From positions 1 through 64,000 of the forward strand of contig JANXCS010000006.1 of the NCBI GenBank assembly GCA_025060105.1: a DNA stretch of 64,000 bases. Reading direction: 5' to 3'. Below the pieces are notes generated by a model. It was not told the origin of the DNA, ran no database searches, and saw nothing but the letters and a program-made list of their open reading frames with translations. The position numbers and the translations under genes are program-made. Positions 1 through 64,000 of this stretch are shown here, one piece after another (position 1 is the stretch's first letter; every line of letters starts with the position of its first letter). Source of the DNA: Pseudothermotoga sp. GTDB taxonomy: Bacteria; Thermotogota; Thermotogae; Thermotogales; DSM-5069.

Positions 1-5
1 TGCCA

Positions 6-344
6 ATTGCCATCTCTTTCAGAGAGTATCTCTTTTCGGACAGCAGATTTATAAGTTTGGAGCCTGGGGGGTTTGTTATTATTGCCATCTCTTTCAGAGA
101 GTATCTCTTTTCGGACCATAGAAAGAAACGGGGTCCGTGGACTCCGAACGCTCGCTATTGCCATCTCTTTCAGAGAGTATCTCTTTTCGGACTGTTAAAG
201 CAGGTATATGAAGCAGGCGTCTGGGGGGTCTGATTGCCATCTCTTTCAGAGAGTATCTCTTTTCGGACTAGCGAATACATCGAAAGATATGGTTTAAAGG
301 GACTCCGTATTGCCATCTCTTTCAGAGAGTATCTCTTTTCGGAC
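6..344 (-). CRISPR. CRISPR array, 5 identical 36-bp repeats, open at left edge
   Basis: Five identical 36-bp repeats lie at 6-41, 81-116, 157-192, 233-268 and 309-344, with four unrelated spacers of 39, 40, 40 and 40 bp. On the plus strand the repeat begins ATTGCC and ends TCGGAC. Only five bases precede the first copy, so the array probably continues beyond the window. The right-hand copy is not degenerate, which suggests the right end (facing the cas operon) is leader-proximal and that transcription runs leftward, the same way as the cas genes; the strand given is inferred from this. The repeat contains TCTCT-AGAGA-TCTCT arms that can form two alternative hairpins. Confidence 0.97.
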
Positions 345-645
345 CGTGTTTTTTTGAAAAGATCATTAATTCAAAATTTCGGTAATCGAATTTCCAAACC
401 TAACGTTGTCGATGTTAGATGCAACTAAATATTTGGGGGTTTTGTTACTCTTTTTAGCTTGAGATGCGGTTTCGTAATCTCTGTACATGAAACGGCTTGT
501 CTGCATGATTCATATTTTTGGGATGTGGTCTGGAAATGTTTCATCTTAATGTAACAGTGTATCCAAATTTTGTTCAAACAAGCTTCAGATGTCTCTTCAC
601 TTGTCAAAGACCATAATTTTACGTACGTGGAACAAAGATCATGTC
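345..645. other. AT-rich gap between CRISPR array and Argonaute gene, candidate leader
   Basis: No convincing gene is seen in these 301 bases. The part next to the array (about 345-460) is AT-rich and would be the leader if the array is read leftward. It contains an imperfect inverted repeat at about 401-419 (CTAAC and GTTAG arms). No clear -35/-10 pair or strong hairpin terminator for the cas operon could be recognised, so the leader assignment rests on position and on the intact terminal repeat. Confidence 0.4.
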
Positions 646-2553
646 CTAGGGATTTTGATGTTGGAAATAGGGTATGTAGAGTTTCCATTCATCTTTCAAG
701 AGTGACACCTTATCGACAATGTAGATGGGATAAGGTAGCTTCAAATTCACGTATGGTGTCGGATGGAACAATCTGGTCGTGAGATAGATTTCGTATGCTA
801 TTTGCTCTTCAGAAAGGTTTGATCTGTTAGTATGGATATTTATCTCAACCCCTTTTTGCAAGTTGTACGTATCAGCAAAATAGATGTACTTGTTTTTCTG
901 GAGTTCTATTAGCTTTCCTTTCAAGTTCATGGATGAGTTTATGTTCGAGTTTTTGTTGATCTCAACTATCACATAATCCACTTTTAAGATATCTAGATGA
1001 TTTTTCAATTCTGTTGTGTCTTCTATGAACAATCCGTCGCGAATCAAAAAGAGTATTCTTGGTGGAACGCCATTTGAGAGTGTGTAAAGATCAATAGATC
1101 TAGCGATATTTTTCAACAGTAGGTTCATGTCTAGCCTTTCATCCAACTTTAGATTCAGTTCTTGATCAATGTACAGTATTTTTCCTTTAGAATCAACAGC
1201 CGCAAAGGCATAGTCGGATCGTCTTTTGTGATGATCATGACTCAGATCGAATCCAGTGTACAGCGCACCGTTTGAAAGACCAGACAAATAATACGGTTGA
1301 GATCCTGGAACAAAATTGATCGTTTTGTAAGCAAAACTCTTCAGAACGTAGACTTGATTTTCAACGATTTTCGAAACTAGAATGGGTAGAACTATAAGGT
1401 TCTTTGGGAATTTTTTCAAAAATTTTCCAAGGCCATTGTAAGTTTTCGAAAGAAGGACGATCACGACTGTTCCATTCGGTAGAGCTCCAAGTTTTTCAGA
1501 GTCTAAAAGCTCGAGGTCCTCTTCTCGATATAAAAATTCGACTGTTTCAAAACTCTGTACGTTGGGTACGATTGATCTTAAGGTCTTCATATAAATGGAA
1601 TTGTCTGAGATTAATTTGTCTATAAGTTGTTGCCTTTGCTCTTTTGAAAGCTTATCAGGAAGCAGGAGCACTATTCTCAATCGGCTGGGTTTGACTCTCC
1701 AGCCAAACTGAAAGACGTCTCTAACCTGGTTCGATTTACCTTTGGCAAATTGGTAGACAATACCAAAGTTCTTTATACTACCTTGTTTCAAAGAATAAGG
1801 TTTCTTTACATCGATCAGTTCTTCCAAAAACTTCAACTCAGTCGGTAACTTTTTGAACAGTGAGGGAATTTTATTCGTATAAAGTTCGTAAATTTCCTTT
1901 GAGATTTTCAATTTTTCCATTTCTTTAGGGGAGAAGTTGAAGAAATAGTTCTCAGGTTGAGAAACTTCTTTCTGGAAATGTTCGTTTATTTGTATGACGA
2001 GCTTTCCGTTTTCAATACAAACGAAGGGGAAAGATCTACCTGAAATAATGTTGAGCAGGAATGCAGACCTCACTGTTGAATGGAGTGCCGATTTGGTAGA
2101 TAGAAACACTAGACGGGGATTGATCGATAGATAAAATTTTTCGTCAATTTGATGGATTCCAATTCGATAAGCTTCGAAATAGGAGACTTCTGGATGGGTT
2201 CGTAACGGTGTTTTCGTTGCCAAGGAAATGTACAAATGTTGTGCTGCTTTGGCAAATTTATTGTCTTTGAAGAGTTTTTCGATATAGCTGTAAAGAGTTT
2301 TAACAAAGAGTGTCACGTCGTTTTCAACTATTTGCTCTTTCTTTTTGTACATGCTTGAACGCTCTGGTAATATCTTCACATTCCTGTTTGTAAGAGGCAG
2401 TTCAACCCAGACGAGATCTGAAGAGTGGACGAATCTTATGTTGTTCATCCGTGACATATTTCGAGCGAACTGTTCTGGAGAGCTTTCAGGGTTGTAATAG
2501 AAAATCCTTTTTACCTTGTCAGGGATGACGATTCTGTACAGATTCAGTTCCAT
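646..2553 (-). CDS. ago: CRISPR-associated prokaryotic Argonaute, Marinitoga (MpAgo) type
   Basis: Probable guide-directed nuclease of 635 residues, close to the 639 of MpAgo, which uses 5'-OH RNA guides to cut single-stranded DNA and RNA. The C-terminal PIWI domain shows GFDLSHD (D436), LDERL (E472) and IRDG (D506). The spacing D-36-E-34-D is the same as in MpAgo (D446, E482, D516), and the position matching its fourth residue N624 is D614 (YIVDK). The catalytic tetrad therefore looks intact, possibly as DEDD. The start is preceded by GAGGAGG eight bases upstream. The gene lies 13 bp after cas2 with its ribosome binding site inside that gap, so it is the last gene of the cas operon. The function in vivo, whether adaptation or interference, is not known from sequence. 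N, PAZ and MID regions are assumed from length. Confidence 0.92.
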   Translation of the reverse strand: MELNLYRIVIPDKVKRIFYYNPESSPEQFARNMSRMNNIRFVHSSDLVWVELPLTNRNVKILPERSSMYKKKEQIVENDVTLFVKTLYSYIEKLFKDNKFAKAAQHLYISLATKTPLRTHPEVSYFEAYRIGIHQIDEKFYLSINPRLVFLSTKSALHSTVRSAFLLNIISGRSFPFVCIENGKLVIQINEHFQKEVSQPENYFFNFSPKEMEKLKISKEIYELYTNKIPSLFKKLPTELKFLEELIDVKKPYSLKQGSIKNFGIVYQFAKGKSNQVRDVFQFGWRVKPSRLRIVLLLPDKLSKEQRQQLIDKLISDNSIYMKTLRSIVPNVQSFETVEFLYREEDLELLDSEKLGALPNGTVVIVLLSKTYNGLGKFLKKFPKNLIVLPILVSKIVENQVYVLKSFAYKTINFVPGSQPYYLSGLSNGALYTGFDLSHDHHKRRSDYAFAAVDSKGKILYIDQELNLKLDERLDMNLLLKNIARSIDLYTLSNGVPPRILFLIRDGLFIEDTTELKNHLDILKVDYVIVEINKNSNINSSMNLKGKLIELQKNKYIYFADTYNLQKGVEINIHTNRSNLSEEQIAYEIYLTTRLFHPTPYVNLKLPYPIYIVDKVSLLKDEWKLYIPYFQHQNP

Positions 2554-2566
2554 CGGTGAATCCTCC

Positions 2567-2854
2567 TCATATAACGATCACATCTTGGTCGAAGAAGCGC
2601 CCTTTATCCTTACCAATCGTAACTATTTTGTCTCTCACGCCTTTAGTTATTGGGTATATCCTCACCGTATCTTCTTCAGGTTTAATGCGTTTTTTAATAC
2701 CACGTACGAGTTGGTCAAGCTGTGATTCAGCGAGTTCTGTTTCGAAAACGCTGTATTGAACCCTCACACCGTAGCTTTCCAGGTAATCAGACAATTCTTT
2801 CCGTCTTTTATCGTCAGTCACATCGTAACTCACAACGAAAAGCACGTTTATCAC
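2567..2854 (-). CDS. cas2: CRISPR adaptation protein Cas2
   Basis: Small ferredoxin-fold protein of 95 residues that forms the Cas1-Cas2 spacer integrase with the upstream gene. It opens with a hydrophobic strand and the conserved SYDV motif containing the usual aspartate, followed by DDKRRKELSDYLESYG and VQYSVFE, both characteristic of Cas2. The start is GTG, and its GTGA overlaps the cas1 stop, so translation is coupled. The gene is followed after 13 bp by the Argonaute gene. Assignment is firm; whether it keeps any nuclease activity of its own cannot be told. Confidence 0.95.
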   Translation of the reverse strand: MINVLFVVSYDVTDDKRRKELSDYLESYGVRVQYSVFETELAESQLDQLVRGIKKRIKPEEDTVRIYPITKGVRDKIVTIGKDKGRFFDQDVIVI

Positions 2855-3849
2855 TTCCTGAAGTAGGGTATATAGTGTTCGTCTTCACCTAGTACTACGC
2901 GAGCGTAGTGCCTAGCTTGCTTTTCGAAAATCGTTCTCACATAATTCTCCTCGTCGTCCAGGTGGTATTTCATCTTGCTGTTCAAACGTTCCTCGAATTT
3001 GCTTATGAACCTTTTCAAAGCGTCTTTTGTGAAGTGAATTATTCCTCCTTCGATCTCTTCGAAATCCTGAATCGTGAACTCGTTTCTGTTGATCGCGTTC
3101 ACCACGAAACTGTCCACAAGTATGCATCTGTACTCCTCCGTGAGATCAAACAACAATGATTTCTTCGAAACGTCAACGGTATGCAAGTTCCCGAGGTATG
3201 GATCGAGCCCCACAGCGTTCAAAGCTGCTTCAATCTCGTTGTAAAGTAAGCTGTAACCAAGAGAAAGCATTGCGTTTATCGGATCTTTTGGAGGATGTGC
3301 GACCCGCTTTTCAAATTTGAACTGTTCACTCTTGAACAATTTTCCAAAGCCTTGGAAATAGTACCTTGATCCGATCCCTTCCAGTCCGATTATTTGTTCG
3401 ATGGTATCAGCCAAGGAGACTTTCTCGATGATTTTTCTCAAAGCTGCCATTTCCTCACCGAGGAAGCCTCGGGGTAGATTTTTACTCCTGTTGCTCAGAA
3501 AATCATAGTAGTTTTTTAATTTTCCAGTGACTATGGCTCGCGCCATTTTCAACTTGAAAGCAGCGTCGTTGTATCTTTCGTATTGTTTGAGTCTAAGCAG
3601 AACATTCCTATATTCATTTGTACAGAGTTTTCCTCTGTATTTGCCGTACTGGGTCATGAACACGACCTCGATCCCATTTTCCAAGAAGTAGTTGATCAAC
3701 TGGGTGGTCATCGATATCATGCCCATGAGATTGATCTTCTCGATTTTTTTGAGCGGTATCTCGGCTAAAATTTCACCTTGTTTTGAAACGATAAGCTTTC
3801 CGGATTCTTTGGAAAGTAAAGCACCTTGTTCGGTCACGTACAGTACCAT
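2851..3849 (-). CDS. cas1: CRISPR integrase Cas1
   Basis: Spacer-integrating endonuclease, 332 residues from the ATG at 3849, which has GAGGG about seven bases upstream. A GTG at 3861 that overlaps the previous stop is a less likely start. The N-terminus (LYVTEQGALLSK) is typical of Cas1. The metal-binding residues are visible: Glu in GLEGIGSRYYF, His in LGNLHTVD and Glu in LFDLTEEYR. It is a plain Cas1 with no fused reverse transcriptase or Cas6 domain. It sits between the primase-polymerase and cas2, an order reported for CRISPR-associated primase-polymerases in Marinitoga. Confidence 0.95.
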   Translation of the reverse strand: MVLYVTEQGALLSKESGKLIVSKQGEILAEIPLKKIEKINLMGMISMTTQLINYFLENGIEVVFMTQYGKYRGKLCTNEYRNVLLRLKQYERYNDAAFKLKMARAIVTGKLKNYYDFLSNRSKNLPRGFLGEEMAALRKIIEKVSLADTIEQIIGLEGIGSRYYFQGFGKLFKSEQFKFEKRVAHPPKDPINAMLSLGYSLLYNEIEAALNAVGLDPYLGNLHTVDVSKKSLLFDLTEEYRCILVDSFVVNAINRNEFTIQDFEEIEGGIIHFTKDALKRFISKFEERLNSKMKYHLDDEENYVRTIFEKQARHYARVVLGEDEHYIPYFRK

Positions 3850-3857
3850 ACTTTCCC

Positions 3858-5477
3858 TCACAAGATGATTTGTATCTCTCCGTTGTTTTTTCTGACGACC
3901 ATATTTTCCACGTGTATCTCATCATTTGTCATCTTTAAGGCTAAAATCGTTTTCAGCGTTTTTATTTGAACTTCAATTTCTGTTTTTTTCCTCGTTTTGT
4001 CCAAGATCTTTCTAACCAGATCTCTCACATCGACCTTTTGAAGTACGAATGAAAGACAGTCTACAGCAAAACAAATGGGACTGTTGAAGACCGTTTTGAA
4101 TTTACAGTTACAACGTTCCAAGCTCAAAGCGATGGATTTGTTCACGATTTGTTCTCTTATTTCTTCACAGCTTATGGGAATAGAATCCAAGCTGTTCAGA
4201 ATCGCTTCCAGTCTGTGTTGGGAATAGTTTATAGTGTTTTCAAGCAAACTAGTGAGGAATCTTTTCGATTCCTCGAGAAATCCACAAGCTGCGATCAGGA
4301 TGTATTCTTCATCGGTCGTTATGTAAGCGGATTTTTGAATCTTTTCAGCGATTTGGTTGAGGACATGACACGATTGGATCACGTGATTGATCGTGTCCGA
4401 AGTTTTTGCATGATCGATCTCACTTCTGATGATCTTCTTTATGTTCTTTTGAGTATTTTTTGGCTCATCAATGCGTGGAAGTTCATGCGAGTTTTGTTGC
4501 AACAAATCATTGTAGAGCCGTTCAAGGATCTTGACATCGTTTTGTTCCATTTTCATGAGGTACTCAAGTTGGTTGGAAACTGGTTCGAGATTTTTGTCCA
4601 CAAAAACACACCTGTTAGCCGTTTTTCTGTGAACACCGAGAGGTAACTTGATGAGATTACCAAGACCTCCAGCTGTGTCAGACTGCTTAGGAAAGATTTC
4701 TACGCTGATGTGTTCTGGTATGGAAATTTCAGAAACTATTCTTTTCAAAACTAGCCTTACTTTGTAAGCTTGAACCCACGTGTTGAAGAAGATCCACACG
4801 TGATAACCTTTGTTTCCGCTGAACTCGAGGTAGTGTTTGATGCCCTCGATTTCCAATTCTTTGCAGATTTGTTTAACCACCTCTTGACAGTTCAAAAGTG
4901 CCTTTTCTCGATCTTTCAAGACTGTGTCTTTGAGATCTACATCGAAGGCGGCGAATTTTATACAGTTGTCAGACCTCAACGGATACACTCCAATAGTTTT
5001 GGATCCTTCTAAATGATCAATGATGTCTCTTTCTTTCATCGGAGACCTCACTGGGTAGTATCCAGTACTCGTTTGAACGGCGAACACGTCTTCTCTACCG
5101 GAGAACAGTTCAAGAAATTTCTTGATGACACGTTGGTCTATTTGGTTCACTTTTAAATCGTTTTTGACAGGGTTCACCGTACCTAGTTTTTCGTAAATCA
5201 ATGCGGCTAGATCGGTCATTCCAAGTTCTTCGTAAACTTGTGCAAGTTTTTCCATGTACTGTTTTTCGGCTGTTTTTTGAACCAAGATTTCGAGAACTTC
5301 CCTCGCTTTCTCATAACGTTGAAACTCCAACAGTAAGTTGGCGTATTTTTGGAGTGAACCGTCCTCCACGCATAATTCGTTGAAGGCTTTTTCGTAGTAT
5401 TCAAGAGCTTTCACGAAGTCAAATTCTTCCTCTGCTTTCAAAGCCAACTCTTTGAAGTTCAAGGAATCACTCCTCAT
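3858..5477 (-). CDS. CRISPR-associated primase-polymerase (TPR + AEP + Cys-rich C-terminus), CAPP-like
   Basis: Protein of 539 residues. Residues about 10-100 are TPR-like helical repeats (EFDFVKALEYYEKA, YEKAREVLEIL). Residues about 110-310 are an archaeo-eukaryotic primase domain with the catalytic FDVD pair (D179, D181), SGNKGYHVWIF with H226, and KLPLGVHRKT at 277-286. The C-terminal part carries cysteines at about 370, 398, 437, 456, 458, 469 and 474 that could hold an iron-sulfur cluster or zinc. The family is known from Marinitoga, where such CAPP enzymes prime and extend DNA and bind Cas1-Cas2, implying a role in making or repairing spacers. The ATG overlaps the cas6 stop (ATGA); an in-frame TTG at 5462 has a better Shine-Dalgarno sequence (AGGAG) and could be the real start. 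Function is inferred from family and position. Confidence 0.88.
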   Translation of the reverse strand: MRSDSLNFKELALKAEEEFDFVKALEYYEKAFNELCVEDGSLQKYANLLLEFQRYEKAREVLEILVQKTAEKQYMEKLAQVYEELGMTDLAALIYEKLGTVNPVKNDLKVNQIDQRVIKKFLELFSGREDVFAVQTSTGYYPVRSPMKERDIIDHLEGSKTIGVYPLRSDNCIKFAAFDVDLKDTVLKDREKALLNCQEVVKQICKELEIEGIKHYLEFSGNKGYHVWIFFNTWVQAYKVRLVLKRIVSEISIPEHISVEIFPKQSDTAGGLGNLIKLPLGVHRKTANRCVFVDKNLEPVSNQLEYLMKMEQNDVKILERLYNDLLQQNSHELPRIDEPKNTQKNIKKIIRSEIDHAKTSDTINHVIQSCHVLNQIAEKIQKSAYITTDEEYILIAACGFLEESKRFLTSLLENTINYSQHRLEAILNSLDSIPISCEEIREQIVNKSIALSLERCNCKFKTVFNSPICFAVDCLSFVLQKVDVRDLVRKILDKTRKKTEIEVQIKTLKTILALKMTNDEIHVENMVVRKNNGEIQIIL

Positions 5478-6280
5478 TCGATGGGCAATCTCTCGATCTG
5501 ACCGAGTCCCATCGTCGTTTTGTACCCAACACCCGCAAAGAAGGCAAAATCGGCGAGCACGTTCGTGATTTTCAGTAGTTCTTGGTTGTTCTCTGGAACT
5601 TTGAAGATGACATCTCCGACGAATCCTTCGAGATAGAAATCTCTAAAAATCACCCGTTTGGATATGGTTTTCCTCTCGAGTATCGAAATCTCCTTGAATT
5701 GTTTTTCAATCTGCTGCTCTATCTTAAATTCGGAAAATTTGTTGAATTTTCTCAAAAGACTGAAAAAGACTTTCTCCGGCACAGGATATCTGTTATGTTC
5801 ATCTCCCGATCTGAAGAGCGTTGGTGTGTGGAACCTAAGTTTTATAAGGTTCGATTCTAATGGGCTGAGGAAGAGTTCTTGGGCAGATGCGTGTGCTGCC
5901 CATTTACTGTGCTCTTTGTCGAAGAATATCTCGACTATTCTGTAGGGTATGTTGCCTATTTTCATTTCCTGTCTCAGTGCATTTTTTTCTAGTAAACTCG
6001 CAATCATGGAATCGAAGATCTCATCGTTCAGCATTGTGATTCTTATGAAATAAAAGGAGTGTTTGTTGATGTGTATAGGCTCATCAACGTTAAGGCCTAA
6101 AAAGGATGAAACTGTGAACGGCTTTTCTTTTTTCTCATCGTGAAGTAACTTCGCCATTTTTGGATCGGACTTACTGATAAGGTCAAGAAAAAAACTGTGT
6201 ACTTTCTGACCGGGGTAAAAATCGTATACACCTTCATCTAAAGCTTGTAGTTTGATGACCACACTGTGAAAGATACGCAT
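5474..6280 (-). CDS. cas6: Cas6 CRISPR RNA endoribonuclease
   Basis: RAMP-fold ribonuclease that cuts CRISPR transcripts within the repeat, 268 residues from the ATG at 6280. The middle part has the Cas6 signature IKLRFHTPTLF followed by a helical stretch (PVPEKVFFSLLRKF), and the end carries the glycine-rich loop AGVGYKTTMGLGQ just before the C-terminus. Its stop overlaps the start of the primase-polymerase gene by four bases and it begins six bases after the DUF457-like gene. A catalytic histidine is expected near the N-terminus; H6 and H29 are candidates but cannot be decided by eye. Confidence 0.92.
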   Translation of the reverse strand: MRIFHSVVIKLQALDEGVYDFYPGQKVHSFFLDLISKSDPKMAKLLHDEKKEKPFTVSSFLGLNVDEPIHINKHSFYFIRITMLNDEIFDSMIASLLEKNALRQEMKIGNIPYRIVEIFFDKEHSKWAAHASAQELFLSPLESNLIKLRFHTPTLFRSGDEHNRYPVPEKVFFSLLRKFNKFSEFKIEQQIEKQFKEISILERKTISKRVIFRDFYLEGFVGDVIFKVPENNQELLKITNVLADFAFFAGVGYKTTMGLGQIERLPIE

Positions 6281-6286
6281 CACCCC

Positions 6287-7072
6287 TCAGCTTTTTGTAG
6301 ACTCGTTAACGGATTTCCTTGGTTGAGAAAATATCGCCGCGGCAAGGGCGTTGGAAGTGAACAGGCTTTGATGTTGTCTCATGGATAGACCATTGATACC
6401 TGTGTACGGCTTCGTTCGTGTGCTGAAAAGATTTGCATCTTTAGCGAAGTGTAAAAACAATCCAAGCCACATACCCGATATTGCAGCATTGTGATGTTTT
6501 TTTGCAAAGTTCAGAAAGGCTTGAAATAATTTGGACTTTGGAACATAGCCATGTTTTTCTGATTCTACCGCGAGTGCCACTAGAAATCTGATGACAAACT
6601 CGAGTGTTAGACCGATGAGTATGCTGTGTGTGAAAAAGTTCCTATGTTTTCCCACACCAAATTTGGTGTCGATATCCGGGAGTCCCCCTTCAAGATCAAA
6701 ACCACCGCTGACCAAGAAAGCAGACAACGCTACTATTGCAAAATCGATCGCGGTATCGACCTTTTGCTGTTGAGTCATGCTCTCCCAAGTCTTTTTAATC
6801 TTTTCTGCTCTGCTTTTCAGCTGGTCCTTCAGGTCGATCAACCACTTCTTCGGAGCGGCCCACTTTTCTTCTCTTACAGTTTTACAGAGATATTTTGTAA
6901 GCTTCACGGAGCTCACCACAGTGAATTTCATAAAACTGAAGATGTTTCTTATTTTCGTCTCGATCGTCACTCTCAAAGCTTCCTTGAGAGCATTAGAAGC
7001 TATCTCAGCCATTTTGTCATCTGAAATCAGATTGCGTAGAGCCAACAGATCTTGTTTAAGTTCTTCCTGCAT
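6287..7072 (-). CDS. Membrane-bound metal-dependent hydrolase homologue (YdjM/DUF457-like) within the cas operon
   Basis: Protein of 261 residues with a helical, charged N-terminal half (about 1-100) and a hydrophobic C-terminal half. The metal-site pattern of the YdjM/DUF457 family is visible: GGLPDID (D133, D135), GKHRNFFTHS (H143, H149) and LFLHFAKDA (H208, D212). Hydrophobic segments at about 108-124, 150-168 and 196-210 suggest a membrane protein. It has a good Shine-Dalgarno sequence (GGGGGAG) and lies between an extra RAMP gene and cas6 in the same transcript. No CARF or other ligand-binding domain was seen. The family is annotated as putative membrane hydrolases of unknown substrate; a role as a membrane-acting ancillary effector of type III immunity is only a hypothesis. 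Confidence 0.7.
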   Translation of the reverse strand: MQEELKQDLLALRNLISDDKMAEIASNALKEALRVTIETKIRNIFSFMKFTVVSSVKLTKYLCKTVREEKWAAPKKWLIDLKDQLKSRAEKIKKTWESMTQQQKVDTAIDFAIVALSAFLVSGGFDLEGGLPDIDTKFGVGKHRNFFTHSILIGLTLEFVIRFLVALAVESEKHGYVPKSKLFQAFLNFAKKHHNAAISGMWLGLFLHFAKDANLFSTRTKPYTGINGLSMRQHQSLFTSNALAAAIFSQPRKSVNESTKS

Positions 7073-7099
7073 ATTCTCTCCCCCAACTATCTCGGAAGT

Positions 7100-7678
7100 T
7101 CACTCTTCACCAACTTCGAAAACCTCTACGTCTCCAAAACCATACTTTCTGTTTTCTCCAAAACCCGCGTATCGAGAAAATTTCATCAGGGCGGAGGCAT
7201 CTTCGTTCAACGTTCTGATAGTGATATAGGTGTTCGTCCTATCAACTTTCATTGAGGCAAAGAGATATTTTGGTTTGATATTTATACCGAGGAACATCGA
7301 AAAATCGCTGATGAGTTGTTTGAAACTTATGACGTCGGCGTCGTAAATCTTCAGAATGTACGTGCTCGGAGGTGTGAAGAGTTCCTTGGTGAGGGTCCAT
7401 TCAAAAAATGGGTTGTCTGATCTGAACGAGCTCTTCAATTCGTTCGGCAGGTTCAGTATGAAAAATCGAAAGAGAGCGGGTAATGGGCTAGATAGCACCA
7501 AGCAGTTACCGTGTTTAGTCCGAACCGGTCCCATTACCCGTAAAGTACCATCCGGCGCATTCAGAACGAACTCATAAATGGCTTCATTTATATCCTTGAT
7601 AAGTTTTAGGACATACTGCCATTTTTCTTCATGATCATTGAAGATTTCACTGGTGTAAATGGGAAATCTACCAATCAT
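7100..7678 (-). CDS. Additional RAMP-superfamily protein, Cas6-like C-terminus
   Basis: Protein of 192 residues from the ATG at 7678, whose ATGA overlaps the csm5 stop and which is preceded by AGGTGG; a start 24 bases further upstream is possible but less likely. The end of the protein shows SRYAGFGENRKYGFGDVEVF, a glycine-rich loop like that closing Cas6 and other RAMP proteins. It is too short for a normal Csm4 or Csm5, and all five Csm subunits plus a separate Cas6 are already present. It may be a second Cas6-like processing enzyme or an extra complex subunit. The general fold is fairly clear, the precise role is not. Confidence 0.65.
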   Translation of the reverse strand: MIGRFPIYTSEIFNDHEEKWQYVLKLIKDINEAIYEFVLNAPDGTLRVMGPVRTKHGNCLVLSSPLPALFRFFILNLPNELKSSFRSDNPFFEWTLTKELFTPPSTYILKIYDADVISFKQLISDFSMFLGINIKPKYLFASMKVDRTNTYITIRTLNEDASALMKFSRYAGFGENRKYGFGDVEVFEVGEE

Positions 7679-8745
7679 CGTACCACCTGGAACGCGAACC
7701 AACCGATCGGTGATATGATTTGACCGTTACTCAAAACAACCCTTCTGGAGAGAGGAGCCACATCATTTCCGTGGGGCTTTATCAAGTTTCTCACATTTTT
7801 TCTGAGTTGATCATCGAGCAGGATGAATAAACTGCAAGCTTTCAGTCCTCCGCCGTAACCTATGTGAATCTTGTTCGGTTGCTTTTTTAGTTCTTCAAGA
7901 ATTTGACGATATTTGGAATTTTCGTTCTTTAAATCTCTCAATTCGTCTTCTACAACGTCTGTGTACATTTCTCGGACGCAATCTAAAACCTGTTCGATCG
8001 ATCTTGGCACGTTTGAAAAATTTTTTGACAACTCCTTCTGAATCGCTTCTAAGCCGTTCATATCGAAAATAATCTCAACTTCCAGTTCAATAGATGGAGC
8101 GGCAGCTTCTATGAGGAAGGTGCGTTTTATAGAACCAGGATCGAGTCTCTGTGACTGAACCTTGACGATACCGATTCTCAATAGGCAGAAAGGTGTGTTG
8201 ATCAAGTTTGAATCTCTCACGATCAGAAACCTCGCGAAGTCAGAGCGAAGGTCGTTCTTGATCAATCTCAAGTGGTTGTTGATTTCTTTGGTGATGTGTT
8301 GCAATTCTTGTTTTCTTCTAGCCGTTCTCAAAGCGTTTGCAACCAAGTTTCTAAAGTAACCAACGTTCCTTTTCATCAAACAATACTCTATGGCAGTTCT
8401 TATGGCGCCTTTTATGGAACTACCGGGTATGTACATGGCACCTGAAGGGTGTTTTATCATCTGGAGGATCTCACCATCGATTGTCCCTACGTAGTTTTTT
8501 AACTGATAGAAAATGTCATTATCATGGTTTATTTCCTTATCCACCCTTTGAACAGTCTCGTTCACAATCTTTTTGAATTCTTTTCTGATGTTTGGATATT
8601 TGTGAAGAAGCCTGAAAAAAGACATGTCTCGAAGTCTGTAATATGTATCACCAATCTTCACGATTTGACAGGGAACGTATTTTTCACCAGAGCCTATGAA
8701 GAATGGGGTTAGCGATTTGAGTTTTAATACCACACTTTGTTTCAT
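7675..8745 (-). CDS. csm5: Csm5, type III-A effector subunit
   Basis: RAMP protein of 356 residues, the head subunit that binds the 3' end of crRNA in the Csm complex. The N-terminus LKSLTPFFIGSGEKY is the usual Csm5 opening, followed by the YIPGSSIKGAIRTAIEYC motif in which PGSSxKG is the RAMP signature, and later a glycine-rich stretch IGYGGGLKAC. It overlaps csm4 by ATGA at its start and the extra RAMP gene at its end, so translation is coupled through the csm block. Confidence 0.92.
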   Translation of the reverse strand: MKQSVVLKLKSLTPFFIGSGEKYVPCQIVKIGDTYYRLRDMSFFRLLHKYPNIRKEFKKIVNETVQRVDKEINHDNDIFYQLKNYVGTIDGEILQMIKHPSGAMYIPGSSIKGAIRTAIEYCLMKRNVGYFRNLVANALRTARRKQELQHITKEINNHLRLIKNDLRSDFARFLIVRDSNLINTPFCLLRIGIVKVQSQRLDPGSIKRTFLIEAAAPSIELEVEIIFDMNGLEAIQKELSKNFSNVPRSIEQVLDCVREMYTDVVEDELRDLKNENSKYRQILEELKKQPNKIHIGYGGGLKACSLFILLDDQLRKNVRNLIKPHGNDVAPLSRRVVLSNGQIISPIGWFAFQVVR

Positions 8746-9599
8746 ACTCCATCACCACCGAAGGCTACAGTGATCGGTGAGGTTTGAATGAAATAGTCTT
8801 CTATTTTGGCAAGGCCACGTCCTTTTATTGGAAATGGAAATGTGCTACCTTCCATAAGATAATTTAGATCTGCCTTGACTTGAACTGAATCTTTTTTGAA
8901 ACCTCGCTTCCTCACAACTTTATAGTAACCTTCGTTCAACCTCTCAATTTCATCTACGTTCGGTACAGATAAAGACAACGTGCAGTGATATTTCCCACCT
9001 TGCTCAAACAACTTGGGCAAATCGACCACTTTAAAGTTGAACAAGCCAAAACCATACGTTGAATCCCCACCGATACCACTGTCTGCCAAGATTCTCAGAC
9101 ACTCCATCAATAAGCGTTCATAGGTATCTGCAAATTCTAAAATTACGCACGGAACATAGTCTGGTTTGACATGAGCAACCTCTACGAAGTAGAGCATCGA
9201 TTTGTTGGTGTTCCTGTCTAGAGCATTTCTAGGGATATTCGTGACGATCACGGGTTGATCCATTAATGCAGATTCTTCAGGATTCTTCAAAGATAGCTTT
9301 GATAGATACACGTAGTTTGCATTTTTCAATCTTTTTGGATTCTCTAAGGAAAGAGAATCAAGGATCAAAGGCTTTGGAATGAGAAAATCGTTCGCGTGTT
9401 GGAAGATCAAAGAGGAACATTTCAAGCTTTTCGCAAAATTCTCAGCTTCCTCAGGATTGAGTTTGAATGCCCAGTAAACGAGAGCACCATGGATCGTGTC
9501 CGAATGAATCGTTGGGAGGGTAGAGTCAGATTCATCTCCCCTTCCTATCCTGAAACCACCCTCAAATTCGATGAGGATGAGTTTTTTCATTTCGATCAT
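8742..9599 (-). CDS. csm4: Csm4 (Cas5 group), type III-A effector subunit
   Basis: RAMP protein of 285 residues that caps the 5' tag end of the crRNA and contacts Cas10. The N-terminus carries IEFEGGFRIGRGDES and IHSDTIHGALVYW, typical of Csm4, and the glycine-rich STYGFGLFNF lies around residue 180. The ATG at 9599 overlaps the csm3 stop (ATGA); a second in-frame ATG nine bases on (9590) is better spaced from AAGGGA and may be the start used. It is followed by csm5 with a four-base overlap. Confidence 0.9.
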   Translation of the reverse strand: MIEMKKLILIEFEGGFRIGRGDESDSTLPTIHSDTIHGALVYWAFKLNPEEAENFAKSLKCSSLIFQHANDFLIPKPLILDSLSLENPKRLKNANYVYLSKLSLKNPEESALMDQPVIVTNIPRNALDRNTNKSMLYFVEVAHVKPDYVPCVILEFADTYERLLMECLRILADSGIGGDSTYGFGLFNFKVVDLPKLFEQGGKYHCTLSLSVPNVDEIERLNEGYYKVVRKRGFKKDSVQVKADLNYLMEGSTFPFPIKGRGLAKIEDYFIQTSPITVAFGGDGV

Positions 9600-10393
9600 C
9601 CCTTCAAAAGTTTTTGCTTCAGCTCTGAAACTCTTTCTTTCAAGCGTGAAACACTTTTATCCTTCAAATCAAAGGAAATCACATTTTGTTGTTCCCCTTT
9701 GTAATAACTTTCAGGTTTGACGATCAGCCTGTCTACTTCGAATCTAACTTTTCCGTATCCTCTAGATCCACTAGAACCGATGTAATCATCCTCGATCAGT
9801 TCAAGGGCAGTGAAGATGTTCCTGAGGTCTTCTTCGATCTCATCAGCTTTTTCAGCTGTGTAGATTATTTCAAATGAGAATTCAGCATTTGCTGGGACTC
9901 TTTCAAAGCTTCTTGGGCTTGCATGACAAGTTACTCTATCGAGAGCGTTTTCCATCTTCCATTCCGTGTACGGAGCATCTGTTTCCATTCTTTCCAAAGA
10001 TTCTCTCGATTCTTCTGTCAGATGAGCGTCTCTAACGATTATCCTGGAAGGTATGTTGGTCTTTTCATCATTGAACTTCGGTGAGGAGCCGAAGAGTCTG
10101 CAGATTTCACATTTAGTATCAGCACACTCATGCCTTCTGATAGCATTCTTACCAGAACCATGGAGTTTGAGTTCCTTTTTCTTCAACCTTTCCAGCAACG
10201 CTCTCATTTTTCCTTTCAGTGAACTTCCAGGCAAGTAAGGTTGACCAGTGAGTGGGTTTCTGATCACTGGGTTGTCAAGTCCCCCTATGGAGATACCTAT
10301 GTCCGATCCACCGACTCTTGTTCCACTTAAAAGGACGATCCGTCCAGAGATGATGTACTTGCCGAGTATGGGTTTGATGGATGTTTCGTTCAT
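9596..10393 (-). CDS. csm3: Csm3 (Cas7 group), target-RNA-cleaving backbone subunit
   Basis: Backbone RAMP subunit of 265 residues. The opening VGGSDIGISIGGLDNPVIR contains D40, which lines up with the aspartate that cleaves target RNA at 6-nt intervals in known Csm3 proteins (D33 in S. thermophilus). PYLPGSSLKGKMRALLE is the RAMP signature and GSSGSRGYGKV the glycine-rich loop. A C-x5-C-x2-C segment with an adjacent His (RHECADTKCEIC) may bind zinc. The catalytic aspartate is intact, so RNA cleavage is expected. The start overlaps the csm2 stop and has a GAGGAGG-rich upstream region. Confidence 0.95.
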   Translation of the reverse strand: MNETSIKPILGKYIISGRIVLLSGTRVGGSDIGISIGGLDNPVIRNPLTGQPYLPGSSLKGKMRALLERLKKKELKLHGSGKNAIRRHECADTKCEICRLFGSSPKFNDEKTNIPSRIIVRDAHLTEESRESLERMETDAPYTEWKMENALDRVTCHASPRSFERVPANAEFSFEIIYTAEKADEIEEDLRNIFTALELIEDDYIGSSGSRGYGKVRFEVDRLIVKPESYYKGEQQNVISFDLKDKSVSRLKERVSELKQKLLKG

Positions 10394-10842
10394 CTTCCTC
10401 TACCTCCTCTCTGAAGATTTTCATAATGTTCACTCTTCATTTGTTCGTAATATTTGACATAAGCAATTATAGAATCATAGAATTTTTTGAAAAATTCAAA
10501 ATCTTGGTGATCCTGGATTTTGTCTATAGCTCCACTCAACACATCCTGTAAATCTTTCAGCTCTTCTTGGCGCCCTGTTTGGTAAGCGAGAAAAGCTTTA
10601 ACAAAGATTATCTCATCGAGTATTTCTCTTTTGAATTTTTCTGAATCTTTTAAATATAAAGATCTGTTCATCGAATATCTGCTCCAGATCTTGGTTATAT
10701 GGCTGTGAAATCTTCTGATTTGTGTGATGGTTATTTTTTTATCAATGATGCCTTTGGCGACATTTTCTGAGAAACCGATCATTTTAGAGACATCCCAATT
10801 GGAAAGCTTTTGTAGACACTTAATTTCCTGTAAGTTAATCAT
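10390..10842 (-). CDS. csm2: Csm2 small subunit of type III-A complex
   Basis: Helical small subunit, 150 residues from the ATG at 10842; this start is six bases from AGGAGGG, whereas the ATG at 10848 abuts it. The sequence is lysine rich and helical, with the typical pattern KITITQIRRFHSHI then a long helix containing FVKAFLAYQTGR and a C-terminal FEFFKKFYDSIIAYVKYY. These features and the place between cas10 and csm3 identify Csm2. Its start lies inside the last codons of cas10. Confidence 0.88.
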   Translation of the reverse strand: MINLQEIKCLQKLSNWDVSKMIGFSENVAKGIIDKKITITQIRRFHSHITKIWSRYSMNRSLYLKDSEKFKREILDEIIFVKAFLAYQTGRQEELKDLQDVLSGAIDKIQDHQDFEFFKKFYDSIIAYVKYYEQMKSEHYENLQRGGRGR

Positions 10843-13012
10843 TTTCATCCCTCCTTGCCTTGAGATCCATCAACTGCATGACACTGTTTAATGCTGGAAT
10901 ATCTTTAGTTCTGATGAGCTTGACGAAATCTCTATCATTTTGGTTCTCTCGAGCTTCAATGTAAGCTAAAAAAGCCTTGTTTAAAGGTGATTCTTCCAGC
11001 GAAAGCGTTAGAATTTTTCTCAAAACGCTTCTATCCACAACACCAACTAGGCTCGATAGTTGTTCGTACGCAGGGTATGTCTTTCCAGCGAATTCACTCC
11101 ATTTGATGATTTGGGTCTTCTCTAGCTTCTTTCTTTGAGGATGTTTTTGTATACCGTGAGAAAAGACGAGACAATCTTTTCTGCTTTTTCCAAGTTTTTC
11201 GATGTATTCAGCCGTTTCCTTCACCTGAGAGATACTCTCCCTCTCATCAAACAGAACGAAGCCAGCAGTGTATGTGATCTTTTCGTTGTTTCCAGTGAAT
11301 TTTCGAAATTCGATCTGCATTTCATAAGTAAAACGAAGAACATCTTCCCAACCACCAACAACGAAAAGATCGTCTCCACTCGAGTAAACTATTGCAAGGT
11401 TCTTCTCCTCAGCGATTTTCGTGATTCTGTATTTGAAGAAATATGTGAAGAGTCTTGAAAGTGTACTGATTCTCGACATAGTTTTGATCTCTAAGCCGTT
11501 TTTGAATATGTCACCAAGGCTATCGATGTCAGCTTGGATGCATGCAAGTTTCTTTCCTGCCGATTCTTCAGCCATTTCCTCGAACTCTTCATGTTTGGCG
11601 TATCTCGCTATATCGATGAATACGAGTTTTTCAGAGTTTTCTGGATAATTTTCAGGAAGGGTCAGTACGTAACTGGTTGAATTGGAAGGCTCGTCACTGA
11701 AATCGTATTTTTCATTGAGTATTTCAAATTCTCCCTCTGGATCACGCACAAAGTATTTTGCTTTCACCATTCGTTTACCATATTCGTACATCTGTTTGCA
11801 GAAACCGCACACGATTGGTTCTTCATTTTCCCTTATCGGCTGTAAATCTCTCACCCTTTTTCCGCATACTTTACATGTTTGTAGGTTTTGAACGCTTTTA
11901 ATGTTCACAAGATCGAAGATCTCGTGAAGTTCTTCTTGAGAGTACATTCTGAGCTTTGCTTGACCCAATTTGTTCTTCAACCTTTGAAAAGCGTTGGAAG
12001 GATCCTTGACCTCGCTCAGTTTCATCGGTTCGCATTCTATGACCAGTTTGAGTTCAGGCGCTTTCTCGATGAGCCATCTGTTGATCTCGTTTTTCACTTT
12101 CAAAATTTTTTGAAAGTTTTGATTCGTATTGGACAAAACCAGATAGAAGTGTCCTCCTCCTATGTAGTGAACGTTCGTTCTGAAGAAGTTTGTTTCTTCG
12201 AGTATCTTGTCTACAATTATTTCTTGTAATACGTCTATGAAAAAACTACGACCCCTGAAGGAGCGCAGTGCACCTTTCGAAGAAACCTTCTTGATGAACC
12301 TTTGAATCCCAGAAACATCTCCTCCAACGAGTAGAAGAACTTCTTCTTCCGACAGCTTCTTAAGATCTCCATAATTATCGATTTTGATACCATTCGTCAG
12401 TATGTAGTCATAAAGCGAGAGTGCTATCATAGCGGTGACCTTCATATGGTCGTAGAGTGATATGTCCATAGTTCCAAGCTTTTGAGTTGACTGTGGTACG
12501 AAGGATAAATACCTGTACAGAAGAAATCTCAGATTTTCAATGTTCAATTTCAGTTTTTTTGCATCTTCTACGAGCATTTCGTAGAGTTTTCTGAAATCTT
12601 CTTCTTTCGCTACTTTTTTGTCCGTTGGTTGCTTCAACTCACCAACTGGTAAAGGTTCAAAGAAAGAGAAGCTGGTTGCATCCTTGTCTTTGTATATCCT
12701 TGCAAGAACGTTCTCAAGAGTTCTTAATTCTTCGAAACCTTCATCTTCTCTCGTTTGACGCTCAGAACTAGCCACGTTGTCGGCGTAACACACAAACCAC
12801 GTGAGTTTGTCGTCATCGAGATCGCGTTCATGATGTTTGAAGATGAATTTTTGATAGGGTCCAAAGATGTACTCATCGTTAACCTTGACATCCCTAACGA
12901 ATCGAGCACCCGCGATCGTGTGAGGCTCTTTTTGTAATCCCGCTCTTCTCACGAGTTTGCCTATATCGTGTATCAACGCACCGATGACTAGTTCTTCACG
13001 TTCGTTTTTCAT
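10835..13012 (-). CDS. csm1: Cas10/Csm1, HD nuclease and cyclic oligoadenylate synthase subunit
   Basis: Large type III-A subunit of 725 residues that senses target RNA, cuts single-stranded DNA and makes cyclic oligoadenylates. The N-terminal HD domain is intact (LIHDIGKL with H15-D16, H60/H61, and CYADN with D78). The first Palm domain begins near GGDVSGIQRFI (230-240). A zinc ribbon is formed by C380-x2-C383 and C402-x2-C405. The second Palm domain has ADIDSLGDIF (494-503) and the cyclase motif YSSGDDLF, so GGDD reads SGDD here (S545-D548), with both aspartates kept. The start has GGAGGTGA upstream. The upstream CARF gene would be the receiver of its signal. Confidence 0.95.
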   Translation of the reverse strand: MKNEREELVIGALIHDIGKLVRRAGLQKEPHTIAGARFVRDVKVNDEYIFGPYQKFIFKHHERDLDDDKLTWFVCYADNVASSERQTREDEGFEELRTLENVLARIYKDKDATSFSFFEPLPVGELKQPTDKKVAKEEDFRKLYEMLVEDAKKLKLNIENLRFLLYRYLSFVPQSTQKLGTMDISLYDHMKVTAMIALSLYDYILTNGIKIDNYGDLKKLSEEEVLLLVGGDVSGIQRFIKKVSSKGALRSFRGRSFFIDVLQEIIVDKILEETNFFRTNVHYIGGGHFYLVLSNTNQNFQKILKVKNEINRWLIEKAPELKLVIECEPMKLSEVKDPSNAFQRLKNKLGQAKLRMYSQEELHEIFDLVNIKSVQNLQTCKVCGKRVRDLQPIRENEEPIVCGFCKQMYEYGKRMVKAKYFVRDPEGEFEILNEKYDFSDEPSNSTSYVLTLPENYPENSEKLVFIDIARYAKHEEFEEMAEESAGKKLACIQADIDSLGDIFKNGLEIKTMSRISTLSRLFTYFFKYRITKIAEEKNLAIVYSSGDDLFVVGGWEDVLRFTYEMQIEFRKFTGNNEKITYTAGFVLFDERESISQVKETAEYIEKLGKSRKDCLVFSHGIQKHPQRKKLEKTQIIKWSEFAGKTYPAYEQLSSLVGVVDRSVLRKILTLSLEESPLNKAFLAYIEARENQNDRDFVKLIRTKDIPALNSVMQLMDLKARRDEND

Positions 13013-13016
13013 ATGT

Positions 13017-14177
13017 TCACCTCCTTTCTTTCAAAATTTTTTCGATCTTTTCTTTGACACACTCTAAAAATCTGTTTCTTCCAATCACCGTATGAACGGT
13101 GAGGAATCCCATCCCCTTTTTGCTTTTGAGTATGATTTTCAAATGGTCTGCTTCTATCCAGATGTCGTAACTATCTCCACTTTCCTTTTCAGAGGTTCCA
13201 GTTATTCTCACGGTTTTTACCCAAGGGAGCTTCGCTATTTCCTCGATGATGTTTTTGTTGTGCTCTTTGAATTTGGTTCCGTGCCTGATATCCGTAATGA
13301 TCTTATTGGAAAAGTCTTCTTCGCACATGTAATCTTTATCTTCAATGGTTGAGCAGTCCCACTCGATGGTTTGAAGGTATATTTCACCGAGGGGGTTCAA
13401 AGACAAGCAGTTTTTGTTGTCCAAGTTTACTCTCTCTATGAATATCTTCAATTCGTTCGGCACGGCACCCCAATTTCGGAAACCAAACTTTTTGAGAAAG
13501 CTTTCTTCGTCTGTCGTATTTATGTATTCAAGGTATGCGAAGATGCTTGAATAATTTTTGTACACGTTCGGATCGAACTTCACAGGTATTGGAAGCAGTT
13601 CTATTATTTCATCGAAGGTTTCGAAGAGATAATAAACAGGTACGTTCAAAGCTTGTCCGAGAAGAGTAGCGTAGGCAATGGTTGCTTTGTAACCACCGGT
13701 GGCATTGATGATACTGTATTCCAAATGATTTTTGACGCATCTGGCCATCTCCCTGACCAGATTCCTGAGGCCTTGGAATTTGAATTCCAAACGATTTCTG
13801 TTGTCTAGTTTATCGATTTTCACGATCTCTACGCTGTTGAAGTCTAAACCGTTTGTGTTGTTTTCAAAATATATTTTGAGGATGTTTCCCACAAGGCTCC
13901 CCTCGGGTGTGTCAGAAACCAACAAATACATTTTCTGACGAGCAGATAGGAATCCTTTTTCAACCAGGCTAGCGACTGAATTGATCTCAGCACCCCAGAT
14001 GTAGTTTCTTGGATCTTCAATTTTCCTCACAATTCGAGCAACTTCGTCAAATTTCCCCAATTTTGCAAATTCGAGTATTTTTTTCGGTTCTTCTGGAGCA
14101 TTGAGTTTGCTAGCGTTACTGAGAAAGCTTGCACCAACTGTGCACACTAAAGTGTTTCTATACTTTCCAAGGTCCAT
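13017..14177 (-). CDS. CARF-domain cyclic-oligoadenylate effector, APE2256 family, RelE-like C-terminus suspected
   Basis: Protein of 386 residues and first gene of the cas operon. Residues 1 to about 195 are a CARF domain of the Cas_APE2256 type: VCTVGASFLSNA at the start and INATGGYKATIAYA at 157-170, the loop that grips the cyclic oligoadenylate. Residues about 235-270 resemble a small winged helix (LSLNPLGEIYL). The last ~95 residues (HGTKFKEHNKNIIEEI, then GDSYDIWIEADHLKIILKSK and TVHTVIGRNRF) could be a RelE-type mRNA interferase, as in CARF-RelE proteins such as Cami1. No HEPN R-x4-6-H motif was found, so it is not a standard Csm6. The C-terminal call is tentative. The start has GAGGTGA upstream. 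Confidence 0.82.
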   Translation of the reverse strand: MDLGKYRNTLVCTVGASFLSNASKLNAPEEPKKILEFAKLGKFDEVARIVRKIEDPRNYIWGAEINSVASLVEKGFLSARQKMYLLVSDTPEGSLVGNILKIYFENNTNGLDFNSVEIVKIDKLDNRNRLEFKFQGLRNLVREMARCVKNHLEYSIINATGGYKATIAYATLLGQALNVPVYYLFETFDEIIELLPIPVKFDPNVYKNYSSIFAYLEYINTTDEESFLKKFGFRNWGAVPNELKIFIERVNLDNKNCLSLNPLGEIYLQTIEWDCSTIEDKDYMCEEDFSNKIITDIRHGTKFKEHNKNIIEEIAKLPWVKTVRITGTSEKESGDSYDIWIEADHLKIILKSKKGMGFLTVHTVIGRNRFLECVKEKIEKILKERR

Positions 14178-14205
14178 GTTCTTTCACCTCACCATCATGG
14201 AAACA

Positions 14206-14235
14206 ATTGTAAACTATTCATTTGCCAATGACCAA
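14206..14235 (-). promoter_or_regulatory. Possible promoter of the cas operon
   Basis: On the minus strand TTGGTC (14230-14235) and TACAAT (14206-14211) are separated by 18 bp and end about 28 bases before the CARF start. The -10 box is good and the -35 box weak. It is the best candidate in the gap before the first cas gene. Confidence 0.35.
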
Positions 14236-14694
14236 AAAAGTTCGTTCCCCAATTTTTATTGATCCTGTTGGACCTTTTTTATGACACTTGAAGATCACGA
14301 ATTTTTAGTGGAGAACGTTCCACCCCCACACGTAAGATCAGAAAAGTTTCTTTCGTACAAACAGCTCATTCTTTCAAGATCGTTCAAATGGCTAGTGGCT
14401 TGGTTCGATTCTTTATTGTCTGCATACATATATTATATGTAAATTTTATGTCTCAGTTTATTCATTTCATAATTGAGCAAAGTCAGCGCTGAATTGGGAC
14501 TCAGTCGATCGAAGATGTTTTTAAAGGCATTTGTACAAGTTCTTTGACTCTCATCTGAGGGATGATTGGCATTTGTTCGAGGTTCTCTCGAAAAAGAGTG
14601 AAAATTGTGAAGAAAAGAATGATTTTCATCCGTGGTGCGATTTGGACTCGACTTGGACAAAAGGTTCATTCCGACTCGGCAGGAAGGAAAAACG
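14236..14694. other. Gene-free spacer with a perfect 17-bp palindrome
   Basis: No supported gene lies here; open frames across it look like chance. A perfect palindrome of 8+1+8 bases (TACATATA / TATATGTA) occupies 14425-14441 and resembles either an AT-rich operator or a promoter region. Otherwise nothing was recognised. Confidence 0.4.
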
Positions 14695-14721
14695 TGAAAA
14701 AAGGGCGGCAAAGCCGCCCTT
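14695..14721 (-). terminator. Rho-independent terminator of the symporter gene
   Basis: Nine-base-pair stem AAGGGCGGC / GCCGCCCTT (14701-14709 and 14713-14721) with a three-base loop, followed on the minus strand by a run of T. It begins five bases after the stop of the symporter gene. Confidence 0.85.
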
Positions 14722-14726
14722 CGATT

Positions 14727-15980
14727 TCATGCTTCCTCTTCTACGAATTTCTTCTTCATCCAGTCTTTCCCTTCGATCAAGCGTGTCACCATCATGGCCG
14801 CGACCGTATCACCAGTTGCATTGACCATCGTCGCGGGTGGATCGACGAGATAGCCGATCATCGCGATGATCGGGAAAGCTTCGGGAGGAAATCCATACAA
14901 ACTGACGATCAACATTTCACCGATCAGTCCACCACCGGGAACACCAGACATGACCACACCACTGAGCACAGCAACGAAAAAGGCTGTGATGAACGTTCCT
15001 GCACCAGTGAAAGGCATTCCAAAGATTCCAAACAGGAAGGAGATCTTAAGTATAGCGCTTATACATGAACCGTCCATGTGCATCGTTGCGCCCACTGGGA
15101 GTACGATCTCTCTGATGTCCTTCGGTATTCCCAATCTCCTTGCAGCCTTCAAATTGACAGGCAGAGTTGCCAAACTGCTTTGAGTGGCGAGTGCGGTGAT
15201 GGCAGGCTCAAAGATCGCTTTGAAGAATTTCTTTGGTCCCTCTCTACCGGAAGCGAAATATGCATAGATCGCGAACGCTATGAAAAAGTAGAGCACCGAC
15301 AATGGATAGTACACCAACATTGCCCTACCGTATGCCCCCAAAAGTTGTGGTCCAAAGTCTCCAACCAACGCTGCGAAGTAAGCACCGAGACCTATGGGTG
15401 CGTAATACATGATGATCGAGATCATCTTCACCATGGCTTCAGAGAGGATGTTGAGTATCTTCACCAACGGTTCTGCTTTTTCTTTCAGTAAACTGATGCT
15501 CAAACCGAGTAGAATCGAAAAGATTATGAGTGGCATCATGCTTCTTCTTGATAGCAGGGCTTGGAAATCGTTGACAGTGAACGCTTTCACTATTTGATCG
15601 GCTGTTTTGAGGGGTTGGATTTGCTCAGCTTTTGGCAAATCCAACTTGACACCCTTAGCTGGTGGATAGATCACGACGACGATTGTTGTTATGATGGCCG
15701 CTATCAAACCTGTGATGATAAAAATCACGAGCATGGTTCCGATGATTTTTCCAAGTCTTCTGAGATTTGCAATGCTCGCAACGGCACTGGTGACCGTCAC
15801 CAGAACGAGTGGCACAACGATGGTGAACATCAAATTGAGAAAGATGTCACCAAAGGGTTGCAAAACCGTGGCTTTTTTACCAAGAGCGAGGCCAAGAAGA
15901 CTTCCGATGATGATGGATAAAAGTAGTATCACCGAGAACCTGTAGGACCTCCAGATGCTTTGAGCTTTCGGTTGCGCCAT
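14727..15980 (-). CDS. Dicarboxylate/amino acid:cation symporter (DAACS family)
   Basis: Sodium- or proton-coupled membrane symporter of 417 residues for dicarboxylates or acidic amino acids. It shows the family's hydrophobic segments, the serine-rich hairpin ATQSSLATLPVNLKAA, the MHMDGSC stretch of the substrate site, and the late GGGLIGEM and DPPATMVNATGD motifs. The start is the ATG at 15980, eight bases or so after GGAGGG; a longer reading frame extends upstream but has no binding site. A strong terminator follows. Substrate, whether glutamate, aspartate or succinate, cannot be told. Confidence 0.92.
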   Translation of the reverse strand: MAQPKAQSIWRSYRFSVILLLSIIIGSLLGLALGKKATVLQPFGDIFLNLMFTIVVPLVLVTVTSAVASIANLRRLGKIIGTMLVIFIITGLIAAIITTIVVVIYPPAKGVKLDLPKAEQIQPLKTADQIVKAFTVNDFQALLSRRSMMPLIIFSILLGLSISLLKEKAEPLVKILNILSEAMVKMISIIMYYAPIGLGAYFAALVGDFGPQLLGAYGRAMLVYYPLSVLYFFIAFAIYAYFASGREGPKKFFKAIFEPAITALATQSSLATLPVNLKAARRLGIPKDIREIVLPVGATMHMDGSCISAILKISFLFGIFGMPFTGAGTFITAFFVAVLSGVVMSGVPGGGLIGEMLIVSLYGFPPEAFPIIAMIGYLVDPPATMVNATGDTVAAMMVTRLIEGKDWMKKKFVEEEA

Positions 15981-16133
15981 TTTAACACCCTCCCTAACGT
16001 TGATTTGGATCTCTCCTTTGTGGCTCAAAGAGATCCAGAATGATGTTCGTGGTGGCAAAATTTTGGTTAAATGATTAAACAATCACAACTTAATGAATGT
16101 TATCTTTATCTTAACACAATGAACGCGAAGATT

Positions 16134-17153
16134 TCAAGTCTTTTTGATGTTGAATTTTCCCAGCTCGTGGGCCGTGGCGATTCCACCGATCAATATGTTC
16201 AAATAGTATGTGAAAAACCGCCAAACGAGCAAGGCGGCGACGGTTTTGGGGCCGAAGAGGTGTTTGAAGAAGAGTGTGTAGACACCCTCTGAAGCTCCGG
16301 TGGCACCCGGTGTGGGGACGAAGGAGGCTACCAAGAAGACCACCAACTGGGTCATGATCACATCTATGTAAGAACATGTGATGCCAAGGGATCTGCCAAC
16401 AAAATAAGTTATTGAAACTTTCGCCCAGACTTCCAATGATGCTGCAATTAGAGCCAAACTTGTCGTAAATAAGTCTTTGGTGGTTTTCAACATGCATTCG
16501 TGAAAGAGTTTGGTCTGCTCGATCAAGTTTTTCTGGAAAGTCCCTCTGTTCTTGACAATTCTCAGTGCAACTAAGACTTTGGATATCTTTGAAATCAACC
16601 CCTCCGCCAAGTTTCTATTCAAGGTGAACAAAAAAAGGAGGAAAAGCACAAAGGTGTTCAAAGCGAAACCAAAGAAAGCTAACAAGGAAAAGTTCGAGAT
16701 CTTTTTCTCGAACAACGAATAAGCTCTGATCAAACCAGCAACGCTTATAGCAGTAACGACAATTTGATAAAAGATGAAACGTGATACGAGCATAGCGGTG
16801 GCTTCACCATACTCAGTTCCGCGTTTACCTAGGAAAGCTATCTGTGCAGGTTGACCACCGGTTGAAAACGGGGTTATCGCCGAGAAAAATCTACCGACCA
16901 ATGTGATTTTGAACAGGTATAAAAGTGGGATCTTCGCCTTGTAAGAACGGGCGAACATCCAAACTGTGAGGGTCTCCGCAAGCCAATCGAATGAGACGAG
17001 TAGGAGTACGTATGCGAACCAACTGAGAGAGATTCTTCTGATGGCTTCGATTGTGAGTTTTATATCGGTGAGGCCCGCTATCACCAGCACAATGATTAAA
17101 CTCAGTAGAACTATCAGAACAGCTTTTTTGAGATTACTCATCTTTTTTGCCAT
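16134..17153 (-). CDS. Lysylphosphatidylglycerol synthase-like transmembrane protein (UPF0104)
   Basis: Integral membrane protein of 339 residues with about eight hydrophobic segments. It has the family motifs TPFSTGGQPAQIAFL and SFVPTPGATGASEGVYTLFF, typical of the transmembrane flippase part of LPG synthases, without the catalytic acyl-tRNA domain. The start at 17153 (MAKKMSN) lies within the end of the glycosyltransferase gene; the ATG at 17141 is an alternative. Pairing with a GT4 glycosyltransferase suggests work on a glycolipid of the envelope, but this is inference. Confidence 0.85.
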   Translation of the reverse strand: MAKKMSNLKKAVLIVLLSLIIVLVIAGLTDIKLTIEAIRRISLSWFAYVLLLVSFDWLAETLTVWMFARSYKAKIPLLYLFKITLVGRFFSAITPFSTGGQPAQIAFLGKRGTEYGEATAMLVSRFIFYQIVVTAISVAGLIRAYSLFEKKISNFSLLAFFGFALNTFVLFLLFLFTLNRNLAEGLISKISKVLVALRIVKNRGTFQKNLIEQTKLFHECMLKTTKDLFTTSLALIAASLEVWAKVSITYFVGRSLGITCSYIDVIMTQLVVFLVASFVPTPGATGASEGVYTLFFKHLFGPKTVAALLVWRFFTYYLNILIGGIATAHELGKFNIKKT

Positions 17154-18156
17154 GCTTTTCCAACACTTCCTCGTAAATGCGTTTGAGTTTTTCACCGATT
17201 ATGGTTAGATCTCTCTCCAAAGCTACCTTTCTTGCCATCTTTCCGAGCTCGTTTGCAAAATTTTTGTCACTGATGAGTTTTTCTATGGCTTTTTCGAAAT
17301 CCGTGTTGGTCTTACCCTTCAAGCAGTTCACGCCATCCTGCAACCAGTCTTCGTACACCGGTATGTCTCTGACCAGGACTGGACATTCACAGGACAAGGC
17401 TTCGAGTACAACGATACCCTCGTTTTCTTCGTAAGATGGAAAGAAGAAAACATCTGCCGCTGAGTAAGCACCCACGAGCTCTTCTTGCGGCATAAAACCT
17501 GGAAACAGGACATTTGAAGGGGGATTACGCAGGATCTCTCTCACATCCCTTGGAAGAAGGGAGGCTAAGCCTTTAGAACCTATCCACACAAAATGGCACT
17601 GACTCAGCCTCTTTGCAACATCTACGAAATCGTGGATTCCTTTCCTTTTGAAGGGTAAGGCAACGCACAGAACTATCGGACCAGTCAAACCGTACTTTCG
17701 TCTGAACTGCCTAGCTTTTTCTTCGTTTTTCTTGAAAAACTGTGTGTCAACCCCGTTTGAGACCACTTCTCCTTCCACTTTCACACCGTATTTTCTCACG
17801 ATGTTCATCGTGTAACGTGTTGGAAAGACCAAAAAATCTGCTTTAGAATAGATCTTACGCAACGCAAATTTGGCGTATTTCGAATAGATATTGCTCAATA
17901 GAAAGCTGTTCCTTATGTCCTCGGCCGTGGTGTGCACATGCCAAATGATTGGGATGTTTTTCGAACGGCAACTGTTTGCCACGAATCTGGCTCCCGGTCC
18001 AACGGTGTTGATGTGCGCCAGATCGTAGTCGTCGTCAATGGCGAGTGTGAAATCAACATTCACTCTCTTTAAAGCTTCCATCTGGTGTTTTAAGGCGATA
18101 CCGATTCCCGATCTCGACAGGAGCCTTTTTGCTTCCGCATAAAGAAGTACCTTCAT
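17134..18156 (-). CDS. Family GT4 glycosyltransferase
   Basis: Retaining sugar transferase of 340 residues, probably cytoplasmic and membrane associated. The N-terminal acceptor half contains IIWHVHTTAEDIRNSF; the C-terminal half has SNGVDTQFF, LPFKRKGIHDFV and the donor-site motif SYEENEGIVVLEAL with the E-x7-E pair, then CPVLVRD. The start is fixed by GGGGAGGAGG three bases or so before ATG. It overlaps the following membrane-protein gene by 20 bases. The likely product is a glycosylated lipid, for example a glycosyl diacylglycerol; substrate not determinable. Confidence 0.88.
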   Translation of the reverse strand: MKVLLYAEAKRLLSRSGIGIALKHQMEALKRVNVDFTLAIDDDYDLAHINTVGPGARFVANSCRSKNIPIIWHVHTTAEDIRNSFLLSNIYSKYAKFALRKIYSKADFLVFPTRYTMNIVRKYGVKVEGEVVSNGVDTQFFKKNEEKARQFRRKYGLTGPIVLCVALPFKRKGIHDFVDVAKRLSQCHFVWIGSKGLASLLPRDVREILRNPPSNVLFPGFMPQEELVGAYSAADVFFFPSYEENEGIVVLEALSCECPVLVRDIPVYEDWLQDGVNCLKGKTNTDFEKAIEKLISDKNFANELGKMARKVALERDLTIIGEKLKRIYEEVLEKHGKKDE

Positions 18157-18169
18157 GAACCTCCTCCCC

Positions 18170-18198
18170 TTGAAATTATCCACAACAGATGGTACAAT
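18170..18198 (+). promoter_or_regulatory. Promoter of tRNA-Val
   Basis: TTGAAA (18170-18175) and TACAAT (18193-18198) with the ideal 17-bp spacing, about 15 bases before the tRNA 5' end. It lies just outside the divergent glycosyltransferase start. Confidence 0.8.
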
Positions 18199-18212
18199 TT
18201 TTTTTGCGAGTT

Positions 18213-18287
18213 GGGTGCGTAGCTCAGAGGGAGAGCGCTTCCCTCACGAGGAAGAGGCCGCAGGTTCGATTCCTGCCGCACCCACCA
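18213..18287 (+). tRNA. tRNA-Val (anticodon CAC)
   Basis: Complete cloverleaf of 75 bases with encoded CCA. Acceptor GGGTGCG pairs with CGCACCC, the anticodon stem CTTCC/GGAAG encloses loop CTCACGA with anticodon CAC at 18245-18247, and the T arm is GCAGG-TTCGATT-CCTGC. It reads GTG codons. It ends three bases before the stop of recG on the opposite strand. Confidence 0.97.
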
Positions 18288-18290
18288 TTT

Positions 18291-20633
18291 CTATCCAACT
18301 TTCACCAGCTTCAATCTTTCACCGTACATCCTTTCAACTTTGTCGATGAGATTTTTGAATCTTTCGAATTCTTTAATTACAAGTTCTGCGTCTTCTCTCG
18401 CTTTTAAAAGGAGATGTTTGTCCCTCACCAAGTCGGCCACCCTCAAGTCTGGTAAACCATGTTGACGTAGGCCGAGTATTTCTCCAGGTCCCCTCAGTTT
18501 CATGTCGTACTCGGCGACCTCAAAGCCGTTTTTTGTAGTTGCGAAATATCTGAGTCTTTCCATCGCTTCTTCATCGATGTTGCCAACCACCAAGAAACAG
18601 TATCCTTGCTTGCCCCCCCTGCCAATCCTTCCACGCAGTTGGTGGAGCTGTGCCAAACCAAACCTCTCGGGATTCTCCACGACCATGATCGTTGCATTCG
18701 GTATGTCTATGCCTACCTCGATGACGGTCGTAGATACGAGTATATCGAAATCTCCAAGCGCGAATCTCTCCATCACCATGTCTTTTTCCTGTTGGCTCAT
18801 CCTTCCATGCAAGAGTCCGACTCGCAAGTCTTTGAAGACTTCTTGAGACAGTTTTTCGTACATCTGCGTGGCTGCTTTCACCTGTAGTTTGTCTGATTCT
18901 TCTATGAGGGGATACACTATGAACGCTTGGTCTCCTGTGCTGACTTCTTTTCTAACGAACTCGAACACTTGATCGATCTTCGTTACACTGACCAAAATCG
19001 TTTTCACATCTTTCCTGCCTGGTGGCATTTCGTCTATGATTGTCAAGTCCAGATCACCGTAAACGGCGAGTGCAAGGGTTCTGGGTATTGGAGTTGCTGT
19101 CATGACGAGCGTGTCCACAGCGGCTCCTTTGCTTATCAGAGCTTCCCTCTGTCTCACACCAAAACGATGCTGTTCATCTATGATGACGAGTCCGAGTCTG
19201 TCGAATTCGACGTCTTCCTGTATGAGGGTGTGAGTGCCTATAACCACCGACAGTTGACCGCTTTTGAGGAGTTTCTTGATCCTTTCTTTTTCGGCTTTGC
19301 TCATATCGCCGAGTAAGAGAGCCGTTTTGATTCCAAGGCTTTCGAACATGGGAGCCATTCTCCTGTAATGCTGGGTTGCCAAGATTGAAGTTGGTGCCAT
19401 CACGGCGGCTTGAAAGCCTGCCTCAAAATTGTCTATGATCGCCAATTGTGCGACCACCGTTTTGCCACAGCCAACGTCGCCTTGGAGTAATCTGCTCATT
19501 GGACGTGGTGAACGTAGATCTTCCCTGATCTCTTGGTGTGCTTTTTTTTGAGCATTGGTCAGTTCGAAAGGAAGTTTTCTGAGGAATTCCTGAGCTAACT
19601 TTCCTTCAACCTTTTTTGCTATGCCTCCGATCGATTCGAGGGTGCGTCTTGACAAAAGCATTGCCAGCTGCAAAAAAAGCAATTCTTCGTAAGCGAGTCT
19701 TTCTCTGGATTTTTCGAGTTGGTACATCGTTTTGGGAAAATGCATTCCATACAGAGCCGTGCTTAGATCTATCAGTTTTCTCTTTTCTACAAGTTCGCTC
19801 GGCAAGTCATCCTGGACGTTCACAACGCAGTGAATGTTTTGTCGTAAAATTCTGCGTAATTCCTTCTGTCGTATGCCTTCGGTGAGCGGATAGATAGGAA
19901 AAATTTCTAACGAAACTGTTTCCTCAGCGATTTCTACTTCGGGATTGACGATCTCAAGTCCGCCGAACATGCCTTTTTTAACCACGCCTGTGACGTACAC
20001 TTCTTTGCCTTTCAGCGCTTGAAGTTGTCTGTAGAGGAAATCTTGATTGAACCATTTTAAAATCAGGTGATGAATACCATCAGCAAGTACGGCAGCCAAG
20101 ACTTTCATGCCAGATAGGTCTTTCATCTCAACGCTCATGATTTTGCCTTTGGTTGTGACCTTTTCTCCAACGAGTACATCTTTCAAGGATAGGACCCTTC
20201 GGCGATCTTCATACTCTCTGGGAAAATAGAAGATCAAATCCTCCAACGTGTTGATACCAAGCTTTTGTAACAGCTTTTCTCTCTTGGGGCCGACACCGCG
20301 CGCATACTTTATCTCTGAAGAAAGTTGTTTCGCTTGAGATGGATCTGGCTTTGCAAGGAAATGCCAAGATTTGTACCTTTCGATCATGCCCAGCGCGTTC
20401 ATCAAACGTTTCACGATGCGTTCCTTCGAGAACTCTGTTATCGGTTCAAGATAGTCGATCAATTGTTCTAATCTCTCACGAGCGAATGTATCCTCTAATA
20501 GAGGATCTTGAATGAGCTCGCGGTGTTCTTGAACCCATTCGAGCAATTCACGGGAAGAGGTCCTTCCGTTAAGAACGTTGAAGATGTTCTCTTCGAGGTC
20601 TTTGAAGAATTCTTCAACGAGAATGGGGCGCAT
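18291..20633 (-). CDS. recG: ATP-dependent DNA helicase RecG
   Basis: Branch-migrating helicase of 780 residues that remodels stalled forks and Holliday junctions. It has an N-terminal extension of about 110 residues as in Thermotoga RecG, then a wedge/OB domain (RGVGPKREKLLQKLGI to the GGLEIVNPEVE region), and two helicase lobes with Walker A GDVGCGKT, DEQHRFGVRQREAL, TATPIPRTLAL, and the C-terminal QLRGRIGRG motif. AAGGAAGG lies upstream of the ATG. The gene is coupled to a tiny membrane ORF and hpt upstream, and converges on tRNA-Val with no room for its own terminator. Confidence 0.97.
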   Translation of the reverse strand: MRPILVEEFFKDLEENIFNVLNGRTSSRELLEWVQEHRELIQDPLLEDTFARERLEQLIDYLEPITEFSKERIVKRLMNALGMIERYKSWHFLAKPDPSQAKQLSSEIKYARGVGPKREKLLQKLGINTLEDLIFYFPREYEDRRRVLSLKDVLVGEKVTTKGKIMSVEMKDLSGMKVLAAVLADGIHHLILKWFNQDFLYRQLQALKGKEVYVTGVVKKGMFGGLEIVNPEVEIAEETVSLEIFPIYPLTEGIRQKELRRILRQNIHCVVNVQDDLPSELVEKRKLIDLSTALYGMHFPKTMYQLEKSRERLAYEELLFLQLAMLLSRRTLESIGGIAKKVEGKLAQEFLRKLPFELTNAQKKAHQEIREDLRSPRPMSRLLQGDVGCGKTVVAQLAIIDNFEAGFQAAVMAPTSILATQHYRRMAPMFESLGIKTALLLGDMSKAEKERIKKLLKSGQLSVVIGTHTLIQEDVEFDRLGLVIIDEQHRFGVRQREALISKGAAVDTLVMTATPIPRTLALAVYGDLDLTIIDEMPPGRKDVKTILVSVTKIDQVFEFVRKEVSTGDQAFIVYPLIEESDKLQVKAATQMYEKLSQEVFKDLRVGLLHGRMSQQEKDMVMERFALGDFDILVSTTVIEVGIDIPNATIMVVENPERFGLAQLHQLRGRIGRGGKQGYCFLVVGNIDEEAMERLRYFATTKNGFEVAEYDMKLRGPGEILGLRQHGLPDLRVADLVRDKHLLLKAREDAELVIKEFERFKNLIDKVERMYGERLKLVKVG

Positions 20634-20766
20634 AAATAGAAACGCCTTCCTTGTTGGTGTGAATCATACCCATTCTTACCCTGATGATTTGCTCAAGGCA
20701 GATGAGTAGCACAAAAACGATTAAAGCCACAATGAGGCTCGCAACAATCATGAAGGCTCGCTTCAT
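20614..20766 (-). CDS. Small hypothetical membrane protein (50 residues)
   Basis: A 50-residue frame starts with ATGA overlapping the hpt stop and runs into the first 20 bases of recG. It encodes a basic start (MKRAF), a clear hydrophobic helix (about residues 6-24, MIVASLIVALIVFVLLIC) and a polar tail. The overlaps on both sides match the operon style here, and it would fill an otherwise empty 130-base gap. No family was recognised. It lacks an obvious ribosome binding site apart from coupling, so it could also be chance. Confidence 0.5.
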   Translation of the reverse strand: MKRAFMIVASLIVALIVFVLLICLEQIIRVRMGMIHTNKEGVSIYAPHSR

Positions 20767-21284
20767 GATTCTGGCTTCAAATAACCTATGTATGGAAGAT
20801 TCCTGTACTTCTCGTCGTAGTCTAGACCGTAACCTATCAAGAAAACGTCTTGTACTCTGAAGCCAACGAAATCTATAGGAATACCGTGCTGGTATTTTTC
20901 CTTTTCTATGAGAGCCACGATTTTCAAATCGGCTGGTTTATACTTCCTTAGATAGTTCAAAATGTACCTCAGCGTGTTTCCGGTATCCACAATGTCTTCC
21001 ACCACGAGTACATACTTACCTTGGAGTGGTTCGTCCACCCACGATTTAACCCTGATCCTCCCGGAAGATTCTGTCCCGGCGTAACTCGATACGTGTACGA
21101 AAGAATAGTTCACATTCATGTTGAGATTCAACACGAGCTCACTGAAGAAGTGTATTGAACCTTTGAGTACGCATATGGCATGCAACGTGTCAGTTTTACC
21201 TTTGTAGTACTCCTCGATCTCTTTCGACAATTGTTTGATCCTCTCTTTGATCGTTTTCTCGTCGAGCAGAACTTCTATAGCCAC
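20763..21284 (-). CDS. hpt: Hypoxanthine phosphoribosyltransferase
   Basis: Purine salvage enzyme of 173 residues that joins hypoxanthine or guanine to PRPP to give IMP or GMP. The PRPP-binding motif VVEDIVDTGNTL is present, as are CVLKGSIHFFSEL near the N-terminus and VGYG-like LIGYGLDYDEKYRNLPYIG at the end, the usual HPRT closing segment. It starts at GTG six bases after GGAGG. It is followed by the small membrane ORF and recG. Confidence 0.95.
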   Translation of the reverse strand: MAIEVLLDEKTIKERIKQLSKEIEEYYKGKTDTLHAICVLKGSIHFFSELVLNLNMNVNYSFVHVSSYAGTESSGRIRVKSWVDEPLQGKYVLVVEDIVDTGNTLRYILNYLRKYKPADLKIVALIEKEKYQHGIPIDFVGFRVQDVFLIGYGLDYDEKYRNLPYIGYLKPES

Positions 21285-21297
21285 AGCCAGCCTCCTT

Positions 21298-21930
21298 TCA
21301 AATTGAAGGAACGTAAATTGCTATTCGTTGAGATTTTACCTCTTCTCCAAGCTCAATAGTACTTTCAGAGAATTTCTTAACGTTCGTGAAGAACTTCAAA
21401 AAGTCTTCCACAGGTCTGAGGTCGAACTTTATGTATTTCGTCTTGTAATGCATCGGGATCGCAACGTGAGGTTGTAATTGTTCAACTATCTTCTTGGCTT
21501 CCTCCGGTCCCACAGTGAAGGTACCTCCAACTGGAATCAGCAGCACGTCTAGCTGACCTATCTGTTGAACTTGTTGCTGATTCAAAGTGTGTCCAAGATC
21601 ACCAAGGTGTGCCACTCTGAAATCTGAAAATTCAATCACGAAAACGATGTTTACGCCCCTCTTAACACCTCCAGCTTCATCGTGAAAGGTCTTTATACCT
21701 CTGATTTTCACGTTCTTGATGGTGTACTCTCCAGCTTCCTTGATCAACTGAAAATCTCCCCTAAGTAAATGGTGCGCGTTGTGATCGAAATGTTGGTGGC
21801 TCTCAGTAACAACGTCGACCGAAACGTTTGGAACCTTGTAACCCACAGAACTGTCGAATGGGTCCATCAAAATGCGAACGCCTTGACTGTCGATGAGAAA
21901 ACATGCGTGCCCGAACCAAGTGATCTTCAC
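21298..21930 (-). CDS. UPF0173 metal-dependent hydrolase, metallo-beta-lactamase fold
   Basis: Protein of 210 residues with the metallo-beta-lactamase fold. Metal ligands are visible in ITWFGHACFLI, SHQHFDHN (the H-x-H-x-D-H motif), HLGDLGH and PMHYKTKY. Length and order match the UPF0173 family (T. maritima has a homologue). Its physiological substrate is unknown. The start is GTG after GGGGGG. It lies thirteen bases upstream of hpt in the same direction and is divergent from dnaK. Confidence 0.88.
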   Translation of the reverse strand: MKITWFGHACFLIDSQGVRILMDPFDSSVGYKVPNVSVDVVTESHQHFDHNAHHLLRGDFQLIKEAGEYTIKNVKIRGIKTFHDEAGGVKRGVNIVFVIEFSDFRVAHLGDLGHTLNQQQVQQIGQLDVLLIPVGGTFTVGPEEAKKIVEQLQPHVAIPMHYKTKYIKFDLRPVEDFLKFFTNVKKFSESTIELGEEVKSQRIAIYVPSI

Positions 21931-22002
21931 AACTTTCCCCCCTCATTTGAATTATATCAAGAGGCGTTGGATACATCCTTAGAGACGAATTTTTTCGGTT
22001 TA

Positions 22003-22029
22003 GTAGCAATTAATTGAAACGAGTGCTAT
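22003..22029 (+). promoter_or_regulatory. Degenerate CIRCE element (HrcA operator) with overlapping promoter
   Basis: The right half GAGTGCTAT (22021-22029) matches the CIRCE consensus GAGTGCTAA at 8 of 9 positions, and the left half GTAGCAATT (22003-22011) matches TTAGCACTC at 6 of 9, with exactly the standard 9-base spacer. A possible promoter, TTGAAA (22014-22019) and TATATG (22036-22041), overlaps it. This would put one dnaK transcript under HrcA control. Confidence 0.55.
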
Positions 22030-22113
22030 ACATTTTATATGCAAAAATATTATTAGCAATAAAATTAAGATTCTATGAGCATAAATGATGATACCAAATT
22101 TTAAAAAGGACTC

Positions 22114-22142
22114 TTGACAAGCCACTCAACACTCCATATAAT
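22114..22142 (+). promoter_or_regulatory. Consensus sigma-A promoter of dnaK
   Basis: TTGACA (22114-22119) and TATAAT (22137-22142) with 17-bp spacing, a perfect consensus pair about 31 bases before the dnaK start codon. Confidence 0.92.
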
Positions 22143-22172
22143 GAGATTGGAAACGATTCAGGAGGTGAAAAA

Positions 22173-23948
22173 ATGAGCGATAGAGAATTCGTTGTGGGTA
22201 TCGACCTTGGGACTACAAACTCTGTGATAGCTTGGATGAAACCAGATGGTTCCATAGAAGTTATACCGAACGCAGAGGGTAGCAGACTCACACCTTCCAT
22301 CGTTGCGTTCACCAAGACCGGTGAGATACTCGTCGGGGAACCAGCCAAGAGACAGATGATCCTCAACGCAGAGAGGACCATCAAATCCATCAAGCGCAAG
22401 ATGGGATCGGACTACAAAGTCAGGATAGATGACAAAGAATACACACCGCAGCAGATCAGTGCATTCATCCTCATGAAGATGAAGAAGGATGCTGAGCAGT
22501 ACTTGGGCGGAAGGATCAGGAAAGCCGTCATCACTTGTCCTGCTTATTTTAACGATGCTCAGAGACAAGCCACAAAAGAAGCAGGTCAGATAGCTGGTTT
22601 TGAAGTGCTGAGGATAATCAACGAACCAACCGCTGCAGCACTGGCTTACGGTCTCGACAAGAAAAAGGAACAGAGAGTACTCGTCTACGACCTGGGCGGT
22701 GGAACTTTCGACGTTTCCATCCTCGAAATCAGTGAAGGTGTCATTCAAGTCATCGCTACGAGCGGGAACAACCACTTAGGTGGTGATGATTTCGACCAAA
22801 GAATCATCGATTGGCTCGCGGAGGATTTCAAGAAACATCATAGGATAGATCTCAGGGAAGACAAACAAGCACTCCAGAGACTCAGAGACGCTGCCGAGAA
22901 AGCGAAGATAGAACTTTCAACGAAGCTTGAGACTGATATAAGCTTGCCGTACATAGCTGCGACGAGCTCTGGACCATTGCACTTGGAAGCCAAGCTCACC
23001 AGAGCTCTGTATGAATCACTCGTGAAAGATCTGGTCGAGATGACCAGGGGACCAATTGAAAGAGCCCTGAGTGATGCGAAGCTATCACCGAGGGATATAG
23101 ATGAAGTCATCCTCGTCGGCGGGATGACGAGGACTCCAATGGTGCAGAGATTGATCTATGAAATATTCGGCAAAGAACCAAACAAGAGCGTGAACCCAGA
23201 CGAGGCAGTTGCGATCGGTGCCGCCATACAGGCAGCGATACTCGCCGGTAGTGCCAAAGAAAAGGACATAGTCCTTGTGGACGTTACACCGTTGACGCTC
23301 GGTATCGAAGTTAAAGGAGGCCTAATGGAACCCATCATACCTCGAAACACGACCATACCCGTTAGAAAGAGCAAAATCTTCACCACCGCAGAGGATTTCC
23401 AAACGGAAGTCGAAATCAGAGTCTATCAAGGTGAAAGAGCCATGGCGCGTGACAATATCTTCTTGGGTAGTTTCAGGTTGGTGGACATTCCACCGGCACC
23501 CAGAGGTGTTCCACAGATAGAAGTAACGTTCGATATAGACAGTGACGGTATAGTGCACGTTTCAGCCAAAGATCTCGCATCCAACAAGGAACAGTCCATG
23601 GTTGTGACGGGTAGGCACAAGCTGAGGGAAGACGAGATCAGGAAAATGGTTGAGGAGGCACAGAAATACGAGGAGCAAGATAGAAGGAAACGTGAGGAGG
23701 TCGAGCTCAAAAACAGAGCAGACGATCTCGCCTACAGCGTGAGTAAGACACTCAGAGAGCATGGCAGTAAGCTACCACAGGACTTGAAGGACAGACTTGA
23801 AAACCTCGTCAGGGACTTGAGAGAAGCCATCAACCGTGATGACATAACTAAAGTCAAGATCCTCTTCGACGATCTCCAGCGCGAAAGTATGAAGATAGGC
23901 CAGTATCTGTACGAAAGCGTTCGAAAGGAACAACCCGGTGCACAATGA
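22173..23948 (+). CDS. dnaK: Chaperone DnaK (Hsp70)
   Basis: Hsp70 chaperone of 591 residues. The ATPase domain has [26 protein letters not shown] and [11 protein letters not shown]; the interdomain linker is [13 protein letters not shown], and the substrate-binding domain and helical lid follow. The C-terminus lacks the long glycine-rich tail and EEVD of other Hsp70s, as is usual for Thermotoga. CAGGAGGTG precedes the ATG. hsp20 and a Clp ATPase follow on the same strand; dnaJ and grpE are not in this window. A CIRCE-like site and a consensus promoter lie upstream. Confidence 0.98.
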
Positions 23949-23989
23949 AGAATTCAATAAAACTTTGACTTGTGGAAGGAGGGATGTGT

Positions 23990-24436
23990 ATGTTGCTCGA
24001 AAGACGCGAAGATTTCTTCAAACCATTCAGGGAACTGCAAAGGGAGATCGACAGACTCTTCGAAGACTTCTTCACACCAACCATCAGGAAGAGGTTTGAT
24101 GTTTACACCTTTACACCGGATATAGACGTGTATGAAACAGACAAAGAAATAGTCATCGAAGCTGAAGTTCCTGGAATGGAAAGAAAAGACATCACGGTGA
24201 AAGTTGAAGACAACGTCTTGAAGATCTCCGGTGAGAAAAAGCTTGAACGCGAGAAGAAAGATAGAAACTACAGAGTATATGAAAGATCCTATGGCAAGTT
24301 TGAAAGATGTTTGGCTCTACCAGACTATGTGGATGCAGAAAAAATCAAAGCAAAGTACGAAAACGGGGTCTTGACCATCACGATACCGAAGCGTGAGGAA
24401 AAGAAAGTCAAGATCGTCGACGTTGAGGTTGAATGA
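23990..24436 (+). CDS. Small heat shock protein, Hsp20/alpha-crystallin family
   Basis: Holdase chaperone of 148 residues. The alpha-crystallin domain runs from about FTPDIDVYETDKEIVIEAE to the end, with the consensus KYENGVLTITIPK and a preceding AEVPGMERKDI. The ATG at 23990 is six bases after GGAGGG; upstream in-frame GTG and ATG codons overlap that binding site and are rejected. It is 41 bases after dnaK and 50 before the Clp gene, a dnaK-hsp20 pairing also known in T. maritima. Confidence 0.95.
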   Translation: MLLERREDFFKPFRELQREIDRLFEDFFTPTIRKRFDVYTFTPDIDVYETDKEIVIEAEVPGMERKDITVKVEDNVLKISGEKKLEREKKDRNYRVYERSYGKFERCLALPDYVDAEKIKAKYENGVLTITIPKREEKKVKIVDVEVE

Positions 24437-24470
24437 ATTCGAAGGGGCGGAGGAACCGCCCCTTCGAATT
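24436..24470 (+). terminator. Perfect 15-bp hairpin between hsp20 and the Clp gene
   Basis: AATTCGAAGGGGCGG (24436-24450) pairs perfectly with 24456-24470 around a five-base loop. It begins at the hsp20 stop codon and lacks a real U tract, so it may be a partial terminator or an mRNA-stabilising or processing element inside the operon. Confidence 0.6.
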
Positions 24471-24486
24471 TAAGGGAGGTGAAACG

Positions 24487-26703
24487 ATGATAGACTTTAA
24501 AGATTACACAGAAAGTGCACAAAGGGTCCTCGGGGCAGTTCAGGATATATTGAACAGATATTCTCAAAATCAAATGTCTTCTGAACACATTCTGCTCGCC
24601 ATACTCGAAGACGGTGAGAACGCTGCCGTGGACATTTTGAGAAAGATAGGTGTCAACATAGATGCACTTCGCGATGAAACTACCTCTTTTGTGAGCAAGT
24701 ATGGTATGCGCTCACACAATCCTCATGGGCAACTCTCACAGGTTTACATCACACCGGATGCAAGACATGTTTTGGAGGAAGCGAAAAGGGAAGCTCGAAG
24801 GATGGGGGATGAAAAGGTTGGCACAGATCACCTTTTGCTCGGGATGATACTCTCACCGAGCTCTATGACGTACAGGCTTTTGACTAGATACGGTGTGACA
24901 CCAGACAAGGTTTACGAAGCTATAAGGGATTTGAGGACGAGTGGCAAAACTGTGGAAGACGAAAACGTGGATGTGCTTTTCAAGTTCACGGAAGATCTAA
25001 CGCACATGGCGAAGGAAGGAAAACTTCTCCCCGTGGTAGGTAGGGAAAAGGAGATCCTCAGAGTGATACAGATCCTTGGAAGGAAGTTCAAGAACAACCC
25101 CGTTCTCATAGGCGATCCGGGAGTTGGAAAAACAGCCATCGTCGAGGGCCTCGCTCAGAGAATAATTAAAGGTGACGTACCCAGTTTTTTGAAGAACAGG
25201 AAGATCCTCAAGCTCGATATGGGAAGGATCATTGCTGGTACGAAATTCCGAGGAGAGTTCGAAGAAAGGATGAAGAGACTCATCGATGCTCTCAAAAAGA
25301 ACGCGTCACAGTACATTCTTTTCATAGATGAACTACACACCGTCGTGGGTGCAGGAGCTGCAGAGGGTGCCGTGGACGCGGCAAACTTACTCAAACCAGA
25401 GCTAGCACGCGGTGAAATGCAGGTGATAGGTGCCACGACGATCAACGAATACCGCAAATACGTTGAAAAGGACAAAGCGCTCGCGCGCAGGTTCCAACCA
25501 ATCTTGGTGAATGAACCGAACGTTGAAGAGACGATAGAAATTCTGAAAGGCATAAAAAAGGAATTCGAAAAGCATCACGGTGTAACCATAACGGATGAAG
25601 CCTTAATCGCTGCTTCAAGGCTTTCCGCGAGATACATCACCGACAGATTCCTACCGGATAAAGCGATCGATTTGATAGACGAAGCCGCATCAGAGAAGAG
25701 ATTGTTGGCGAATGGCAAGGTTGTCGATGAGAACGACATAGCGAAAGTTGTTGAATCTTGGACTGGTATACCGGTTTCAAGAATGATGCAATCTGAACGT
25801 GAAAAGCTCATGCGTTTGGAAGAATTGTTACACAAAAGGATCGTTGACCAAGATGATGCTGTTTTGACGGTTGCCAGAACGATCAGAAAAGCTCGTGCTG
25901 GTCTGAAGGATCCAAAAAGACCGTCTGGTGTTTTTCTGTTCTTAGGTCCAACGGGTGTGGGTAAAACAGAACTGGCTAAAGCTCTCGCAGAGGTGCTCTT
26001 CGGGACAGAGGACGCACTCATAAGGATCGATATGAGTGAGTACACAGAAAAGCATTCTGTAAGTAGATTGATCGGGGCACCTCCAGGTTACGTTGGTTAC
26101 GAAGAAGGTGGTCAACTCACCGAAGCAGTGCGTAGAAGGCCATACAGCGTCATCTTGCTTGACGAAATAGAGAAAGCGCATCAAGAGGTTTTCAACGTGC
26201 TTTTACAAGTTTTCGACGACGGTAGGCTCACCGATGGAAAAGGTAACACGGTGGATTTCAGGAACACGATCATCATAATGACCAGCAACATAGCGAGTCA
26301 ACAAATTTTGGATGCACTCGAAGAAGGTATCACGGATCTCACACCTCTGATAGAGGAAGAGATGAGGAAACACTTCAAACCCGAATTCATAAACAGAATA
26401 GATGCGGCAATAATTTTCAAACCACTCAGCTTTGAGCACATGAAAAGAATCGTGGAATTACAACTCAGAAAAGTTGAAGAAAGGATTAGGGAACAAAAGA
26501 GAAGTGTCGTGTTCACCGATTCGGCCAAAGAATATCTCGCCAACAGAGGCTATTTACCAGCTATGGGCGCAAGACCTTTGAGGAGGATCATAGACAATGA
26601 AGTGGAGACAGTCCTTGCAGACAAAATCATATCCGGGGAGTTTGCAGAAGGTGAGACGATCACGATCGATGCCGACGAATACGGTCTAATCTTTAGAAAA
26701 TGA
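24487..26703 (+). CDS. Clp/Hsp100 AAA+ ATPase without middle domain
   Basis: Two-ring AAA+ unfoldase of 738 residues. An N domain (1 to about 150, with paired repeats) is followed by NBD1 with GDPGVGKT and [20 protein letters not shown], and NBD2 with [14 protein letters not shown] and [12 protein letters not shown]. Between them [16 protein letters not shown] runs almost directly into WTGIPVSRM, so the coiled-coil M domain of ClpB and ClpC is missing. The usual ClpP-docking tripeptide (IGF/LGF/IGL) before the EFINRID segment is not seen either. It may be a ClpP-independent unfoldase. The start is the ATG at 24487 after GGGAGGTGA. Database names for such proteins vary (ClpC, ClpA, ClpB), so no symbol is given. 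Confidence 0.9.
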
Positions 26704-26721
26704 GGGGCGATCGGCCCCTCA
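26701..26721. terminator. Bidirectional terminator spanning both stop codons
   Basis: TGAGGGGC and GCCCCTCA form an 8-bp stem with a 5-base loop. The left arm contains the stop of the Clp gene and the right arm the stop of the convergent LacI-type gene, followed by moderate T runs on each strand. Confidence 0.75.
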
Positions 26722-27726
26722 TTCAATTTGTTTTACGGAATTTCTTTCAATGAAATGAGCTTTCAAGATGGTTTTGCTGGATTTTGAACCGTGCAACAAC
26801 AGATCCATCATCATCGTCGCTGCGATCAAACCCATTTGTTCGGGTTCCTGCGCGACACATGTGATTGGAGGATCGAATATCTCATTCCAATAGGAATCAT
26901 CGAATGAAACGATGGAGATATCTTCCGGAACTTTTACACCCAATTCTTTGAGTGCTTTCATCACACCCAGCATCATGAGATTGTTGCAAATTATCAATGC
27001 CGTTGGCCTGTCTTCCAGTTGGAAAAGTTTCTTCACTGACTGGTATGCACCCTCTTGTGTGGAACCACCGTCAAGAATCCATTCTTCTTTCACCAATATT
27101 CCAAGCTCATCACATGCTTTCAATGCTCCAGAGAGCCTCATCTTACCTGTATAAGAACGTGATCTGAGCGTTATGATGCCGACCTTTCTATGACCTTTTT
27201 TGTGTACATAGCGGACTAGCTCAGCTATCCCACCTTCGTTGTCTGTTATCACGTAACTCACTTCAAGACCTGGTACGATACGGTCAAAGAAAACCAAGGG
27301 AATACCGTACTCGACGATTTTTCTATAGATCGATCTGTTTCCACCGGAATCAACGGGTGCGGCCAGAATGCCTTCAACTCGCTGGCTTAGAAGCGTGCGA
27401 AGGTTTTCCTCTTCCTTTTCAGAGTTTTCGTCCGTTGAACAAAGCAGTACATGATAGCCTAATGGGTAGAACACTTTCTCCATTCCACGCAATATTTGTG
27501 CAAAAAAGGGATTGGCTACGTCGGGTATGAGGACTCCCACTATTTTTGTTTTTCCCTTTCTCAACCCCACGGCTGCCAAATCTGGGAGGTATCCCTTATT
27601 CCTGGCAAATTCTATGATCTTTTCACGTAACTCTTCGCTTACTCCGGGTTTCCCATTCAAAGCTCTCGAAACGGTGGAAACATTGACACCGAGTTCTGCC
27701 GCAATCTGCTTGAGAGTTATCTTCAA
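26719..27726 (-). CDS. LacI-family transcriptional regulator
   Basis: DNA-binding repressor of 335 residues. The N-terminal helix-turn-helix reads TLKQIAAELGVNVSTVSRALNG followed by a hinge helix, then a periplasmic-binding-like domain with VGVLIPDVANPFFAQIL and ISIVSFDDSYWNEIFDPPIT. It diverges from the downstream sugar-binding protein gene, so that gene and the isomerase/TRAP operon beyond are likely targets. The effector is probably a sugar but cannot be identified. A palindrome lies 44 bases upstream of its start. Confidence 0.93.
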   Translation of the reverse strand: MKITLKQIAAELGVNVSTVSRALNGKPGVSEELREKIIEFARNKGYLPDLAAVGLRKGKTKIVGVLIPDVANPFFAQILRGMEKVFYPLGYHVLLCSTDENSEKEEENLRTLLSQRVEGILAAPVDSGGNRSIYRKIVEYGIPLVFFDRIVPGLEVSYVITDNEGGIAELVRYVHKKGHRKVGIITLRSRSYTGKMRLSGALKACDELGILVKEEWILDGGSTQEGAYQSVKKLFQLEDRPTALIICNNLMMLGVMKALKELGVKVPEDISIVSFDDSYWNEIFDPPITCVAQEPEQMGLIAATMMMDLLLHGSKSSKTILKAHFIERNSVKQIE

Positions 27727-27769
27727 AGCATTCTCACCTCTGTATCTGCGTTCAAGTCTATTCTATATC

Positions 27770-27788
27770 GTTCAACAAATAATTGAAC
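27770..27788. promoter_or_regulatory. Candidate operator palindrome near the LacI-type gene
   Basis: GTTCAA and TTGAAC arms separated by seven bases, 44 bp upstream of the regulator gene in the 341-bp divergent gap. Position suggests a regulator site, though typical LacI operators have a central CG, which is absent. The rest of the gap (27727-28067) shows only the promoter at 27966-27996. Confidence 0.3.
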
Positions 27789-27965
27789 ATCGATTTCCGA
27801 ATCAGGAAGAACGAACTCGGTGAAATTTAAAACGTCACAGTTTGAAATGTCATGTTATGTAAAGCACGAAGATGAAAGAACGAGATTTCGCAAAAATTGT
27901 GCAACTGAAACCTGATTCTTCAAGTTTCCAAGACATTTTTGTTCTAAAAAGAAGGTTTTGAACTC

Positions 27966-27996
27966 TTGACATTTTTGACGTTGATGGAGGTATAAT
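27966..27996 (+). promoter_or_regulatory. Promoter of the family-5 solute-binding protein gene
   Basis: TTGACA (27966-27971) and TATAAT (27991-27996), both perfect, but with a long 19-bp spacer, which could make the promoter weak or activator dependent. Confidence 0.6.
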
Positions 27997-28067
27997 AACT
28001 TGCTGGAAGAAATTCATATTGTCTGTAGGTTTCATTTCATCCATTTCTCATGAATGGGGGGATTGTT

Positions 28068-30020
28068 GTGAAGAAGGTTCTGTTCATCGTTTTCGTCATA
28101 GTTTTCGCTGCATTGAGCTTTGCTTGGACCGCTTACGCAACACCTCAGGATTATCGAAAAGCAACTGGAAAAGAGATCGTGAAGTACAGCGAATCACCTA
28201 TGCTCGCAGAACTTGTGAAGCAAGGAAAGTTACCACCCGTTGAACAAAGGCTCCCGGAAGAACCACTCGTGATCGTGCCCGAGGAGGAAGTTGGGCAGTA
28301 CGGCGGAACTTGGAGGAGGGCTTGGAAGGGCCTTGCAGACAGATGGGGACTTTACAGAATAATGGCTGCCCATTTTGTCTTCTGGGACAAAGAAGGAGCA
28401 GAGTTCTTACCCGGTATAGCCAAGAAGTGGGACATACTCGAAGGTGGAAAGACTTACATCTTCTACCTCAGAAAAGGTATGAAGTGGTCTGATGGTCACC
28501 CGTTCACAGCGGATGATGTCGTTTTCTATGTGGAAAAAATTGTTGGCAACAACGATCTAACTCCATCCAAGCCAACGTGGTACAGAATAGGCGGTCAACC
28601 TGTCAAAGTGACCAAGATCGATGATTACACCGTGAGGTTTGATTTCGCTCAGCCTTATCCGCTCTTCATGATGGAACTTGCCAGAGGGACTTTCTGTGCA
28701 CCGAAACATTATCTATCGCAGTTCCATCCTGATTTCACCCCGATGTCGGAAATCGAGAAAAAAATGGTGCCAGGTACACACAAAACATGGGTTGATCTTT
28801 TCAACGATAGGAATGACTTTTTGAAAAACTCAGAACTCCCAACGATACTGACCTGGAAGCCGGTCAACGATCCTTCTGGTCAGTTCTTCATTTTGGAAAG
28901 AAACCCATATTTCTGGGCCGTTGACATCGCTGGAAACCAACTGCCGTACATAGACTATATAAGGAACGAGTACATAACTGACAACGAGGTTATCCTTCTC
29001 AAGGCAATATCCGGTGAGTTGGACTTCCAGTGGAGGCACATAGGCCTGCTTGGTGCAGGACTGGCGAACTATCCGATCCTGAAAGAGAATGAAAAGAAGG
29101 GAGATTACAGAGTTTTGCTCTGGTCGAACGCAAATGGTTCTGTGAGTCAGTTGATGCTCAACGTTTCTGACCCGCAAGATCCTGAACTTGGAAAGGTGTT
29201 CAACGATGTCAGGTTCAGAAGGGCGCTCTCACTCGCGATCAACAGGCAAGAGATCAACGAGATATTCTACAATGGTCTTGCAGAACCAAGACAAGCTTCC
29301 TTCGTCAGTGGTTCTGGATATTTCGATCCGGAGTGGGAGAAAGCTTATGCGGAGTATGATCCAGAACGTGCGAACAAATTACTCGATGAAATGGGACTCA
29401 AATGGGATGCAAAGCGTGAGTATCGCTTGTTGACAGATGGTAGGCCACTCAGATTCACGATTCAAGTGGTTGGTCAACCTCACGTAGACATTTGGACAAC
29501 CGTCAAGGAGCATTGGAAAAAGATCGGTGTTTGGGTCGAGATAGAGAATTTGGAGAGATCGTTGTATGAAAGCAGATTGAGTGCGCATTATTTTGACGCA
29601 CAAGTGTGGCTACTTGACAGGGCTGCTCAACCACTCGCCGACCCAATGATGATCATCCCCGGAGGTTCTCAGTATGCAACTTCTTGGTACATAGGTTGGA
29701 TGGATTGGATCAACGCTTACTTGAAAGGAGAGACTCCTCCCGCAAACGCTAAAGAACCCCCGGCGGAAGTGAAGAAGCTGCTTCAGATCTGGGAACAGAT
29801 TAAGACCTCAACGAATCCGCAGAGAATTAAAGAACTCATGAAAGAGGTAACGAAGATACACAGAGAAAATCTATGGATGATAGGAACAGTTGGAGAAGAT
29901 CCTTCACCCCTCGTTGTCAAGAATAATTTCAGGAATGTTCCAGAGAAACTCGTCGCGGAAACACCTTTCTTTACACCTTTGAACGCCATGCCCATGCAGT
30001 TCTTCTTTAAACGGAAATGA
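28068..30020 (+). CDS. ABC transporter solute-binding protein, family 5 (oligosaccharide/peptide)
   Basis: Secreted binding protein of 650 residues. The N-terminus is a signal peptide (VKKVLFIVFVIVFAALSFAW), and the body has the family-5 pattern: KKWDILEGGKTYIFYLRKGM, WSDGHPFTADDVVFYVEK, VRFRRALSLAINRQEI. The start is probably GTG at 28068, seven or so bases after GGGGGGA; an ATG at 28050 lacks a binding site. In Thermotoga many such proteins bind oligosaccharides, and the nearby LacI regulator and sugar genes favour that here. No permease or ATPase gene accompanies it, and a terminator follows, so it is an orphan. Confidence 0.92.
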   Translation: MKKVLFIVFVIVFAALSFAWTAYATPQDYRKATGKEIVKYSESPMLAELVKQGKLPPVEQRLPEEPLVIVPEEEVGQYGGTWRRAWKGLADRWGLYRIMAAHFVFWDKEGAEFLPGIAKKWDILEGGKTYIFYLRKGMKWSDGHPFTADDVVFYVEKIVGNNDLTPSKPTWYRIGGQPVKVTKIDDYTVRFDFAQPYPLFMMELARGTFCAPKHYLSQFHPDFTPMSEIEKKMVPGTHKTWVDLFNDRNDFLKNSELPTILTWKPVNDPSGQFFILERNPYFWAVDIAGNQLPYIDYIRNEYITDNEVILLKAISGELDFQWRHIGLLGAGLANYPILKENEKKGDYRVLLWSNANGSVSQLMLNVSDPQDPELGKVFNDVRFRRALSLAINRQEINEIFYNGLAEPRQASFVSGSGYFDPEWEKAYAEYDPERANKLLDEMGLKWDAKREYRLLTDGRPLRFTIQVVGQPHVDIWTTVKEHWKKIGVWVEIENLERSLYESRLSAHYFDAQVWLLDRAAQPLADPMMIIPGGSQYATSWYIGWMDWINAYLKGETPPANAKEPPAEVKKLLQIWEQIKTSTNPQRIKELMKEVTKIHRENLWMIGTVGEDPSPLVVKNNFRNVPEKLVAETPFFTPLNAMPMQFFFKRK

Positions 30021-30039
30021 CGAACCAAAATGATCTTTT

Positions 30040-30064
30040 CCCCGCCGAAAGGCGGGGATTTTTT
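30040..30064 (+). terminator. Rho-independent terminator
   Basis: CCCCGCC-GAAA-GGCGGGG, a 7-bp GC stem with a GAAA tetraloop followed by ATTTTTT, 19 bases after the solute-binding protein stop. Confidence 0.95.
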
Positions 30065-30148
30065 GTGCTTTGTTGGTTATTAGGCCGGCTCACCGAGATT
30101 TGCTTGCTGAATCTTTCTCAAGCTCTTTTTTGTTCTCGTTTTCTCAGT

Positions 30149-30177
30149 TTGAAGATCGCAAATTCTCTGATTATACT
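30149..30177 (+). promoter_or_regulatory. Promoter of the isomerase-TRAP operon
   Basis: TTGAAG (30149-30154) and TATACT (30172-30177) with 17-bp spacing, about 55 bases upstream of the isomerase start. Confidence 0.65.
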
Positions 30178-30232
30178 GTAGTTGTAATGTGAGCAAACGA
30201 ATGCGTTGCACAATGACTAAGGAGGAATTAAT

Positions 30233-31648
30233 ATGAAAAGGAAGGTCGGTCTTCTCACCTTCTCGGATGGCAGGGATTATGTGAGTAAAGAGCTCATCGA
30301 GATAAACAAAAAGTTTGAACGGATACTCGTGGAGGCTTTGGAATCCACTCAAGAAATAGAAGTTGTGAAAGCTGAGAGGATCGTCGACAAACCGTCCGTT
30401 GCTAAAGAAGAGGCGCTCAGAATTAGAAACGAAGGAGCACAGATGACTATATTCCATTATGCGGTATGGGCCTTTCCGCACTTCAGTGTCATCGCAAGTA
30501 AGTTCGCCCCAGGGCCATTCTTGCTGTTTGGAAACGTCAATCCTAAGTATCCTGGCATGGTGGGTATGTTGGCCGCTGCCGGTGCGCTCGAGCAGGATGG
30601 TACCCAGACTCACAGAGTTTGGGGTGATGTGAGAGAACCACATGTGCTGAAGAAAGTGATGAGTTTTGTAAGAGCAGCCACCGCGAGGAACTTGCTAAAA
30701 GGTCAACGTTACGGCTTGTTCGGGGGACGTTCCATGGGTATGTACACGGCCGTGCCCAACGTAGACCTTTGGAACAAAATGTTTGGTATCGATGTGGAAC
30801 ACATAGATCAGCTTGAGATCGTGGAAAAGAGTAAAAAGGTATCGGAGTCCGACGCGAAGCGTGCTAGAGAATGGCTCGAGAAACATGTGAAGAAAATACA
30901 TTACGATGGAAAACAGCTCACACCGGAAAAACTCGAATTGCAAATCAAGAGCTATTACGCTCTCAAAAGAATATCTGAAGAACTTGAGCTCGATTTCATA
31001 GGTGTGAAGGCCCAGCCTGAATTGACAGAGCATTTTGTGACGATGGACGTTGCCGAGGCCTTTTTGAACGATCCGTACGATTGGGACGGACCGAAAGAGC
31101 CGCTGGTGTGTGCCACAGAAGCCGATTCAGATGGAGCTTTGACAATGCAGATCTTCAAGCTCATTTCGAATCAGCCGGTCCTCTTCGCAGACGTTCGACA
31201 TTATGACAGTGAGGACAACTTCTTTGACCTGTGCAATTCTGGTCAGCATGCCACCTTTTTTGCTGCTAGGTCTTATGATCCAGCAGTGAACCTCGCGAAG
31301 GTAGAGTTTTATCCAGAAAGCTTTTATTTCCCCGCGGGTGGTGCCTCAGTACGCCATATCGCGGCACCGGGTGAAGTCACACTCGCAAGGCTGACGAGGA
31401 AGAATGGTCGTTATGTTATGAACATCATCAAGGGAGAATTTCTTGATTTCGGAGAATGTGGGAACGAAGAAAAGGCGCGCGTCACTCAAATTGAATGGCC
31501 TCATGCTTTCGCTAGACTCAAAGTTTCCGTCGAGGAGTTTCTGTCCACTTACAGTTCGAACCATATACACGGTGTTTACGGTGATTATGTGGAAGAACTC
31601 GTGCACTTTTGTAAGCTAACGGGCATAGATTTCTCTGTCCATGTGTGA
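30233..31648 (+). CDS. L-fucose/D-arabinose isomerase-like protein
   Basis: Protein of 471 residues of the L-fucose isomerase fold, which interconverts aldoses and ketoses with a metal ion. Seen are GLFGGRSMGMYTAV, the metal-site candidate ATEADSDGALTMQI, FADVRHYD and the C-terminal HAFARL with IHGVYGDYVEEL. T. maritima carries a related L-fucose isomerase-like gene. AGGAGG lies upstream of the ATG. It heads an operon with a TRAP transporter and a DapA-family aldolase, so the true substrate may be an unusual sugar or sugar acid. Specificity is not determinable. Confidence 0.82.
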   Translation: MKRKVGLLTFSDGRDYVSKELIEINKKFERILVEALESTQEIEVVKAERIVDKPSVAKEEALRIRNEGAQMTIFHYAVWAFPHFSVIASKFAPGPFLLFGNVNPKYPGMVGMLAAAGALEQDGTQTHRVWGDVREPHVLKKVMSFVRAATARNLLKGQRYGLFGGRSMGMYTAVPNVDLWNKMFGIDVEHIDQLEIVEKSKKVSESDAKRAREWLEKHVKKIHYDGKQLTPEKLELQIKSYYALKRISEELELDFIGVKAQPELTEHFVTMDVAEAFLNDPYDWDGPKEPLVCATEADSDGALTMQIFKLISNQPVLFADVRHYDSEDNFFDLCNSGQHATFFAARSYDPAVNLAKVEFYPESFYFPAGGASVRHIAAPGEVTLARLTRKNGRYVMNIIKGEFLDFGECGNEEKARVTQIEWPHAFARLKVSVEEFLSTYSSNHIHGVYGDYVEELVHFCKLTGIDFSVHV

Positions 31649-31675
31649 CGGATTTCATGAGGGGGAGGGATACAC

Positions 31676-32662
31676 ATGAAGAGATTGGTGTTGGTTGTGA
31701 TGTTGATCGTTGCCCTGACACTCGTTGCCGCTCCGAAGTATGTGCTCAGATTCAACACGGTTGCGGCACCAACGCAACCTCAGGTTTTAGCTATGCAGAA
31801 GTTCTCTGAGATAGTTGAGCAACTCAGCGGTGGAAACATCAAAGTTGAGGTTTACCATTCTGGTCAACTCGGCGATCAGAAAACGGCTTTGCTCGCAGTG
31901 ATGAGGGGAGATTTGGAAATGGCTGGAGATGGTGCTCCATCATGGTTTGCGGATCTTGGAGCCATGCCGGAGTTCGGTGTGTTTGAAGCAGCCTACGTTT
32001 TCAAAGATCTCGATCACATGTACAGAGTCATGACGAGCAAGATGGTTCAGGACATGTTCGATAAGCTCGCCCAAAAAACGGGACTCAGAGTTTTGGATGT
32101 TTGGTATCTTGGAACACGGCAACTCAACTTGGTCGAAAAAGTTGGTCGAGTGAGAAGACCTGAGGATTTGAAAGGTGTCAAGTTGAGGATGCCGAACAAC
32201 AAAACGTTCCTCGATATGGGACGAGCTCTGGGTGCAACACCAACACCGATGGCTTTCGGAGAAGTCTACATGGCTCTCAAAACTGGTACGATCGATGGTC
32301 AAGACAACCCGTTACCCACGAATCTTGCGGCGAAGTTCGTTGAGGTGACTAAGTACATAGTTTTGACGGACCATCAGATCGGCATGGTCTGTCCGGTGAT
32401 CAACGAAAAACTGTGGCAGAGCATGCCAGAGGAATATAGAGTATACATCAAGAGAGCAATGGAAGTTGCAAGGGCCTTCATGAATTACACGGTGCTTGAG
32501 CAAGAAGCTAAATTGTTGAAACTTTTCGTGGATGAATACAAAATGGAAATCATAGTACCAGACAAAGCTGCATTCATCGAGAATGCGAAGAAATTTTACA
32601 GTCAACCTGAGTTTGATAAATCTTGGGGTCCAGGCATGTACGAAAAGATTCAGAACATGTGA
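31676..32662 (+). CDS. dctP: TRAP transporter substrate-binding protein DctP
   Basis: Periplasmic binding protein of 328 residues with a signal peptide (MKRLVLVVMLIVALTLVAA). The TRAP P-subunit signature is seen: LRFNTVAAPTQP, GQLGDQKTALLAVMRGDLEM, and LKGVKLRMPNN, whose arginine usually pairs with a substrate carboxylate, then ALKTGTIDGQDNP. A carboxylated sugar such as a uronate or aldonate is therefore a likely ligand. It is the first of three TRAP genes and is separated from dctQ by a stable hairpin. Confidence 0.93.
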   Translation: MKRLVLVVMLIVALTLVAAPKYVLRFNTVAAPTQPQVLAMQKFSEIVEQLSGGNIKVEVYHSGQLGDQKTALLAVMRGDLEMAGDGAPSWFADLGAMPEFGVFEAAYVFKDLDHMYRVMTSKMVQDMFDKLAQKTGLRVLDVWYLGTRQLNLVEKVGRVRRPEDLKGVKLRMPNNKTFLDMGRALGATPTPMAFGEVYMALKTGTIDGQDNPLPTNLAAKFVEVTKYIVLTDHQIGMVCPVINEKLWQSMPEEYRVYIKRAMEVARAFMNYTVLEQEAKLLKLFVDEYKMEIIVPDKAAFIENAKKFYSQPEFDKSWGPGMYEKIQNM

Positions 32663-32669
32663 ATTTTCT

Positions 32670-32696
32670 CCGCTGGGCAGATCGCCCAGCGGTTTT
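32670..32696 (+). terminator. Intra-operon hairpin after dctP
   Basis: CCGCTGGGC (32670-32678) and GCCCAGCGG (32684-32692) form a 9-bp stem followed by TTTT. It lies between the binding-protein gene and the permease genes and probably lowers read-through so that the binding protein is made in excess. Confidence 0.7.
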
Positions 32697-32711
32697 CCAA
32701 AGGTGGTGAAC

Positions 32712-33218
32712 ATGAATATCCTCAAGAAGATCAAGAATTTGTTTCAAATACATCTCCCGGCGGTTTGTGTTTTGCTCCTCTTCTCCAGCATGTTCGTTCA
32801 GGTACTTCTACGATATGTTTTTCGTCATCCGTCACCTGAGGCTTTCGAGATATCCTCTTACAGTTTTGTATGGAGTGTGTTGCTCGGTGCAGCGCTAGCT
32901 AACAGGTACAGAAACCATATAAAATTCGACATACTCTACAATAAGTTCCCAAGAAAGGTTCAGATCGTCATTGATATCATCTTCGATAGCTTTTTCAGCG
33001 TACTCTTAACTATTTCACTCAAACCAATTGTTTCGCAGGCTTTATGGTACAGAATTATAAAATCGGAAGTGCTCGGTATACCATGGGTCTATCTAACACT
33101 GTGTTTGCCGATCGCCATGTTGCTCATGATAATCGATAATTGTCGTTTTATCTTTTTAAATTTGAGAGAGCTCATCTTCAATAAACCTTTCAAATTGGAG
33201 GAAAAGACATGGCGTTGA
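32712..33218 (+). CDS. dctQ: TRAP transporter small membrane subunit DctQ
   Basis: Small permease subunit of 168 residues with four hydrophobic segments, as usual for DctQ. The start is the ATG at 32712 after AGGTGGTGA; a longer frame runs through the hairpin upstream and is rejected. Conserved features include VLLRYVFRHPSPEAFEIS and the EVLGIPWVYLTLCLPIAM stretch. It overlaps dctM by ten bases. Confidence 0.9.
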   Translation: MNILKKIKNLFQIHLPAVCVLLLFSSMFVQVLLRYVFRHPSPEAFEISSYSFVWSVLLGAALANRYRNHIKFDILYNKFPRKVQIVIDIIFDSFFSVLLTISLKPIVSQALWYRIIKSEVLGIPWVYLTLCLPIAMLLMIIDNCRFIFLNLRELIFNKPFKLEEKTWR

Positions 33219-34504
33219 CGATGTTCTTGATCATCTTCGCTACCAGCTTTGCGTTAGGTTATCCCATCGCCTTCGGCATGTTGGCTGCTGGTATTGTATA
33301 TCTCATGGTCAAAGGTCTCAGTTTGGCAAACGTGTTGGATATGATGGTGATAGGACTTTCAAACCAAACAGTGCTTATTGCCGTTCCGCTCTTCATACTC
33401 GCCGCCAATATCATGAACGATGCGGAGATTACCGATAAGCTGTTCGATTTCGTCAGGAAAGCCTTCGGAAGATTGAGAGGTTCTTTGGGGTACGCAAATG
33501 TCGTTGCGAGCGTCATCTTCGCTGGCATGACAGGTTCACAGCTTGCGGATGTCGCCGGCCTTGGAAAAATAGAAATCAAAGCTATGATGGACGCCGGATA
33601 CGATGGTCCGTTCTCTTGTGCTGTCACGGCAGCTTCGGCCACGATAGGTCCCATAATTCCTCCGAGCATTCCTATGGTTCTCTATTCGATGATCTCCGGC
33701 GCTTCGTTGGGTTATCTTTTTCTAGCTGGTTTCATTCCTGGCCTCGTACTCGCTGGGTTTGAAATGGTTTTGGTGTACATCCTTTCAAGGGTGAGAAATT
33801 ATCCTGTAGAAGGTAAAGTTCCACTTTCACAGCTCACTAAGTCTTTTGTCGCAGCTCTACCGGCCATGCTGGCCCCAGTAATTTTGCTGTTGGGTATGTA
33901 CGGAGGAGCTTTCACACCCACAGAAGCGGCAGCGATAGTTGTTGCGTACGCGACGGTGACGAGTATCTTCATTTACCGTACGTTGGGTTGGAAGAAGTTT
34001 TACAGGATTCTGATCAAAACGGCTGAGGATATCGGTTATGTCAGCATCATGGTTGCAGCAGCTCAACTCGTCAGTTATGTGGTCACGCGTGAAAGACTTG
34101 CGATAAAGCTCACCGAGTCACTGGTTGGCATGGGTCTAGCCTCCAAACCGTTGCTGCTGCTCGCAGTGATCAATGTTTTATACTTCATCCTTGGCATGTT
34201 CATAGATGCTTCTGTAACTATACTCGTCGTGATACCTTTGCTCCTCCCTGTTGTGAAAGCTGCTGGCATAGACTTGGTTCACTTCGGCGTTGTGAGCGTT
34301 TTCAACATCATGATAGGACTCGACACGCCTCCCTACGCGCAGACTGCCTTCATTACCAGTGCCATGAGCAACACGCCGGTCAAAGATGTTTTCAAAGAGA
34401 TGTTGAAGTTTTGGATACCGGCGGAGGTTTTAGCGTTGATCGCAGTGACTTATCTCCCAGATTTGGTACTCTTCTTGCCGAGATTGTTCGGATACAAAGG
34501 TTGA
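33209..34504 (+). CDS. dctM: TRAP transporter large permease subunit DctM
   Basis: Large membrane subunit of 431 residues that forms the transport path with DctQ, driven by sodium or proton gradients. It has about twelve hydrophobic segments, PLFILAANIMNDAEI, AGMTGSQLADVAGLG, IGPIIPPSIPMVLY and IGLDTPPYAQ, all DctM hallmarks. GGAGG precedes the ATG, which lies inside the end of dctQ. Confidence 0.95.
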   Translation: MALTMFLIIFATSFALGYPIAFGMLAAGIVYLMVKGLSLANVLDMMVIGLSNQTVLIAVPLFILAANIMNDAEITDKLFDFVRKAFGRLRGSLGYANVVASVIFAGMTGSQLADVAGLGKIEIKAMMDAGYDGPFSCAVTAASATIGPIIPPSIPMVLYSMISGASLGYLFLAGFIPGLVLAGFEMVLVYILSRVRNYPVEGKVPLSQLTKSFVAALPAMLAPVILLLGMYGGAFTPTEAAAIVVAYATVTSIFIYRTLGWKKFYRILIKTAEDIGYVSIMVAAAQLVSYVVTRERLAIKLTESLVGMGLASKPLLLLAVINVLYFILGMFIDASVTILVVIPLLLPVVKAAGIDLVHFGVVSVFNIMIGLDTPPYAQTAFITSAMSNTPVKDVFKEMLKFWIPAEVLALIAVTYLPDLVLFLPRLFGYKG

Positions 34505-34565
34505 AGTTGTGCGTGGAAGTTGAGAAGCATTGTAGTCAAAAGCTTGAAGGACTGGGGGAGAAAGT

Positions 34566-35474
34566 ATGAAGAAACTTTTTGGAGTGACGGTTGCGGCTTT
34601 GACACCGATGAGTGAGGACGGTTCGAAAATCGAATTTGGTGTCATTAAGGACTACGTTGATTTTCTCGTAGAAAAGGGTGTGAACGGCATTTTCGCGCTT
34701 GGTACCACCGGAGAAGGTTTGCTATTGCAATTGGAGGAGAGAAAGAAGGTTCTAGAAAGCTTCATCAAAGCTGTTGATGGTCGAGTCATTCTCATAGCTC
34801 ATTGTGGTGCGTTGAGAATCGATGAGGTCAGAGAACTCTTATCTCACGCAAAGAGCGCTGGAGCGGACGGTGCATCGATCGTTTCACCTTTTTACTATAA
34901 ATATCGTCCCGATGAGATCGTAGATTTCTTTCTGGAGGCTACAGAAGGTGTGAAAGATTTTCCGATATATCTCTACAATATTCCCGCCCTGACGGGCAAC
35001 TGGATAACGGCAGAAATTGCTGCAATCGTTCACAGAGATAGACCAAACGTCGTTGGTGTCAAAGATAGTACACAAGATCTGTTACACGTGCTTTCTTTGA
35101 TCAACGACACACCTGAAAGCTTCGAAGTTGTGGTTGGTTCTGATAGGGCTTTCTTGACGGTTCTTCAAATGGGCGCAAAAGGTTGTGTCTCAGGACCTGG
35201 AGCCGTGTTTCCAGAATTTTTCGTGCAACTGTACCGTCAATTCCAGATGAGAGATTTGAATTCAGCGAGGGAAACTCAGAAAAAGCTCACCAAGGTTTCT
35301 CTCACTTTGGGAGATGGTGCAAGTATTCCCATGTTGAAGATGGCGCTGAAATGGCGTGGCATAAAAATAGGAGGTTGTCGATCACCTCTGAAGTTGTTGA
35401 GCGAAGAGCAGGAACGAAACTTCAAAGAGCGCTTGGAAAAAGTACTGGAAGAGGTCGGGCTCAGTTTGAAATAG
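34566..35474 (+). CDS. DapA-family aldolase/synthase
   Basis: Class I aldolase of 302 residues of the dihydrodipicolinate synthase/N-acetylneuraminate lyase family. The Schiff-base lysine is K166 (VVGVKDST), the catalytic tyrosine Y137 (YLYNIPA), and the carboxylate-binding loop is GTTGE (46-50). Being in an operon with a TRAP carboxylate transporter and a sugar isomerase, it more likely cleaves a 2-keto-3-deoxy sugar acid than makes lysine precursors. GGGGGAG precedes the ATG. Confidence 0.88.
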   Translation: MKKLFGVTVAALTPMSEDGSKIEFGVIKDYVDFLVEKGVNGIFALGTTGEGLLLQLEERKKVLESFIKAVDGRVILIAHCGALRIDEVRELLSHAKSAGADGASIVSPFYYKYRPDEIVDFFLEATEGVKDFPIYLYNIPALTGNWITAEIAAIVHRDRPNVVGVKDSTQDLLHVLSLINDTPESFEVVVGSDRAFLTVLQMGAKGCVSGPGAVFPEFFVQLYRQFQMRDLNSARETQKKLTKVSLTLGDGASIPMLKMALKWRGIKIGGCRSPLKLLSEEQERNFKERLEKVLEEVGLSLK

Positions 35475-35505
35475 TTTTTCAGTTCACAGTGATGTTGAAT
35501 TTTTT

Positions 35506-35865
35506 CTACACTCGCTGATGCGCGGGCACCTTGAAAACCCATTGTAAGTAGTGTTCATCCACGATGGTCCTGTGCCCGAGGCCTGCTGGTATCAATAAGA
35601 TGTCTCCTTCTGAAAGTTCAACTTCTTCTTGGACTTTCAGCTCGTTACCTCTGAGTTCGCCGACCGATATTTCTTCAATCGTTCCTGTCAGTTCACCGAG
35701 TTGAACTTTGGCTCTTCCCGATAGCACTACATATAGATCGTGCCAATCTCGATGAGCCTCCGCCCTCCCCGTAGAAGGTCCTTCAATCTTGATTTTTCTC
35801 GCCTGAAGCCCTTCGATCAGGCGCGTCAATTTGTCCGCCGAACCGAGCTTTATTGCCTTCTCCAT
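35506..35865 (-). CDS. Cupin-domain protein
   Basis: Small beta-barrel protein of 119 residues from the ATG at 35865, which follows AGGAGGG. Metal-type cupin motifs are seen: HRDWHDLYVVLSGRAKV (YhcH/EbgC-like first motif) and a second part GDILLIPAGLGHRTIVD. The second motif has PAGxxH, typical of a metal-binding sugar-related cupin. It is convergent with the aldolase gene and may act on the same sugar acid; this is inference. Confidence 0.78.
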   Translation of the reverse strand: MEKAIKLGSADKLTRLIEGLQARKIKIEGPSTGRAEAHRDWHDLYVVLSGRAKVQLGELTGTIEEISVGELRGNELKVQEEVELSEGDILLIPAGLGHRTIVDEHYLQWVFKVPAHQRV

Positions 35866-36068
35866 CCTTGAATCCCTCCTGATCATCGATTCATTCACAT
35901 GCCTTTCGCTCTTTATATTATCATTTTTTCTTCGCCGCTTGAATCTTTCAATTTTCAAAGTCACAAATCTAAGTTCATGTGGGGTCTTTCATTTTGATAG
36001 GATGAGGAGTCGAACGAGCAACTTAAAATGGTAGAATGTAACCGAAAACGAGTTGGGGGGGATGAAAG

Positions 36069-36986
36069 TTGAGGAAGAATTTGATCGTACTTTGGTTTGT
36101 AGTTCTGGTTTTGATGTTGTTGAGTTCTTGCGCTTTCAACTTGTTTTCGAATCTTGAGCTTAGAAACCTTCTTTCAACAGGAACCACAGAACAAAAGATC
36201 AAAGCAGCAAAGGAGGCACTCTCTGGGGGAAATTACGATGCAGCCATAGCACTCTCCACAGCTGTCATCAACAGAGAATTGAACCTGAACTTGACAATCG
36301 AAGATTTCGAACGATTACTCGAATCGACCTCTGTTGTTCATCAATTATCACAAGCTTTGCAAGGGGCTACTCCGACAAAAGATTTGCTCGAAGCGGTGAG
36401 GATTTTGGTTGAAGCAGTGGCTTGTAAGACAAAGAAAGATTTGGCGAGTTTTTCTGAGGACGTGTATGACTTGATGGAGGAACTCGGTATTTTCGACGCC
36501 CGTTTAAAAACAATTCCAAAAGGAAATTCCAACTTCTGGGGAGAGTTTGAGACTAGCGCTGGGACCATCGTGTCTGTCCTGAGTGAATTTTTTGATAATC
36601 GAAATGCTCTCAAGCTACTCACTGGTGGTTATCATTTCATCGCCATGAACACCAACGAAGATAGGAATTTCTCAGCCATGATTTGTGTTTTCTATGACAT
36701 TTGTTACATGTTCAACCTTCTTTTGGATGTGGACAACGACGGCAATGTGACTGATGAGGCGTTCGTGAAAAACGTGATAAACGATCCAGATTCGATCGTT
36801 GAACTTTCTCAAGAAGCAACTAGTGGATTGTACAACGATTCGTTCGCTTGCGATGAATTCGTGTGGGCGTTGAATGTTTTAGAAGATGCTTTCGATATTT
36901 TAGGTATTGAAGCAAGCTTTCCGGCGATAAATTCGGCAACACTTTCGCAGAAACAGAAAATATACGATGTTCTTATTCTCTTTTAG
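36069..36986 (+). CDS. Putative lipoprotein, function unknown
   Basis: Protein of 305 residues starting at TTG (36069) behind GGGGGGG. It has a lipoprotein signal peptide ending LMLLSSC, with the lipid-bearing cysteine at residue 21, followed by a mainly helical body (EQKIKAAKEALSGGNYDAAIALSTAV resembles a TPR-like pair). DVDNDGNVTDE in the second half looks like a calcium-binding loop. It sits twelve bases before the toga beta-barrel gene and may work with it in the outer envelope. No family recognised. Confidence 0.8.
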   Translation: MRKNLIVLWFVVLVLMLLSSCAFNLFSNLELRNLLSTGTTEQKIKAAKEALSGGNYDAAIALSTAVINRELNLNLTIEDFERLLESTSVVHQLSQALQGATPTKDLLEAVRILVEAVACKTKKDLASFSEDVYDLMEELGIFDARLKTIPKGNSNFWGEFETSAGTIVSVLSEFFDNRNALKLLTGGYHFIAMNTNEDRNFSAMICVFYDICYMFNLLLDVDNDGNVTDEAFVKNVINDPDSIVELSQEATSGLYNDSFACDEFVWALNVLEDAFDILGIEASFPAINSATLSQKQKIYDVLILF

Positions 36987-36998
36987 GGGTGGTGAACT

Positions 36999-38069
36999 AT
37001 GGATGTGAAAAAACTTTTACTGGCACTCTTGATGGCGGTTTCTCTGACGACCTATTCCTATCAGTGGGAGAATTTCCCTGGCTTTTTCAAACCTCTCAAC
37101 AGCTTGGCAATGGGTGGAACGTACGTCACCACAACAGAAGGCGTAGAGGCTTTGCTCTTGAACCCAGCTTTGTTCGAAGCTGGTGGGCTTGTTGGTTTCG
37201 ATCTGAGCCTTTCGAGCAACGTAGTGACGATAGGTCCGAGGTTGTTCGAGCTCTTGAGAAATCCCGATAGAATAACAGAGCTCGCCACTGACAGCCAGTT
37301 CCTCAGCGCTGTACAGGGTGTCCACAGCTATGGTGTGAACTTCTATGGTGGTTACGGTGTGAAAACGTTTTGGATGAACTTTGGAGGGCTAGGGGCATTC
37401 CAGTCGGAAATCTTCTGGAATCTTTCGTTGACGAACATCGGTGAAGTCGAATTGGGTGCGTGGGCGGGATACTTCGGCTTGTTCGGTGGCTCTTTGAATT
37501 TGACGGGTAATTTGAAGATAGGTATCTCTGTTGGTGGCGGTATGGCTGGTATTTTTATTCCAGCCACCGGAACTGAATATCCAGCAACCGTGAATCTAAC
37601 GGATCCAAATTCTTTAGAATCTCTACTCCCGGATGATCCTACCAAAATTTTCAGTTACGTGAACACACCGTTTTTCATCCTGAACGTCGGAACCATCTAT
37701 AGATGGAACGATCTTTCCATCGGTGCCGTTTTCCACTACAATTCGAAGAACTTACTCACAGGGCAAGCGAGTCAAATTTTCTCGGCCGGAGTTTCTTACG
37801 ATCTGAAGGTTCTAAAACTTGCCTTTGAGTTGGAAGATCTTTTGAGCCAAGAGAAGTCTTTCTACAGAAAGATGAATTTTGGGTTGGAATCCAGTTTTGG
37901 CTTTTTGAAACTTTATGCTGGTTTACACGCAGGTTGGTTCACTGGGGGTTTGAAACTCAACGCACCGTTCTTCAACATCGCTTTCGCGGCGTACGTTGTT
38001 GAATTCGCACCTCGAGCAGGTATCATGGGAGAACCAAAATACAATTTGAATTTCTCCGTGAAATTTTAA
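36999..38069 (+). CDS. Outer-membrane (toga) beta-barrel protein, UPF0164/PorV-like
   Basis: Protein of 356 residues with a signal peptide and alternating hydrophobic beta strands ending in phenylalanine (LNFSVKF), as in outer-membrane barrels. The start of the mature protein has LNSLAMGGTYVTTTEGVEALLLNPA, the glycine-asparagine-proline-alanine pattern of the FadL/PorV group and of Thermotoga UPF0164 proteins. It is probably a pore or channel of the toga. It is cotranscribed with the preceding lipoprotein, and a terminator follows. Confidence 0.8.
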   Translation: MDVKKLLLALLMAVSLTTYSYQWENFPGFFKPLNSLAMGGTYVTTTEGVEALLLNPALFEAGGLVGFDLSLSSNVVTIGPRLFELLRNPDRITELATDSQFLSAVQGVHSYGVNFYGGYGVKTFWMNFGGLGAFQSEIFWNLSLTNIGEVELGAWAGYFGLFGGSLNLTGNLKIGISVGGGMAGIFIPATGTEYPATVNLTDPNSLESLLPDDPTKIFSYVNTPFFILNVGTIYRWNDLSIGAVFHYNSKNLLTGQASQIFSAGVSYDLKVLKLAFELEDLLSQEKSFYRKMNFGLESSFGFLKLYAGLHAGWFTGGLKLNAPFFNIAFAAYVVEFAPRAGIMGEPKYNLNFSVKF

Positions 38070-38073
38070 AGGA

Positions 38074-38094
38074 GGGGCCTTTCGGCCCCCTTTT
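38074..38094. terminator. Terminator between convergent genes
   Basis: GGGGCC-TTTC-GGCCCC followed by CTTTT lies between the toga protein stop and the stop of the M18 aminopeptidase gene on the other strand. Confidence 0.75.
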
Positions 38095-39452
38095 CAATCC
38101 AACTTTTCTAAAAGCACCTTGTAAGCTCTGTAAGTTTCGAACAAATCGGCTTTCGAAACCAGCTCGAAAGGAGAATGCATTCCCAGCAAGGCAGGTCCCA
38201 TGTCCAACACACAAGCACCTTTTTCTGCCAAGAATTTTGCAACAGTTCCTCCTCCACCTCGATCCACTTTACCGAGCGTTGCGATTTGCCAGACGATCTT
38301 TTCTTCATTCAAAATCTTCCTAACTTTCGCTACAAATTCAGCGTGTGCTTCGCTGGAACCTGACTTTCCTCTGCTACCAGTGTATCTGACCAATCCGATA
38401 CCGTAACCAAGTTTGGCAGCGTTCTGTACATCGTGAACTTCTTTGAACATGGGATCAACCGCTGGACAAACGTCTGCAGAGATGACGTTACATTTAGAGA
38501 AAAGTTCATCTATGGCGAGGGCTGTATCGTCACAGCCTTGAATCTTGAGGATCTTTTTGAGGAACAGGACATAAAAGCTCGCCTTCGCAGCAGCGTTACC
38601 TTCGCTTCCTATCTCTTCTCTATCGAAGAGTATCACACCACACGATCTTGTGGGTTTTTCGACTTCGATGAGAGCTCTCACTGCTGTATAAGCGCAGACT
38701 CGATCGTCATGACCGTAGGCACCCAACAAACTTTCATCCAAACCGACGTCTCGTGCTTTCAAAGCCGGCACAAGTTGAAATTCCGCACTCACAAAATCTT
38801 CTTCTTCGATATCGTACCTTTCTTTCAATATCTTCAACACGAACATCTTCACGGCTTCTTTCTCTTGTCCAGCCAGCGGGATCGTTCCAAGGACCACGGA
38901 AAGTTTTTCTGCATCGAATTTTTGGCTGGTTGGCATATCATCCTTGTCGAGATGTGGCAAAAGATCGGGTATGACGAAGACCGGATCTTCAATGCATTGA
39001 CCAAGGTGTATCTCGATTTTCTCCCCGCTGGATCGCACAACGAAACCGTGGAGTTCCAAAGGCAGACTGAGCCACTGGTACTTCTTGACACCACCGTAGT
39101 AATGTGTACGCGCCAAAGCAACGTTCTCTTCCTCGAATATCGGTTGTGGTTTGAGATCTAACCTCGGCGAATCTATGTGTGCAACGACGAGGTTCAAACC
39201 ATCTTGAAGCTTTCCAAACAACTTCAGTGCCACAAGAGATTTTCCTTTATTGATGGAGTAAACACTGTTCTGTGATCCATCGAAACGTTCAATGCTCACG
39301 AACCCAGCTTCTTTTAACATTTTTTCGAACTCAGAGATGACCATTCTTTCAGTTCTTGCACTGTTCATGAAATCTGCATACTGTCTGCTGAACTGTTCGA
39401 TCTGTTTTCTGTCTCTCAGTTGCCAAACGTTCTTTGGTGTGAATTTCAACAC
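38094..39452 (-). CDS. M18 family aminopeptidase
   Basis: Zinc aminopeptidase of 452 residues that trims N-terminal residues from peptides in the cytoplasm. Metal ligands appear in VAHIDSPRLDL, in GHDDRVCAYTAV, in DREEIGSEGNAAA and in SAHAEFV-like SSEAHAEF; ADVCPAVDP follows family pattern. The length fits T. maritima lysyl/aspartyl-type M18 enzymes. The chosen start is the GTG at 39452, eight bases after AGGAGG; a GTG nine bases upstream overlaps the binding site. Confidence 0.92.
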   Translation of the reverse strand: MLKFTPKNVWQLRDRKQIEQFSRQYADFMNSARTERMVISEFEKMLKEAGFVSIERFDGSQNSVYSINKGKSLVALKLFGKLQDGLNLVVAHIDSPRLDLKPQPIFEEENVALARTHYYGGVKKYQWLSLPLELHGFVVRSSGEKIEIHLGQCIEDPVFVIPDLLPHLDKDDMPTSQKFDAEKLSVVLGTIPLAGQEKEAVKMFVLKILKERYDIEEEDFVSAEFQLVPALKARDVGLDESLLGAYGHDDRVCAYTAVRALIEVEKPTRSCGVILFDREEIGSEGNAAAKASFYVLFLKKILKIQGCDDTALAIDELFSKCNVISADVCPAVDPMFKEVHDVQNAAKLGYGIGLVRYTGSRGKSGSSEAHAEFVAKVRKILNEEKIVWQIATLGKVDRGGGGTVAKFLAEKGACVLDMGPALLGMHSPFELVSKADLFETYRAYKVLLEKLD

Positions 39453-39531
39453 GATTTCCACCTCCTAAATATTTTTTCCAACATTTCAAATTCTACAACG
39501 AATGGTAAAATGTGAGTGGGAGGAGAAAATC

Positions 39532-40335
39532 ATGAGGATCAATGATGTCACGGGTGCATGGTTGATAAGACAGTTCCAACAGCTTTCTGGTCAACAATCG
39601 ATCACTTTCAACCAGTTGTCACGCGCCGTGACTCCTTTCAATCAAGATGTCTCATCTTCCGTGATCGCTGAGAGGCTAAGGGCACAAATTGGGGGCTATC
39701 AACGCTCCATGTATGAAGTTCACAACGCTGTCGGTATGCTCGCGACAGCCGAGGCGGGTCTCGGTTCAATCAGCTCAGTTTTGAATAGGCTCAGGGAACT
39801 CGCAGTGCAGGCTTCCAGCTCGACACTGACAGGTGCTGAAAGAACCGCTCTGCAAAGAGAATATTCACAGCTACTTCAGCAGATAAATTCCACATCCCAG
39901 AACTTGACGTACAACAACATTCGAATTCTCGCTGGTGAAGTGAAAAATTTCAACGTTCAAATGGGGCCAAACGAGGGACAGAAGCTCAGTATCAATATTC
40001 CCAGTATCAATGTTGAAACTCTTGGTCTTTCTAACACCAATATTTCCAGTGTTGAAAACGCCCAACGTGCACTTGAAGCTGTTGAAACCGCCTCGGAGAG
40101 TGTCTCTAGAACGAGGTCATACATAGGTGCCACAACAAACAGGTTGTTGTCTGCAGCCAGTGAACTGAGTAACACAATGATCAATTTGGCTTCGGGTGTC
40201 AGCAGACTCACTGATACAGATTTTGCAAGGAGCTCAATGGAATTTTTCAAAATCCAGCTTTTAAGACAGTCTTCAATGCTCAGCATGATTCACTCAAACC
40301 TTTCTCGGCAAACTGTACTGAGACTGTTACAATGA
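39532..40335 (+). CDS. Minimal flagellin or flagellin-like protein
   Basis: Protein of 267 residues that keeps only the conserved flagellin ends. The N-terminal helix region has IAERLRAQIGGYQRSMYEVHNAVGML and NRLRELAVQASSSTLTGAER, matching the D0/D1 part of flagellins; the C-terminal helix has SRTRSYIGATTNRL and DFARSSMEFFKIQLLRQSS. The variable D2/D3 middle is absent. It may be a thin-filament flagellin, a minor filament protein, or a secreted relative. The ATG at 39532 follows GGGAGGAG. No other flagellar gene is nearby. Confidence 0.82.
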   Translation: MRINDVTGAWLIRQFQQLSGQQSITFNQLSRAVTPFNQDVSSSVIAERLRAQIGGYQRSMYEVHNAVGMLATAEAGLGSISSVLNRLRELAVQASSSTLTGAERTALQREYSQLLQQINSTSQNLTYNNIRILAGEVKNFNVQMGPNEGQKLSINIPSINVETLGLSNTNISSVENAQRALEAVETASESVSRTRSYIGATTNRLLSAASELSNTMINLASGVSRLTDTDFARSSMEFFKIQLLRQSSMLSMIHSNLSRQTVLRLLQ

Positions 40336-40346
40336 GGTGATACGGC

Positions 40347-41453
40347 TTGGTGAGAAAATTGTTCAGGGAGAGAATGGAAGCACTCAAAAAGCTCATTGAA
40401 AATGAGCATGCTGAAGCTTTGTTGATATCTCGATGTGACAACTTCGCTTGGGCAACCTTCGGTGCTAGAAACTACGTCACGATCAACAGCCAAATCGGAA
40501 ACGTCCATTTTTTGATCGCAGAAGACTCCATCTACATACTCGCAGACAACATAGAAAGAAAGCGAATAGAGCGAGAAGAGTTACACGAAGACATCGCGAA
40601 CGAAGTTGAGTTTGCCGAGTACATGTGGTCAAAGGATCTCTGGGATGTATTGAGATCCTTCGTGCACGGTAAAAAATTCCTATCGGACACGGGCATGTTC
40701 GATTCAAAAAATATCTCCGATAAGCTGAGGGAATTGAGGCTCGTTTTCACCGAGATAGAAATCGAAACTTACAGATGGCTCGGTAAAAACTGTGATGAGA
40801 TTTTTTCAAACGTGATGCCGAAGTTTTCTCCAGAGATGACCGAATGGCAGGTACAATCTGAGATCGCAAAAGCTTTCATTGAGCGTGGCATCGAGCCCAT
40901 ACTCATCCTCGTTTTCGGTGAAGAGAGTGCACAACTTTACAGGCACAATCTTCCGAGGAATGTGAAGATCGGTAGAAAACTTTTCGTCAGTGTGTGCGTT
41001 AGGAAGAGGGGTTTGATACTTTCGTCCACCAGATCGATCCTTTTTGGTAAGGATGAACGCTGGATAAAGCAACACAGGGACAACTGCTACGTTGAGGCAT
41101 CAGCCTTAGCGAGTTCCAAACCTGGTGCTAAGCTGAACGAAGTTTTTGAGGAAATCAAGAGAGCGTATATCGCAGTGAACAAACCTCATGAATGGTTCTT
41201 GCATCATCAAGGGGGTCTTGCCGGTTACAATGCGCGGGAGATCATTGCAAACGAAGAAGAAGGTTACATGTTGAGATCTAGAAACGTGGTTGCTTGGAAT
41301 CCAACGATCACGGGTACAAAATCTGAAGATACTTTCTTGATACTCGAAAACGGATTGGAATGCTTTTCTTATCCTGAAACGAGTCGATGGCCTGCGGTGA
41401 AGTTGCAGGTAGGTTCATGCTTCATCGATAGACCGGATATCCTTGTGATCTGA
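40347..41453 (+). CDS. M24 (creatinase/Xaa-Pro peptidase) fold protein, probably inactive
   Basis: Protein of 368 residues with an N-terminal creatinase-like domain and a pita-bread C-terminal domain (TEWQVQSEIAKAFIERGIEP). The place of the first metal aspartates, normally D-x-G then SDxTR, reads VSVCVRKRGLILSSTRSILF, so these ligands are missing. The late HHQGG and EDTFLIL (with the last glutamate) remain. It is therefore likely a non-peptidase member. The start is TTG (40347) or GTG three bases later, behind GAGGTGA. The gene directly follows the flagellin gene. Confidence 0.75.
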   Translation: MVRKLFRERMEALKKLIENEHAEALLISRCDNFAWATFGARNYVTINSQIGNVHFLIAEDSIYILADNIERKRIEREELHEDIANEVEFAEYMWSKDLWDVLRSFVHGKKFLSDTGMFDSKNISDKLRELRLVFTEIEIETYRWLGKNCDEIFSNVMPKFSPEMTEWQVQSEIAKAFIERGIEPILILVFGEESAQLYRHNLPRNVKIGRKLFVSVCVRKRGLILSSTRSILFGKDERWIKQHRDNCYVEASALASSKPGAKLNEVFEEIKRAYIAVNKPHEWFLHHQGGLAGYNAREIIANEEEGYMLRSRNVVAWNPTITGTKSEDTFLILENGLECFSYPETSRWPAVKLQVGSCFIDRPDILVI

Positions 41454-41466
41454 GGAGTGATCGTTT

Positions 41467-42339
41467 TTGTCGTCCTTCATATTCGAGCTGTTTTGGATGG
41501 TCCTCATTTTCAGCATGTTCATACCTTTCGTACGTGCTTATGCTCAGAGGAATGCCAGAGAAGCTCTCATAAGGCAATTGGAGATCAAGCGTAAAAGTAG
41601 GGTGATCACACTCATACACAGGCAAGAATCTGTGAGCTTTTTTGGATTAACCTTCGCAAGGTACATAACAATTGAGGATTCTGAGGAGATCTTGAGAGCC
41701 ATAAAATTGACGCCACCTGACATGCCTATCGATTTGATCTTGCATACTCCAGGTGGACTCGTGTTGGCAGCCGAGCAGATTGCGCGCGCTTTGATCAAAC
41801 ACAAGGGTAAGGTGACCGTCTTCGTACCACACTATGCCATGTCTGGCGGTACTTTGATCGCTCTTGCTGCCGATGAGATAATCATGGATCCAAACGCGGT
41901 ACTCGGACCGCTGGATCCACAGATAGGAGGATATCCAGCACCGTCCATACTGAGCGTTTTGGAGAAGAAGAACATCAATGAAGTGGATGATGAAACTTTG
42001 ATACTCGCAGATGTGGCAAAGAAAGCGATGGAACAGGTCAAAGATTTTGTGACTTGTCTCTTGAAGGAGAAAGTTGGGGAGGAGAGAGCGAAAGAACTCG
42101 CGGAAAATTTGTGTACTGGCAAATGGACACACGATTATCCAATCACGGTGGATGTCTTGAAACAAATGGGTTTGCCGGTTTCCGATCAGATGCCGCAAGA
42201 AGTCTATGAGTTGATGAATCTCTACAGGCAAACTGAACAGAGGAGGCCTTCGGTTCAATATATCCCGGTACCTTACAGAGGCAGTGAAGGCGGCAATTCC
42301 AGCAGTCAAAAATTGAGAAGAGATTTTTGGCGCCTTTGA
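41467..42339 (+). CDS. Membrane-anchored ClpP-class serine protease (SDH_sah family)
   Basis: Protein of 290 residues with a single N-terminal membrane helix (about 5-25) and a ClpP/SppA-like domain. LILHTPGGLVLAAEQIA (90-106) forms the oxyanion loop and AMSGGT holds the probable nucleophile S126, followed by AADEIIMDPNAVLGPLDPQIGG. This matches the family named after serine dehydrogenase proteinase and found in many thermophiles. It starts at TTG behind GAGGAGTGA. It may degrade membrane or exported proteins; substrate unknown. Confidence 0.87.
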   Translation: MSSFIFELFWMVLIFSMFIPFVRAYAQRNAREALIRQLEIKRKSRVITLIHRQESVSFFGLTFARYITIEDSEEILRAIKLTPPDMPIDLILHTPGGLVLAAEQIARALIKHKGKVTVFVPHYAMSGGTLIALAADEIIMDPNAVLGPLDPQIGGYPAPSILSVLEKKNINEVDDETLILADVAKKAMEQVKDFVTCLLKEKVGEERAKELAENLCTGKWTHDYPITVDVLKQMGLPVSDQMPQEVYELMNLYRQTEQRRPSVQYIPVPYRGSEGGNSSSQKLRRDFWRL

Positions 42340-42350
42340 ACGAGAGATCT

Positions 42351-43043
42351 TTAGATTTGTATTCCTCGTTTTTTCATATTTTCAATGACGAATGAATAAT
42401 CATTCAAGGTTTCTTCCTCGATTTCGCAAGGTGAGGAAAGTTTCTTTTTCAGTTCCTTCACACCAACTTCTCTGAACACGTCGTACATGATGGCGATCCA
42501 AAAGTGCACTTTACCTTGCAATTTCTCAATTGCTTTGAGTTGATATTGAAAAAATTCTCCCGAAGCACCGGTGATCTTCTCGAAGCTTTTCTCATCCCAA
42601 CCCTTCACGTTCAACCTGACGTGAACTTTCAAACCAGTGAAAAGATCGATCAATTCTGGTTTATAACCGAACATGAGTCCATTCGTTTCGAGGATGAATT
42701 CACCATTTGTGAGTTTGATGATTTCTGCAACATGTCTAGCTGAAATCTCACCGAGAATTGGCTCGGCACCGCTGACTCGAAACAATTTGTATCCAGTCTT
42801 TCTTGAGATTTTCCTCAATTCACTCGCCACGATTTCCGGTGAGAAAAATTCGCCGAAGTGGGTTGGCCTTTCGTTTCTAAAGTAATTCCAACAGTAAGCA
42901 CACAGCAAATTGCAACCAACAGTATCTGCAGTGACGATACCACCGTAGTGAGAGGAACTGCGAAAGCGGTAATATTTTCTTTCAAAACCTCTCATGACCG
43001 AAGATTCGACTTGACCAGATCTTTCAATTGGATCAAAGCCCAT
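42351..43043 (-). CDS. Radical SAM protein
   Basis: Iron-sulfur enzyme of 230 residues from the ATG at 43043. The cluster motif is CNLLCAYCW, the standard C-x3-C-x2-C that binds the 4Fe-4S cluster used with S-adenosylmethionine, preceded by GGIVTADTVG. RVSGAEPIL and EFILETNGL match the activating-enzyme-like layout of the core barrel. It may be an activase or a small modifying enzyme. There is no glycyl-radical enzyme or other partner nearby. The start is uncertain because the binding site is weak. Confidence 0.78.
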   Translation of the reverse strand: MGFDPIERSGQVESSVMRGFERKYYRFRSSSHYGGIVTADTVGCNLLCAYCWNYFRNERPTHFGEFFSPEIVASELRKISRKTGYKLFRVSGAEPILGEISARHVAEIIKLTNGEFILETNGLMFGYKPELIDLFTGLKVHVRLNVKGWDEKSFEKITGASGEFFQYQLKAIEKLQGKVHFWIAIMYDVFREVGVKELKKKLSSPCEIEEETLNDYSFVIENMKKRGIQI

Positions 43044-43136
43044 CACGATCACCCAAGAGATTTTAATCCACTGCATTGCAGTGGCGTGATAACCTTGAAT
43101 TTTTCTGAAGATGTCAAGTGATCCTAGAGACAGTAC

Positions 43137-43166
43137 TTGACAGGGTTTCACTCTGCATGGTACAAT
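43137..43166 (+). promoter_or_regulatory. Promoter of the peptide ABC transporter operon
   Basis: TTGACA (43137-43142) and TACAAT (43161-43166) with an 18-bp spacer, about 32 bases before the binding-protein start codon. Confidence 0.8.
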
Positions 43167-43197
43167 AAGTGCCAAATAACTTCTAAGGGGAGGTGAA

Positions 43198-44751
43198 GTG
43201 TTAGTGCGTAGGTTTGCAGTGCTGATTTTTGTGTTTCTCTACGTGGCCATCTTTGCGGCGAAGTACGGTGGAACGTTCCGATTCCTCATCGGCGTCGATG
43301 TTACCACACTGCTTCCTGGAAACATCCCAGATTCCATCAGTACGATCGTCGGTATGCACATTTTCGAAGGTTTGGTGGACATCGACGAAAATCTCAGGAT
43401 CATCCCCGCACTTGCCGAAAGGTGGGAGATCACCGACAATGGTACCGCCTACGTCTTTCATCTTCGTAAAAACGTCAAATTCCATGATGGTGTAGACTTC
43501 AACGCTCATGCTGTGAAGAAAAACTTTGATTATCTATTCTCTGCGAATCTCAGGAACGTTGGAGTATTCAAAGGGATCATCAAAGAAGTTCAGGTTTTGG
43601 ATGATTTCACCGTGAAGATAGTGCTGTTCAGACCGCATTCTGCCATCCTCTACAGGTTGGCTCAATCGACCGGTTGGTTCGTTTCACCACAGATGATCGA
43701 CAAATTTGGACAGGACACAGCCGTTCTTTCAAGAAATCCCGTTGGTACTGGGCCGTTCATGTTCAAAGAGTGGAAAGCTGGCGAAAGTGTTGAGCTCGTC
43801 AGAAACCCAAATTACTGGCGTCAGGGTTTACCCTATCTCGACAGGATCATCTTTAGAGTTGTTGCTGAAGATGTCTCGCGCGTCAATCAAGTTAGAGCTG
43901 GCGATGCAGATCTTATGTACAATCCACCCCCAGCGTTGGTTGCAGCCATTGAACAGGATAAGTCCCTACAGATCAAGATCATACCAACTGTCAGGACGAT
44001 CTTCATAGGTTTAAACACTTCAAGAGCCCCATTGAATGACGTGAGGGTTAGGCAGGCTTTGAACTATGCTGTTGATAAAGAAAAACTTTGCAAGGTCCTC
44101 ATGAGGGGTCTTGCAAAGCCTTCAGACTCACCTCTTTCGAGCATGACTTATGGTTATTTCTCTACAGGAGGCTATCCTTACAATCCACAGAAGGCGAAAC
44201 AATTGCTCAAGGAAGCTGGATATGAAAATCTGAAACTCGAACTCATCACACCGAAAGGAAGATATCTCAACGATTACGAAACTGCAGTCGCCATACAGGG
44301 CATGCTCAAAGAGGTTGGGATAAATGTAGATGTCAAACCGATGGAGTGGGGTAGTTACGTAGCGAAAATCCTCTCACAAAAGCCGGAAGACTGGGATTAC
44401 CAAATGTTTCTTTTAGGATGGGCGCCAGGCACTGCAGAAGGATATCAAGTGCTCTTTCCACTGTTCCATTCTTCGAACCGGATGGGTAGCCCCACCGGTA
44501 CGATGCGGTACAACAACTATTTCTACAGTAATCCAAAGGTCGACGAGCTCATAGAAAAAGCTGCAGTAGAAATAGACGAAAAGAAGCTACTTGAATACTT
44601 TGCAGAAGCTCAAAGATTGATCGTTCAGGATGCCCCATGGATCTTCCTCTATGAAATGAACATAGCCGCAGTGATGCGAAAAGAAGTTCAGGGAGTCAAG
44701 CTCTATCCTACCGAAAGGGTAAGCCTCGCAGAAGCTTGGATCGATCGCTGA
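43198..44751 (+). CDS. ABC transporter solute-binding protein, family 5 (DppA/GsiB-like)
   Basis: Secreted binding protein of 517 residues. It has a signal peptide at the start, then KYGGTFRFLIG, PALAERWEITDNGTAYVFHLR, VKFHDGVDF and DVRVRQALNYAVDKEKL, all typical of DppA/GsiB peptide-binding proteins. The start is GTG (43198), six bases after GGAGG. Permease and ATPase genes follow in order, so this is a complete five-gene importer. Ligand may be a peptide, glutathione-like compound or oligosaccharide. Confidence 0.93.
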   Translation: MLVRRFAVLIFVFLYVAIFAAKYGGTFRFLIGVDVTTLLPGNIPDSISTIVGMHIFEGLVDIDENLRIIPALAERWEITDNGTAYVFHLRKNVKFHDGVDFNAHAVKKNFDYLFSANLRNVGVFKGIIKEVQVLDDFTVKIVLFRPHSAILYRLAQSTGWFVSPQMIDKFGQDTAVLSRNPVGTGPFMFKEWKAGESVELVRNPNYWRQGLPYLDRIIFRVVAEDVSRVNQVRAGDADLMYNPPPALVAAIEQDKSLQIKIIPTVRTIFIGLNTSRAPLNDVRVRQALNYAVDKEKLCKVLMRGLAKPSDSPLSSMTYGYFSTGGYPYNPQKAKQLLKEAGYENLKLELITPKGRYLNDYETAVAIQGMLKEVGINVDVKPMEWGSYVAKILSQKPEDWDYQMFLLGWAPGTAEGYQVLFPLFHSSNRMGSPTGTMRYNNYFYSNPKVDELIEKAAVEIDEKKLLEYFAEAQRLIVQDAPWIFLYEMNIAAVMRKEVQGVKLYPTERVSLAEAWIDR

Positions 44752-44755
44752 ACAC

Positions 44756-44780
44756 GAGGGTGGCTCTTGCCACCCTCTTT
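44756..44780 (+). terminator. Intra-operon hairpin after the binding-protein gene
   Basis: GAGGGTGGC (44756-44764) and GCCACCCTC (44769-44777) form a 9-bp stem with a TCTT loop followed by TTT. It lies between binding protein and permease genes, as in the TRAP operon, and would limit read-through. Confidence 0.75.
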
Positions 44781-44798
44781 GAAGGAAGGTGATCAGTC

Positions 44799-45716
44799 TT
44801 GCTCAGGTTTGTAGGCAGAAGATTGCTGCTTCTGATACCTGTTATTATCGGTGTTTCCATCATTTCTTTCTCTATCATGCACATGATTCCAGGTGATCCG
44901 GCACGACTCATAGCGGGGGAAGGTGCCACAGTTGAAGACATCATGGCCATAAGGATAAAGTACGGTTTGGATAGACCTTTGATCGAACAGTATTTTAGAT
45001 TCATGAGGGGTGTCCTGACGAACGATCTGAGATCGATAAGAACAGAACGTCCGATATTGAGTGAAATACTCCCGAGGTTCGCTAACACAGCCCAACTCGC
45101 TATAGTGAGTGTTCTCATATCTTCCACGATCGGTGTGAGCCTCGGTATACTTTCAGCCGTGAAAAGGAACAGTTGGTTGGACACTTTCTCTATGGTCTTT
45201 TCGCTTGTAGGTGTTTCGATGCCCATTTTCTGGCTTGGAATACTTTTGATAATACTCTTCGCGGTGACATTGAGATGGCTACCTTCAGGCGGAAAGGGTG
45301 GCGTACAACATTTAATACTTCCCGCTCTGACCCTCGGCCTCGCTGCATCAGCGATCATCGCTCGAATGACACGTGCGAGTATGTTGGAGGTGCTCAACCA
45401 AGATTACGTGAGAACAGCGGTTGCTTTCGGTCTTCCCAAAAGGAAGGTCATTTACAAATACGTTTTACGCAATGCGCTCATACCCGTCGTGACGGTCATA
45501 GGTCTTCAGTTTGGTTATCTTCTGGGTGGGGCAGTACTCACTGAGAGCGTCTTCGGTTGGCCTGGCCTTGGCAGATTCATCGTTGACTCCATCTTCAGTA
45601 GAGACTATATAGCTGTGCAAGTTGGAATCATGACCATTGCAACCACTTTCGTCTTGGTGAACTTGCTCGTGGACCTACTGTATGCTTTCATAGATCCCAG
45701 ACTGAGGCGGGGTTGA
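44799..45716 (+). CDS. ABC transporter permease, DppB family
   Basis: Inner-membrane permease of 305 residues with about six membrane helices. MLRFVGRRLLLLIPVIIGVSII is the usual DppB opening, and the cytoplasmic EAA loop reads DYVRTAVAFGLPKRKVIYKYVLRNAL. It begins at TTG behind GAAGGTGA and overlaps the next gene by one base. Confidence 0.94.
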   Translation: MLRFVGRRLLLLIPVIIGVSIISFSIMHMIPGDPARLIAGEGATVEDIMAIRIKYGLDRPLIEQYFRFMRGVLTNDLRSIRTERPILSEILPRFANTAQLAIVSVLISSTIGVSLGILSAVKRNSWLDTFSMVFSLVGVSMPIFWLGILLIILFAVTLRWLPSGGKGGVQHLILPALTLGLAASAIIARMTRASMLEVLNQDYVRTAVAFGLPKRKVIYKYVLRNALIPVVTVIGLQFGYLLGGAVLTESVFGWPGLGRFIVDSIFSRDYIAVQVGIMTIATTFVLVNLLVDLLYAFIDPRLRRG

Positions 45717-46573
45717 TGACTATGAAGAGAAAGAGTTCTTTATTGATCGTATTGAAGCGTATATCGAGAAACAAGGGTGCAGTTTTTGGTATGTCTGTGG
45801 TTTTTATGATAATCTTCGTGGCTCTCTTCGCACCTCTCATTGCTCCTAAAGATCCATATAAACAAGATCTTCTGGCAAGCTTGGAGGCACCTTCCTGGAA
45901 GCATTTCTTCGGTACCGATGTGTTTGGTAGAGACGTCCTGAGCAGAGTGATCTACGGTGCCAGAACTTCGCTTTCGATTTCTTCCCTCGCGGTCCTGATC
46001 GCTTTCTTACTCGGAGCCATCGTTGGTATCGTAGCCGGATACTTTGGAGGAGTACTAGATGAGATTTTGATGAGATTCCTCGATATACTCATGGCTTTTC
46101 CAGACATACTCTTGGCCATAGCCATCGTGGCAGCACTCGGTCCCGGGAAGATGAACTTAGTGGTTGCCATTGCTATATATTCTTTCCCACAGTTTGCTAG
46201 GGTAATGCGGGCTTCAACGCTCATGATAAAGAACACAGAATATGTCGAAGCTGCCAAAGCGATTGGAGAATCAAATTTTTCAATAATGTTGAGATACATT
46301 CTCCCCAACGCACTTGCACCTGTGCTCGTTCAAGCAACGCTGAGAATGGCAACCGCCGTGCTCACCATCTCCGGTTTGAGCTTCCTAGGTCTTGGAGTGA
46401 AACCGCCCGAAGCTGAGTGGGGTACAGACCTTGCCATGGCGAGAGTTTATCTCGAAATAGCACCGCATCTGGGGATCTTTCCGGGTTTGGCACTGTTCCT
46501 CACGGTGATGGGTTTCAACCTCTTCGGTGATGGTTTGAACGACGCTTTGAATCCCCGCTTGAAGGACAGGTGA
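45716..46573 (+). CDS. ABC transporter permease, DppC family
   Basis: Second permease of 285 residues. It has the DppC features: a short cytoplasmic start, HFFGTDVFGRDVLSRVIYGAR, and the EAA loop EYVEAAKAIGESNFSIMLRYILPN followed by LSFLGLGVKPPEAEWG. The ATG shares one base with the preceding stop (TGATG). Residue changes in the loop are minor, so it should be functional. Confidence 0.94.
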   Translation: MTMKRKSSLLIVLKRISRNKGAVFGMSVVFMIIFVALFAPLIAPKDPYKQDLLASLEAPSWKHFFGTDVFGRDVLSRVIYGARTSLSISSLAVLIAFLLGAIVGIVAGYFGGVLDEILMRFLDILMAFPDILLAIAIVAALGPGKMNLVVAIAIYSFPQFARVMRASTLMIKNTEYVEAAKAIGESNFSIMLRYILPNALAPVLVQATLRMATAVLTISGLSFLGLGVKPPEAEWGTDLAMARVYLEIAPHLGIFPGLALFLTVMGFNLFGDGLNDALNPRLKDR

Positions 46574-47559
46574 TGCGCGTGAAAGAACTTTTGAAAATAG
46601 AGAATTTGAGATTGTATTTCGACACGGAGGAGGGTACTGTTAAAGCTTTAGAGGATGTCAATTTGAGTGTGAACGAAGGCGAAATCGTTGGAGTCGTTGG
46701 AGAGACTGGTAGTGGAAAATCTATAACCGCGATGAGCGTACTCAAGCTCATACCGAGCCCTCCTGCGAGGATACTCTCGGGAAGAATTTGGTTTGAAGGA
46801 CAGGAAATAAGTTCATTCGACGAGGAAAAAATGAGGGAAATACGTGGAAAAAAGATCGCGATGATCTTCCAAGAGCCCATGACGTCGCTCAATCCAACGT
46901 TCACCGTGGGGGAACAATTGTGTGACGTTCTCATGACACACATGAAGGTCGACAGAAAACAGGCCATCGAGAAAGTACTCGAGGTGTTCAAGCTCGTGAG
47001 AATGCAAGATCCCGTTGCACTGCTCAACAAATATCCACACCAACTCTCCGGTGGTATGAGACAAAGAGTGATGATCGCGATGGCCTTACTGTGTAATCCG
47101 AAACTTTTGATCGCCGATGAAGCCACCACTGCTTTGGATGTCACGATCCAAGCTCAGATTCTTGGTTTACTCAAAAGGATGAACGAACAGTTCAAACTCA
47201 GTGTGATGATAATAACGCACAACTTTGGAATAGTTGCCCAGATTTGTGACAAAGTTGTTGTCATGTATGCCGGGTACGTCGTTGAAATCGCTGAAATAAA
47301 GGAAATTTTCAATCAGCCAATGCATCCTTACACGCGAGGACTCCTCAACGCGATACCTCCCATCGATCGTAAGGTCGAAAGACTCAAAATCATCGAAGGC
47401 AGTGTCCCCAACTTGATCAACCCTCCCTCCGGTTGTCGTTTTCACCCCAGGTGTGAAAGGCTTGTACGAGGTGTTTGCGACGTTGAGGCACCCAAACTTT
47501 TCGGTGAACATCACTTGGTAGCATGCTTCAATCCGTACAACGGTGGTGGTAATAAATGA
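46573..47559 (+). CDS. ABC transporter ATP-binding protein, DppD family
   Basis: ATPase of 328 residues powering the importer. Walker A GETGSGKS, signature LSGGMRQRV, Walker B LLIADEATTALD and the C-terminal oligopeptide domain with a cysteine motif (CRFHPRCERLVRGVC, then HLVACFNP) are present; DppD-type proteins in some bacteria bind an iron-sulfur cluster there. The ATG at 46573 shares the preceding stop; a GTG three bases upstream is possible. Confidence 0.95.
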   Translation: MRVKELLKIENLRLYFDTEEGTVKALEDVNLSVNEGEIVGVVGETGSGKSITAMSVLKLIPSPPARILSGRIWFEGQEISSFDEEKMREIRGKKIAMIFQEPMTSLNPTFTVGEQLCDVLMTHMKVDRKQAIEKVLEVFKLVRMQDPVALLNKYPHQLSGGMRQRVMIAMALLCNPKLLIADEATTALDVTIQAQILGLLKRMNEQFKLSVMIITHNFGIVAQICDKVVVMYAGYVVEIAEIKEIFNQPMHPYTRGLLNAIPPIDRKVERLKIIEGSVPNLINPPSGCRFHPRCERLVRGVCDVEAPKLFGEHHLVACFNPYNGGGNK

Positions 47560-48530
47560 AGCTTCTGCGGGTTGAAAGACTCATCAAGGACTTTTCGATC
47601 AAGCTTGGATTTTTCGGTGGTAGACACGTGATCAGACCGATCAACGATGTTTCTTTTGAGATAGAAGAGGGAGAGACCCTTGGGATCGTTGGAGAGTCAG
47701 GTTGCGGAAAGACCACACTCGGTCGCACAGTCATAAGACTCTATGAACCTGACGGAGGAAGGATTCATTTCAACGGAACGGACATCACTGACTTGAAGGA
47801 AAAACAATTCAGACACTTTAGAAGGAACATGCAAATTGTTTTTCAAGATCCTTTCTCATCGTTGAATCCACGCATGACTGTTTACGATATCCTCGCGAGA
47901 CCTTTGCGTATACACAAAGTTGTTCCAAAATCTGAAGAAAAGGACCTGATAATCTCCACTCTGGAGAGTGTTGGACTCAAATCGGAACATCTTGGGAGAT
48001 TTCCACACGAGTTCTCCGGAGGTCAGAGACAGAGAATCGCCATCGCTCGAGCGATAATAACCAAACCGAAGTTCATCGTTCTGGACGAACCAACCAGTGC
48101 TTTGGATGTCTCCGTTCAAGCACAAATAGCGAACCTCTTGAAAGAGTTGAAACAGAAGTTGAAATTGACCTATCTTTTCATATCTCATGATCTTTCCATC
48201 ATTCAATTTTTGAGTGACAGGATCGCTGTGATGTATTTGGGACAGATCGTTGAAATGGGCGCGGCAGAAAATGTCATAAATGGGATGTTACATCCATACA
48301 CCCGCCTATTGTTCAGCTCCATACCTGTGCCAGATCCAAAAAAGAGAATGAAGTTTTCCATCGATGTCAGTGAAGTACCATCTTTAGCGAACATCTCAAC
48401 TGGTTGTCCATTCTTTGAGAGATGTGCTTCAAGGATGAAAGAATGCAGAGAATTCAGACCGAGATTATCACCGATCAGGGAAGAACATTCAGTGGCGTGC
48501 TTCTTGTACCACAATGAGATTCATCGATGA
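47556..48530 (+). CDS. ABC transporter ATP-binding protein, DppF family
   Basis: Second ATPase of 324 residues. Walker A GESGCGKT, Q loop VFQDPFSSLNPRM, signature FSGGQRQRI and Walker B FIVLDEPTSALD are intact, followed by the DppF C-terminal domain (CPFFERCASRMKEC). The ATG overlaps the DppD stop by four bases. A terminator begins at its last stop base. Confidence 0.95.
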   Translation: MKLLRVERLIKDFSIKLGFFGGRHVIRPINDVSFEIEEGETLGIVGESGCGKTTLGRTVIRLYEPDGGRIHFNGTDITDLKEKQFRHFRRNMQIVFQDPFSSLNPRMTVYDILARPLRIHKVVPKSEEKDLIISTLESVGLKSEHLGRFPHEFSGGQRQRIAIARAIITKPKFIVLDEPTSALDVSVQAQIANLLKELKQKLKLTYLFISHDLSIIQFLSDRIAVMYLGQIVEMGAAENVINGMLHPYTRLLFSSIPVPDPKKRMKFSIDVSEVPSLANISTGCPFFERCASRMKECREFRPRLSPIREEHSVACFLYHNEIHR

Positions 48531-48554
48531 GCGGCATATAGCCGCTCTTTTTTG
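48530..48554 (+). terminator. Rho-independent terminator of the ABC operon
   Basis: GAGCGGC-ATATA-GCCGCTC followed by TTTTTT, directly at the end of the DppF gene. Confidence 0.95.
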
Positions 48555-48563
48555 GTAAAAATG

Positions 48564-48835
48564 GTGCCACGGACCCACCTTCGACTAGTTCAAACCGAGG
48601 CATAACCAAGCTTCCAGCTCCAGCCAGGTATCTCTGCGGCACACGGTGCAACCGCTTATGGCTGCTTCCTTCCGGACCTGACCAGGTTCACGGCGCACCG
48701 TTGCACAGGCCCCAGCTTTCTTCGCTTTCCACTTGGTCTGTGTCTCGACATGAACCGCCTCCGGTGGGACTTCGGCCCCGCGTATGGCGGATTTCGGGTA
48801 CAGGGGACCGCCAGCCCCCCGCCTACCGTGGCACC
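48564..48835 (-). ncRNA. ffs: Signal recognition particle RNA, large bacterial type
   Basis: On the minus strand the universal SRP domain IV sequence is present (GTCAGGTCCGGAAGGAAGCAGCC, about 48650-48672). The ends CCGTGGCACC and GGTGCCACGG pair perfectly, giving about 272 bases, the long form with an Alu domain, as known for Thermotoga. A TATAAT-like box lies at 48842-48847 on the same strand just before the 5' end. Exact ends are uncertain by a few bases. Confidence 0.95.
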
Positions 48836-48930
48836 GCAGATATTATATACTAAAATTCCTCCCCAGCTCGAAAATTAACAATTTGTGATAAGATTGAACT
48901 AAGATTCTTCGAACATGGGGGGTGATGGGC

Positions 48931-49449
48931 ATGAAGCAAGCAGGTTTCTTGGCTGGTCTTGGTCTAGTTTCCTCTTATTTACTCGCATTGATACCGATGG
49001 CGGGTTGGGTATTCGCAATAATCGGCTTAGTGTTGTTCCTTGTGGGTATCTATAAGATTTCTGAGATTACAAATGAAAAAAGGATCTTTCAACTGTTTCT
49101 GATTCCTGTGATCCTCGGCTTCATAGCCACAATCATCACTTTGATCACGATGGCAAGCGCCATTGCCAGTATCATGATGAGGAGCTTGGCGGGTTTAAGC
49201 GCTTCGATGATAGTCCTCATAGTCGCAGCAGTAATAATTCTGATCGTGAGCTTAGTTTCTTACGTGAAAGCGTACAGACTGTTGGCTGAAGTTACAAAGA
49301 TGAACATTTTCAACACGGTTGCGAAACTTTATAAATGGGGGGCGATTCTGCTCATAGTCTTTGGTGTCGGAGCCATACTCATGCTGGTTGGTGTGATCGT
49401 TGCAACCGTTGGTTTCTTTTCCATGGAACAAAAACAACCTGTACAATGA
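48931..49449 (+). CDS. DUF996-like membrane protein
   Basis: Protein of 172 residues with about five hydrophobic segments. The pattern of a glycine-rich first helix (AGFLAGLGLVSSYLLALIPMAGW), a central KISEITNEKRIF loop and three later helices fits the DUF996 family of small membrane proteins with unknown function. The ATG at 48931 is spaced properly from GGGGGTGA; earlier in-frame GTG and ATG codons overlap that site. It stands alone downstream of the divergent SRP RNA promoter. Confidence 0.7.
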   Translation: MKQAGFLAGLGLVSSYLLALIPMAGWVFAIIGLVLFLVGIYKISEITNEKRIFQLFLIPVILGFIATIITLITMASAIASIMMRSLAGLSASMIVLIVAAVIILIVSLVSYVKAYRLLAEVTKMNIFNTVAKLYKWGAILLIVFGVGAILMLVGVIVATVGFFSMEQKQPVQ

Positions 49450-49753
49450 GGGCTGTGTCCCATTTTACTCAACGGTAAGCTTTTCGAGGTGACGAATCGT
49501 CACAGAACTGTTTCCATTCGTCAATACGCATCTCCATACATATATTAATGGGGAGCGCTCTCAAAGGTGACTCAACGTTTGAACGAAGGGTGTTGTCTAC
49601 ATATTGAGCCCTCAGTCTAACCTTTTGGTAAATTCAATAACATCACTTTTGTAGTAGCGCTTCCCAAACTTTAGAGAGATATTTCTATAAGTAGTAAGTG
49701 GTAGTTCAAATCCAGTTTTTATAATACCTTGGATGAATAAGTCTTTCAAAGGA
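49450..49753. other. Gene-free spacer with a 15-bp palindrome
   Basis: This 304-base gap separates two convergent genes. It contains a perfect palindrome GTGACG-AAT-CGTCAC at 49489-49503, which could be an operator or a weak hairpin. No gene, tRNA or clear terminator was recognised. Confidence 0.4.
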
Positions 49754-50287
49754 TCAAGATTTCTTAGCGAAATATTCCTCGGCGAGTATACCCATCATGA
49801 TCACATCGTAGTATCTCCCTTTCAAGTATCTTGCCTTTCTCAGGATGCCTTCCTTCAGAAAACCACATTTTTCATAAACATGGATTGCACGTGGATTGTA
49901 TTCGTACACTCGTAACTGAACACGGTTGAGGTTGAGATACTCAAAAGCGTATTTTAAAGTGAGCTCAGTTGCTTCCGTTCCCAACCCGAGGCCCCAGAAA
50001 TTTCTCTCCGTTATGGCTATGCCGAATTCGGCACACCTGTTCACCCAGTCAATGTTGTGCAAACCCGTGGTGCCAACGAGTTGGCCTAATTCTACTGGAA
50101 CAATCGCGAATACAACGTCTTTTTGGCTCGTATAAAGATTTTTTATCCATTCTTCTTCTCTGAGCCTGTTCAATGGGAAAACACTCAAAAGGTACTGTCT
50201 GACTTCTTCATCGTTGATGTTCAAAAGCCTATCGATGTCTGAAATTTCGACAGGCCTCAAGATGACTCTTTTTCCTTTAAGAATCAT
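49754..50287 (-). CDS. GNAT-family N-acetyltransferase (RimJ/RimL-like)
   Basis: Acetyl-CoA dependent transferase of 177 residues. It opens with [19 protein letters not shown], has [22 protein letters not shown], the acetyl-CoA binding loop, then [20 protein letters not shown], the typical end of RimJ/RimL-type enzymes. The ATG at 50287 is six bases after GAGGG. Longer frames upstream lack a binding site. Substrate could be a protein N-terminus or a small molecule. Confidence 0.88.
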
Positions 50288-50328
50288 ACTCATCCCTCGC
50301 TTTTGATAACATAATTCTACGTCAAAAC

Positions 50329-50357
50329 TTGAAATCTTCACATCGATTTGGTAATAT
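50329..50357 (+). promoter_or_regulatory. Promoter of rpmB
   Basis: TTGAAA (50329-50334) and TAATAT (50352-50357) with 17-bp spacing, 32 bases before the rpmB start. Confidence 0.78.
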
Positions 50358-50388
50358 TGTGTCGGTCGAAAGGAAAGGGGTATGCGAC

Positions 50389-50589
50389 ATGGCAAAAAGG
50401 TGCGAGATCTGTGGCAAAGAACCCGTGGCTGGTAAGAATGTGAGCCATTCAAACCGGCACACACCAAGGATGTTCAGGCCAAACGTTCAAAGAGTGAAGG
50501 TGATACTGGAGGATGGAACGATCAAAACGATGAAGGTGTGTGCCAAATGCTTGAAAGCAGGAAAAGTGAAGAAAGCAGCAGTAGTTTGA
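50389..50589 (+). CDS. rpmB: Ribosomal protein bL28
   Basis: Large-subunit ribosomal protein of 66 residues. The start [22 protein letters not shown] is typical, and the zinc ribbon is complete with CEIC and CAKC. The ATG at 50389 follows AAAGGGG; earlier in-frame starts overlap the promoter and are rejected. A dedicated promoter and a strong terminator make it a single-gene unit. Confidence 0.97.
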
Positions 50590-50618
50590 TCGCGCGGATT
50601 TTCCGCGCGATTTTATTT
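50589..50618 (+). terminator. Terminator of rpmB
   Basis: Perfect GC-rich stem ATCGCGCGGA / TCCGCGCGAT (10 bp, 3-base loop) followed by TTTATTTTT, beginning at the rpmB stop codon. Confidence 0.95.
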
Positions 50619-50651
50619 TTGCTAAAATGTAGTTGTGAGATTTGAAAAAGG

Positions 50652-51176
50652 ATGGTGAGCAGAGTGGATCTGAAAGCTTTCATCAGAAATATTCCTGATT
50701 TTCCCACAAAAGGTATCATATTTCGAGATGTCACACCTTTGTTGAGAAATCCTGCGGCTTTCCAAAGGGCAATCGATGAAATGACTAGAACTATGCATGG
50801 TTTGAACTTCGATCTCATAGTTTCTCCCGAAGCTCGTGGATTCATTTTCGGTGCGACTTTGGCTTACAGACTTGGCAAAGGTTTCGTACCTGTGAGGAAA
50901 CCGGGGAAGCTCCCTTACGAAACTGTCTCTGTTGAGTACGCTCTCGAGTATGGAAGCGCACAGCTTCATATGCATTCGGATGCCATCCAAAATGGTCAAA
51001 GTGTGATCATCGTGGACGATGTTCTGGCAACGGGTGGCACAGCATCGGCTATAGCCGACTTAGTAAAAAGTGTGGGTGGTAAAGTGGTGGGAATGTGTTT
51101 TCTCATAGAACTGACCTATTTGAACCCGAGAGAGAAGTTGAGGAACTACGACGTTCGATCTGTCCTCACCTATTGA
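50652..51176 (+). CDS. apt: Adenine phosphoribosyltransferase
   Basis: Purine salvage enzyme of 174 residues that makes AMP from adenine and PRPP. DFPTKGIIFRDVTPLL, SPEARGFIFGATLAYRLG, VRKPGKLP and the PRPP motif VIIVDDVLATGGTA are all present. The ATG at 50652 has AAAAGG upstream; a GTG four codons later (50664), behind GGTGAGCA, is an alternative. It begins a run with pgi, a small gene and coaE, an order also found in T. maritima. Confidence 0.95.
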   Translation: MVSRVDLKAFIRNIPDFPTKGIIFRDVTPLLRNPAAFQRAIDEMTRTMHGLNFDLIVSPEARGFIFGATLAYRLGKGFVPVRKPGKLPYETVSVEYALEYGSAQLHMHSDAIQNGQSVIIVDDVLATGGTASAIADLVKSVGGKVVGMCFLIELTYLNPREKLRNYDVRSVLTY

Positions 51177-51188
51177 GGGGTGAGCTTC

Positions 51189-52544
51189 ATGCTCAAATTC
51201 GATTTCAGCTTCATGTTCGAGCCTAACGTGAAAGATGGCATCAATGAAGAAGATATTGCCAGGTTGCAACCTGTTCTTAGTCAGATAGTGGAAGAAACGG
51301 CGCGCGAAAAGCCTTCGTTCGTTAAGATCCTGTTCGATCGCAATCTGATGGAATCTTTGGAAGATTTGAGAGAATGGATTCTGAACTTCGATAGTCTCGT
51401 GGTCATAGGCATAGGTGGTTCCAGTCTTGGAACTGCCGCTTTAGCCAGTGCGTTGAAACCTTTCGACTGGAATTATCTATCCAAGGCGGAGCGCGGAGGT
51501 TATCTGAGGATCTTTTTCCTGGAAAATGTTGATCCAGATTATACTGCTTCTGTGTTGGATCGCATAGATCTTCGCACCACCGTTTTCAATGTGGTTTCGA
51601 AGTCAGGCTCAACGGCGGAATGCCTTGCACACTATCAAATCATCAGGGGTCTGCTTGAGATCAAAGGTTTGAAACCATCGGAGCACATCGTGTTCACAAC
51701 GGACCCAAAGAAGGGTTTACTCAGAAAGATCGCAGAGCGTGACAAGATAGTCGCTTTGGATATACCACCGGAACTGGGTGGTAGATTCAGTGTCCTCTCG
51801 GCAGTGGGGCTTTTCCCAGCGATGGCTATAGGAATCGACGTGAAAGCTCTGGTGGATGGAGCTAAGGATGCTTACATGAAGTGCGTTGTGTTGGACGTTT
51901 GGAAGAATCCCTCGGCAATGATGACCGCTTGTTATTATTTGCACAAGCTCAAAGGTAGACGGATCACGGTTATGATGCCATATTCGAATCGGTTATACAC
52001 ACTGGCTGATTGGTTTAGACAACTGTGGGCTGAAAGCTTGGGGAAGAAATATTCGCTCACAGGGGAGATCGTGTATGAAGGTCTAACACCTATAAAAGCC
52101 CTTGGCGTGGTTGATCAACATTCACAGCTTCAACTTTACAATGAAGGACCAGACGATAAAACCATCACGTTCATTGAGGTTGAAAAATTTGACAGAGAGG
52201 TTCTGATACCCTCTATCCATCAAGATGAGGAAATCGCCTATCTTAATGATAAGAAACTCTCGGAGTTGCTCAAAAATGAATTGCTTGGAACGGAGAGATC
52301 TTTAGCCTTCAATGGACGGCCGAGTATGAGGATAATCTTTCCATCGATCAACGCTTACGAGCTTGGTCAGTTCTTCATGTACTACGAGTTCACTACGACA
52401 CTCATGGGGAAACTTTTGAAGATCGATCCGTTCGATCAACCCGGTGTTGAGTTGGGTAAGCAGATCACTTACTCTCTGATGGGAAGAAAAGGTTTTGAAG
52501 AGATGAAATTTCCAGAACCAACGAAGAAGGTTGTGATCGAATGA
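51189..52544 (+). CDS. pgi: Glucose-6-phosphate isomerase
   Basis: Glycolytic isomerase of 451 residues converting glucose-6-phosphate to fructose-6-phosphate. GIGGSSLGTAAL and VVSKSGSTAECLAHYQI form the sugar phosphate site, and VVDQHSQLQLYNEGPDDK holds the catalytic histidine region. The ATG at 51189 is well spaced from GAGGGGTGA. It overlaps the next small gene by four bases. Confidence 0.96.
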   Translation: MLKFDFSFMFEPNVKDGINEEDIARLQPVLSQIVEETAREKPSFVKILFDRNLMESLEDLREWILNFDSLVVIGIGGSSLGTAALASALKPFDWNYLSKAERGGYLRIFFLENVDPDYTASVLDRIDLRTTVFNVVSKSGSTAECLAHYQIIRGLLEIKGLKPSEHIVFTTDPKKGLLRKIAERDKIVALDIPPELGGRFSVLSAVGLFPAMAIGIDVKALVDGAKDAYMKCVVLDVWKNPSAMMTACYYLHKLKGRRITVMMPYSNRLYTLADWFRQLWAESLGKKYSLTGEIVYEGLTPIKALGVVDQHSQLQLYNEGPDDKTITFIEVEKFDREVLIPSIHQDEEIAYLNDKKLSELLKNELLGTERSLAFNGRPSMRIIFPSINAYELGQFFMYYEFTTTLMGKLLKIDPFDQPGVELGKQITYSLMGRKGFEEMKFPEPTKKVVIE

Positions 52545-52771
52545 CCAAGAAAATCGTCGAAATATTCAAGCCGAGGAGTCTCTACCACGTTGAAGAAGGT
52601 CCTCTTGGAGAGAACGTTTATGTGGTCGTGGTCGATGAAGAAACTGATGTTGAAAAGAAATTTATTGAGTTTTACCGAGAAGTCGGTGAAGAACCAGTTC
52701 TCATCGTTGTGACGGAAGAGGAATTCAACCAACTTCTGCCATTACTTGGCAAAGGAGAGAAGCTTTACTGA
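52541..52771 (+). CDS. Small conserved hypothetical protein
   Basis: Acidic protein of 76 residues with alternating strands (VYVVVVDEE, PVLIVVTEEEFNQLL). It overlaps pgi by ATGA and its stop overlaps the coaE start. A gene of similar size occupies the same place between pgi and coaE in T. maritima, so it is probably real. No domain was recognised; the shape hints at a small nucleotide or protein-binding fold but no function is claimed. Confidence 0.8.
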   Translation: MTKKIVEIFKPRSLYHVEEGPLGENVYVVVVDEETDVEKKFIEFYREVGEEPVLIVVTEEEFNQLLPLLGKGEKLY

Positions 52772-53346
52772 AGCTTGTAGTTGGATTAACTGGAAGAACA
52801 GGGAGTGGTAAGAGCACCGTTGCAAATATGCTCAAGCAATTTGGAGCCAGTGTCATCGATGTTGATAAGATTGGACACGAAGTGTTGCAGGATGAATCAG
52901 TGAAAGAGGAGTTGAGACAACTTTTCGGCTCAGAAATCTTCTCGGGTGATGAAATCGACAGAGTAAAGCTAGGAAGGATAGTTTTCGATGATGAGGAAAA
53001 GCTCAAAGCGCTCGAGAAGATCGTACATCCTTTAATCAGAGAACGAGTTTCAAAAAGATTGGAGAGCATGTCGGGTGTAGTCGTGCTGGACGCAGCAATT
53101 TTGAAAAGGATAGGACTTGACAAACTGTGTGATGCCATAATCACTGTCAAGTGTGATGATGAAAAAATCATCGAGAGATTGAGAGCAAAAGGGCTCACAG
53201 AAGTTGAGATCAAAAAAAGACTTTTCGCTCAGAGAGATATTTCTGAGGAAGGTTTCATCGTCGAAAACGATTCGGACATTGAGTCTCTCAGAGAAAAAGT
53301 AATTCACATTTACAAACAATTACTTAAGGGAGGTGTCGGTTCATGA
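52768..53346 (+). CDS. coaE: Dephospho-CoA kinase, apparently starting at CTG
   Basis: Last enzyme of coenzyme A synthesis, phosphorylating dephospho-CoA. With CTG at 52768 as start the protein has 192 residues and begins with the P-loop region LTGRTGSGKST, followed by the family pattern VDKIGHEVL and EKIVHPLIRERVSKRL. The first ATG in frame (52828) would remove the whole P-loop, and no ATG, GTG or TTG lies between it and the in-frame stop at 52687. The CTG overlaps the preceding stop (CTGA), and AAGGAG lies about ten bases upstream. An ATT start is the only other option. Confidence 0.85.
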   Translation: MKLVVGLTGRTGSGKSTVANMLKQFGASVIDVDKIGHEVLQDESVKEELRQLFGSEIFSGDEIDRVKLGRIVFDDEEKLKALEKIVHPLIRERVSKRLESMSGVVVLDAAILKRIGLDKLCDAIITVKCDDEKIIERLRAKGLTEVEIKKRLFAQRDISEEGFIVENDSDIESLREKVIHIYKQLLKGGVGS

Positions 53347-54602
53347 GAAAGTTTCTGGTGATTTTGTCGATTGTACTGTTCGTAGCGTTCGCTTTAGCAA
53401 AGGTTAAGGTCACGTTCTGGCATGCGATGGGCGGAGGACACGGTCAAACTTTGCAGGAAATCGTCAATTTCTTCAATCAGCAACGTCCGGATATCGAAGT
53501 CGAAGCCGTATACATCGGAACCTATTCTGCTCTACAGCAGAAACTGCTTGCCGCTGCACAGGCCGGAGGACTTCCGACGATCTCTCAAGCTTATTCGAAC
53601 TGGACCGCAAAACTCATTTACTCTGGTATTGTCGAACAACTGAACGCTTATGTGAACGATCCGAAGATAGGCTTGTCCAAAGCGGAGTGGGAAGACATCT
53701 GGGAACCTATGAGGTTGAACTGCATGTGGGGCGATAAGATCTATGCTGTGCCTTTCAACAAGAGTATCTACGTGCTGTACGTGAACACGGACGCACTTGC
53801 ACTCGCTGGGCTAAAGATACCGGAGACCATAGGTGAGTTGAAGAGAGCCGCGATATTGATGACGGAGGATTTCAACAACGATGGAAAGATCGATCAGTAC
53901 GGATTTGGATTCAGATCTACAGTGGACCATTTCCAAGTTTTCCTGGCTTTGAATGGAGGCTCGATACTCCAAAAAGGTCCAGACGGTAAATGGAAAGTGA
54001 CGATCAACAGTCCAGAATCTAGAGAGGCTCTTCAATTTTTGCTCGATTTAAAGGATAAATACGCTCTGGTACAGGGTGGTTATCTGGATGGACCATTCGG
54101 TGAAGGAAAAATAGCCATGTTCATCGAAACGGTGGCGAGTAAACCTTACGTCGATTCTGCTTCGAAGGGTAAGCATGGTTGGACTTGGGCACCAGTGCCT
54201 GTATGGAAAACACGCAACGTTCAGTTCGCAGGTACAGACGTGATCATGTTCAGCACTGCAAAGCCTGAAGAGAAAAGAGCAGCTTGGGAATTCATGAAGT
54301 TTCTGATATCCCCAGAGATCACGGCATATTGGGCTGTCAAGACTGGATATCTACCTGTCAGAAAGAGTGCGACGGAGACTGCCATTTGGAAGAAATATGT
54401 TGCGGAAGACCCAGCGGCGCAGGTACCATTGATTCAACTTCCGTACGGTGTTTTTGACCCGCAGATTGGTGTTTGGGCTGAAATAAGGAATATCGTTGGT
54501 ACTATGGTGAGTGACGTGCTGTACGGGAAGAAAACTGTAGAAGAAGGTTTAGCTTGGGCGGAGGCAGAGATAAAGAGAGAACTCGCAAAGGAAGGTATGT
54601 AA
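53343..54602 (+). CDS. ABC sugar-binding protein, family 1 (UgpB-like)
   Basis: Secreted binding protein of 419 residues with signal peptide MRKFLVILSIVLFVAFALA. The mature part starts VTFWHAMGGGHGQTLQEIV and has FNKSIYVLYVNTDAL, GYLDGPFGEGKIAMFIE and WAPVPVWKTRN, close to UgpB-type glycerol-3-phosphate or sugar binders. The ATG overlaps the coaE stop. No permease genes accompany it, and a strong terminator follows, so the membrane partners must be elsewhere. Confidence 0.92.
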   Translation: MRKFLVILSIVLFVAFALAKVKVTFWHAMGGGHGQTLQEIVNFFNQQRPDIEVEAVYIGTYSALQQKLLAAAQAGGLPTISQAYSNWTAKLIYSGIVEQLNAYVNDPKIGLSKAEWEDIWEPMRLNCMWGDKIYAVPFNKSIYVLYVNTDALALAGLKIPETIGELKRAAILMTEDFNNDGKIDQYGFGFRSTVDHFQVFLALNGGSILQKGPDGKWKVTINSPESREALQFLLDLKDKYALVQGGYLDGPFGEGKIAMFIETVASKPYVDSASKGKHGWTWAPVPVWKTRNVQFAGTDVIMFSTAKPEEKRAAWEFMKFLISPEITAYWAVKTGYLPVRKSATETAIWKKYVAEDPAAQVPLIQLPYGVFDPQIGVWAEIRNIVGTMVSDVLYGKKTVEEGLAWAEAEIKRELAKEGM

Positions 54603-54610
54603 GGAACGTG

Positions 54611-54636
54611 ACGGGGGCTCAAGGCCCCCGTTTTGA
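54611..54636 (+). terminator. Rho-independent terminator
   Basis: ACGGGGGC-TCAAG-GCCCCCGT followed by TTTGATTT, nine bases after the sugar-binding protein stop and 17 before the next gene. Confidence 0.9.
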
Positions 54637-54652
54637 TTTCGGAGGGATGAGT

Positions 54653-55690
54653 GTGAGGGGAGATCCATTCGGGAGGCATAGAGTGGTCGAACCGAAGGGA
54701 AAACTACCTCAGCCTGCGTGGAAACTGGATAATGACACAACGAAGTTGTACGATAACGAAATGTTGATAGAAGTGATCAAATTGAATGTGGATGCAGCTT
54801 CTTTCACTCAGATAAAGAACGAAGTGGGATTAGATGAGAAAAAAATCGCTGAGAGGATCATGCAGATCGTTCGAGAACGTGGTAAGTTACATAATCCCGT
54901 GACAGGTTCCGGTGGTATGCTCATAGGCATAGTGAAAATGATCGGAAAAGATCTAAATGTGGATGTGAAAGTTGGTGATAAAATAGCAACACTTGTCTCG
55001 CTCAGTTTAACACCATTGAACTTGAAAAAGATAAAGAAAGTTTATCTAGATAGAGATCAAGTTGATGTCGAAGGTGAAGCGATACTTTTCGAAACCGGGG
55101 TTTTTGCTCGACTGCCTGAAGATATGCCTGAGTCTGTGGCGCTCGCGATACTCGATGTGGCGGGAGCTCCGATCCAAACGGCGAGGCTCGTCTCGCCCTC
55201 CGATTTGGTGCTAGTTATTGGTGCTGGTGGTAAATCTGGGGTGCTCTGTTGCTACGTAGCAAAAAAATATGCAGGGCCAACTGGTAAAGTTGTGGCGCTG
55301 GTACACTCAGAAAGATCCGTGAGTGAGTTGGAGAAACTGGGCTTCGTGGACGATGTTTTTGTCTCCGATGCACAGGAAGCTGTTGGTTCTTACGAGAAAT
55401 TCCTTCAAATCACTCGTGGAAGACTCGCGGACGTTGTGATCAACGTGGTGAACGTGCCAGATACTGAGATGACTTCAATATTGTGCGCTAGAGAGAGAGG
55501 GAAAGTTTATTTCTTCTCTATGGCGACGAGTTTCACCAAAGCGGCACTCGGTGCCGAGGGTATAGGTAAAGATGTGGACATGATCATAGGTAATGGTTAT
55601 GCGAAGAATCATGCCGAGTTTGCATTGAAGATTGTTAGAGAAAATCCAAAACTCTACGAACTCTTCTTAGAAAGGTATGGTGAAAAATGA
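54653..55690 (+). CDS. L-erythro-3,5-diaminohexanoate dehydrogenase (Kdd)-like
   Basis: NAD(P)-dependent dehydrogenase of 345 residues. The sequence matches what I know of Kdd from lysine-fermenting bacteria: GRHRVVEPKGKLPQPAWKL at the start, HNPVTGSGGMLIG (80-92), DKIATLVSLSLTPL, a Rossmann motif VIGAGGKSGVLC, NVPDTEMTSIL and YFFSMATSFTKAALGAEG. The reaction would be oxidation of 3,5-diaminohexanoate to 5-amino-3-oxohexanoate. The start is GTG, six bases after GGAGGG; an ATG abutting that site is unlikely. The other lysine-fermentation genes (kamA, kamDE, kce, kal) are not in this window. Confidence 0.82.
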   Translation: MRGDPFGRHRVVEPKGKLPQPAWKLDNDTTKLYDNEMLIEVIKLNVDAASFTQIKNEVGLDEKKIAERIMQIVRERGKLHNPVTGSGGMLIGIVKMIGKDLNVDVKVGDKIATLVSLSLTPLNLKKIKKVYLDRDQVDVEGEAILFETGVFARLPEDMPESVALAILDVAGAPIQTARLVSPSDLVLVIGAGGKSGVLCCYVAKKYAGPTGKVVALVHSERSVSELEKLGFVDDVFVSDAQEAVGSYEKFLQITRGRLADVVINVVNVPDTEMTSILCARERGKVYFFSMATSFTKAALGAEGIGKDVDMIIGNGYAKNHAEFALKIVRENPKLYELFLERYGEK

Positions 55691-56175
55691 CACTGCTCGA
55701 CAGTTTCACAGTTCACTACCAAAACGAAAACGTTAAAAATCAACAATCGAAAACGTCATCTAAAGAGCCGTTTCTCAATTCTCTTCACTCTGGAACCTTC
55801 AACGTGTGTCTCTATGTTTACGAAGGTGAGACACCTAAGATGTTGCTCTCACTCGCCATCTTTGATGAAGAGAGTGTAGAAGCCTTCTTTGGCGAAGGTG
55901 TTGAATTTGGAAAGATCAAAAATTTCAATGAAATTGAACTTCTTTTGGGGAAAGATAAGCTCGCCATCGTAGATGTAACTCTGCCTGGCGATGAGTTGAT
56001 CATCCTTCAGAATGGTCCACATGATTTGGTTTGCTTGGTTTCTTATGAGAAGATCAAGCTTTTAAACAGGGAACAGCTTGCGAAACTTTTGGTCGAAGAG
56101 TACTTCAAGAGATTTTATAATTACGATGCCAAGTACAGAGTAACAACTAGTGATGATTCAATCATTGATGTGTAG
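55687..56175 (+). CDS. Hypothetical protein
   Basis: Protein of 162 residues that overlaps the kdd-like stop by four bases (ATGA). It is soluble and mixed alpha/beta, with no signal peptide or membrane helix; LAIFDEESVEAFF and VDVTLPGDELIILQNG are the more regular parts. No family or motif was recognised. The overlap suggests it is translated together with the dehydrogenase. Confidence 0.75.
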   Translation: MTLLDSFTVHYQNENVKNQQSKTSSKEPFLNSLHSGTFNVCLYVYEGETPKMLLSLAIFDEESVEAFFGEGVEFGKIKNFNEIELLLGKDKLAIVDVTLPGDELIILQNGPHDLVCLVSYEKIKLLNREQLAKLLVEEYFKRFYNYDAKYRVTTSDDSIIDV

Positions 56176-56214
56176 CACTCTTTCGTGTATAATTTGCTTT
56201 GCGAGGTGTGATCG

Positions 56215-57375
56215 ATGGAAAACTTCGTGTTCCATAACGAAACTAAACTCATTTTTGGGAAAGGAACTATAGAAAAGATCGGCGAAGAAATCAAGGTTGC
56301 CGGGTTGAAAAAAGTCTTGATGTTGTGTGGTAGTGGTTCCATAAAGAAGAATGGAGTCTACGATCTTGCAACAGAGTCTCTCAAAAAGGGCCAGATATCC
56401 TGGGTTGAAGTTTGGGGTATCAAACCCAATCCCGTGCTTTCAAAAGTACACGAAGCGGTGGAGATCGCCAGAAAAGAGAAAGTCGAAGCTATACTGGGAA
56501 TCGGCGGTGGTAGCGTCATAGACTCTGCTAAAGCTGTTGCGGCAGGCGTTGTTTATGCTGGTGATATATGGGATGCTTTCGTCGGTAAATATAAAGTTGA
56601 AAAAGCCTTGCCTGTTTTCGCTATCTTGACGATCTCGGCCACCGGAACTGAAATGAATGGAAACGCCGTGATAACCAACGAGAAGACGCAAGAAAAACTT
56701 GCCGTCAGTTCAAAAGCGTTGTATCCGAAAGTTTCGATAATTGATCCTTCGGTTCAAGCAAGTTTGCCTAAAGAACAAACTGTTTACGGCGCTGTGGACG
56801 CAATCGCGCACATTCTGGAATATTACTTTGATGGTTCAGACGCTCTAGCTCAAGACGAACTCAGTGAAGCTTTGATAAGAACTATTATGGTGTGTACGGA
56901 GAAATTGTTGAACGATCCAAACGACTATGAAGCGAGGGCAAACTTCGCATGGAGCGCGACATTGGCGCTGAATGGTTTGACCGCGGCAGGCAGACGCGGT
57001 GGAGATTGGGCTTGTCACAGAATAGAGCATTCTTTGAGTGCTATCTATGACATAGCTCACGGTGCGGGACTCGCGATCGTTTTTCCTGCTTGGATGAAGC
57101 ATGTTTGGAGGCAAAAACCCCAACAGTTCATCAGATTCGCCAAGAAAGTTTTCTCGATAACTAGCGATGGTGAAACTGCAGCATTGGATGGAATAGAAGC
57201 TTTCAAATCTTGGCTGAGAAGAATGGGAGCTCCGGTATCCCTGAGGGATGTGAACATTCCATCTTCTGATCTGGACAAAATAGTAGAAAACGTCTTCAGA
57301 TCTGGTAGAACTCTTGGTCAGCTCAAAAAATTGGACAGAAGCGATGTGAAAAAGATTTTGGAACTCGCATTTTAA
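56215..57375 (+). CDS. Iron-containing alcohol dehydrogenase (butanol dehydrogenase type)
   Basis: NAD(P)H-dependent dehydrogenase of 386 residues. GGGSVIDSAKAVAAG is the cofactor motif, SATGTEMNGNAVIT the BdhA/YqhD-like segment, and the metal ligands are seen as D (VYGAVDAIAHILE, D and H), H (DWACHRIEHSLSAI) and H (DIAHGAGLAIV). It reduces aldehydes or oxidises alcohols; T. maritima has similar NADH-dependent butanol dehydrogenase genes. The ATG follows GAGGTGTGA. It ends eight bases before tRNA-Ser. Confidence 0.93.
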   Translation: MENFVFHNETKLIFGKGTIEKIGEEIKVAGLKKVLMLCGSGSIKKNGVYDLATESLKKGQISWVEVWGIKPNPVLSKVHEAVEIARKEKVEAILGIGGGSVIDSAKAVAAGVVYAGDIWDAFVGKYKVEKALPVFAILTISATGTEMNGNAVITNEKTQEKLAVSSKALYPKVSIIDPSVQASLPKEQTVYGAVDAIAHILEYYFDGSDALAQDELSEALIRTIMVCTEKLLNDPNDYEARANFAWSATLALNGLTAAGRRGGDWACHRIEHSLSAIYDIAHGAGLAIVFPAWMKHVWRQKPQQFIRFAKKVFSITSDGETAALDGIEAFKSWLRRMGAPVSLRDVNIPSSDLDKIVENVFRSGRTLGQLKKLDRSDVKKILELAF

Positions 57376-57383
57376 GGATTTGA

Positions 57384-57472
57384 GGAGGCGTGTCCGAACT
57401 GGCTAAGGAGCCGGTCTCGAAAACCGGTGGGCCGTGAGGCCCTTGTGGGTTCGAGTCCCACCGCCTCCGCCA
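57384..57472 (+). tRNA. tRNA-Ser (anticodon CGA)
   Basis: Class II tRNA of 89 bases with a long variable arm and encoded CCA. GGAGGCG pairs with CGCCTCC, the anticodon stem CCGGT/ACCGG encloses CTCGAAA with anticodon CGA at 57418-57420, and the variable arm is GGGCC...GGCCC-like. It reads TCG codons. Only 8 bases separate it from the alcohol dehydrogenase stop and 15 from the panC start, so it is embedded in a protein-coding transcript. Confidence 0.97.
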
Positions 57473-57487
57473 GAAGAAGGTGATAGC

Positions 57488-58330
57488 ATGTTCGTCGTTG
57501 AAAAAGTCGTGGATATGAAGCGTCTAGCTGAATCGCATAGAAGCGCAGGAAAGTGGATCGGTTTCGTTCCAACGATGGGCTATCTGCATGAAGGACATTT
57601 GTCTTTAGTAAGACGTTGCCGCAGTGAGAACGACACGGTCGTTGTCAGCATATTCGTCAATCCAACTCAGTTCGGGCCGAATGAAGATTACGCGAATTAT
57701 CCTCGCGATTTGAAAAGAGACCTATCGATGTTGGAAAAGGAGAACGTCGATTATGTATTCGTGCCGACCGTGGAAGAGATGTATCCAAAAAACTATTCGA
57801 CGTACGTGATCGAAGAGAACCTGTCGAGATACCTGTGCGGTAAATCTCGTCCAACTCATTTCAAAGGTGTATGCACCATCGTCACGAAGCTGTTCAACAT
57901 TGTGAAACCACACCGTGCTTATTTTGGGCAAAAGGATGCTCAACAGTTCAGGATTATACGCAGAATGGTTAAAGATCTCAACATGGACGTTGAGGTTATA
58001 GAATGTCCCATAGTGAGAGAACAAGATGGATTAGCCATGAGTTCGAGAAACGTTTATCTAGTTGGTGAAGAAAGAAAGCAAGCTTTGGCGTTGTATCAAT
58101 CGTTGAAGATCGCCGAACAACTTTACCAGTCAGGTGAGAGAAACGCTGAAAGAATCAAACAAAAGATGTTGGAACATTTTGCGAAATACGATCTTGTCAA
58201 AGTGGACTATGTGGAAATCGTTGATGAAGAAACACTTCAACCTGTGGGACAGTTGGATGGAAAGGTTCTGGTCGCCGTGGCCGCCTGGGTCGGGAAGGCC
58301 CGCTTGATTGACAACACGATACTTGGATGA
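57488..58330 (+). CDS. panC: Pantoate-beta-alanine ligase
   Basis: Pantothenate synthetase of 280 residues. [18 protein letters not shown] contains the nucleotide-binding HxGH-type motif (HEGH), followed by [41 protein letters not shown] and [15 protein letters not shown]. The ATG at 57488 follows GAAGGTGA. It overlaps the next membrane-protein gene by four bases. panB and panD are not in the window. Confidence 0.96.
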
Positions 58331-58830
58331 TACTGGATGTTTTCATCGTTTCGCTGCTTTTATCTCTTATATTCAAAAAGAGACTGTATCACCTTCACGA
58401 AACGAAAATAAGGTTAGTCTATCTCTTCCCTCTGCCTTTCATCTTACAGTTCCTACAAGTTGAAAACAGAGTTTTAATGATGATAGCTTCCTATTCAATC
58501 TTGTTCTTCCTTCTTGTGATCAACTGGAAGATAGAAGGTTTCAAGTACATATTTTTCGGCTCGGCTTTGAACTTTGTTGCCATCATGCTCGGTGGTGGGA
58601 GAATGCCAGTCTATGGTCCTCTGGCAGCCGCCATGGGCCTGACACCGAGCATCAAGCATACATTGTTGGAAAGATTCAATGTCATTTTGCTGATCGGCGA
58701 TATAATACCTGCTTATACACCTTGGTGTAGAAAGTTTCTGATCAGTATTGGAGATGTGTTCGTTTATATAGGTTTGGTCGTATTCATGCTCACCAAGTCA
58801 GAGAGCTCACCTTTCAAACGCGCCTTCTGA
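58327..58830 (+). CDS. DUF5317-like membrane protein
   Basis: Protein of 167 residues with four or five hydrophobic segments. The [20 protein letters not shown] stretch matches the conserved N-x-GxMPV core of the DUF5317 family of unknown function. The ATG overlaps the panC stop by four bases. Its end overlaps the convergent GntR-type gene by about 24 bases. Confidence 0.75.
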
Positions 58831-59559
58831 TCTGAGTTCCATCTTGAACTTGTATTTATCTCCTCTGTAAATAGAGCGCACGAACTCAACACATTTTCCA
58901 TTCGTTGTATAAGTGTAACGCTTTCTCAACAAGGCGCACGTCCCAGGTTGAATTCCCAAATGTTTAGCATCAGGAGTAGAGACTTGTGTGAGTTCGAGTT
59001 CCTCCATTGCTCTGATCAGTGGTATCTTCAGTTCGTTCCTAAGGAATTCATAGAGGGATTCTTTTGACATGTCTTTTTTCAATATGTTCAATATCCTCAC
59101 ATCCACCGCGGGGTTCAAATAAGCACTCTCTATAGCAACGGGATCATCGTTCAGAAATCTCACGCGCCTGAGTAATACAACCATGGTGCCTTGTTCGAGG
59201 CCAAAGATACCACACAATTCCGCTGGGACTTCAATGAGTTTGTTGTCCAAGACGTGTGATTTGACACTGAACCCTTCTTCCTTTGCCTTGTCGGTGAAGC
59301 CTTTCAAAACGTTCATTGCCTCTTCTTCTTTACGACCAACGATGAATGTTCCTTTACCTTTGTGCCTAGTTATGAGACCTTCAGACTTGAGTTCATCCAA
59401 TGCTCGGCGAACGGTCAATCTACTCACGCCGAATGTTCTCACTAACTCGATCTCTGGTGGGATTCTGTCACCAGGTCTGTACTCTCCGTCCAGAATCTTA
59501 CGTTTCAGATCCTTATAAACTCGATAATACAGAGGAACAGGATATTCTTCCACATTCAT
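58807..59559 (-). CDS. GntR-family regulator with UTRA domain (HutC/NagR-like)
   Basis: Repressor of 250 residues. The N-terminal winged helix reads YYRVYKDLKRKILDGEYRPGDRI and VSRLTVRRALDELKSEGLI; the UTRA ligand domain follows (AIESAYLNPAVDVRIL, CVEFVRSIYRGDKYKFKMEL). It is coupled to murQ (ATGA overlap), so it probably senses an amino-sugar phosphate such as N-acetylglucosamine-6-phosphate or MurNAc-6-phosphate and regulates peptidoglycan recycling. A GTG six bases inside is an alternative start. Confidence 0.9.
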   Translation of the reverse strand: MNVEEYPVPLYYRVYKDLKRKILDGEYRPGDRIPPEIELVRTFGVSRLTVRRALDELKSEGLITRHKGKGTFIVGRKEEEAMNVLKGFTDKAKEEGFSVKSHVLDNKLIEVPAELCGIFGLEQGTMVVLLRRVRFLNDDPVAIESAYLNPAVDVRILNILKKDMSKESLYEFLRNELKIPLIRAMEELELTQVSTPDAKHLGIQPGTCALLRKRYTYTTNGKCVEFVRSIYRGDKYKFKMELRSEGAFER

Positions 59560-60455
59560 CCCCCCAACATTGTGATCGCTTTCCTCAAATTCGGTTGAAC
59601 ACTGAGAACCTTTTGACATTCTTCAAAACTCTTCTTCGAAATCAAATGCAGCACGGCAAGTTTGACATTGAAATTTGCCTTTTCAAGGGTTATTTTAGCA
59701 GTTTCTTCATCCGTTTTTGCTAGTTGTACAATCATATCTATTGCTCTTCTTCTCAGTTTTTCATTCAGAACGAGCACATCTATCATCAAATTGTCATACA
59801 CCTTGCCGAGTTTTATCATCACAGCTGTACTGAACATGTTCAGAACCATTTTCTGTGCCGTTCCAGCTTTCATACGTGTACTGCCGGTTATTACCTCAGG
59901 TCCGGTGACGACTGACACAACTATGTCCGCAAGATGACCCAACGGTGGCTTGTCCACGTTGCAGATCAGGGCAGTCTTACAACCAAGTTGCCTTGCCAAG
60001 GAAAGAGCTCCTCTCACATAAGGCGTACTTCCACTTGCAGCTATGCCAATGACTAGATCCTTCGAGCTGATGCCGTGATTCAAAAGATCTTTTTTTCCTT
60101 CTTCTTCTGAATCTTCAACTCCTTCGATCGATCTGCGTAATGCTTCGAAACCTCCAGCGATGATTGGGACGAATACATCCTCTGAAATACCGTAAGTTGG
60201 CACGAGTTCCACGGCATCCATGAAAGCTATCCTTCCACTGGTTCCAGCACCGACGTAGAAAACTTTTCCGTTCGATCGCAGAACTTCGATGCATGTTTCA
60301 ACCAGTCTCTCTATCTGTGGTAACGCTTCGCGCACAGCCAGAGCAACCAAAGCATCTTCTTCGTTTATAATTTTCAAAATTTCAGCCGTGTTCTTGCTGT
60401 CAATACCAAAAGATTTTGGATTCCTCATCTCTGTGATCGGTTTGTGTTCGTTCAT
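59556..60455 (-). CDS. murQ: N-acetylmuramic acid 6-phosphate etherase
   Basis: Peptidoglycan recycling enzyme of 299 residues that removes lactate from MurNAc-6-phosphate. The SIS-fold sugar phosphate motifs GAGTSGRIAFMDAVELVPTYG and IAASGSTPYVRGAL are intact, followed by GSTRMKAGTAQKMVLNMFST, a MurQ signature. It lies between nagZ and the GntR gene with overlapping stops and starts, giving a nagZ-murQ-regulator operon. Confidence 0.95.
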   Translation of the reverse strand: MNEHKPITEMRNPKSFGIDSKNTAEILKIINEEDALVALAVREALPQIERLVETCIEVLRSNGKVFYVGAGTSGRIAFMDAVELVPTYGISEDVFVPIIAGGFEALRRSIEGVEDSEEEGKKDLLNHGISSKDLVIGIAASGSTPYVRGALSLARQLGCKTALICNVDKPPLGHLADIVVSVVTGPEVITGSTRMKAGTAQKMVLNMFSTAVMIKLGKVYDNLMIDVLVLNEKLRRRAIDMIVQLAKTDEETAKITLEKANFNVKLAVLHLISKKSFEECQKVLSVQPNLRKAITMLGG

Positions 60456-61954
60456 CGATACACCTCCACAGGAAGTTTTCCGGCAGGTTTTATTTCACCG
60501 AGTAACACTCTCATGAGAGCTCTTTGAGAGACCATTTCGTAACCATAGGTGCAAACGCTGGAAGATTCTATCAAGCAACAATCATAGGGGTTGCGAAGAG
60601 CGACCATCAAAACTTTCTTGAAATTCTTGCGTACACGATACAGTTGTTCCTTCTGCCAACTCGAAAGGTGTGCATTTTCAGTGAAGACAACACATTTTTC
60701 TCCCTCTACGATCTCCGTTCCCTCCTCCAAAGTGGAAAGTTTGCTGTTGAACATCCTCGAGAGTTCCTTCGCTACCCAAGGAATACCTACATCGGATTCT
60801 TGAACTTGAACCAATCTACTCAATTTGACGGTGAACACATGATCATGTTTGTTCAGCTTCAGCGGTAGCATGCCATCTCGATCGCTGACGAGAGTGATTG
60901 AACTTTCTGCCACTTCCTGCATGGTTTTTTCGTGTTCCACACCGAAATGTATTTCCTCAGGCAACTGTTTGATCGAAAACTTTTCTTTGAACCAACGAAT
61001 CCTCTCCAAAGATTCCATGAGCCTTTTTTGTAAAATCGGCTCTTGCTCTATCTTTTTCAACAAAGTTTTCTTCGCTGAAATCTGAGCTTCAGGTTCGTGA
61101 CAAACCGTTAAGACGTCGATACCGGCCTCGAAGGACCTCACAACCGCTTCTTCCACCGTCATGTTCTTCACGATACCACCCATTAGAAGATCGTCCGCAA
61201 CAGCTATTTTAGTGTATCCGAGCTTCTTTCTCAGAAGCTCTGTCACGATTTCAAACGATACTGTGGCGGGTTGTTTGGTTGGTTGAAGCTTTGGAAGGTA
61301 TATGTGCGAGGGCATGATGGTGTCTATACCTTCCTCGATCAGCAGTTTGAAAGGAATGAGCTCCCACTTTTCGAGTTGTTCAAGACTTTTGTCGAGTGTT
61401 GGCATCTCCAAGTGTGCATCCAAAGAAACGCTTCCTTTGCCTGGAAAATGCTTCGCGCAGGCTGCCACGTTTTCTTCTTTTAACCCTTCGTAAAAGCGTA
61501 ACGCGAATTTGGCAACAATCTCGGCTCTGTCCGAAAAACTCCTCACTCCAATTCCAGGATTGTTCGGATTATCGTTGATATCAACCACTGGTGCGAGATT
61601 CCAACTCACACCAACAGCCCTCATTTCACGAGCCAAAACTTTCGCAACCTTGTAGGCGTTGCCCTCGTTGTCGGTAGCCGCGATGGCCATCGCTCCGGGA
61701 GAAACGGAGAAACCTTCTCTGAAGCGTGTCACAATACCTCCCTCTTGATCCACAGCGAAGATGACATCGTTACCCAGCACTGATCTAACTTGCTTCACCA
61801 AATTGAGCACTTGTTTCGGTCTTTCCACGTTTCTTGCGAAGAGGATCACGAATCCTGGTTTGACGATTCTCAACACTTTCAACGTCTCTTCGTCGACTTC
61901 TTTGCCTTTGATACCTATCAAAAAAAGCTGACCGACCATTCCATCGAGGTCCAT
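60452..61954 (-). CDS. nagZ: Beta-N-acetylglucosaminidase, glycoside hydrolase family 3 (NagZ-like)
   Basis: Hydrolase of 500 residues, longer than E. coli NagZ because of a C-terminal domain. The catalytic barrel has FAVDQEGGIVTRFREG, CAKHFPGKGSVSLDAHLEMP with the NagZ Asp/His dyad loop, and VADDLLMGG holding the nucleophile aspartate. No signal peptide is seen, so it acts inside the cell on imported muropeptides, releasing GlcNAc. It is the first gene of the recycling operon. Confidence 0.93.
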   Translation of the reverse strand: MDLDGMVGQLFLIGIKGKEVDEETLKVLRIVKPGFVILFARNVERPKQVLNLVKQVRSVLGNDVIFAVDQEGGIVTRFREGFSVSPGAMAIAATDNEGNAYKVAKVLAREMRAVGVSWNLAPVVDINDNPNNPGIGVRSFSDRAEIVAKFALRFYEGLKEENVAACAKHFPGKGSVSLDAHLEMPTLDKSLEQLEKWELIPFKLLIEEGIDTIMPSHIYLPKLQPTKQPATVSFEIVTELLRKKLGYTKIAVADDLLMGGIVKNMTVEEAVVRSFEAGIDVLTVCHEPEAQISAKKTLLKKIEQEPILQKRLMESLERIRWFKEKFSIKQLPEEIHFGVEHEKTMQEVAESSITLVSDRDGMLPLKLNKHDHVFTVKLSRLVQVQESDVGIPWVAKELSRMFNSKLSTLEEGTEIVEGEKCVVFTENAHLSSWQKEQLYRVRKNFKKVLMVALRNPYDCCLIESSSVCTYGYEMVSQRALMRVLLGEIKPAGKLPVEVYR

Positions 61955-62054
61955 TCAAACCACCTCGCTCTTTGATTATACACCCATTGAATTTGTTGTC
62001 CTTACATTGAGTTTTTAAATGGTATAAAATAAAGACAAGGAAGGTGTATTCACT

Positions 62055-62852
62055 GTGAACTTTCTTGTGCTCTTAAAACAGGTTCCAGACACAGAAAAAG
62101 TGAAAATAGATCCAGTCACAGGAGCAATGATCAGAGAGGGCCTCGATATCACGATGAATCCACTCGATGCTCACGCACTGGAGTTGGCAGTGTCTCTGAA
62201 AGAAAGAGTGGGAGGAAGAGTGGTTGTTTTAAGCATGGGACCAATGAACACGATCGATGTGCTGAAAGACGCTGTGGCACTCGGCGCAGATAGAGCGATT
62301 CTTCTGAGTGATCCCGCACTCGCAGGTTCAGACACCTGGGTGACGAGCCTGGCCCTTGCAAGAACGATTCGCAACCTTAAGATCGATTTCGACCTTCTCT
62401 TATGTGGAGAAAAGTCCACCGACGGTGAAACTGGTCAAGTCGGTGTGGAGTTGGCGATATTGTTGGGTTTACCCGTTTTGACTTATGTTTCAGAACTCGT
62501 CGAAGTTGGTACAAGTTCAGTGATTGTGAAACGTTCTGTGGAAGATGCCCATGAAATTTGGAGAGTTCCATTACCTTCTTGTTTGTGCGTGTTGAAAAGT
62601 GTTGCAGAACCAAGATTACCCACCTTGGGGGGAAAGAAGAGAGCAATGAATTCTAATATTGAAACCTATGGAATCAAGGACGTTGGGCTCGAGCCTGAAG
62701 AGGTTGGATTGAAGGGCTCTCCTACCCGTGTTGTGAAAGTGTTCAATACCAAGGTCTCTCGTTCTTGCAAGTTGTATTCAGACAGAGAAGTCGTTCGGGG
62801 GATCGAACGCGTTTTAGAACTCATCAAACTGTCACTGGAAGGTGGCTTGTGA
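62055..62852 (+). CDS. etfB: Electron transfer flavoprotein beta subunit
   Basis: Protein of 265 residues. VLLKQVPDTEKVKIDP is the usual EtfB opening, NPLDAHALELAVSLKE and VALGADRAILLSDPA follow, and LCGEKSTDGETGQVGVELA is the conserved AMP/FAD-binding stretch with the TGQVGVELA motif. Its C-terminal RAMNSNIETYGIKDVGLEPE suggests the second FAD site of bifurcating Etfs, but I cannot verify it. It starts at GTG behind AAGGTG. etfA overlaps by one base. Confidence 0.94.
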   Translation: MNFLVLLKQVPDTEKVKIDPVTGAMIREGLDITMNPLDAHALELAVSLKERVGGRVVVLSMGPMNTIDVLKDAVALGADRAILLSDPALAGSDTWVTSLALARTIRNLKIDFDLLLCGEKSTDGETGQVGVELAILLGLPVLTYVSELVEVGTSSVIVKRSVEDAHEIWRVPLPSCLCVLKSVAEPRLPTLGGKKRAMNSNIETYGIKDVGLEPEEVGLKGSPTRVVKVFNTKVSRSCKLYSDREVVRGIERVLELIKLSLEGGL

Positions 62853-63817
62853 TGATCTTTGTCCTCAACCACAGGGTGGATCGCAACAGTTTTGAATTAA
62901 TCTCCAAGGCGAGGAAGCTTGCGGATAAAGTTTCCACTAAACTCGCTTTTTTATTGATGTCTTGCTCGAAAGATGGAGTAGAAAATCTGAAACGTTTTGG
63001 GCCTGACTTGATCATCTTGGCATTACATGAGAGATTCAAAAGGTTCTCCATCGATCCATTCCTTTCGGCATCGAGCAAAATCATTGAAAAGTACTCACCT
63101 TCGATCGTTTTGGCACCAGCGACAACCTTTGGAAGGACCTTGATGCCCGCGTTGGCAGCGATATTTCGCACCGGTTTGACTGCCGATTGCACCGATCTCG
63201 ATATCGACGCAGACGGGAACCTCCTTCAAACCAGACCAGCGATAGGTGGAAACGTCATGGCGACTATAATGACGCCATCGCACCGACCACAGATGGCGAC
63301 GGTTAGACCCGGTGTGTTTGAGATGAGCGAATGCGATGAGAGAAACACCATCATTTTGGAGGAAAAGATCGACGATGTGTATGACAGATGTGAACTTCTT
63401 TCTGTAGAGTCCAAAGAAGCTGGTGCTAGGCTTGAAGAAGCCGAAATCATTGTCTCGGTAGGTAAAGGTCTTCGCAAGAAGGAAAACGTCGAGCTGGCTT
63501 TCAAACTTGCGAAACTTGTGAAAGGCGCAGTGGGAGCTTCGAGAGCTGTTGTGGATGCGAAATGGCTTTCTCACGATCATCAAGTGGGACTGAGTGGTAA
63601 AACTGTCAAGCCTAAGATTTACATGGCTGTTGGTATCTCGGGAGCAGTTCAGCATCTTGCAGGCATGCAGACATCAAAAATTATTGTTGCGATCAATAAA
63701 GACAAATACGCACCCATTTTCAAGATCGCAGACATAGGCATCGTGGCAGACGCATGTTGGGCACTGAGTGAGCTCATAAAGCAATTGGAGCGTGATATGG
63801 ATGGAATTAATGAATGA
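62852..63817 (+). CDS. etfA: Electron transfer flavoprotein alpha subunit
   Basis: Protein of 321 residues carrying the main FAD. The N-terminal domain holds VLAPATTFGRTLMPALAAIF and LTADCTDLDIDADGN; the FAD domain at the end holds GKGLRKKENVELAFKLAK, VGASRAVVDAKWL, QVGLSGKTVKPKIYMAVGISGAVQH and DIGIVADAC. There is no N-terminal ferredoxin domain as in some longer EtfA proteins. The ATG overlaps etfB (TGATG). The next gene begins within its last 17 bases. Confidence 0.95.
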   Translation: MIFVLNHRVDRNSFELISKARKLADKVSTKLAFLLMSCSKDGVENLKRFGPDLIILALHERFKRFSIDPFLSASSKIIEKYSPSIVLAPATTFGRTLMPALAAIFRTGLTADCTDLDIDADGNLLQTRPAIGGNVMATIMTPSHRPQMATVRPGVFEMSECDERNTIILEEKIDDVYDRCELLSVESKEAGARLEEAEIIVSVGKGLRKKENVELAFKLAKLVKGAVGASRAVVDAKWLSHDHQVGLSGKTVKPKIYMAVGISGAVQHLAGMQTSKIIVAINKDKYAPIFKIADIGIVADACWALSELIKQLERDMDGINE

Positions 63818-64000
63818 GCTTGCAGAAATAGTTGGCGTTGAAAATGTCAAATGTGATCCTGAAGAGCTTGAGAAGTACTCCCACGATGAAACCAGTGGTA
63901 TCGAATGGCAAATGCCTTCAGCGGTGGTTTTTCCAACTGATACCGAACAAGTGTCAAAGGTTTTGAGGTGGGCAAATCAAAGGAAGATTCCTGTGGTTCC
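63801..64000 (+). CDS. GlcD-type FAD-linked oxidase, partial (probable lactate dehydrogenase)
   Basis: First 66 residues only; the gene runs off the window. The start ELMNELAEIVGVENV, then YSHDETSGIEWQMPSAVVFP and TEQVSKVLRWANQRKIPVVP, are the beginning of the FAD-binding PCMH domain of GlcD/D-lactate dehydrogenases. It begins inside the end of etfA. The order etfB-etfA-oxidase is that of the electron-confurcating lactate dehydrogenase of acetogens (LctBCD), so a similar complex is likely. Another 2-hydroxyacid is possible as substrate. Confidence 0.85.
   Translation, partial: MELMNELAEIVGVENVKCDPEELEKYSHDETSGIEWQMPSAVVFPTDTEQVSKVLRWANQRKIPVV

Follow-up and report, generated by a model that had tools for sequence, protein, structure and literature searches.

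What CRISPR-associated Argonautes do in the cell has been an open question since the first account of MpAgo, and the window analyzed here, the first 64,000 nt of contig JANXCS010000006.1 from a Pseudothermotoga sp. genome (GCA_025060105.1; G000 below), raises the question again, as an Argonaute gene closes its CRISPR operon: does such a protein serve interference against invaders, or the making of CRISPR memories? Comparing the locus with its relatives, we favor, at a probability of about 0.6, an RNA-guided single-stranded DNA nuclease dedicated to the adaptation module of Cas1, Cas2, and the CRISPR-associated primase-polymerase (CAPP), with co-inheritance pointing to the adaptation side. If this is right, RNA-guided Argonaute cleavage would be joined to CRISPR memory formation.

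The CRISPR operon of the window is the only one in its genome: a genome-wide profile search returned one cas1 and one cas10-type gene over the family cut-off, and no cas3 scored over it. Carrying just one cas1 and one cas10, the genome is a simple background for testing what the Argonaute does. The operon occupies the minus strand without a break between 14177 and 646, with 13 genes and intergenic gaps of -28 to +27 nt, and the presence of Cas10/Csm1 with csm2 to csm5 places it in type III-A. The preliminary description had made ago the last gene of a type III-A operon, which proved correct, with a leader and an array lying beyond it; the companions it named (a Csm set, Cas6, and a primase-polymerase) are all present, though it omitted the CARF protein, csx22, an unknown gene, and the array at 6-344. 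The ribosome-binding region that it described as shared with the end of cas2 is also real, since the TGA stop of cas2 lies within the ago Shine-Dalgarno sequence TGAGGAGGA, 13 nt upstream of the Ago ATG. In operon order, the features are as follows:

13017..14177, minus strand: CARF effector, CARF7 with a DUF2103/RelE-like C-terminus (structure search and PADLOC)
10835..13012, minus strand: cas10/csm1 (HD, as HDIGK, and SGDD motifs present)
10390..10848, minus strand: csm2 (profile match)
9596..10393, minus strand: csm3 (profile match)
8742..9599, minus strand: csm4 (profile match)
7675..8745, minus strand: csm5 (profile match)
7100..7702, minus strand: csx22, with a Cas6-like C-terminus (PDLC01475, 170.6 bits)
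6287..7072, minus strand: unknown 261-aa gene (no family match)
5474..6283, minus strand: cas6 (profile matches)
3858..5477, minus strand: CAPP type A1, TPR-AEP (NF040561, 495.6 bits)
2851..3861, minus strand: cas1 (profile matches; in the Cas1 clade that co-occurs with Ago and CAPP)
2567..2854, minus strand: cas2 (profile matches; stop overlaps the ago ribosome-binding site TGAGGAGGA)
646..2553, minus strand: ago, long-A Argonaute of the MpAgo (MID-OH) family, 635 aa (NCBIfam, Pfam, PADLOC, phmmer, fold)
345..645, minus strand: leader region, from the Ago stop to the first repeat (sequence)
6..344, minus strand: CRISPR array with five 36-nt repeats, GTCCGAAAAGAGATACTCTCTGAAAGAGATGGCAAT (repeat detection; goes on at the start of contig C9)

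CAPP adjoins cas1 and cas2, scores well above the NF040561 cut-off of 200 bits, and keeps catalytic residues D179 and D181 in an AFDVD motif. Csx22 ends in a Cas6-like, glycine-rich C-terminus, YAGFGENRKYGFG, and gives a weak Cas6 profile match (E 0.001), which makes it a possible Cas6-like RAMP. The 261-aa protein had no match in Pfam, NCBIfam, or PADLOC, and its gene, inserted between csx22 and cas6, was not found in the related loci examined, including the closest related operon (L024); a histidine-rich stretch, KHRNFFTHS, recalls membrane-bound hydrolases. Downstream of ago, a leader of about 300 nt is followed by an array that runs off the contig end, and contig C9 opens with six further repeats (L030:18-440), the final one degenerate. 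The ends of contigs C6 (window:1) and C9 (L030:1) very likely join, the assembly breaking inside the array. On the operon strand, the last 8 nt of the repeat past its hairpin are ATGGCAAT, the expected crRNA handle, and spacers of the window array measure 39-44 nt.

Judged by its sequence, the Argonaute is a catalytically intact, full-length member of the MpAgo family. Its frame at 646-2553 is open over the full length from an ATG start, and the protein scores 705.6 bits against NCBIfam NF048006, just above the cut-off of 700, and 763 bits against PADLOC PDLC01134 ("PIWI, linked to type III systems"), from neither of which it differs at family level. Pfam returned MpAgo_N-like and Ago_MID_bact, the latter at E 1.1e-16. 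Alignment to MpAgo, the check that the preliminary description had proposed, was significant (phmmer against 5I4A, E 9.2e-134 across residues 3-629, 40% identity) and covered MID and PIWI; homology is full length, taking in the N, PAZ*, MID, and PIWI domains, and the AlphaFold2 model (pLDDT 83) has 5UX0 as its best PDB match (TM 0.89). Residues D436, E472, and D506, singled out in that description for their MpAgo-like spacing, align with MpAgo D446, E482, and D516, with spacings of 36 and 34 in both proteins (MpAgo numbering is that of the L022 sequence from G043, whose Ago is seemingly identical to MpAgo in alignments). The description had missed the fourth position, D614, which completes a DEDX tetrad and corresponds to N624 of MpAgo. 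In all nine proteins compared, at 34-53% identity to the window Ago, a tetrad of D, E, D, and then D or N is intact.

The Ago family, its linkage to cas1-cas2, and the MpCAPP-MpAgo-Cas1-Cas2 complex are already known (PMC6299218, PMC8211822), so the novelty that the preliminary description implied does not stand; what is added here, the III-A setting and the strict behavior as a module, refines a known family. A 2018 mBio survey found nine MID-OH Argonautes and tied them to III-B neighborhoods (PMC6299218), and in our sample III-A genes lie beside the module in G000, G063, G073, and G077. Compared with MpAgo of Marinitoga piezophila (5I4A, 5UX0), the window protein belongs to the same family over its full length, with the same catalytic spacing, CAPP-Cas1-Cas2-Ago module, and repeat family, but it carries DEDD where MpAgo carries DEDN, its MID domain is strongly diverged and without Y379 at the aligned position, and it stands in a III-A Csm operon rather than a III-B Cmr neighborhood. 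The Ago of G063 (L024), which we take to be possibly TpAgo of Pseudothermotoga profunda, is 53% identical, is likewise DEDD, and sits in a III-A operon of the same order minus the 261-aa gene; the G063 genome, however, carries an additional cas1 as well as a gene for Cmr2, against one cas1 and one cas10 in the window genome. CAPP A1, Cas1, Cas2, and Ago also share one operon in the CAPP-Cas1-Cas2 complexes of Zabrady et al. (2021; PMC8211822), whose experiments concerned M. piezophila (III-B), the one species in which the physical complex has been demonstrated, whereas the window module ends a continuous III-A operon.

Ago and its module partners are inherited together. Among 103 Thermotogota genomes, one per species and some of them incomplete, the Ago family occurs in ten (nine proteins over the curated cut-off and one on a cut contig), and CAPP A1 scores over its cut-off in the same ten, with no genome having Ago or CAPP alone; by genus, 7 of 38 have both and none has just one. 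The probability of such an overlap by chance comes out at 4e-14 per genome set and 8e-8 by genus, values that are too small given shared ancestry. In a tree of 100 Cas1 proteins from these genomes, all ten Ago-linked Cas1s fall within one 11-member clade with a long stem and support of 100. The eleventh member is an orphan cas1 in G069 (L183:9795-10808); it lies beside IS-like genes, and a search of about 10 kb around it for cas2, CAPP, Ago, and an array found none, which marks it as a likely relic of a lost module. All eight arrays found beside modules carry one 36-nt repeat family, whereas the repeat of the second G077 array is different and 30 nt long. A motif scan of GTDB contigs for relatives returned two Thermotogota loci only, both already in the sample, and scans of plasmid and viral contigs for Ago relatives returned none.

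The effector beside the module is far less constant. Csm genes of one lineage accompany it in G000, G063, and G077 and those of another lineage in G073, Cmr genes accompany it in four genomes (G040, G043, G053, G066), and G075 and G076 have no effector beside it, their cas10 genes being elsewhere in the genome. G077, of family f2, falls in the f10 Marinitoga-type group in the Ago, Cas1, and CAPP trees alike, and the Csm genes next to its module group as sister to the Csm genes of G000 and G063. Because the effector varies while Ago occurs in step with Cas1, CAPP, and the repeat family, Ago follows the adaptation module and not the interference complex or Cas10. That it travels with spacer-capture genes in every relative found suggests that it helps make CRISPR memories. 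Two roles had been put forward in the preliminary description, and this co-variation favors action on the nucleic acids that feed adaptation; guides from CRISPR transcripts are nonetheless compatible with it, since the array co-varies too. Because whatever co-varies with Cas1 also co-varies with the array and its crRNAs, the pattern does not separate adaptation from crRNA-guided interference.

Work on the Marinitoga proteins indicates how a link to adaptation might operate. MpAgo is an RNA-guided nuclease that uses 5'-OH guides and prefers single-stranded DNA over single-stranded RNA targets (PMC5435312, PMC6279821). CAPP, Ago, Cas1, and Cas2 of M. piezophila were recovered as one complex, MpCAPP binding MpAgo via its C-terminal part and MpCas1 via the rest, and Ago was proposed to supply nicked DNA to CAPP; integration by MpCas1-Cas2 in vitro was achieved without Ago (PMC8211822). 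For the window module, we envisage that Ago with a short RNA guide would cut invader single-stranded DNA exposed by transcription or replication, that CAPP would prime or extend at the Ago product to give duplex prespacers, and that Cas1-Cas2 would insert these at the leader-proximal end of the array adjoining ago, with Ago activity expected to raise acquisition. Candidate guides would be trimmed crRNAs, with their Cas6-made 5'-OH ends, or RNA fragments from the CARF effector. Cas6 cleavage is metal-independent and leaves 5'-OH ends.

Those same ends could instead arm Ago directly, so that, loaded with crRNAs or their trimmed products, it would act alongside Csm as another effector that cleaves DNA or RNA of invaders. 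We regard this as possible while leaning clearly against it. Both cas6 and the array are at the same operon, the repeat family co-varies with Ago, the 5'-OH guide preference of MpAgo (PMC6299218) fits the chemistry of Cas6 cleavage, and CRISPR memory has been proposed as a source of MpAgo guides (PMC6279821). An untrimmed crRNA, however, would be an awkward guide, because its 8-nt handle ATGGCAAT would fill guide positions 1-8 and be left unpaired with the protospacer; guides in MpAgo crystals are 21 nt long (PMC5435312), against spacers of 39-44 nt here; and Ago is tied to no single effector lineage, with none in cis in G075 and G076.

Guides drawn from existing memory would also matter if type III systems used Ago for RNA-guided, primed-like spacer acquisition, which we consider unlikely. 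Ago would then be directed, by crRNAs already present or by RNA fragments that cyclic-oligoadenylate-activated RNases produce, to cut single-stranded invader DNA at or near known targets, where CAPP-Cas1-Cas2 would capture new, overlapping spacers, and overlapping non-identical spacers in module arrays would be the trace of the process. Such spacers occur in four of the five module arrays having at least nine spacers, with about 3 similar or overlapping non-identical pairs in the window array (6-344 with L030:18-440), about 7 in L024:5000-7915, about 10 in L025:11120-12508, and about 2 in L029:14027-15573; control arrays, which are partial and smaller than the module arrays, gave 3 similar pairs in 14 arrays. 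Within the window array, CCCCCCAG and CGGAGTCC each recur in three spacers. The resemblance may come from hot spots that were sampled more than once or from targets that vary. Spacers had no match among phage sequences, and in 11 genomes of the family they matched nothing but the array itself. Scans of viral sequences with one pattern gave six matches of 17 nt, a length near chance, and a second pattern gave none.

Module arrays also contain spacers with perfect terminator-like hairpins (stem at least 7), 13 of 118 against 1.2 expected, including L030:54-97 and 134-174 in the C9 part of the window array and others in L024, L025, and L027; in controls, 5 of 135 spacers had them, including three from L188, another type III array. 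A general excess of structure in Ago-array spacers was considered and set aside, mean fold z-scores not differing significantly from those of controls (p 0.24).

The CARF protein (13017-14177) is likely the cyclic-oligoadenylate effector of this operon: its nearest solved structure is Cami1, a cA4-activated RNase (E 6e-14, with weak global similarity, TM about 0.55), and PADLOC ranks CARF_DUF2103 as its best family and CARF_RelE second. RelE-type cleavage leaves 5'-OH ends. Activated Cas10, which keeps its HD and SGDD motifs, might thus make cyclic oligoadenylate that turns on the CARF effector, and the RNA that this cuts might supply Ago with guides against transcribed invader DNA. We think this chain quite improbable, as the C-terminal domain is of DUF2103 type, the structural match is loose and the RNase activity putative, and beside several other family members no similar CARF gene turned up.

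Very improbable, in our view, is stand-alone defense against plasmids and phages with guides from general RNA decay, the place in the operon reflecting only co-expression in a defense island. Most long-A pAgos do act without CRISPR (PMC6299218), but no family member lies away from cas1-cas2-CAPP in the 103 genomes, and MpAgo physically binds CAPP (PMC8211822).

The window Ago has evolved faster than its sister protein, above all in MID. It sits on a long branch of the Ago tree (0.75, against 0.27 in its sister from G063), with the branch excess largest in the L2-MID part (MID branch 1.82 vs 0.49), and its MID is 32% identical to that of G063, compared with 53-63% in other parts of the protein. 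In MpAgo, K403 and K418 hold guide phosphates 2 and 3, and Y379 stacks on the base. Both lysines have equivalents in the window Ago, K395 and K410, and the Y379 column holds T371, with Y372 adjoining, at a place where the alignment is weak. With the MID diverged and the stacking aromatic absent at the aligned position, we infer the 5'-OH preference of the window Ago only by extrapolation from MpAgo, and its guide binding may differ. The 32% identity led us to consider a swap of the MID domain, which we rejected since trees built from MID alone still group G000 with G063, if weakly. Decay or repurposing, with a fast-evolving Ago losing guide binding, would fit the long branch and the MID only 32% identical to that of its closest relative, but it is highly improbable given the full-length frame, intact DEDD, Pfam MID match (1.1e-16), and well-predicted fold.

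Other genes were seen beside related modules. In G076 (L027:1664-14527) and G075 (L028:2-10197), which have no csm or cmr genes beside the module, a viperin-like radical SAM protein is encoded between cas2 and ago, and the modules are divergent from a gene for a 1525-aa RNA-polymerase beta-beta' fusion (cut at 1379 in L028). In L027, the polymerase fusion is followed by an unknown 258-aa protein and an RtcR-like sigma-54 activator; G066 and five genomes that lack Ago encode the 258-aa protein as well. The fused polymerase was dropped as a general guide maker because it lies beside two Ago loci only and its 258-aa partner also occurs without Ago. Beside the Marinitoga-type module of G043, a 563-aa protein (L022:11245-12936) combines a STIV B116-like C-terminus (PF08960) with a weak Csa3-type Rossmann match, and so is probably a fusion of the CARF/ring-nuclease type.

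Follow-up and report, generated by a model that had tools for sequence, protein, structure and literature searches.

Here we describe a CRISPR locus within a window of 64,000 nucleotides (the whole stretch of DNA analysed) from Pseudothermotoga sp., which carries a gene for a CRISPR-associated primase-polymerase (CAPP) of type A1. Read from right to left, the cluster comprises a CARF gene, cas10, csm2, csm3, csm4, csm5, a Csx22-like gene, a membrane-type gene, cas6, the CAPP gene, cas1, cas2 and an Argonaute gene, and it ends in a CRISPR array (Table 1). The CAPP frame is read from the minus strand, with its ATG at position 5477 and its stop codon at 3858–3860; the plus strand of the same interval (3858–5477) is rich in stop codons and not open. 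Four nucleotides are shared on either side: the cas6 stop codon overlaps the CAPP ATG (ATGA), and the CAPP stop codon overlaps the GTG start of cas1 (GTGA). Translational coupling of CAPP to cas6 upstream and cas1 downstream is therefore likely. A first-pass annotation made from the sequence alone, which named no strand, had placed the gene directly before cas1, as the overlap confirms.

Table 1 Features of the CAPP gene and its neighbours in the window
Feature	Coordinates	Strand	Basis
CRISPR array end, five exact 36-nt repeats, period 75–76	6..344		0 expected by chance
MpAgo-type Argonaute	646..2553	-	NF048006, 705.6 bits; PDB 5i4a, E 9.2e-134
Cas2	2567..2854	-	CRISPR_Cas2, 1.9e-23
Cas1	2851..3861	-	Cas_Cas1, 1.5e-91
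CAPP gene (CRISPR-associated primase-polymerase type A1), 539 aa	3858..5477	-	NF040561; PDB 7nqd/7nqf
C-terminal domain, residues 343–539, helical with short beta tail	3861..4451	-	AlphaFold2 model
Conserved C456-x-C458	4104..4112	-	Invariant in 10 orthologues and 8 diverse C-terminal domains
Conserved cysteine C437	4167..4169	-	Invariant in 10 orthologues and 8 diverse C-terminal domains
Conserved cysteine C370	4368..4370	-	Invariant in 10 orthologues and 8 diverse C-terminal domains
AEP/Prim-Pol catalytic domain, residues 113–330	4488..5141	-	AEP-TOTE, 4.8e-45; VIA Z 35.0 to 7nqf_B
KLPLGVHRKT motif, residues 277–286	4620..4649	-	ORF translation and orthologue alignment
Motif III glutamate E260	4698..4700	-	Invariant in 10 orthologues
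Motif II, SGNKGYHVW at 220 (H226)	4794..4820	-	H226 invariant in 20 sequences
Motif I, D179-V-D181	4935..4943	-	D179 and D181 invariant across 10 Thermotogota orthologues and 20 diverse AEPs
TPR-like helical N-terminal part, residues 1–112	5142..5477	-	Weak TPR_19/TPR_14 matches; model helices
Cas6	5474..6283	-	TIGR01877, 8.7e-25
Membrane-type gene, 261 aa	6287..7072	-	Weak YdjM-like match, E 0.0038, under cut-off
Csx22-like gene	7100..7702	-	PADLOC Csx22, 7.4e-51
Type III-A effector genes csm5, csm4, csm3, csm2, cas10/csm1	7675..13012	-	Domain and profile searches including PADLOC
CARF protein (CARF7, CARF_DUF2103 type)	13017..14177	-	PADLOC, 1.4e-101

Several neighbours call for brief comment. 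The 261-residue membrane-type gene separates cas6 from the Csx22-like gene, two genes that abut in a close relative (L018), and its homologues occur in seven other Thermotogota genomes, six of which have no CAPP; it therefore looks like an inserted gene. The C-terminal end of the Csx22-like protein weakly resembles Cas6, and the protein is 66% identical in L018. The CARF7 protein, with a C-terminal part of DUF2103 type, is a candidate cyclic-oligoadenylate-responsive protein of the type III-A system. The array is interrupted by the contig end, and another contig of this genome (C9) ends in the same repeat, with a few variants; given the repeat shared by both ends, this array may be where the contigs connect.

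The CAPP frame matches the NCBI equivalog model NF040561 (‘CRISPR-associated primase-polymerase type A1’) over residues 16–512 with 495.6 bits (curated cut-off, 200 bits). The sole match in a phmmer search of the PDB was the Prim-Pol domain of Marinitoga CAPP (7nqd, E = 3.5e-67; 7nqf, E = 1.6e-66), and AEP-TOTE was the best Pfam domain (E = 4.8e-45); all of these scores lie well outside what chance would give. A full-length AlphaFold2 model (mean pLDDT 86.0) was aligned by VIA to 7nqf_B with a Z score of 35.0 and an r.m.s.d. of 1.2 over 217 residues (model residues 112–328); the next fold matches were LigD polymerases, Prim-PolC and human Pri1 (Z 11.5–13.5). Structure prediction had been proposed as a check, with a model lacking the AEP fold taken to refute the assignment; it returned that fold. 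The earlier reading of a CRISPR-associated primase-polymerase of the AEP family is borne out by family model, PDB match and fold alike. The TPR part placed in front of it gives only faint sequence matches (TPR_19, E = 0.0015, under the Pfam cut-off; TPR_14 also weak). The model, however, has helices from residue 8 to 98, and a TPR-like region spanning residues 5–101 could be superposed on designed TPR proteins (Z about 11.9); the orthologue, as published, is laid out likewise. All three AEP motifs, I (DxD), II (sxH) and III (hD/E), are present, with D179, D181, H226 and E260 conserved; D179/D181, SGNKGYHVW (220) and KLPLGVHRKT (277) had been located exactly in the first-pass annotation.

The gene is a CAPP orthologue, of a kind whose architecture, operon and activity have been published. 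Zabrady et al. named the CAPPs in 2021, defined their layout (TPR, Prim-Pol and a C-terminal domain (CTD) with conserved cysteines) and described their operon with Cas1, Cas2 and Argonaute (PMC8211822). The Marinitoga orthologue was shown to polymerize DNA, to make primers that begin with a ribonucleotide and to displace strands; Cas1 binds its fragment 1–360, which covers TPR and AEP, there is no direct contact with Cas2, the TPR can associate with itself and Argonaute binds the CTD (PMC8211822). Prespacer synthesis and the completion of integration were the roles proposed (PMC8211822). The idea that the TPR part could dock Cas1–Cas2 thus stands in part: the orthologue does contact Cas1, but the contact maps to residues 1–360 rather than to the TPR alone, and that with Cas2 is not direct. 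A 2023 review, which sets out the primer initiation complex, suggests that the CTD acts like Pri2/PriX and counts E260 of MsCAPP among the residues that coordinate the initiating nucleotide (PMC10345425).

MpCAPP and MsCAPP of Marinitoga (PMC8211822; PDB 7NQD, 7NQE, 7NQF, 7P9J and 7QAZ) have the same TPR, Prim-Pol and cysteine-bearing CTD as the window’s protein, are about 45% identical to it in the solved domain, likewise adjoin Cas1, Cas2 and MpAgo, and conserve the catalytic residues, E260 even under the same number. The window’s gene differs in that it comes from another genus of Thermotogota and belongs to a type III-A locus, together with Csx22 and a CARF protein. As layout, operon and activity are already in the literature, its identification is a rediscovery.

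Full-length CAPP type A1 (E below 1e-90) is present in 10 of 103 Thermotogota genomes, and an MpAgo-type Argonaute in exactly the same ten, which span three families; six further genomes have a distant AEP match only. CAPP, cas1, cas2 and Argonaute occur together in all nine other Thermotogota loci, in two gene orders, and csm genes are found on the stretch read at some of these loci and not at others. The variant order, CAPP–cas2–Ago–cas1, is seen in L021, L022 and L026, and about 0.9 kb between cas2 and Argonaute in L021 and L022 is unmatched by any window protein. In an alignment to MpAgo, the window’s Argonaute keeps the PIWI residues D446, E482 and D516 of that protein and has an aspartate in place of its N624. 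It scores above the curated cut-off of NF048006 (705.6 versus 700 bits) and sits in a Cas1–Cas2 locus, as is typical of its kind (PMC6299218): in a 2018 survey, each of the nine MID-OH Argonautes then known belonged to a CRISPR locus that also holds Cas1 and Cas2, and Cas6 and a primase were reported with such Argonautes (PMC6299218). The co-occurrence in Thermotogota takes this association further and is what a joint function would lead one to expect; the strictness of the pairing suggests that CAPP type A1 and MpAgo-type Argonaute act together.

Four of the seven cysteines that the first-pass annotation had counted in residues 370–539 (370, 398, 437, 456, 458, 469 and 474, all present) are invariant, namely C370, C437, C456 and C458, in 10/10 Thermotogota orthologues and in 8/8 diverse CTDs, whereas C398, C469 and C474 are not conserved. 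Members of the eight-CTD set are 21–40% identical to the window’s CTD, and apart from the four cysteines only Y418, F460 and P467 are invariant among them. In the full-length AlphaFold2 model, helices begin at C370 and at C437, whereas C456 and C458 are part of a loop; a separate model of residues 340–539 alone has a mean pLDDT of 84.1.

Relatives found with an alignment query were fetched from public genomes and viral contigs; a contig search with the CAPP protein as single query found no relatives. Among those fetched, only L027–L034 have cas1 and cas2 alongside, and all eight carry the full four-cysteine pattern, seven in an intact frame and one (L033) despite a stop codon that interrupts its frame. 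The pattern was found in none of the 43 other relatives screened, several of which are partial ORFs and some of which lie in short loci. The naive exact probability of this association, 1e-8, overstates the case because of those partial ORFs and short loci and because the sequences are mutually related. As judged from sequence, the tracking of cas1/cas2 linkage by the pattern points to a putative metal site tied to the CRISPR role.

Five distant cas1-linked proteins were scanned, and an N-terminal reverse transcriptase was present in four (L030, L031, L032 and L034) and absent from L029. The four resemble RT-CAPP proteins such as Caloramator australicus CART-CAPP (PMC10415136), which have the same Prim-Pol domain and CTD beside Cas1 and Cas2, and they have all four cysteines, as does the window’s CAPP; they differ from it in that the reverse transcriptase replaces the TPR and that the stretches fetched hold no MpAgo-type gene. 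L033 (positions 2500–3600), an Armatimonadetes relative beside cas1/cas2, may be a pseudogene or reflect a sequence error. A link to DRT UG10, hinted at by PADLOC, was discarded: the RT–AEP protein in question (L045) matches the CTD profile only weakly, and the link does not carry over to the cysteines.

These comparisons bear on whether the gene could be a generic mobile-element or TOTE-type primase that landed next to cas1 by accident. AEP-TOTE is its best Pfam domain, relatives without CRISPR genes alongside are common, and its domain family also includes helicase-fused Prim-Pols and the AEPs found in TOTE conflict systems (PF22548). However, the fetched loci of both these groups lack an adjoining cas1/cas2, none of the 43 proteins screened shows the four-cysteine pattern, and the window’s gene overlaps both neighbours by four nucleotides, keeps its linkage in 10 genomes of three families, matches the CAPP-specific NF040561 and has a CTD common only to cas1-linked relatives. 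We regard an accidental neighbour as exceedingly improbable.

The first-pass annotation had proposed a metal cluster like that of PriL. A metal site is likely, with four conserved cysteines rather than seven. The CAPP cysteines are spaced C-x66-C-x18-C-x1-C, and those of yeast PriL (336, 417, 434 and 474; PMC2852410) x80, x16 and x39; order and the first two gaps are alike, but the last differs (x1 versus x39). The CTD profile gave only weak, coiled-coil-like matches among PDB sequences and no PriL, and a Pfam search with the window’s CTD returned nothing over the cut-off. No convincing fold emerged when the CTD model was run through Foldseek (best E 1.8) and VIA-align (best Z 3.8, 47 residues aligned), and PriL was not among the matches listed, although it may still be related. 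PF04104 (PriL) is also absent from the whole Pseudothermotoga sp. assembly. Like CAPP, the PriS–PriL primase of archaea and eukaryotes has the AEP fold (Z to Pri1 about 12) and four cysteines in a helical regulatory part, but it differs in cysteine spacing, in the lack of detectable C-terminal similarity and in that PriL is a separate subunit. Homology of the CTD to the large primase subunit, with a genuine [4Fe-4S] domain of PriL type, would agree with four ordered invariant cysteines that are, with Y418, F460 and P467, the sole invariant residues of so divergent a domain, and with the Pri2/PriX-like role given to the CTD in the full-length CAPP model (PMC10345425). Such homology is nonetheless distinctly unlikely, given the differing last gap and the lack of a PriL match from either the profile searches or Foldseek, for which the query model had a mean pLDDT of 84; as these searches gave no sequence or fold match to PriL, ‘like PriL’ stays an analogy.

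Motifs of the CxC kind are common in zinc sites. The four cysteines may thus form a structural zinc site that merely stabilizes a partner-binding domain, a reading for which we see about an even chance. It is consistent with the binding of Argonaute to the CTD of MpCAPP and the self-association of CTDs (PMC8211822), and with the efficient priming in vitro by the Prim-Pol domain without the CTD (PMC10345425), by which the cysteine domain may be dispensable for catalysis. Against it, the CTD also occurs where the fetched stretch holds no MpAgo-type gene (L029–L034); Argonaute binding is therefore unlikely to be its sole purpose and is alone insufficient as an explanation. Whichever the metal, the site formed by C370, C437, C456 and C458 probably binds one.

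We are highly confident in the overall reading of the gene as a type A1, TPR-class orthologue of Marinitoga CAPP, in a type III-A locus with MpAgo-type Argonaute, that would serve prespacer synthesis or fill-in for Cas1–Cas2 and has a metal site in its CTD. The role in adaptation is carried over from published in vitro and two-hybrid work on the orthologue. By that analogy, CAPP in this organism would be bound to Cas1–Cas2, where it would prime and copy single-stranded or nicked DNA into double-stranded prespacers, fill in the integration intermediate, or both, and Argonaute may supply cleaved DNA to this step. The four-cysteine site would most likely hold the CTD together around Zn or an Fe–S cluster, and the CTD may help to place the initiating nucleotide, bind partners, or both. 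Were CAPP instead mainly to repair or fill in the CRISPR array after integration, making no prespacers, its strand displacement and Cas1 binding would suit gap filling, one of the roles proposed (PMC8211822); yet gap filling needs no de novo priming, at which orthologues are proficient (PMC8211822), and motifs I–III are strictly conserved, so we hold this restricted role to be possible but the less probable one.

Returning to CAPP as a partner of Cas1–Cas2, the window adds one orthologue of a characterized family, this time from a further genus of Thermotogota and a type III-A locus. Beyond the literature, it contributes the pairing of CAPP and Argonaute in the same ten genomes and the relation of the four-cysteine pattern to cas1/cas2 linkage. 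Tentatively, and with doubt outweighing belief, the CTD could be a metal-binding, possibly Fe–S, module confined to Cas1–Cas2-linked Prim-Pols of the TPR and RT branches, which would couple primer initiation to the spacer-acquisition machinery, possibly through a redox-sensitive or PriL-like step. The four invariant cysteines, whose full pattern tracks cas1/cas2 linkage, provide a precise testable target.
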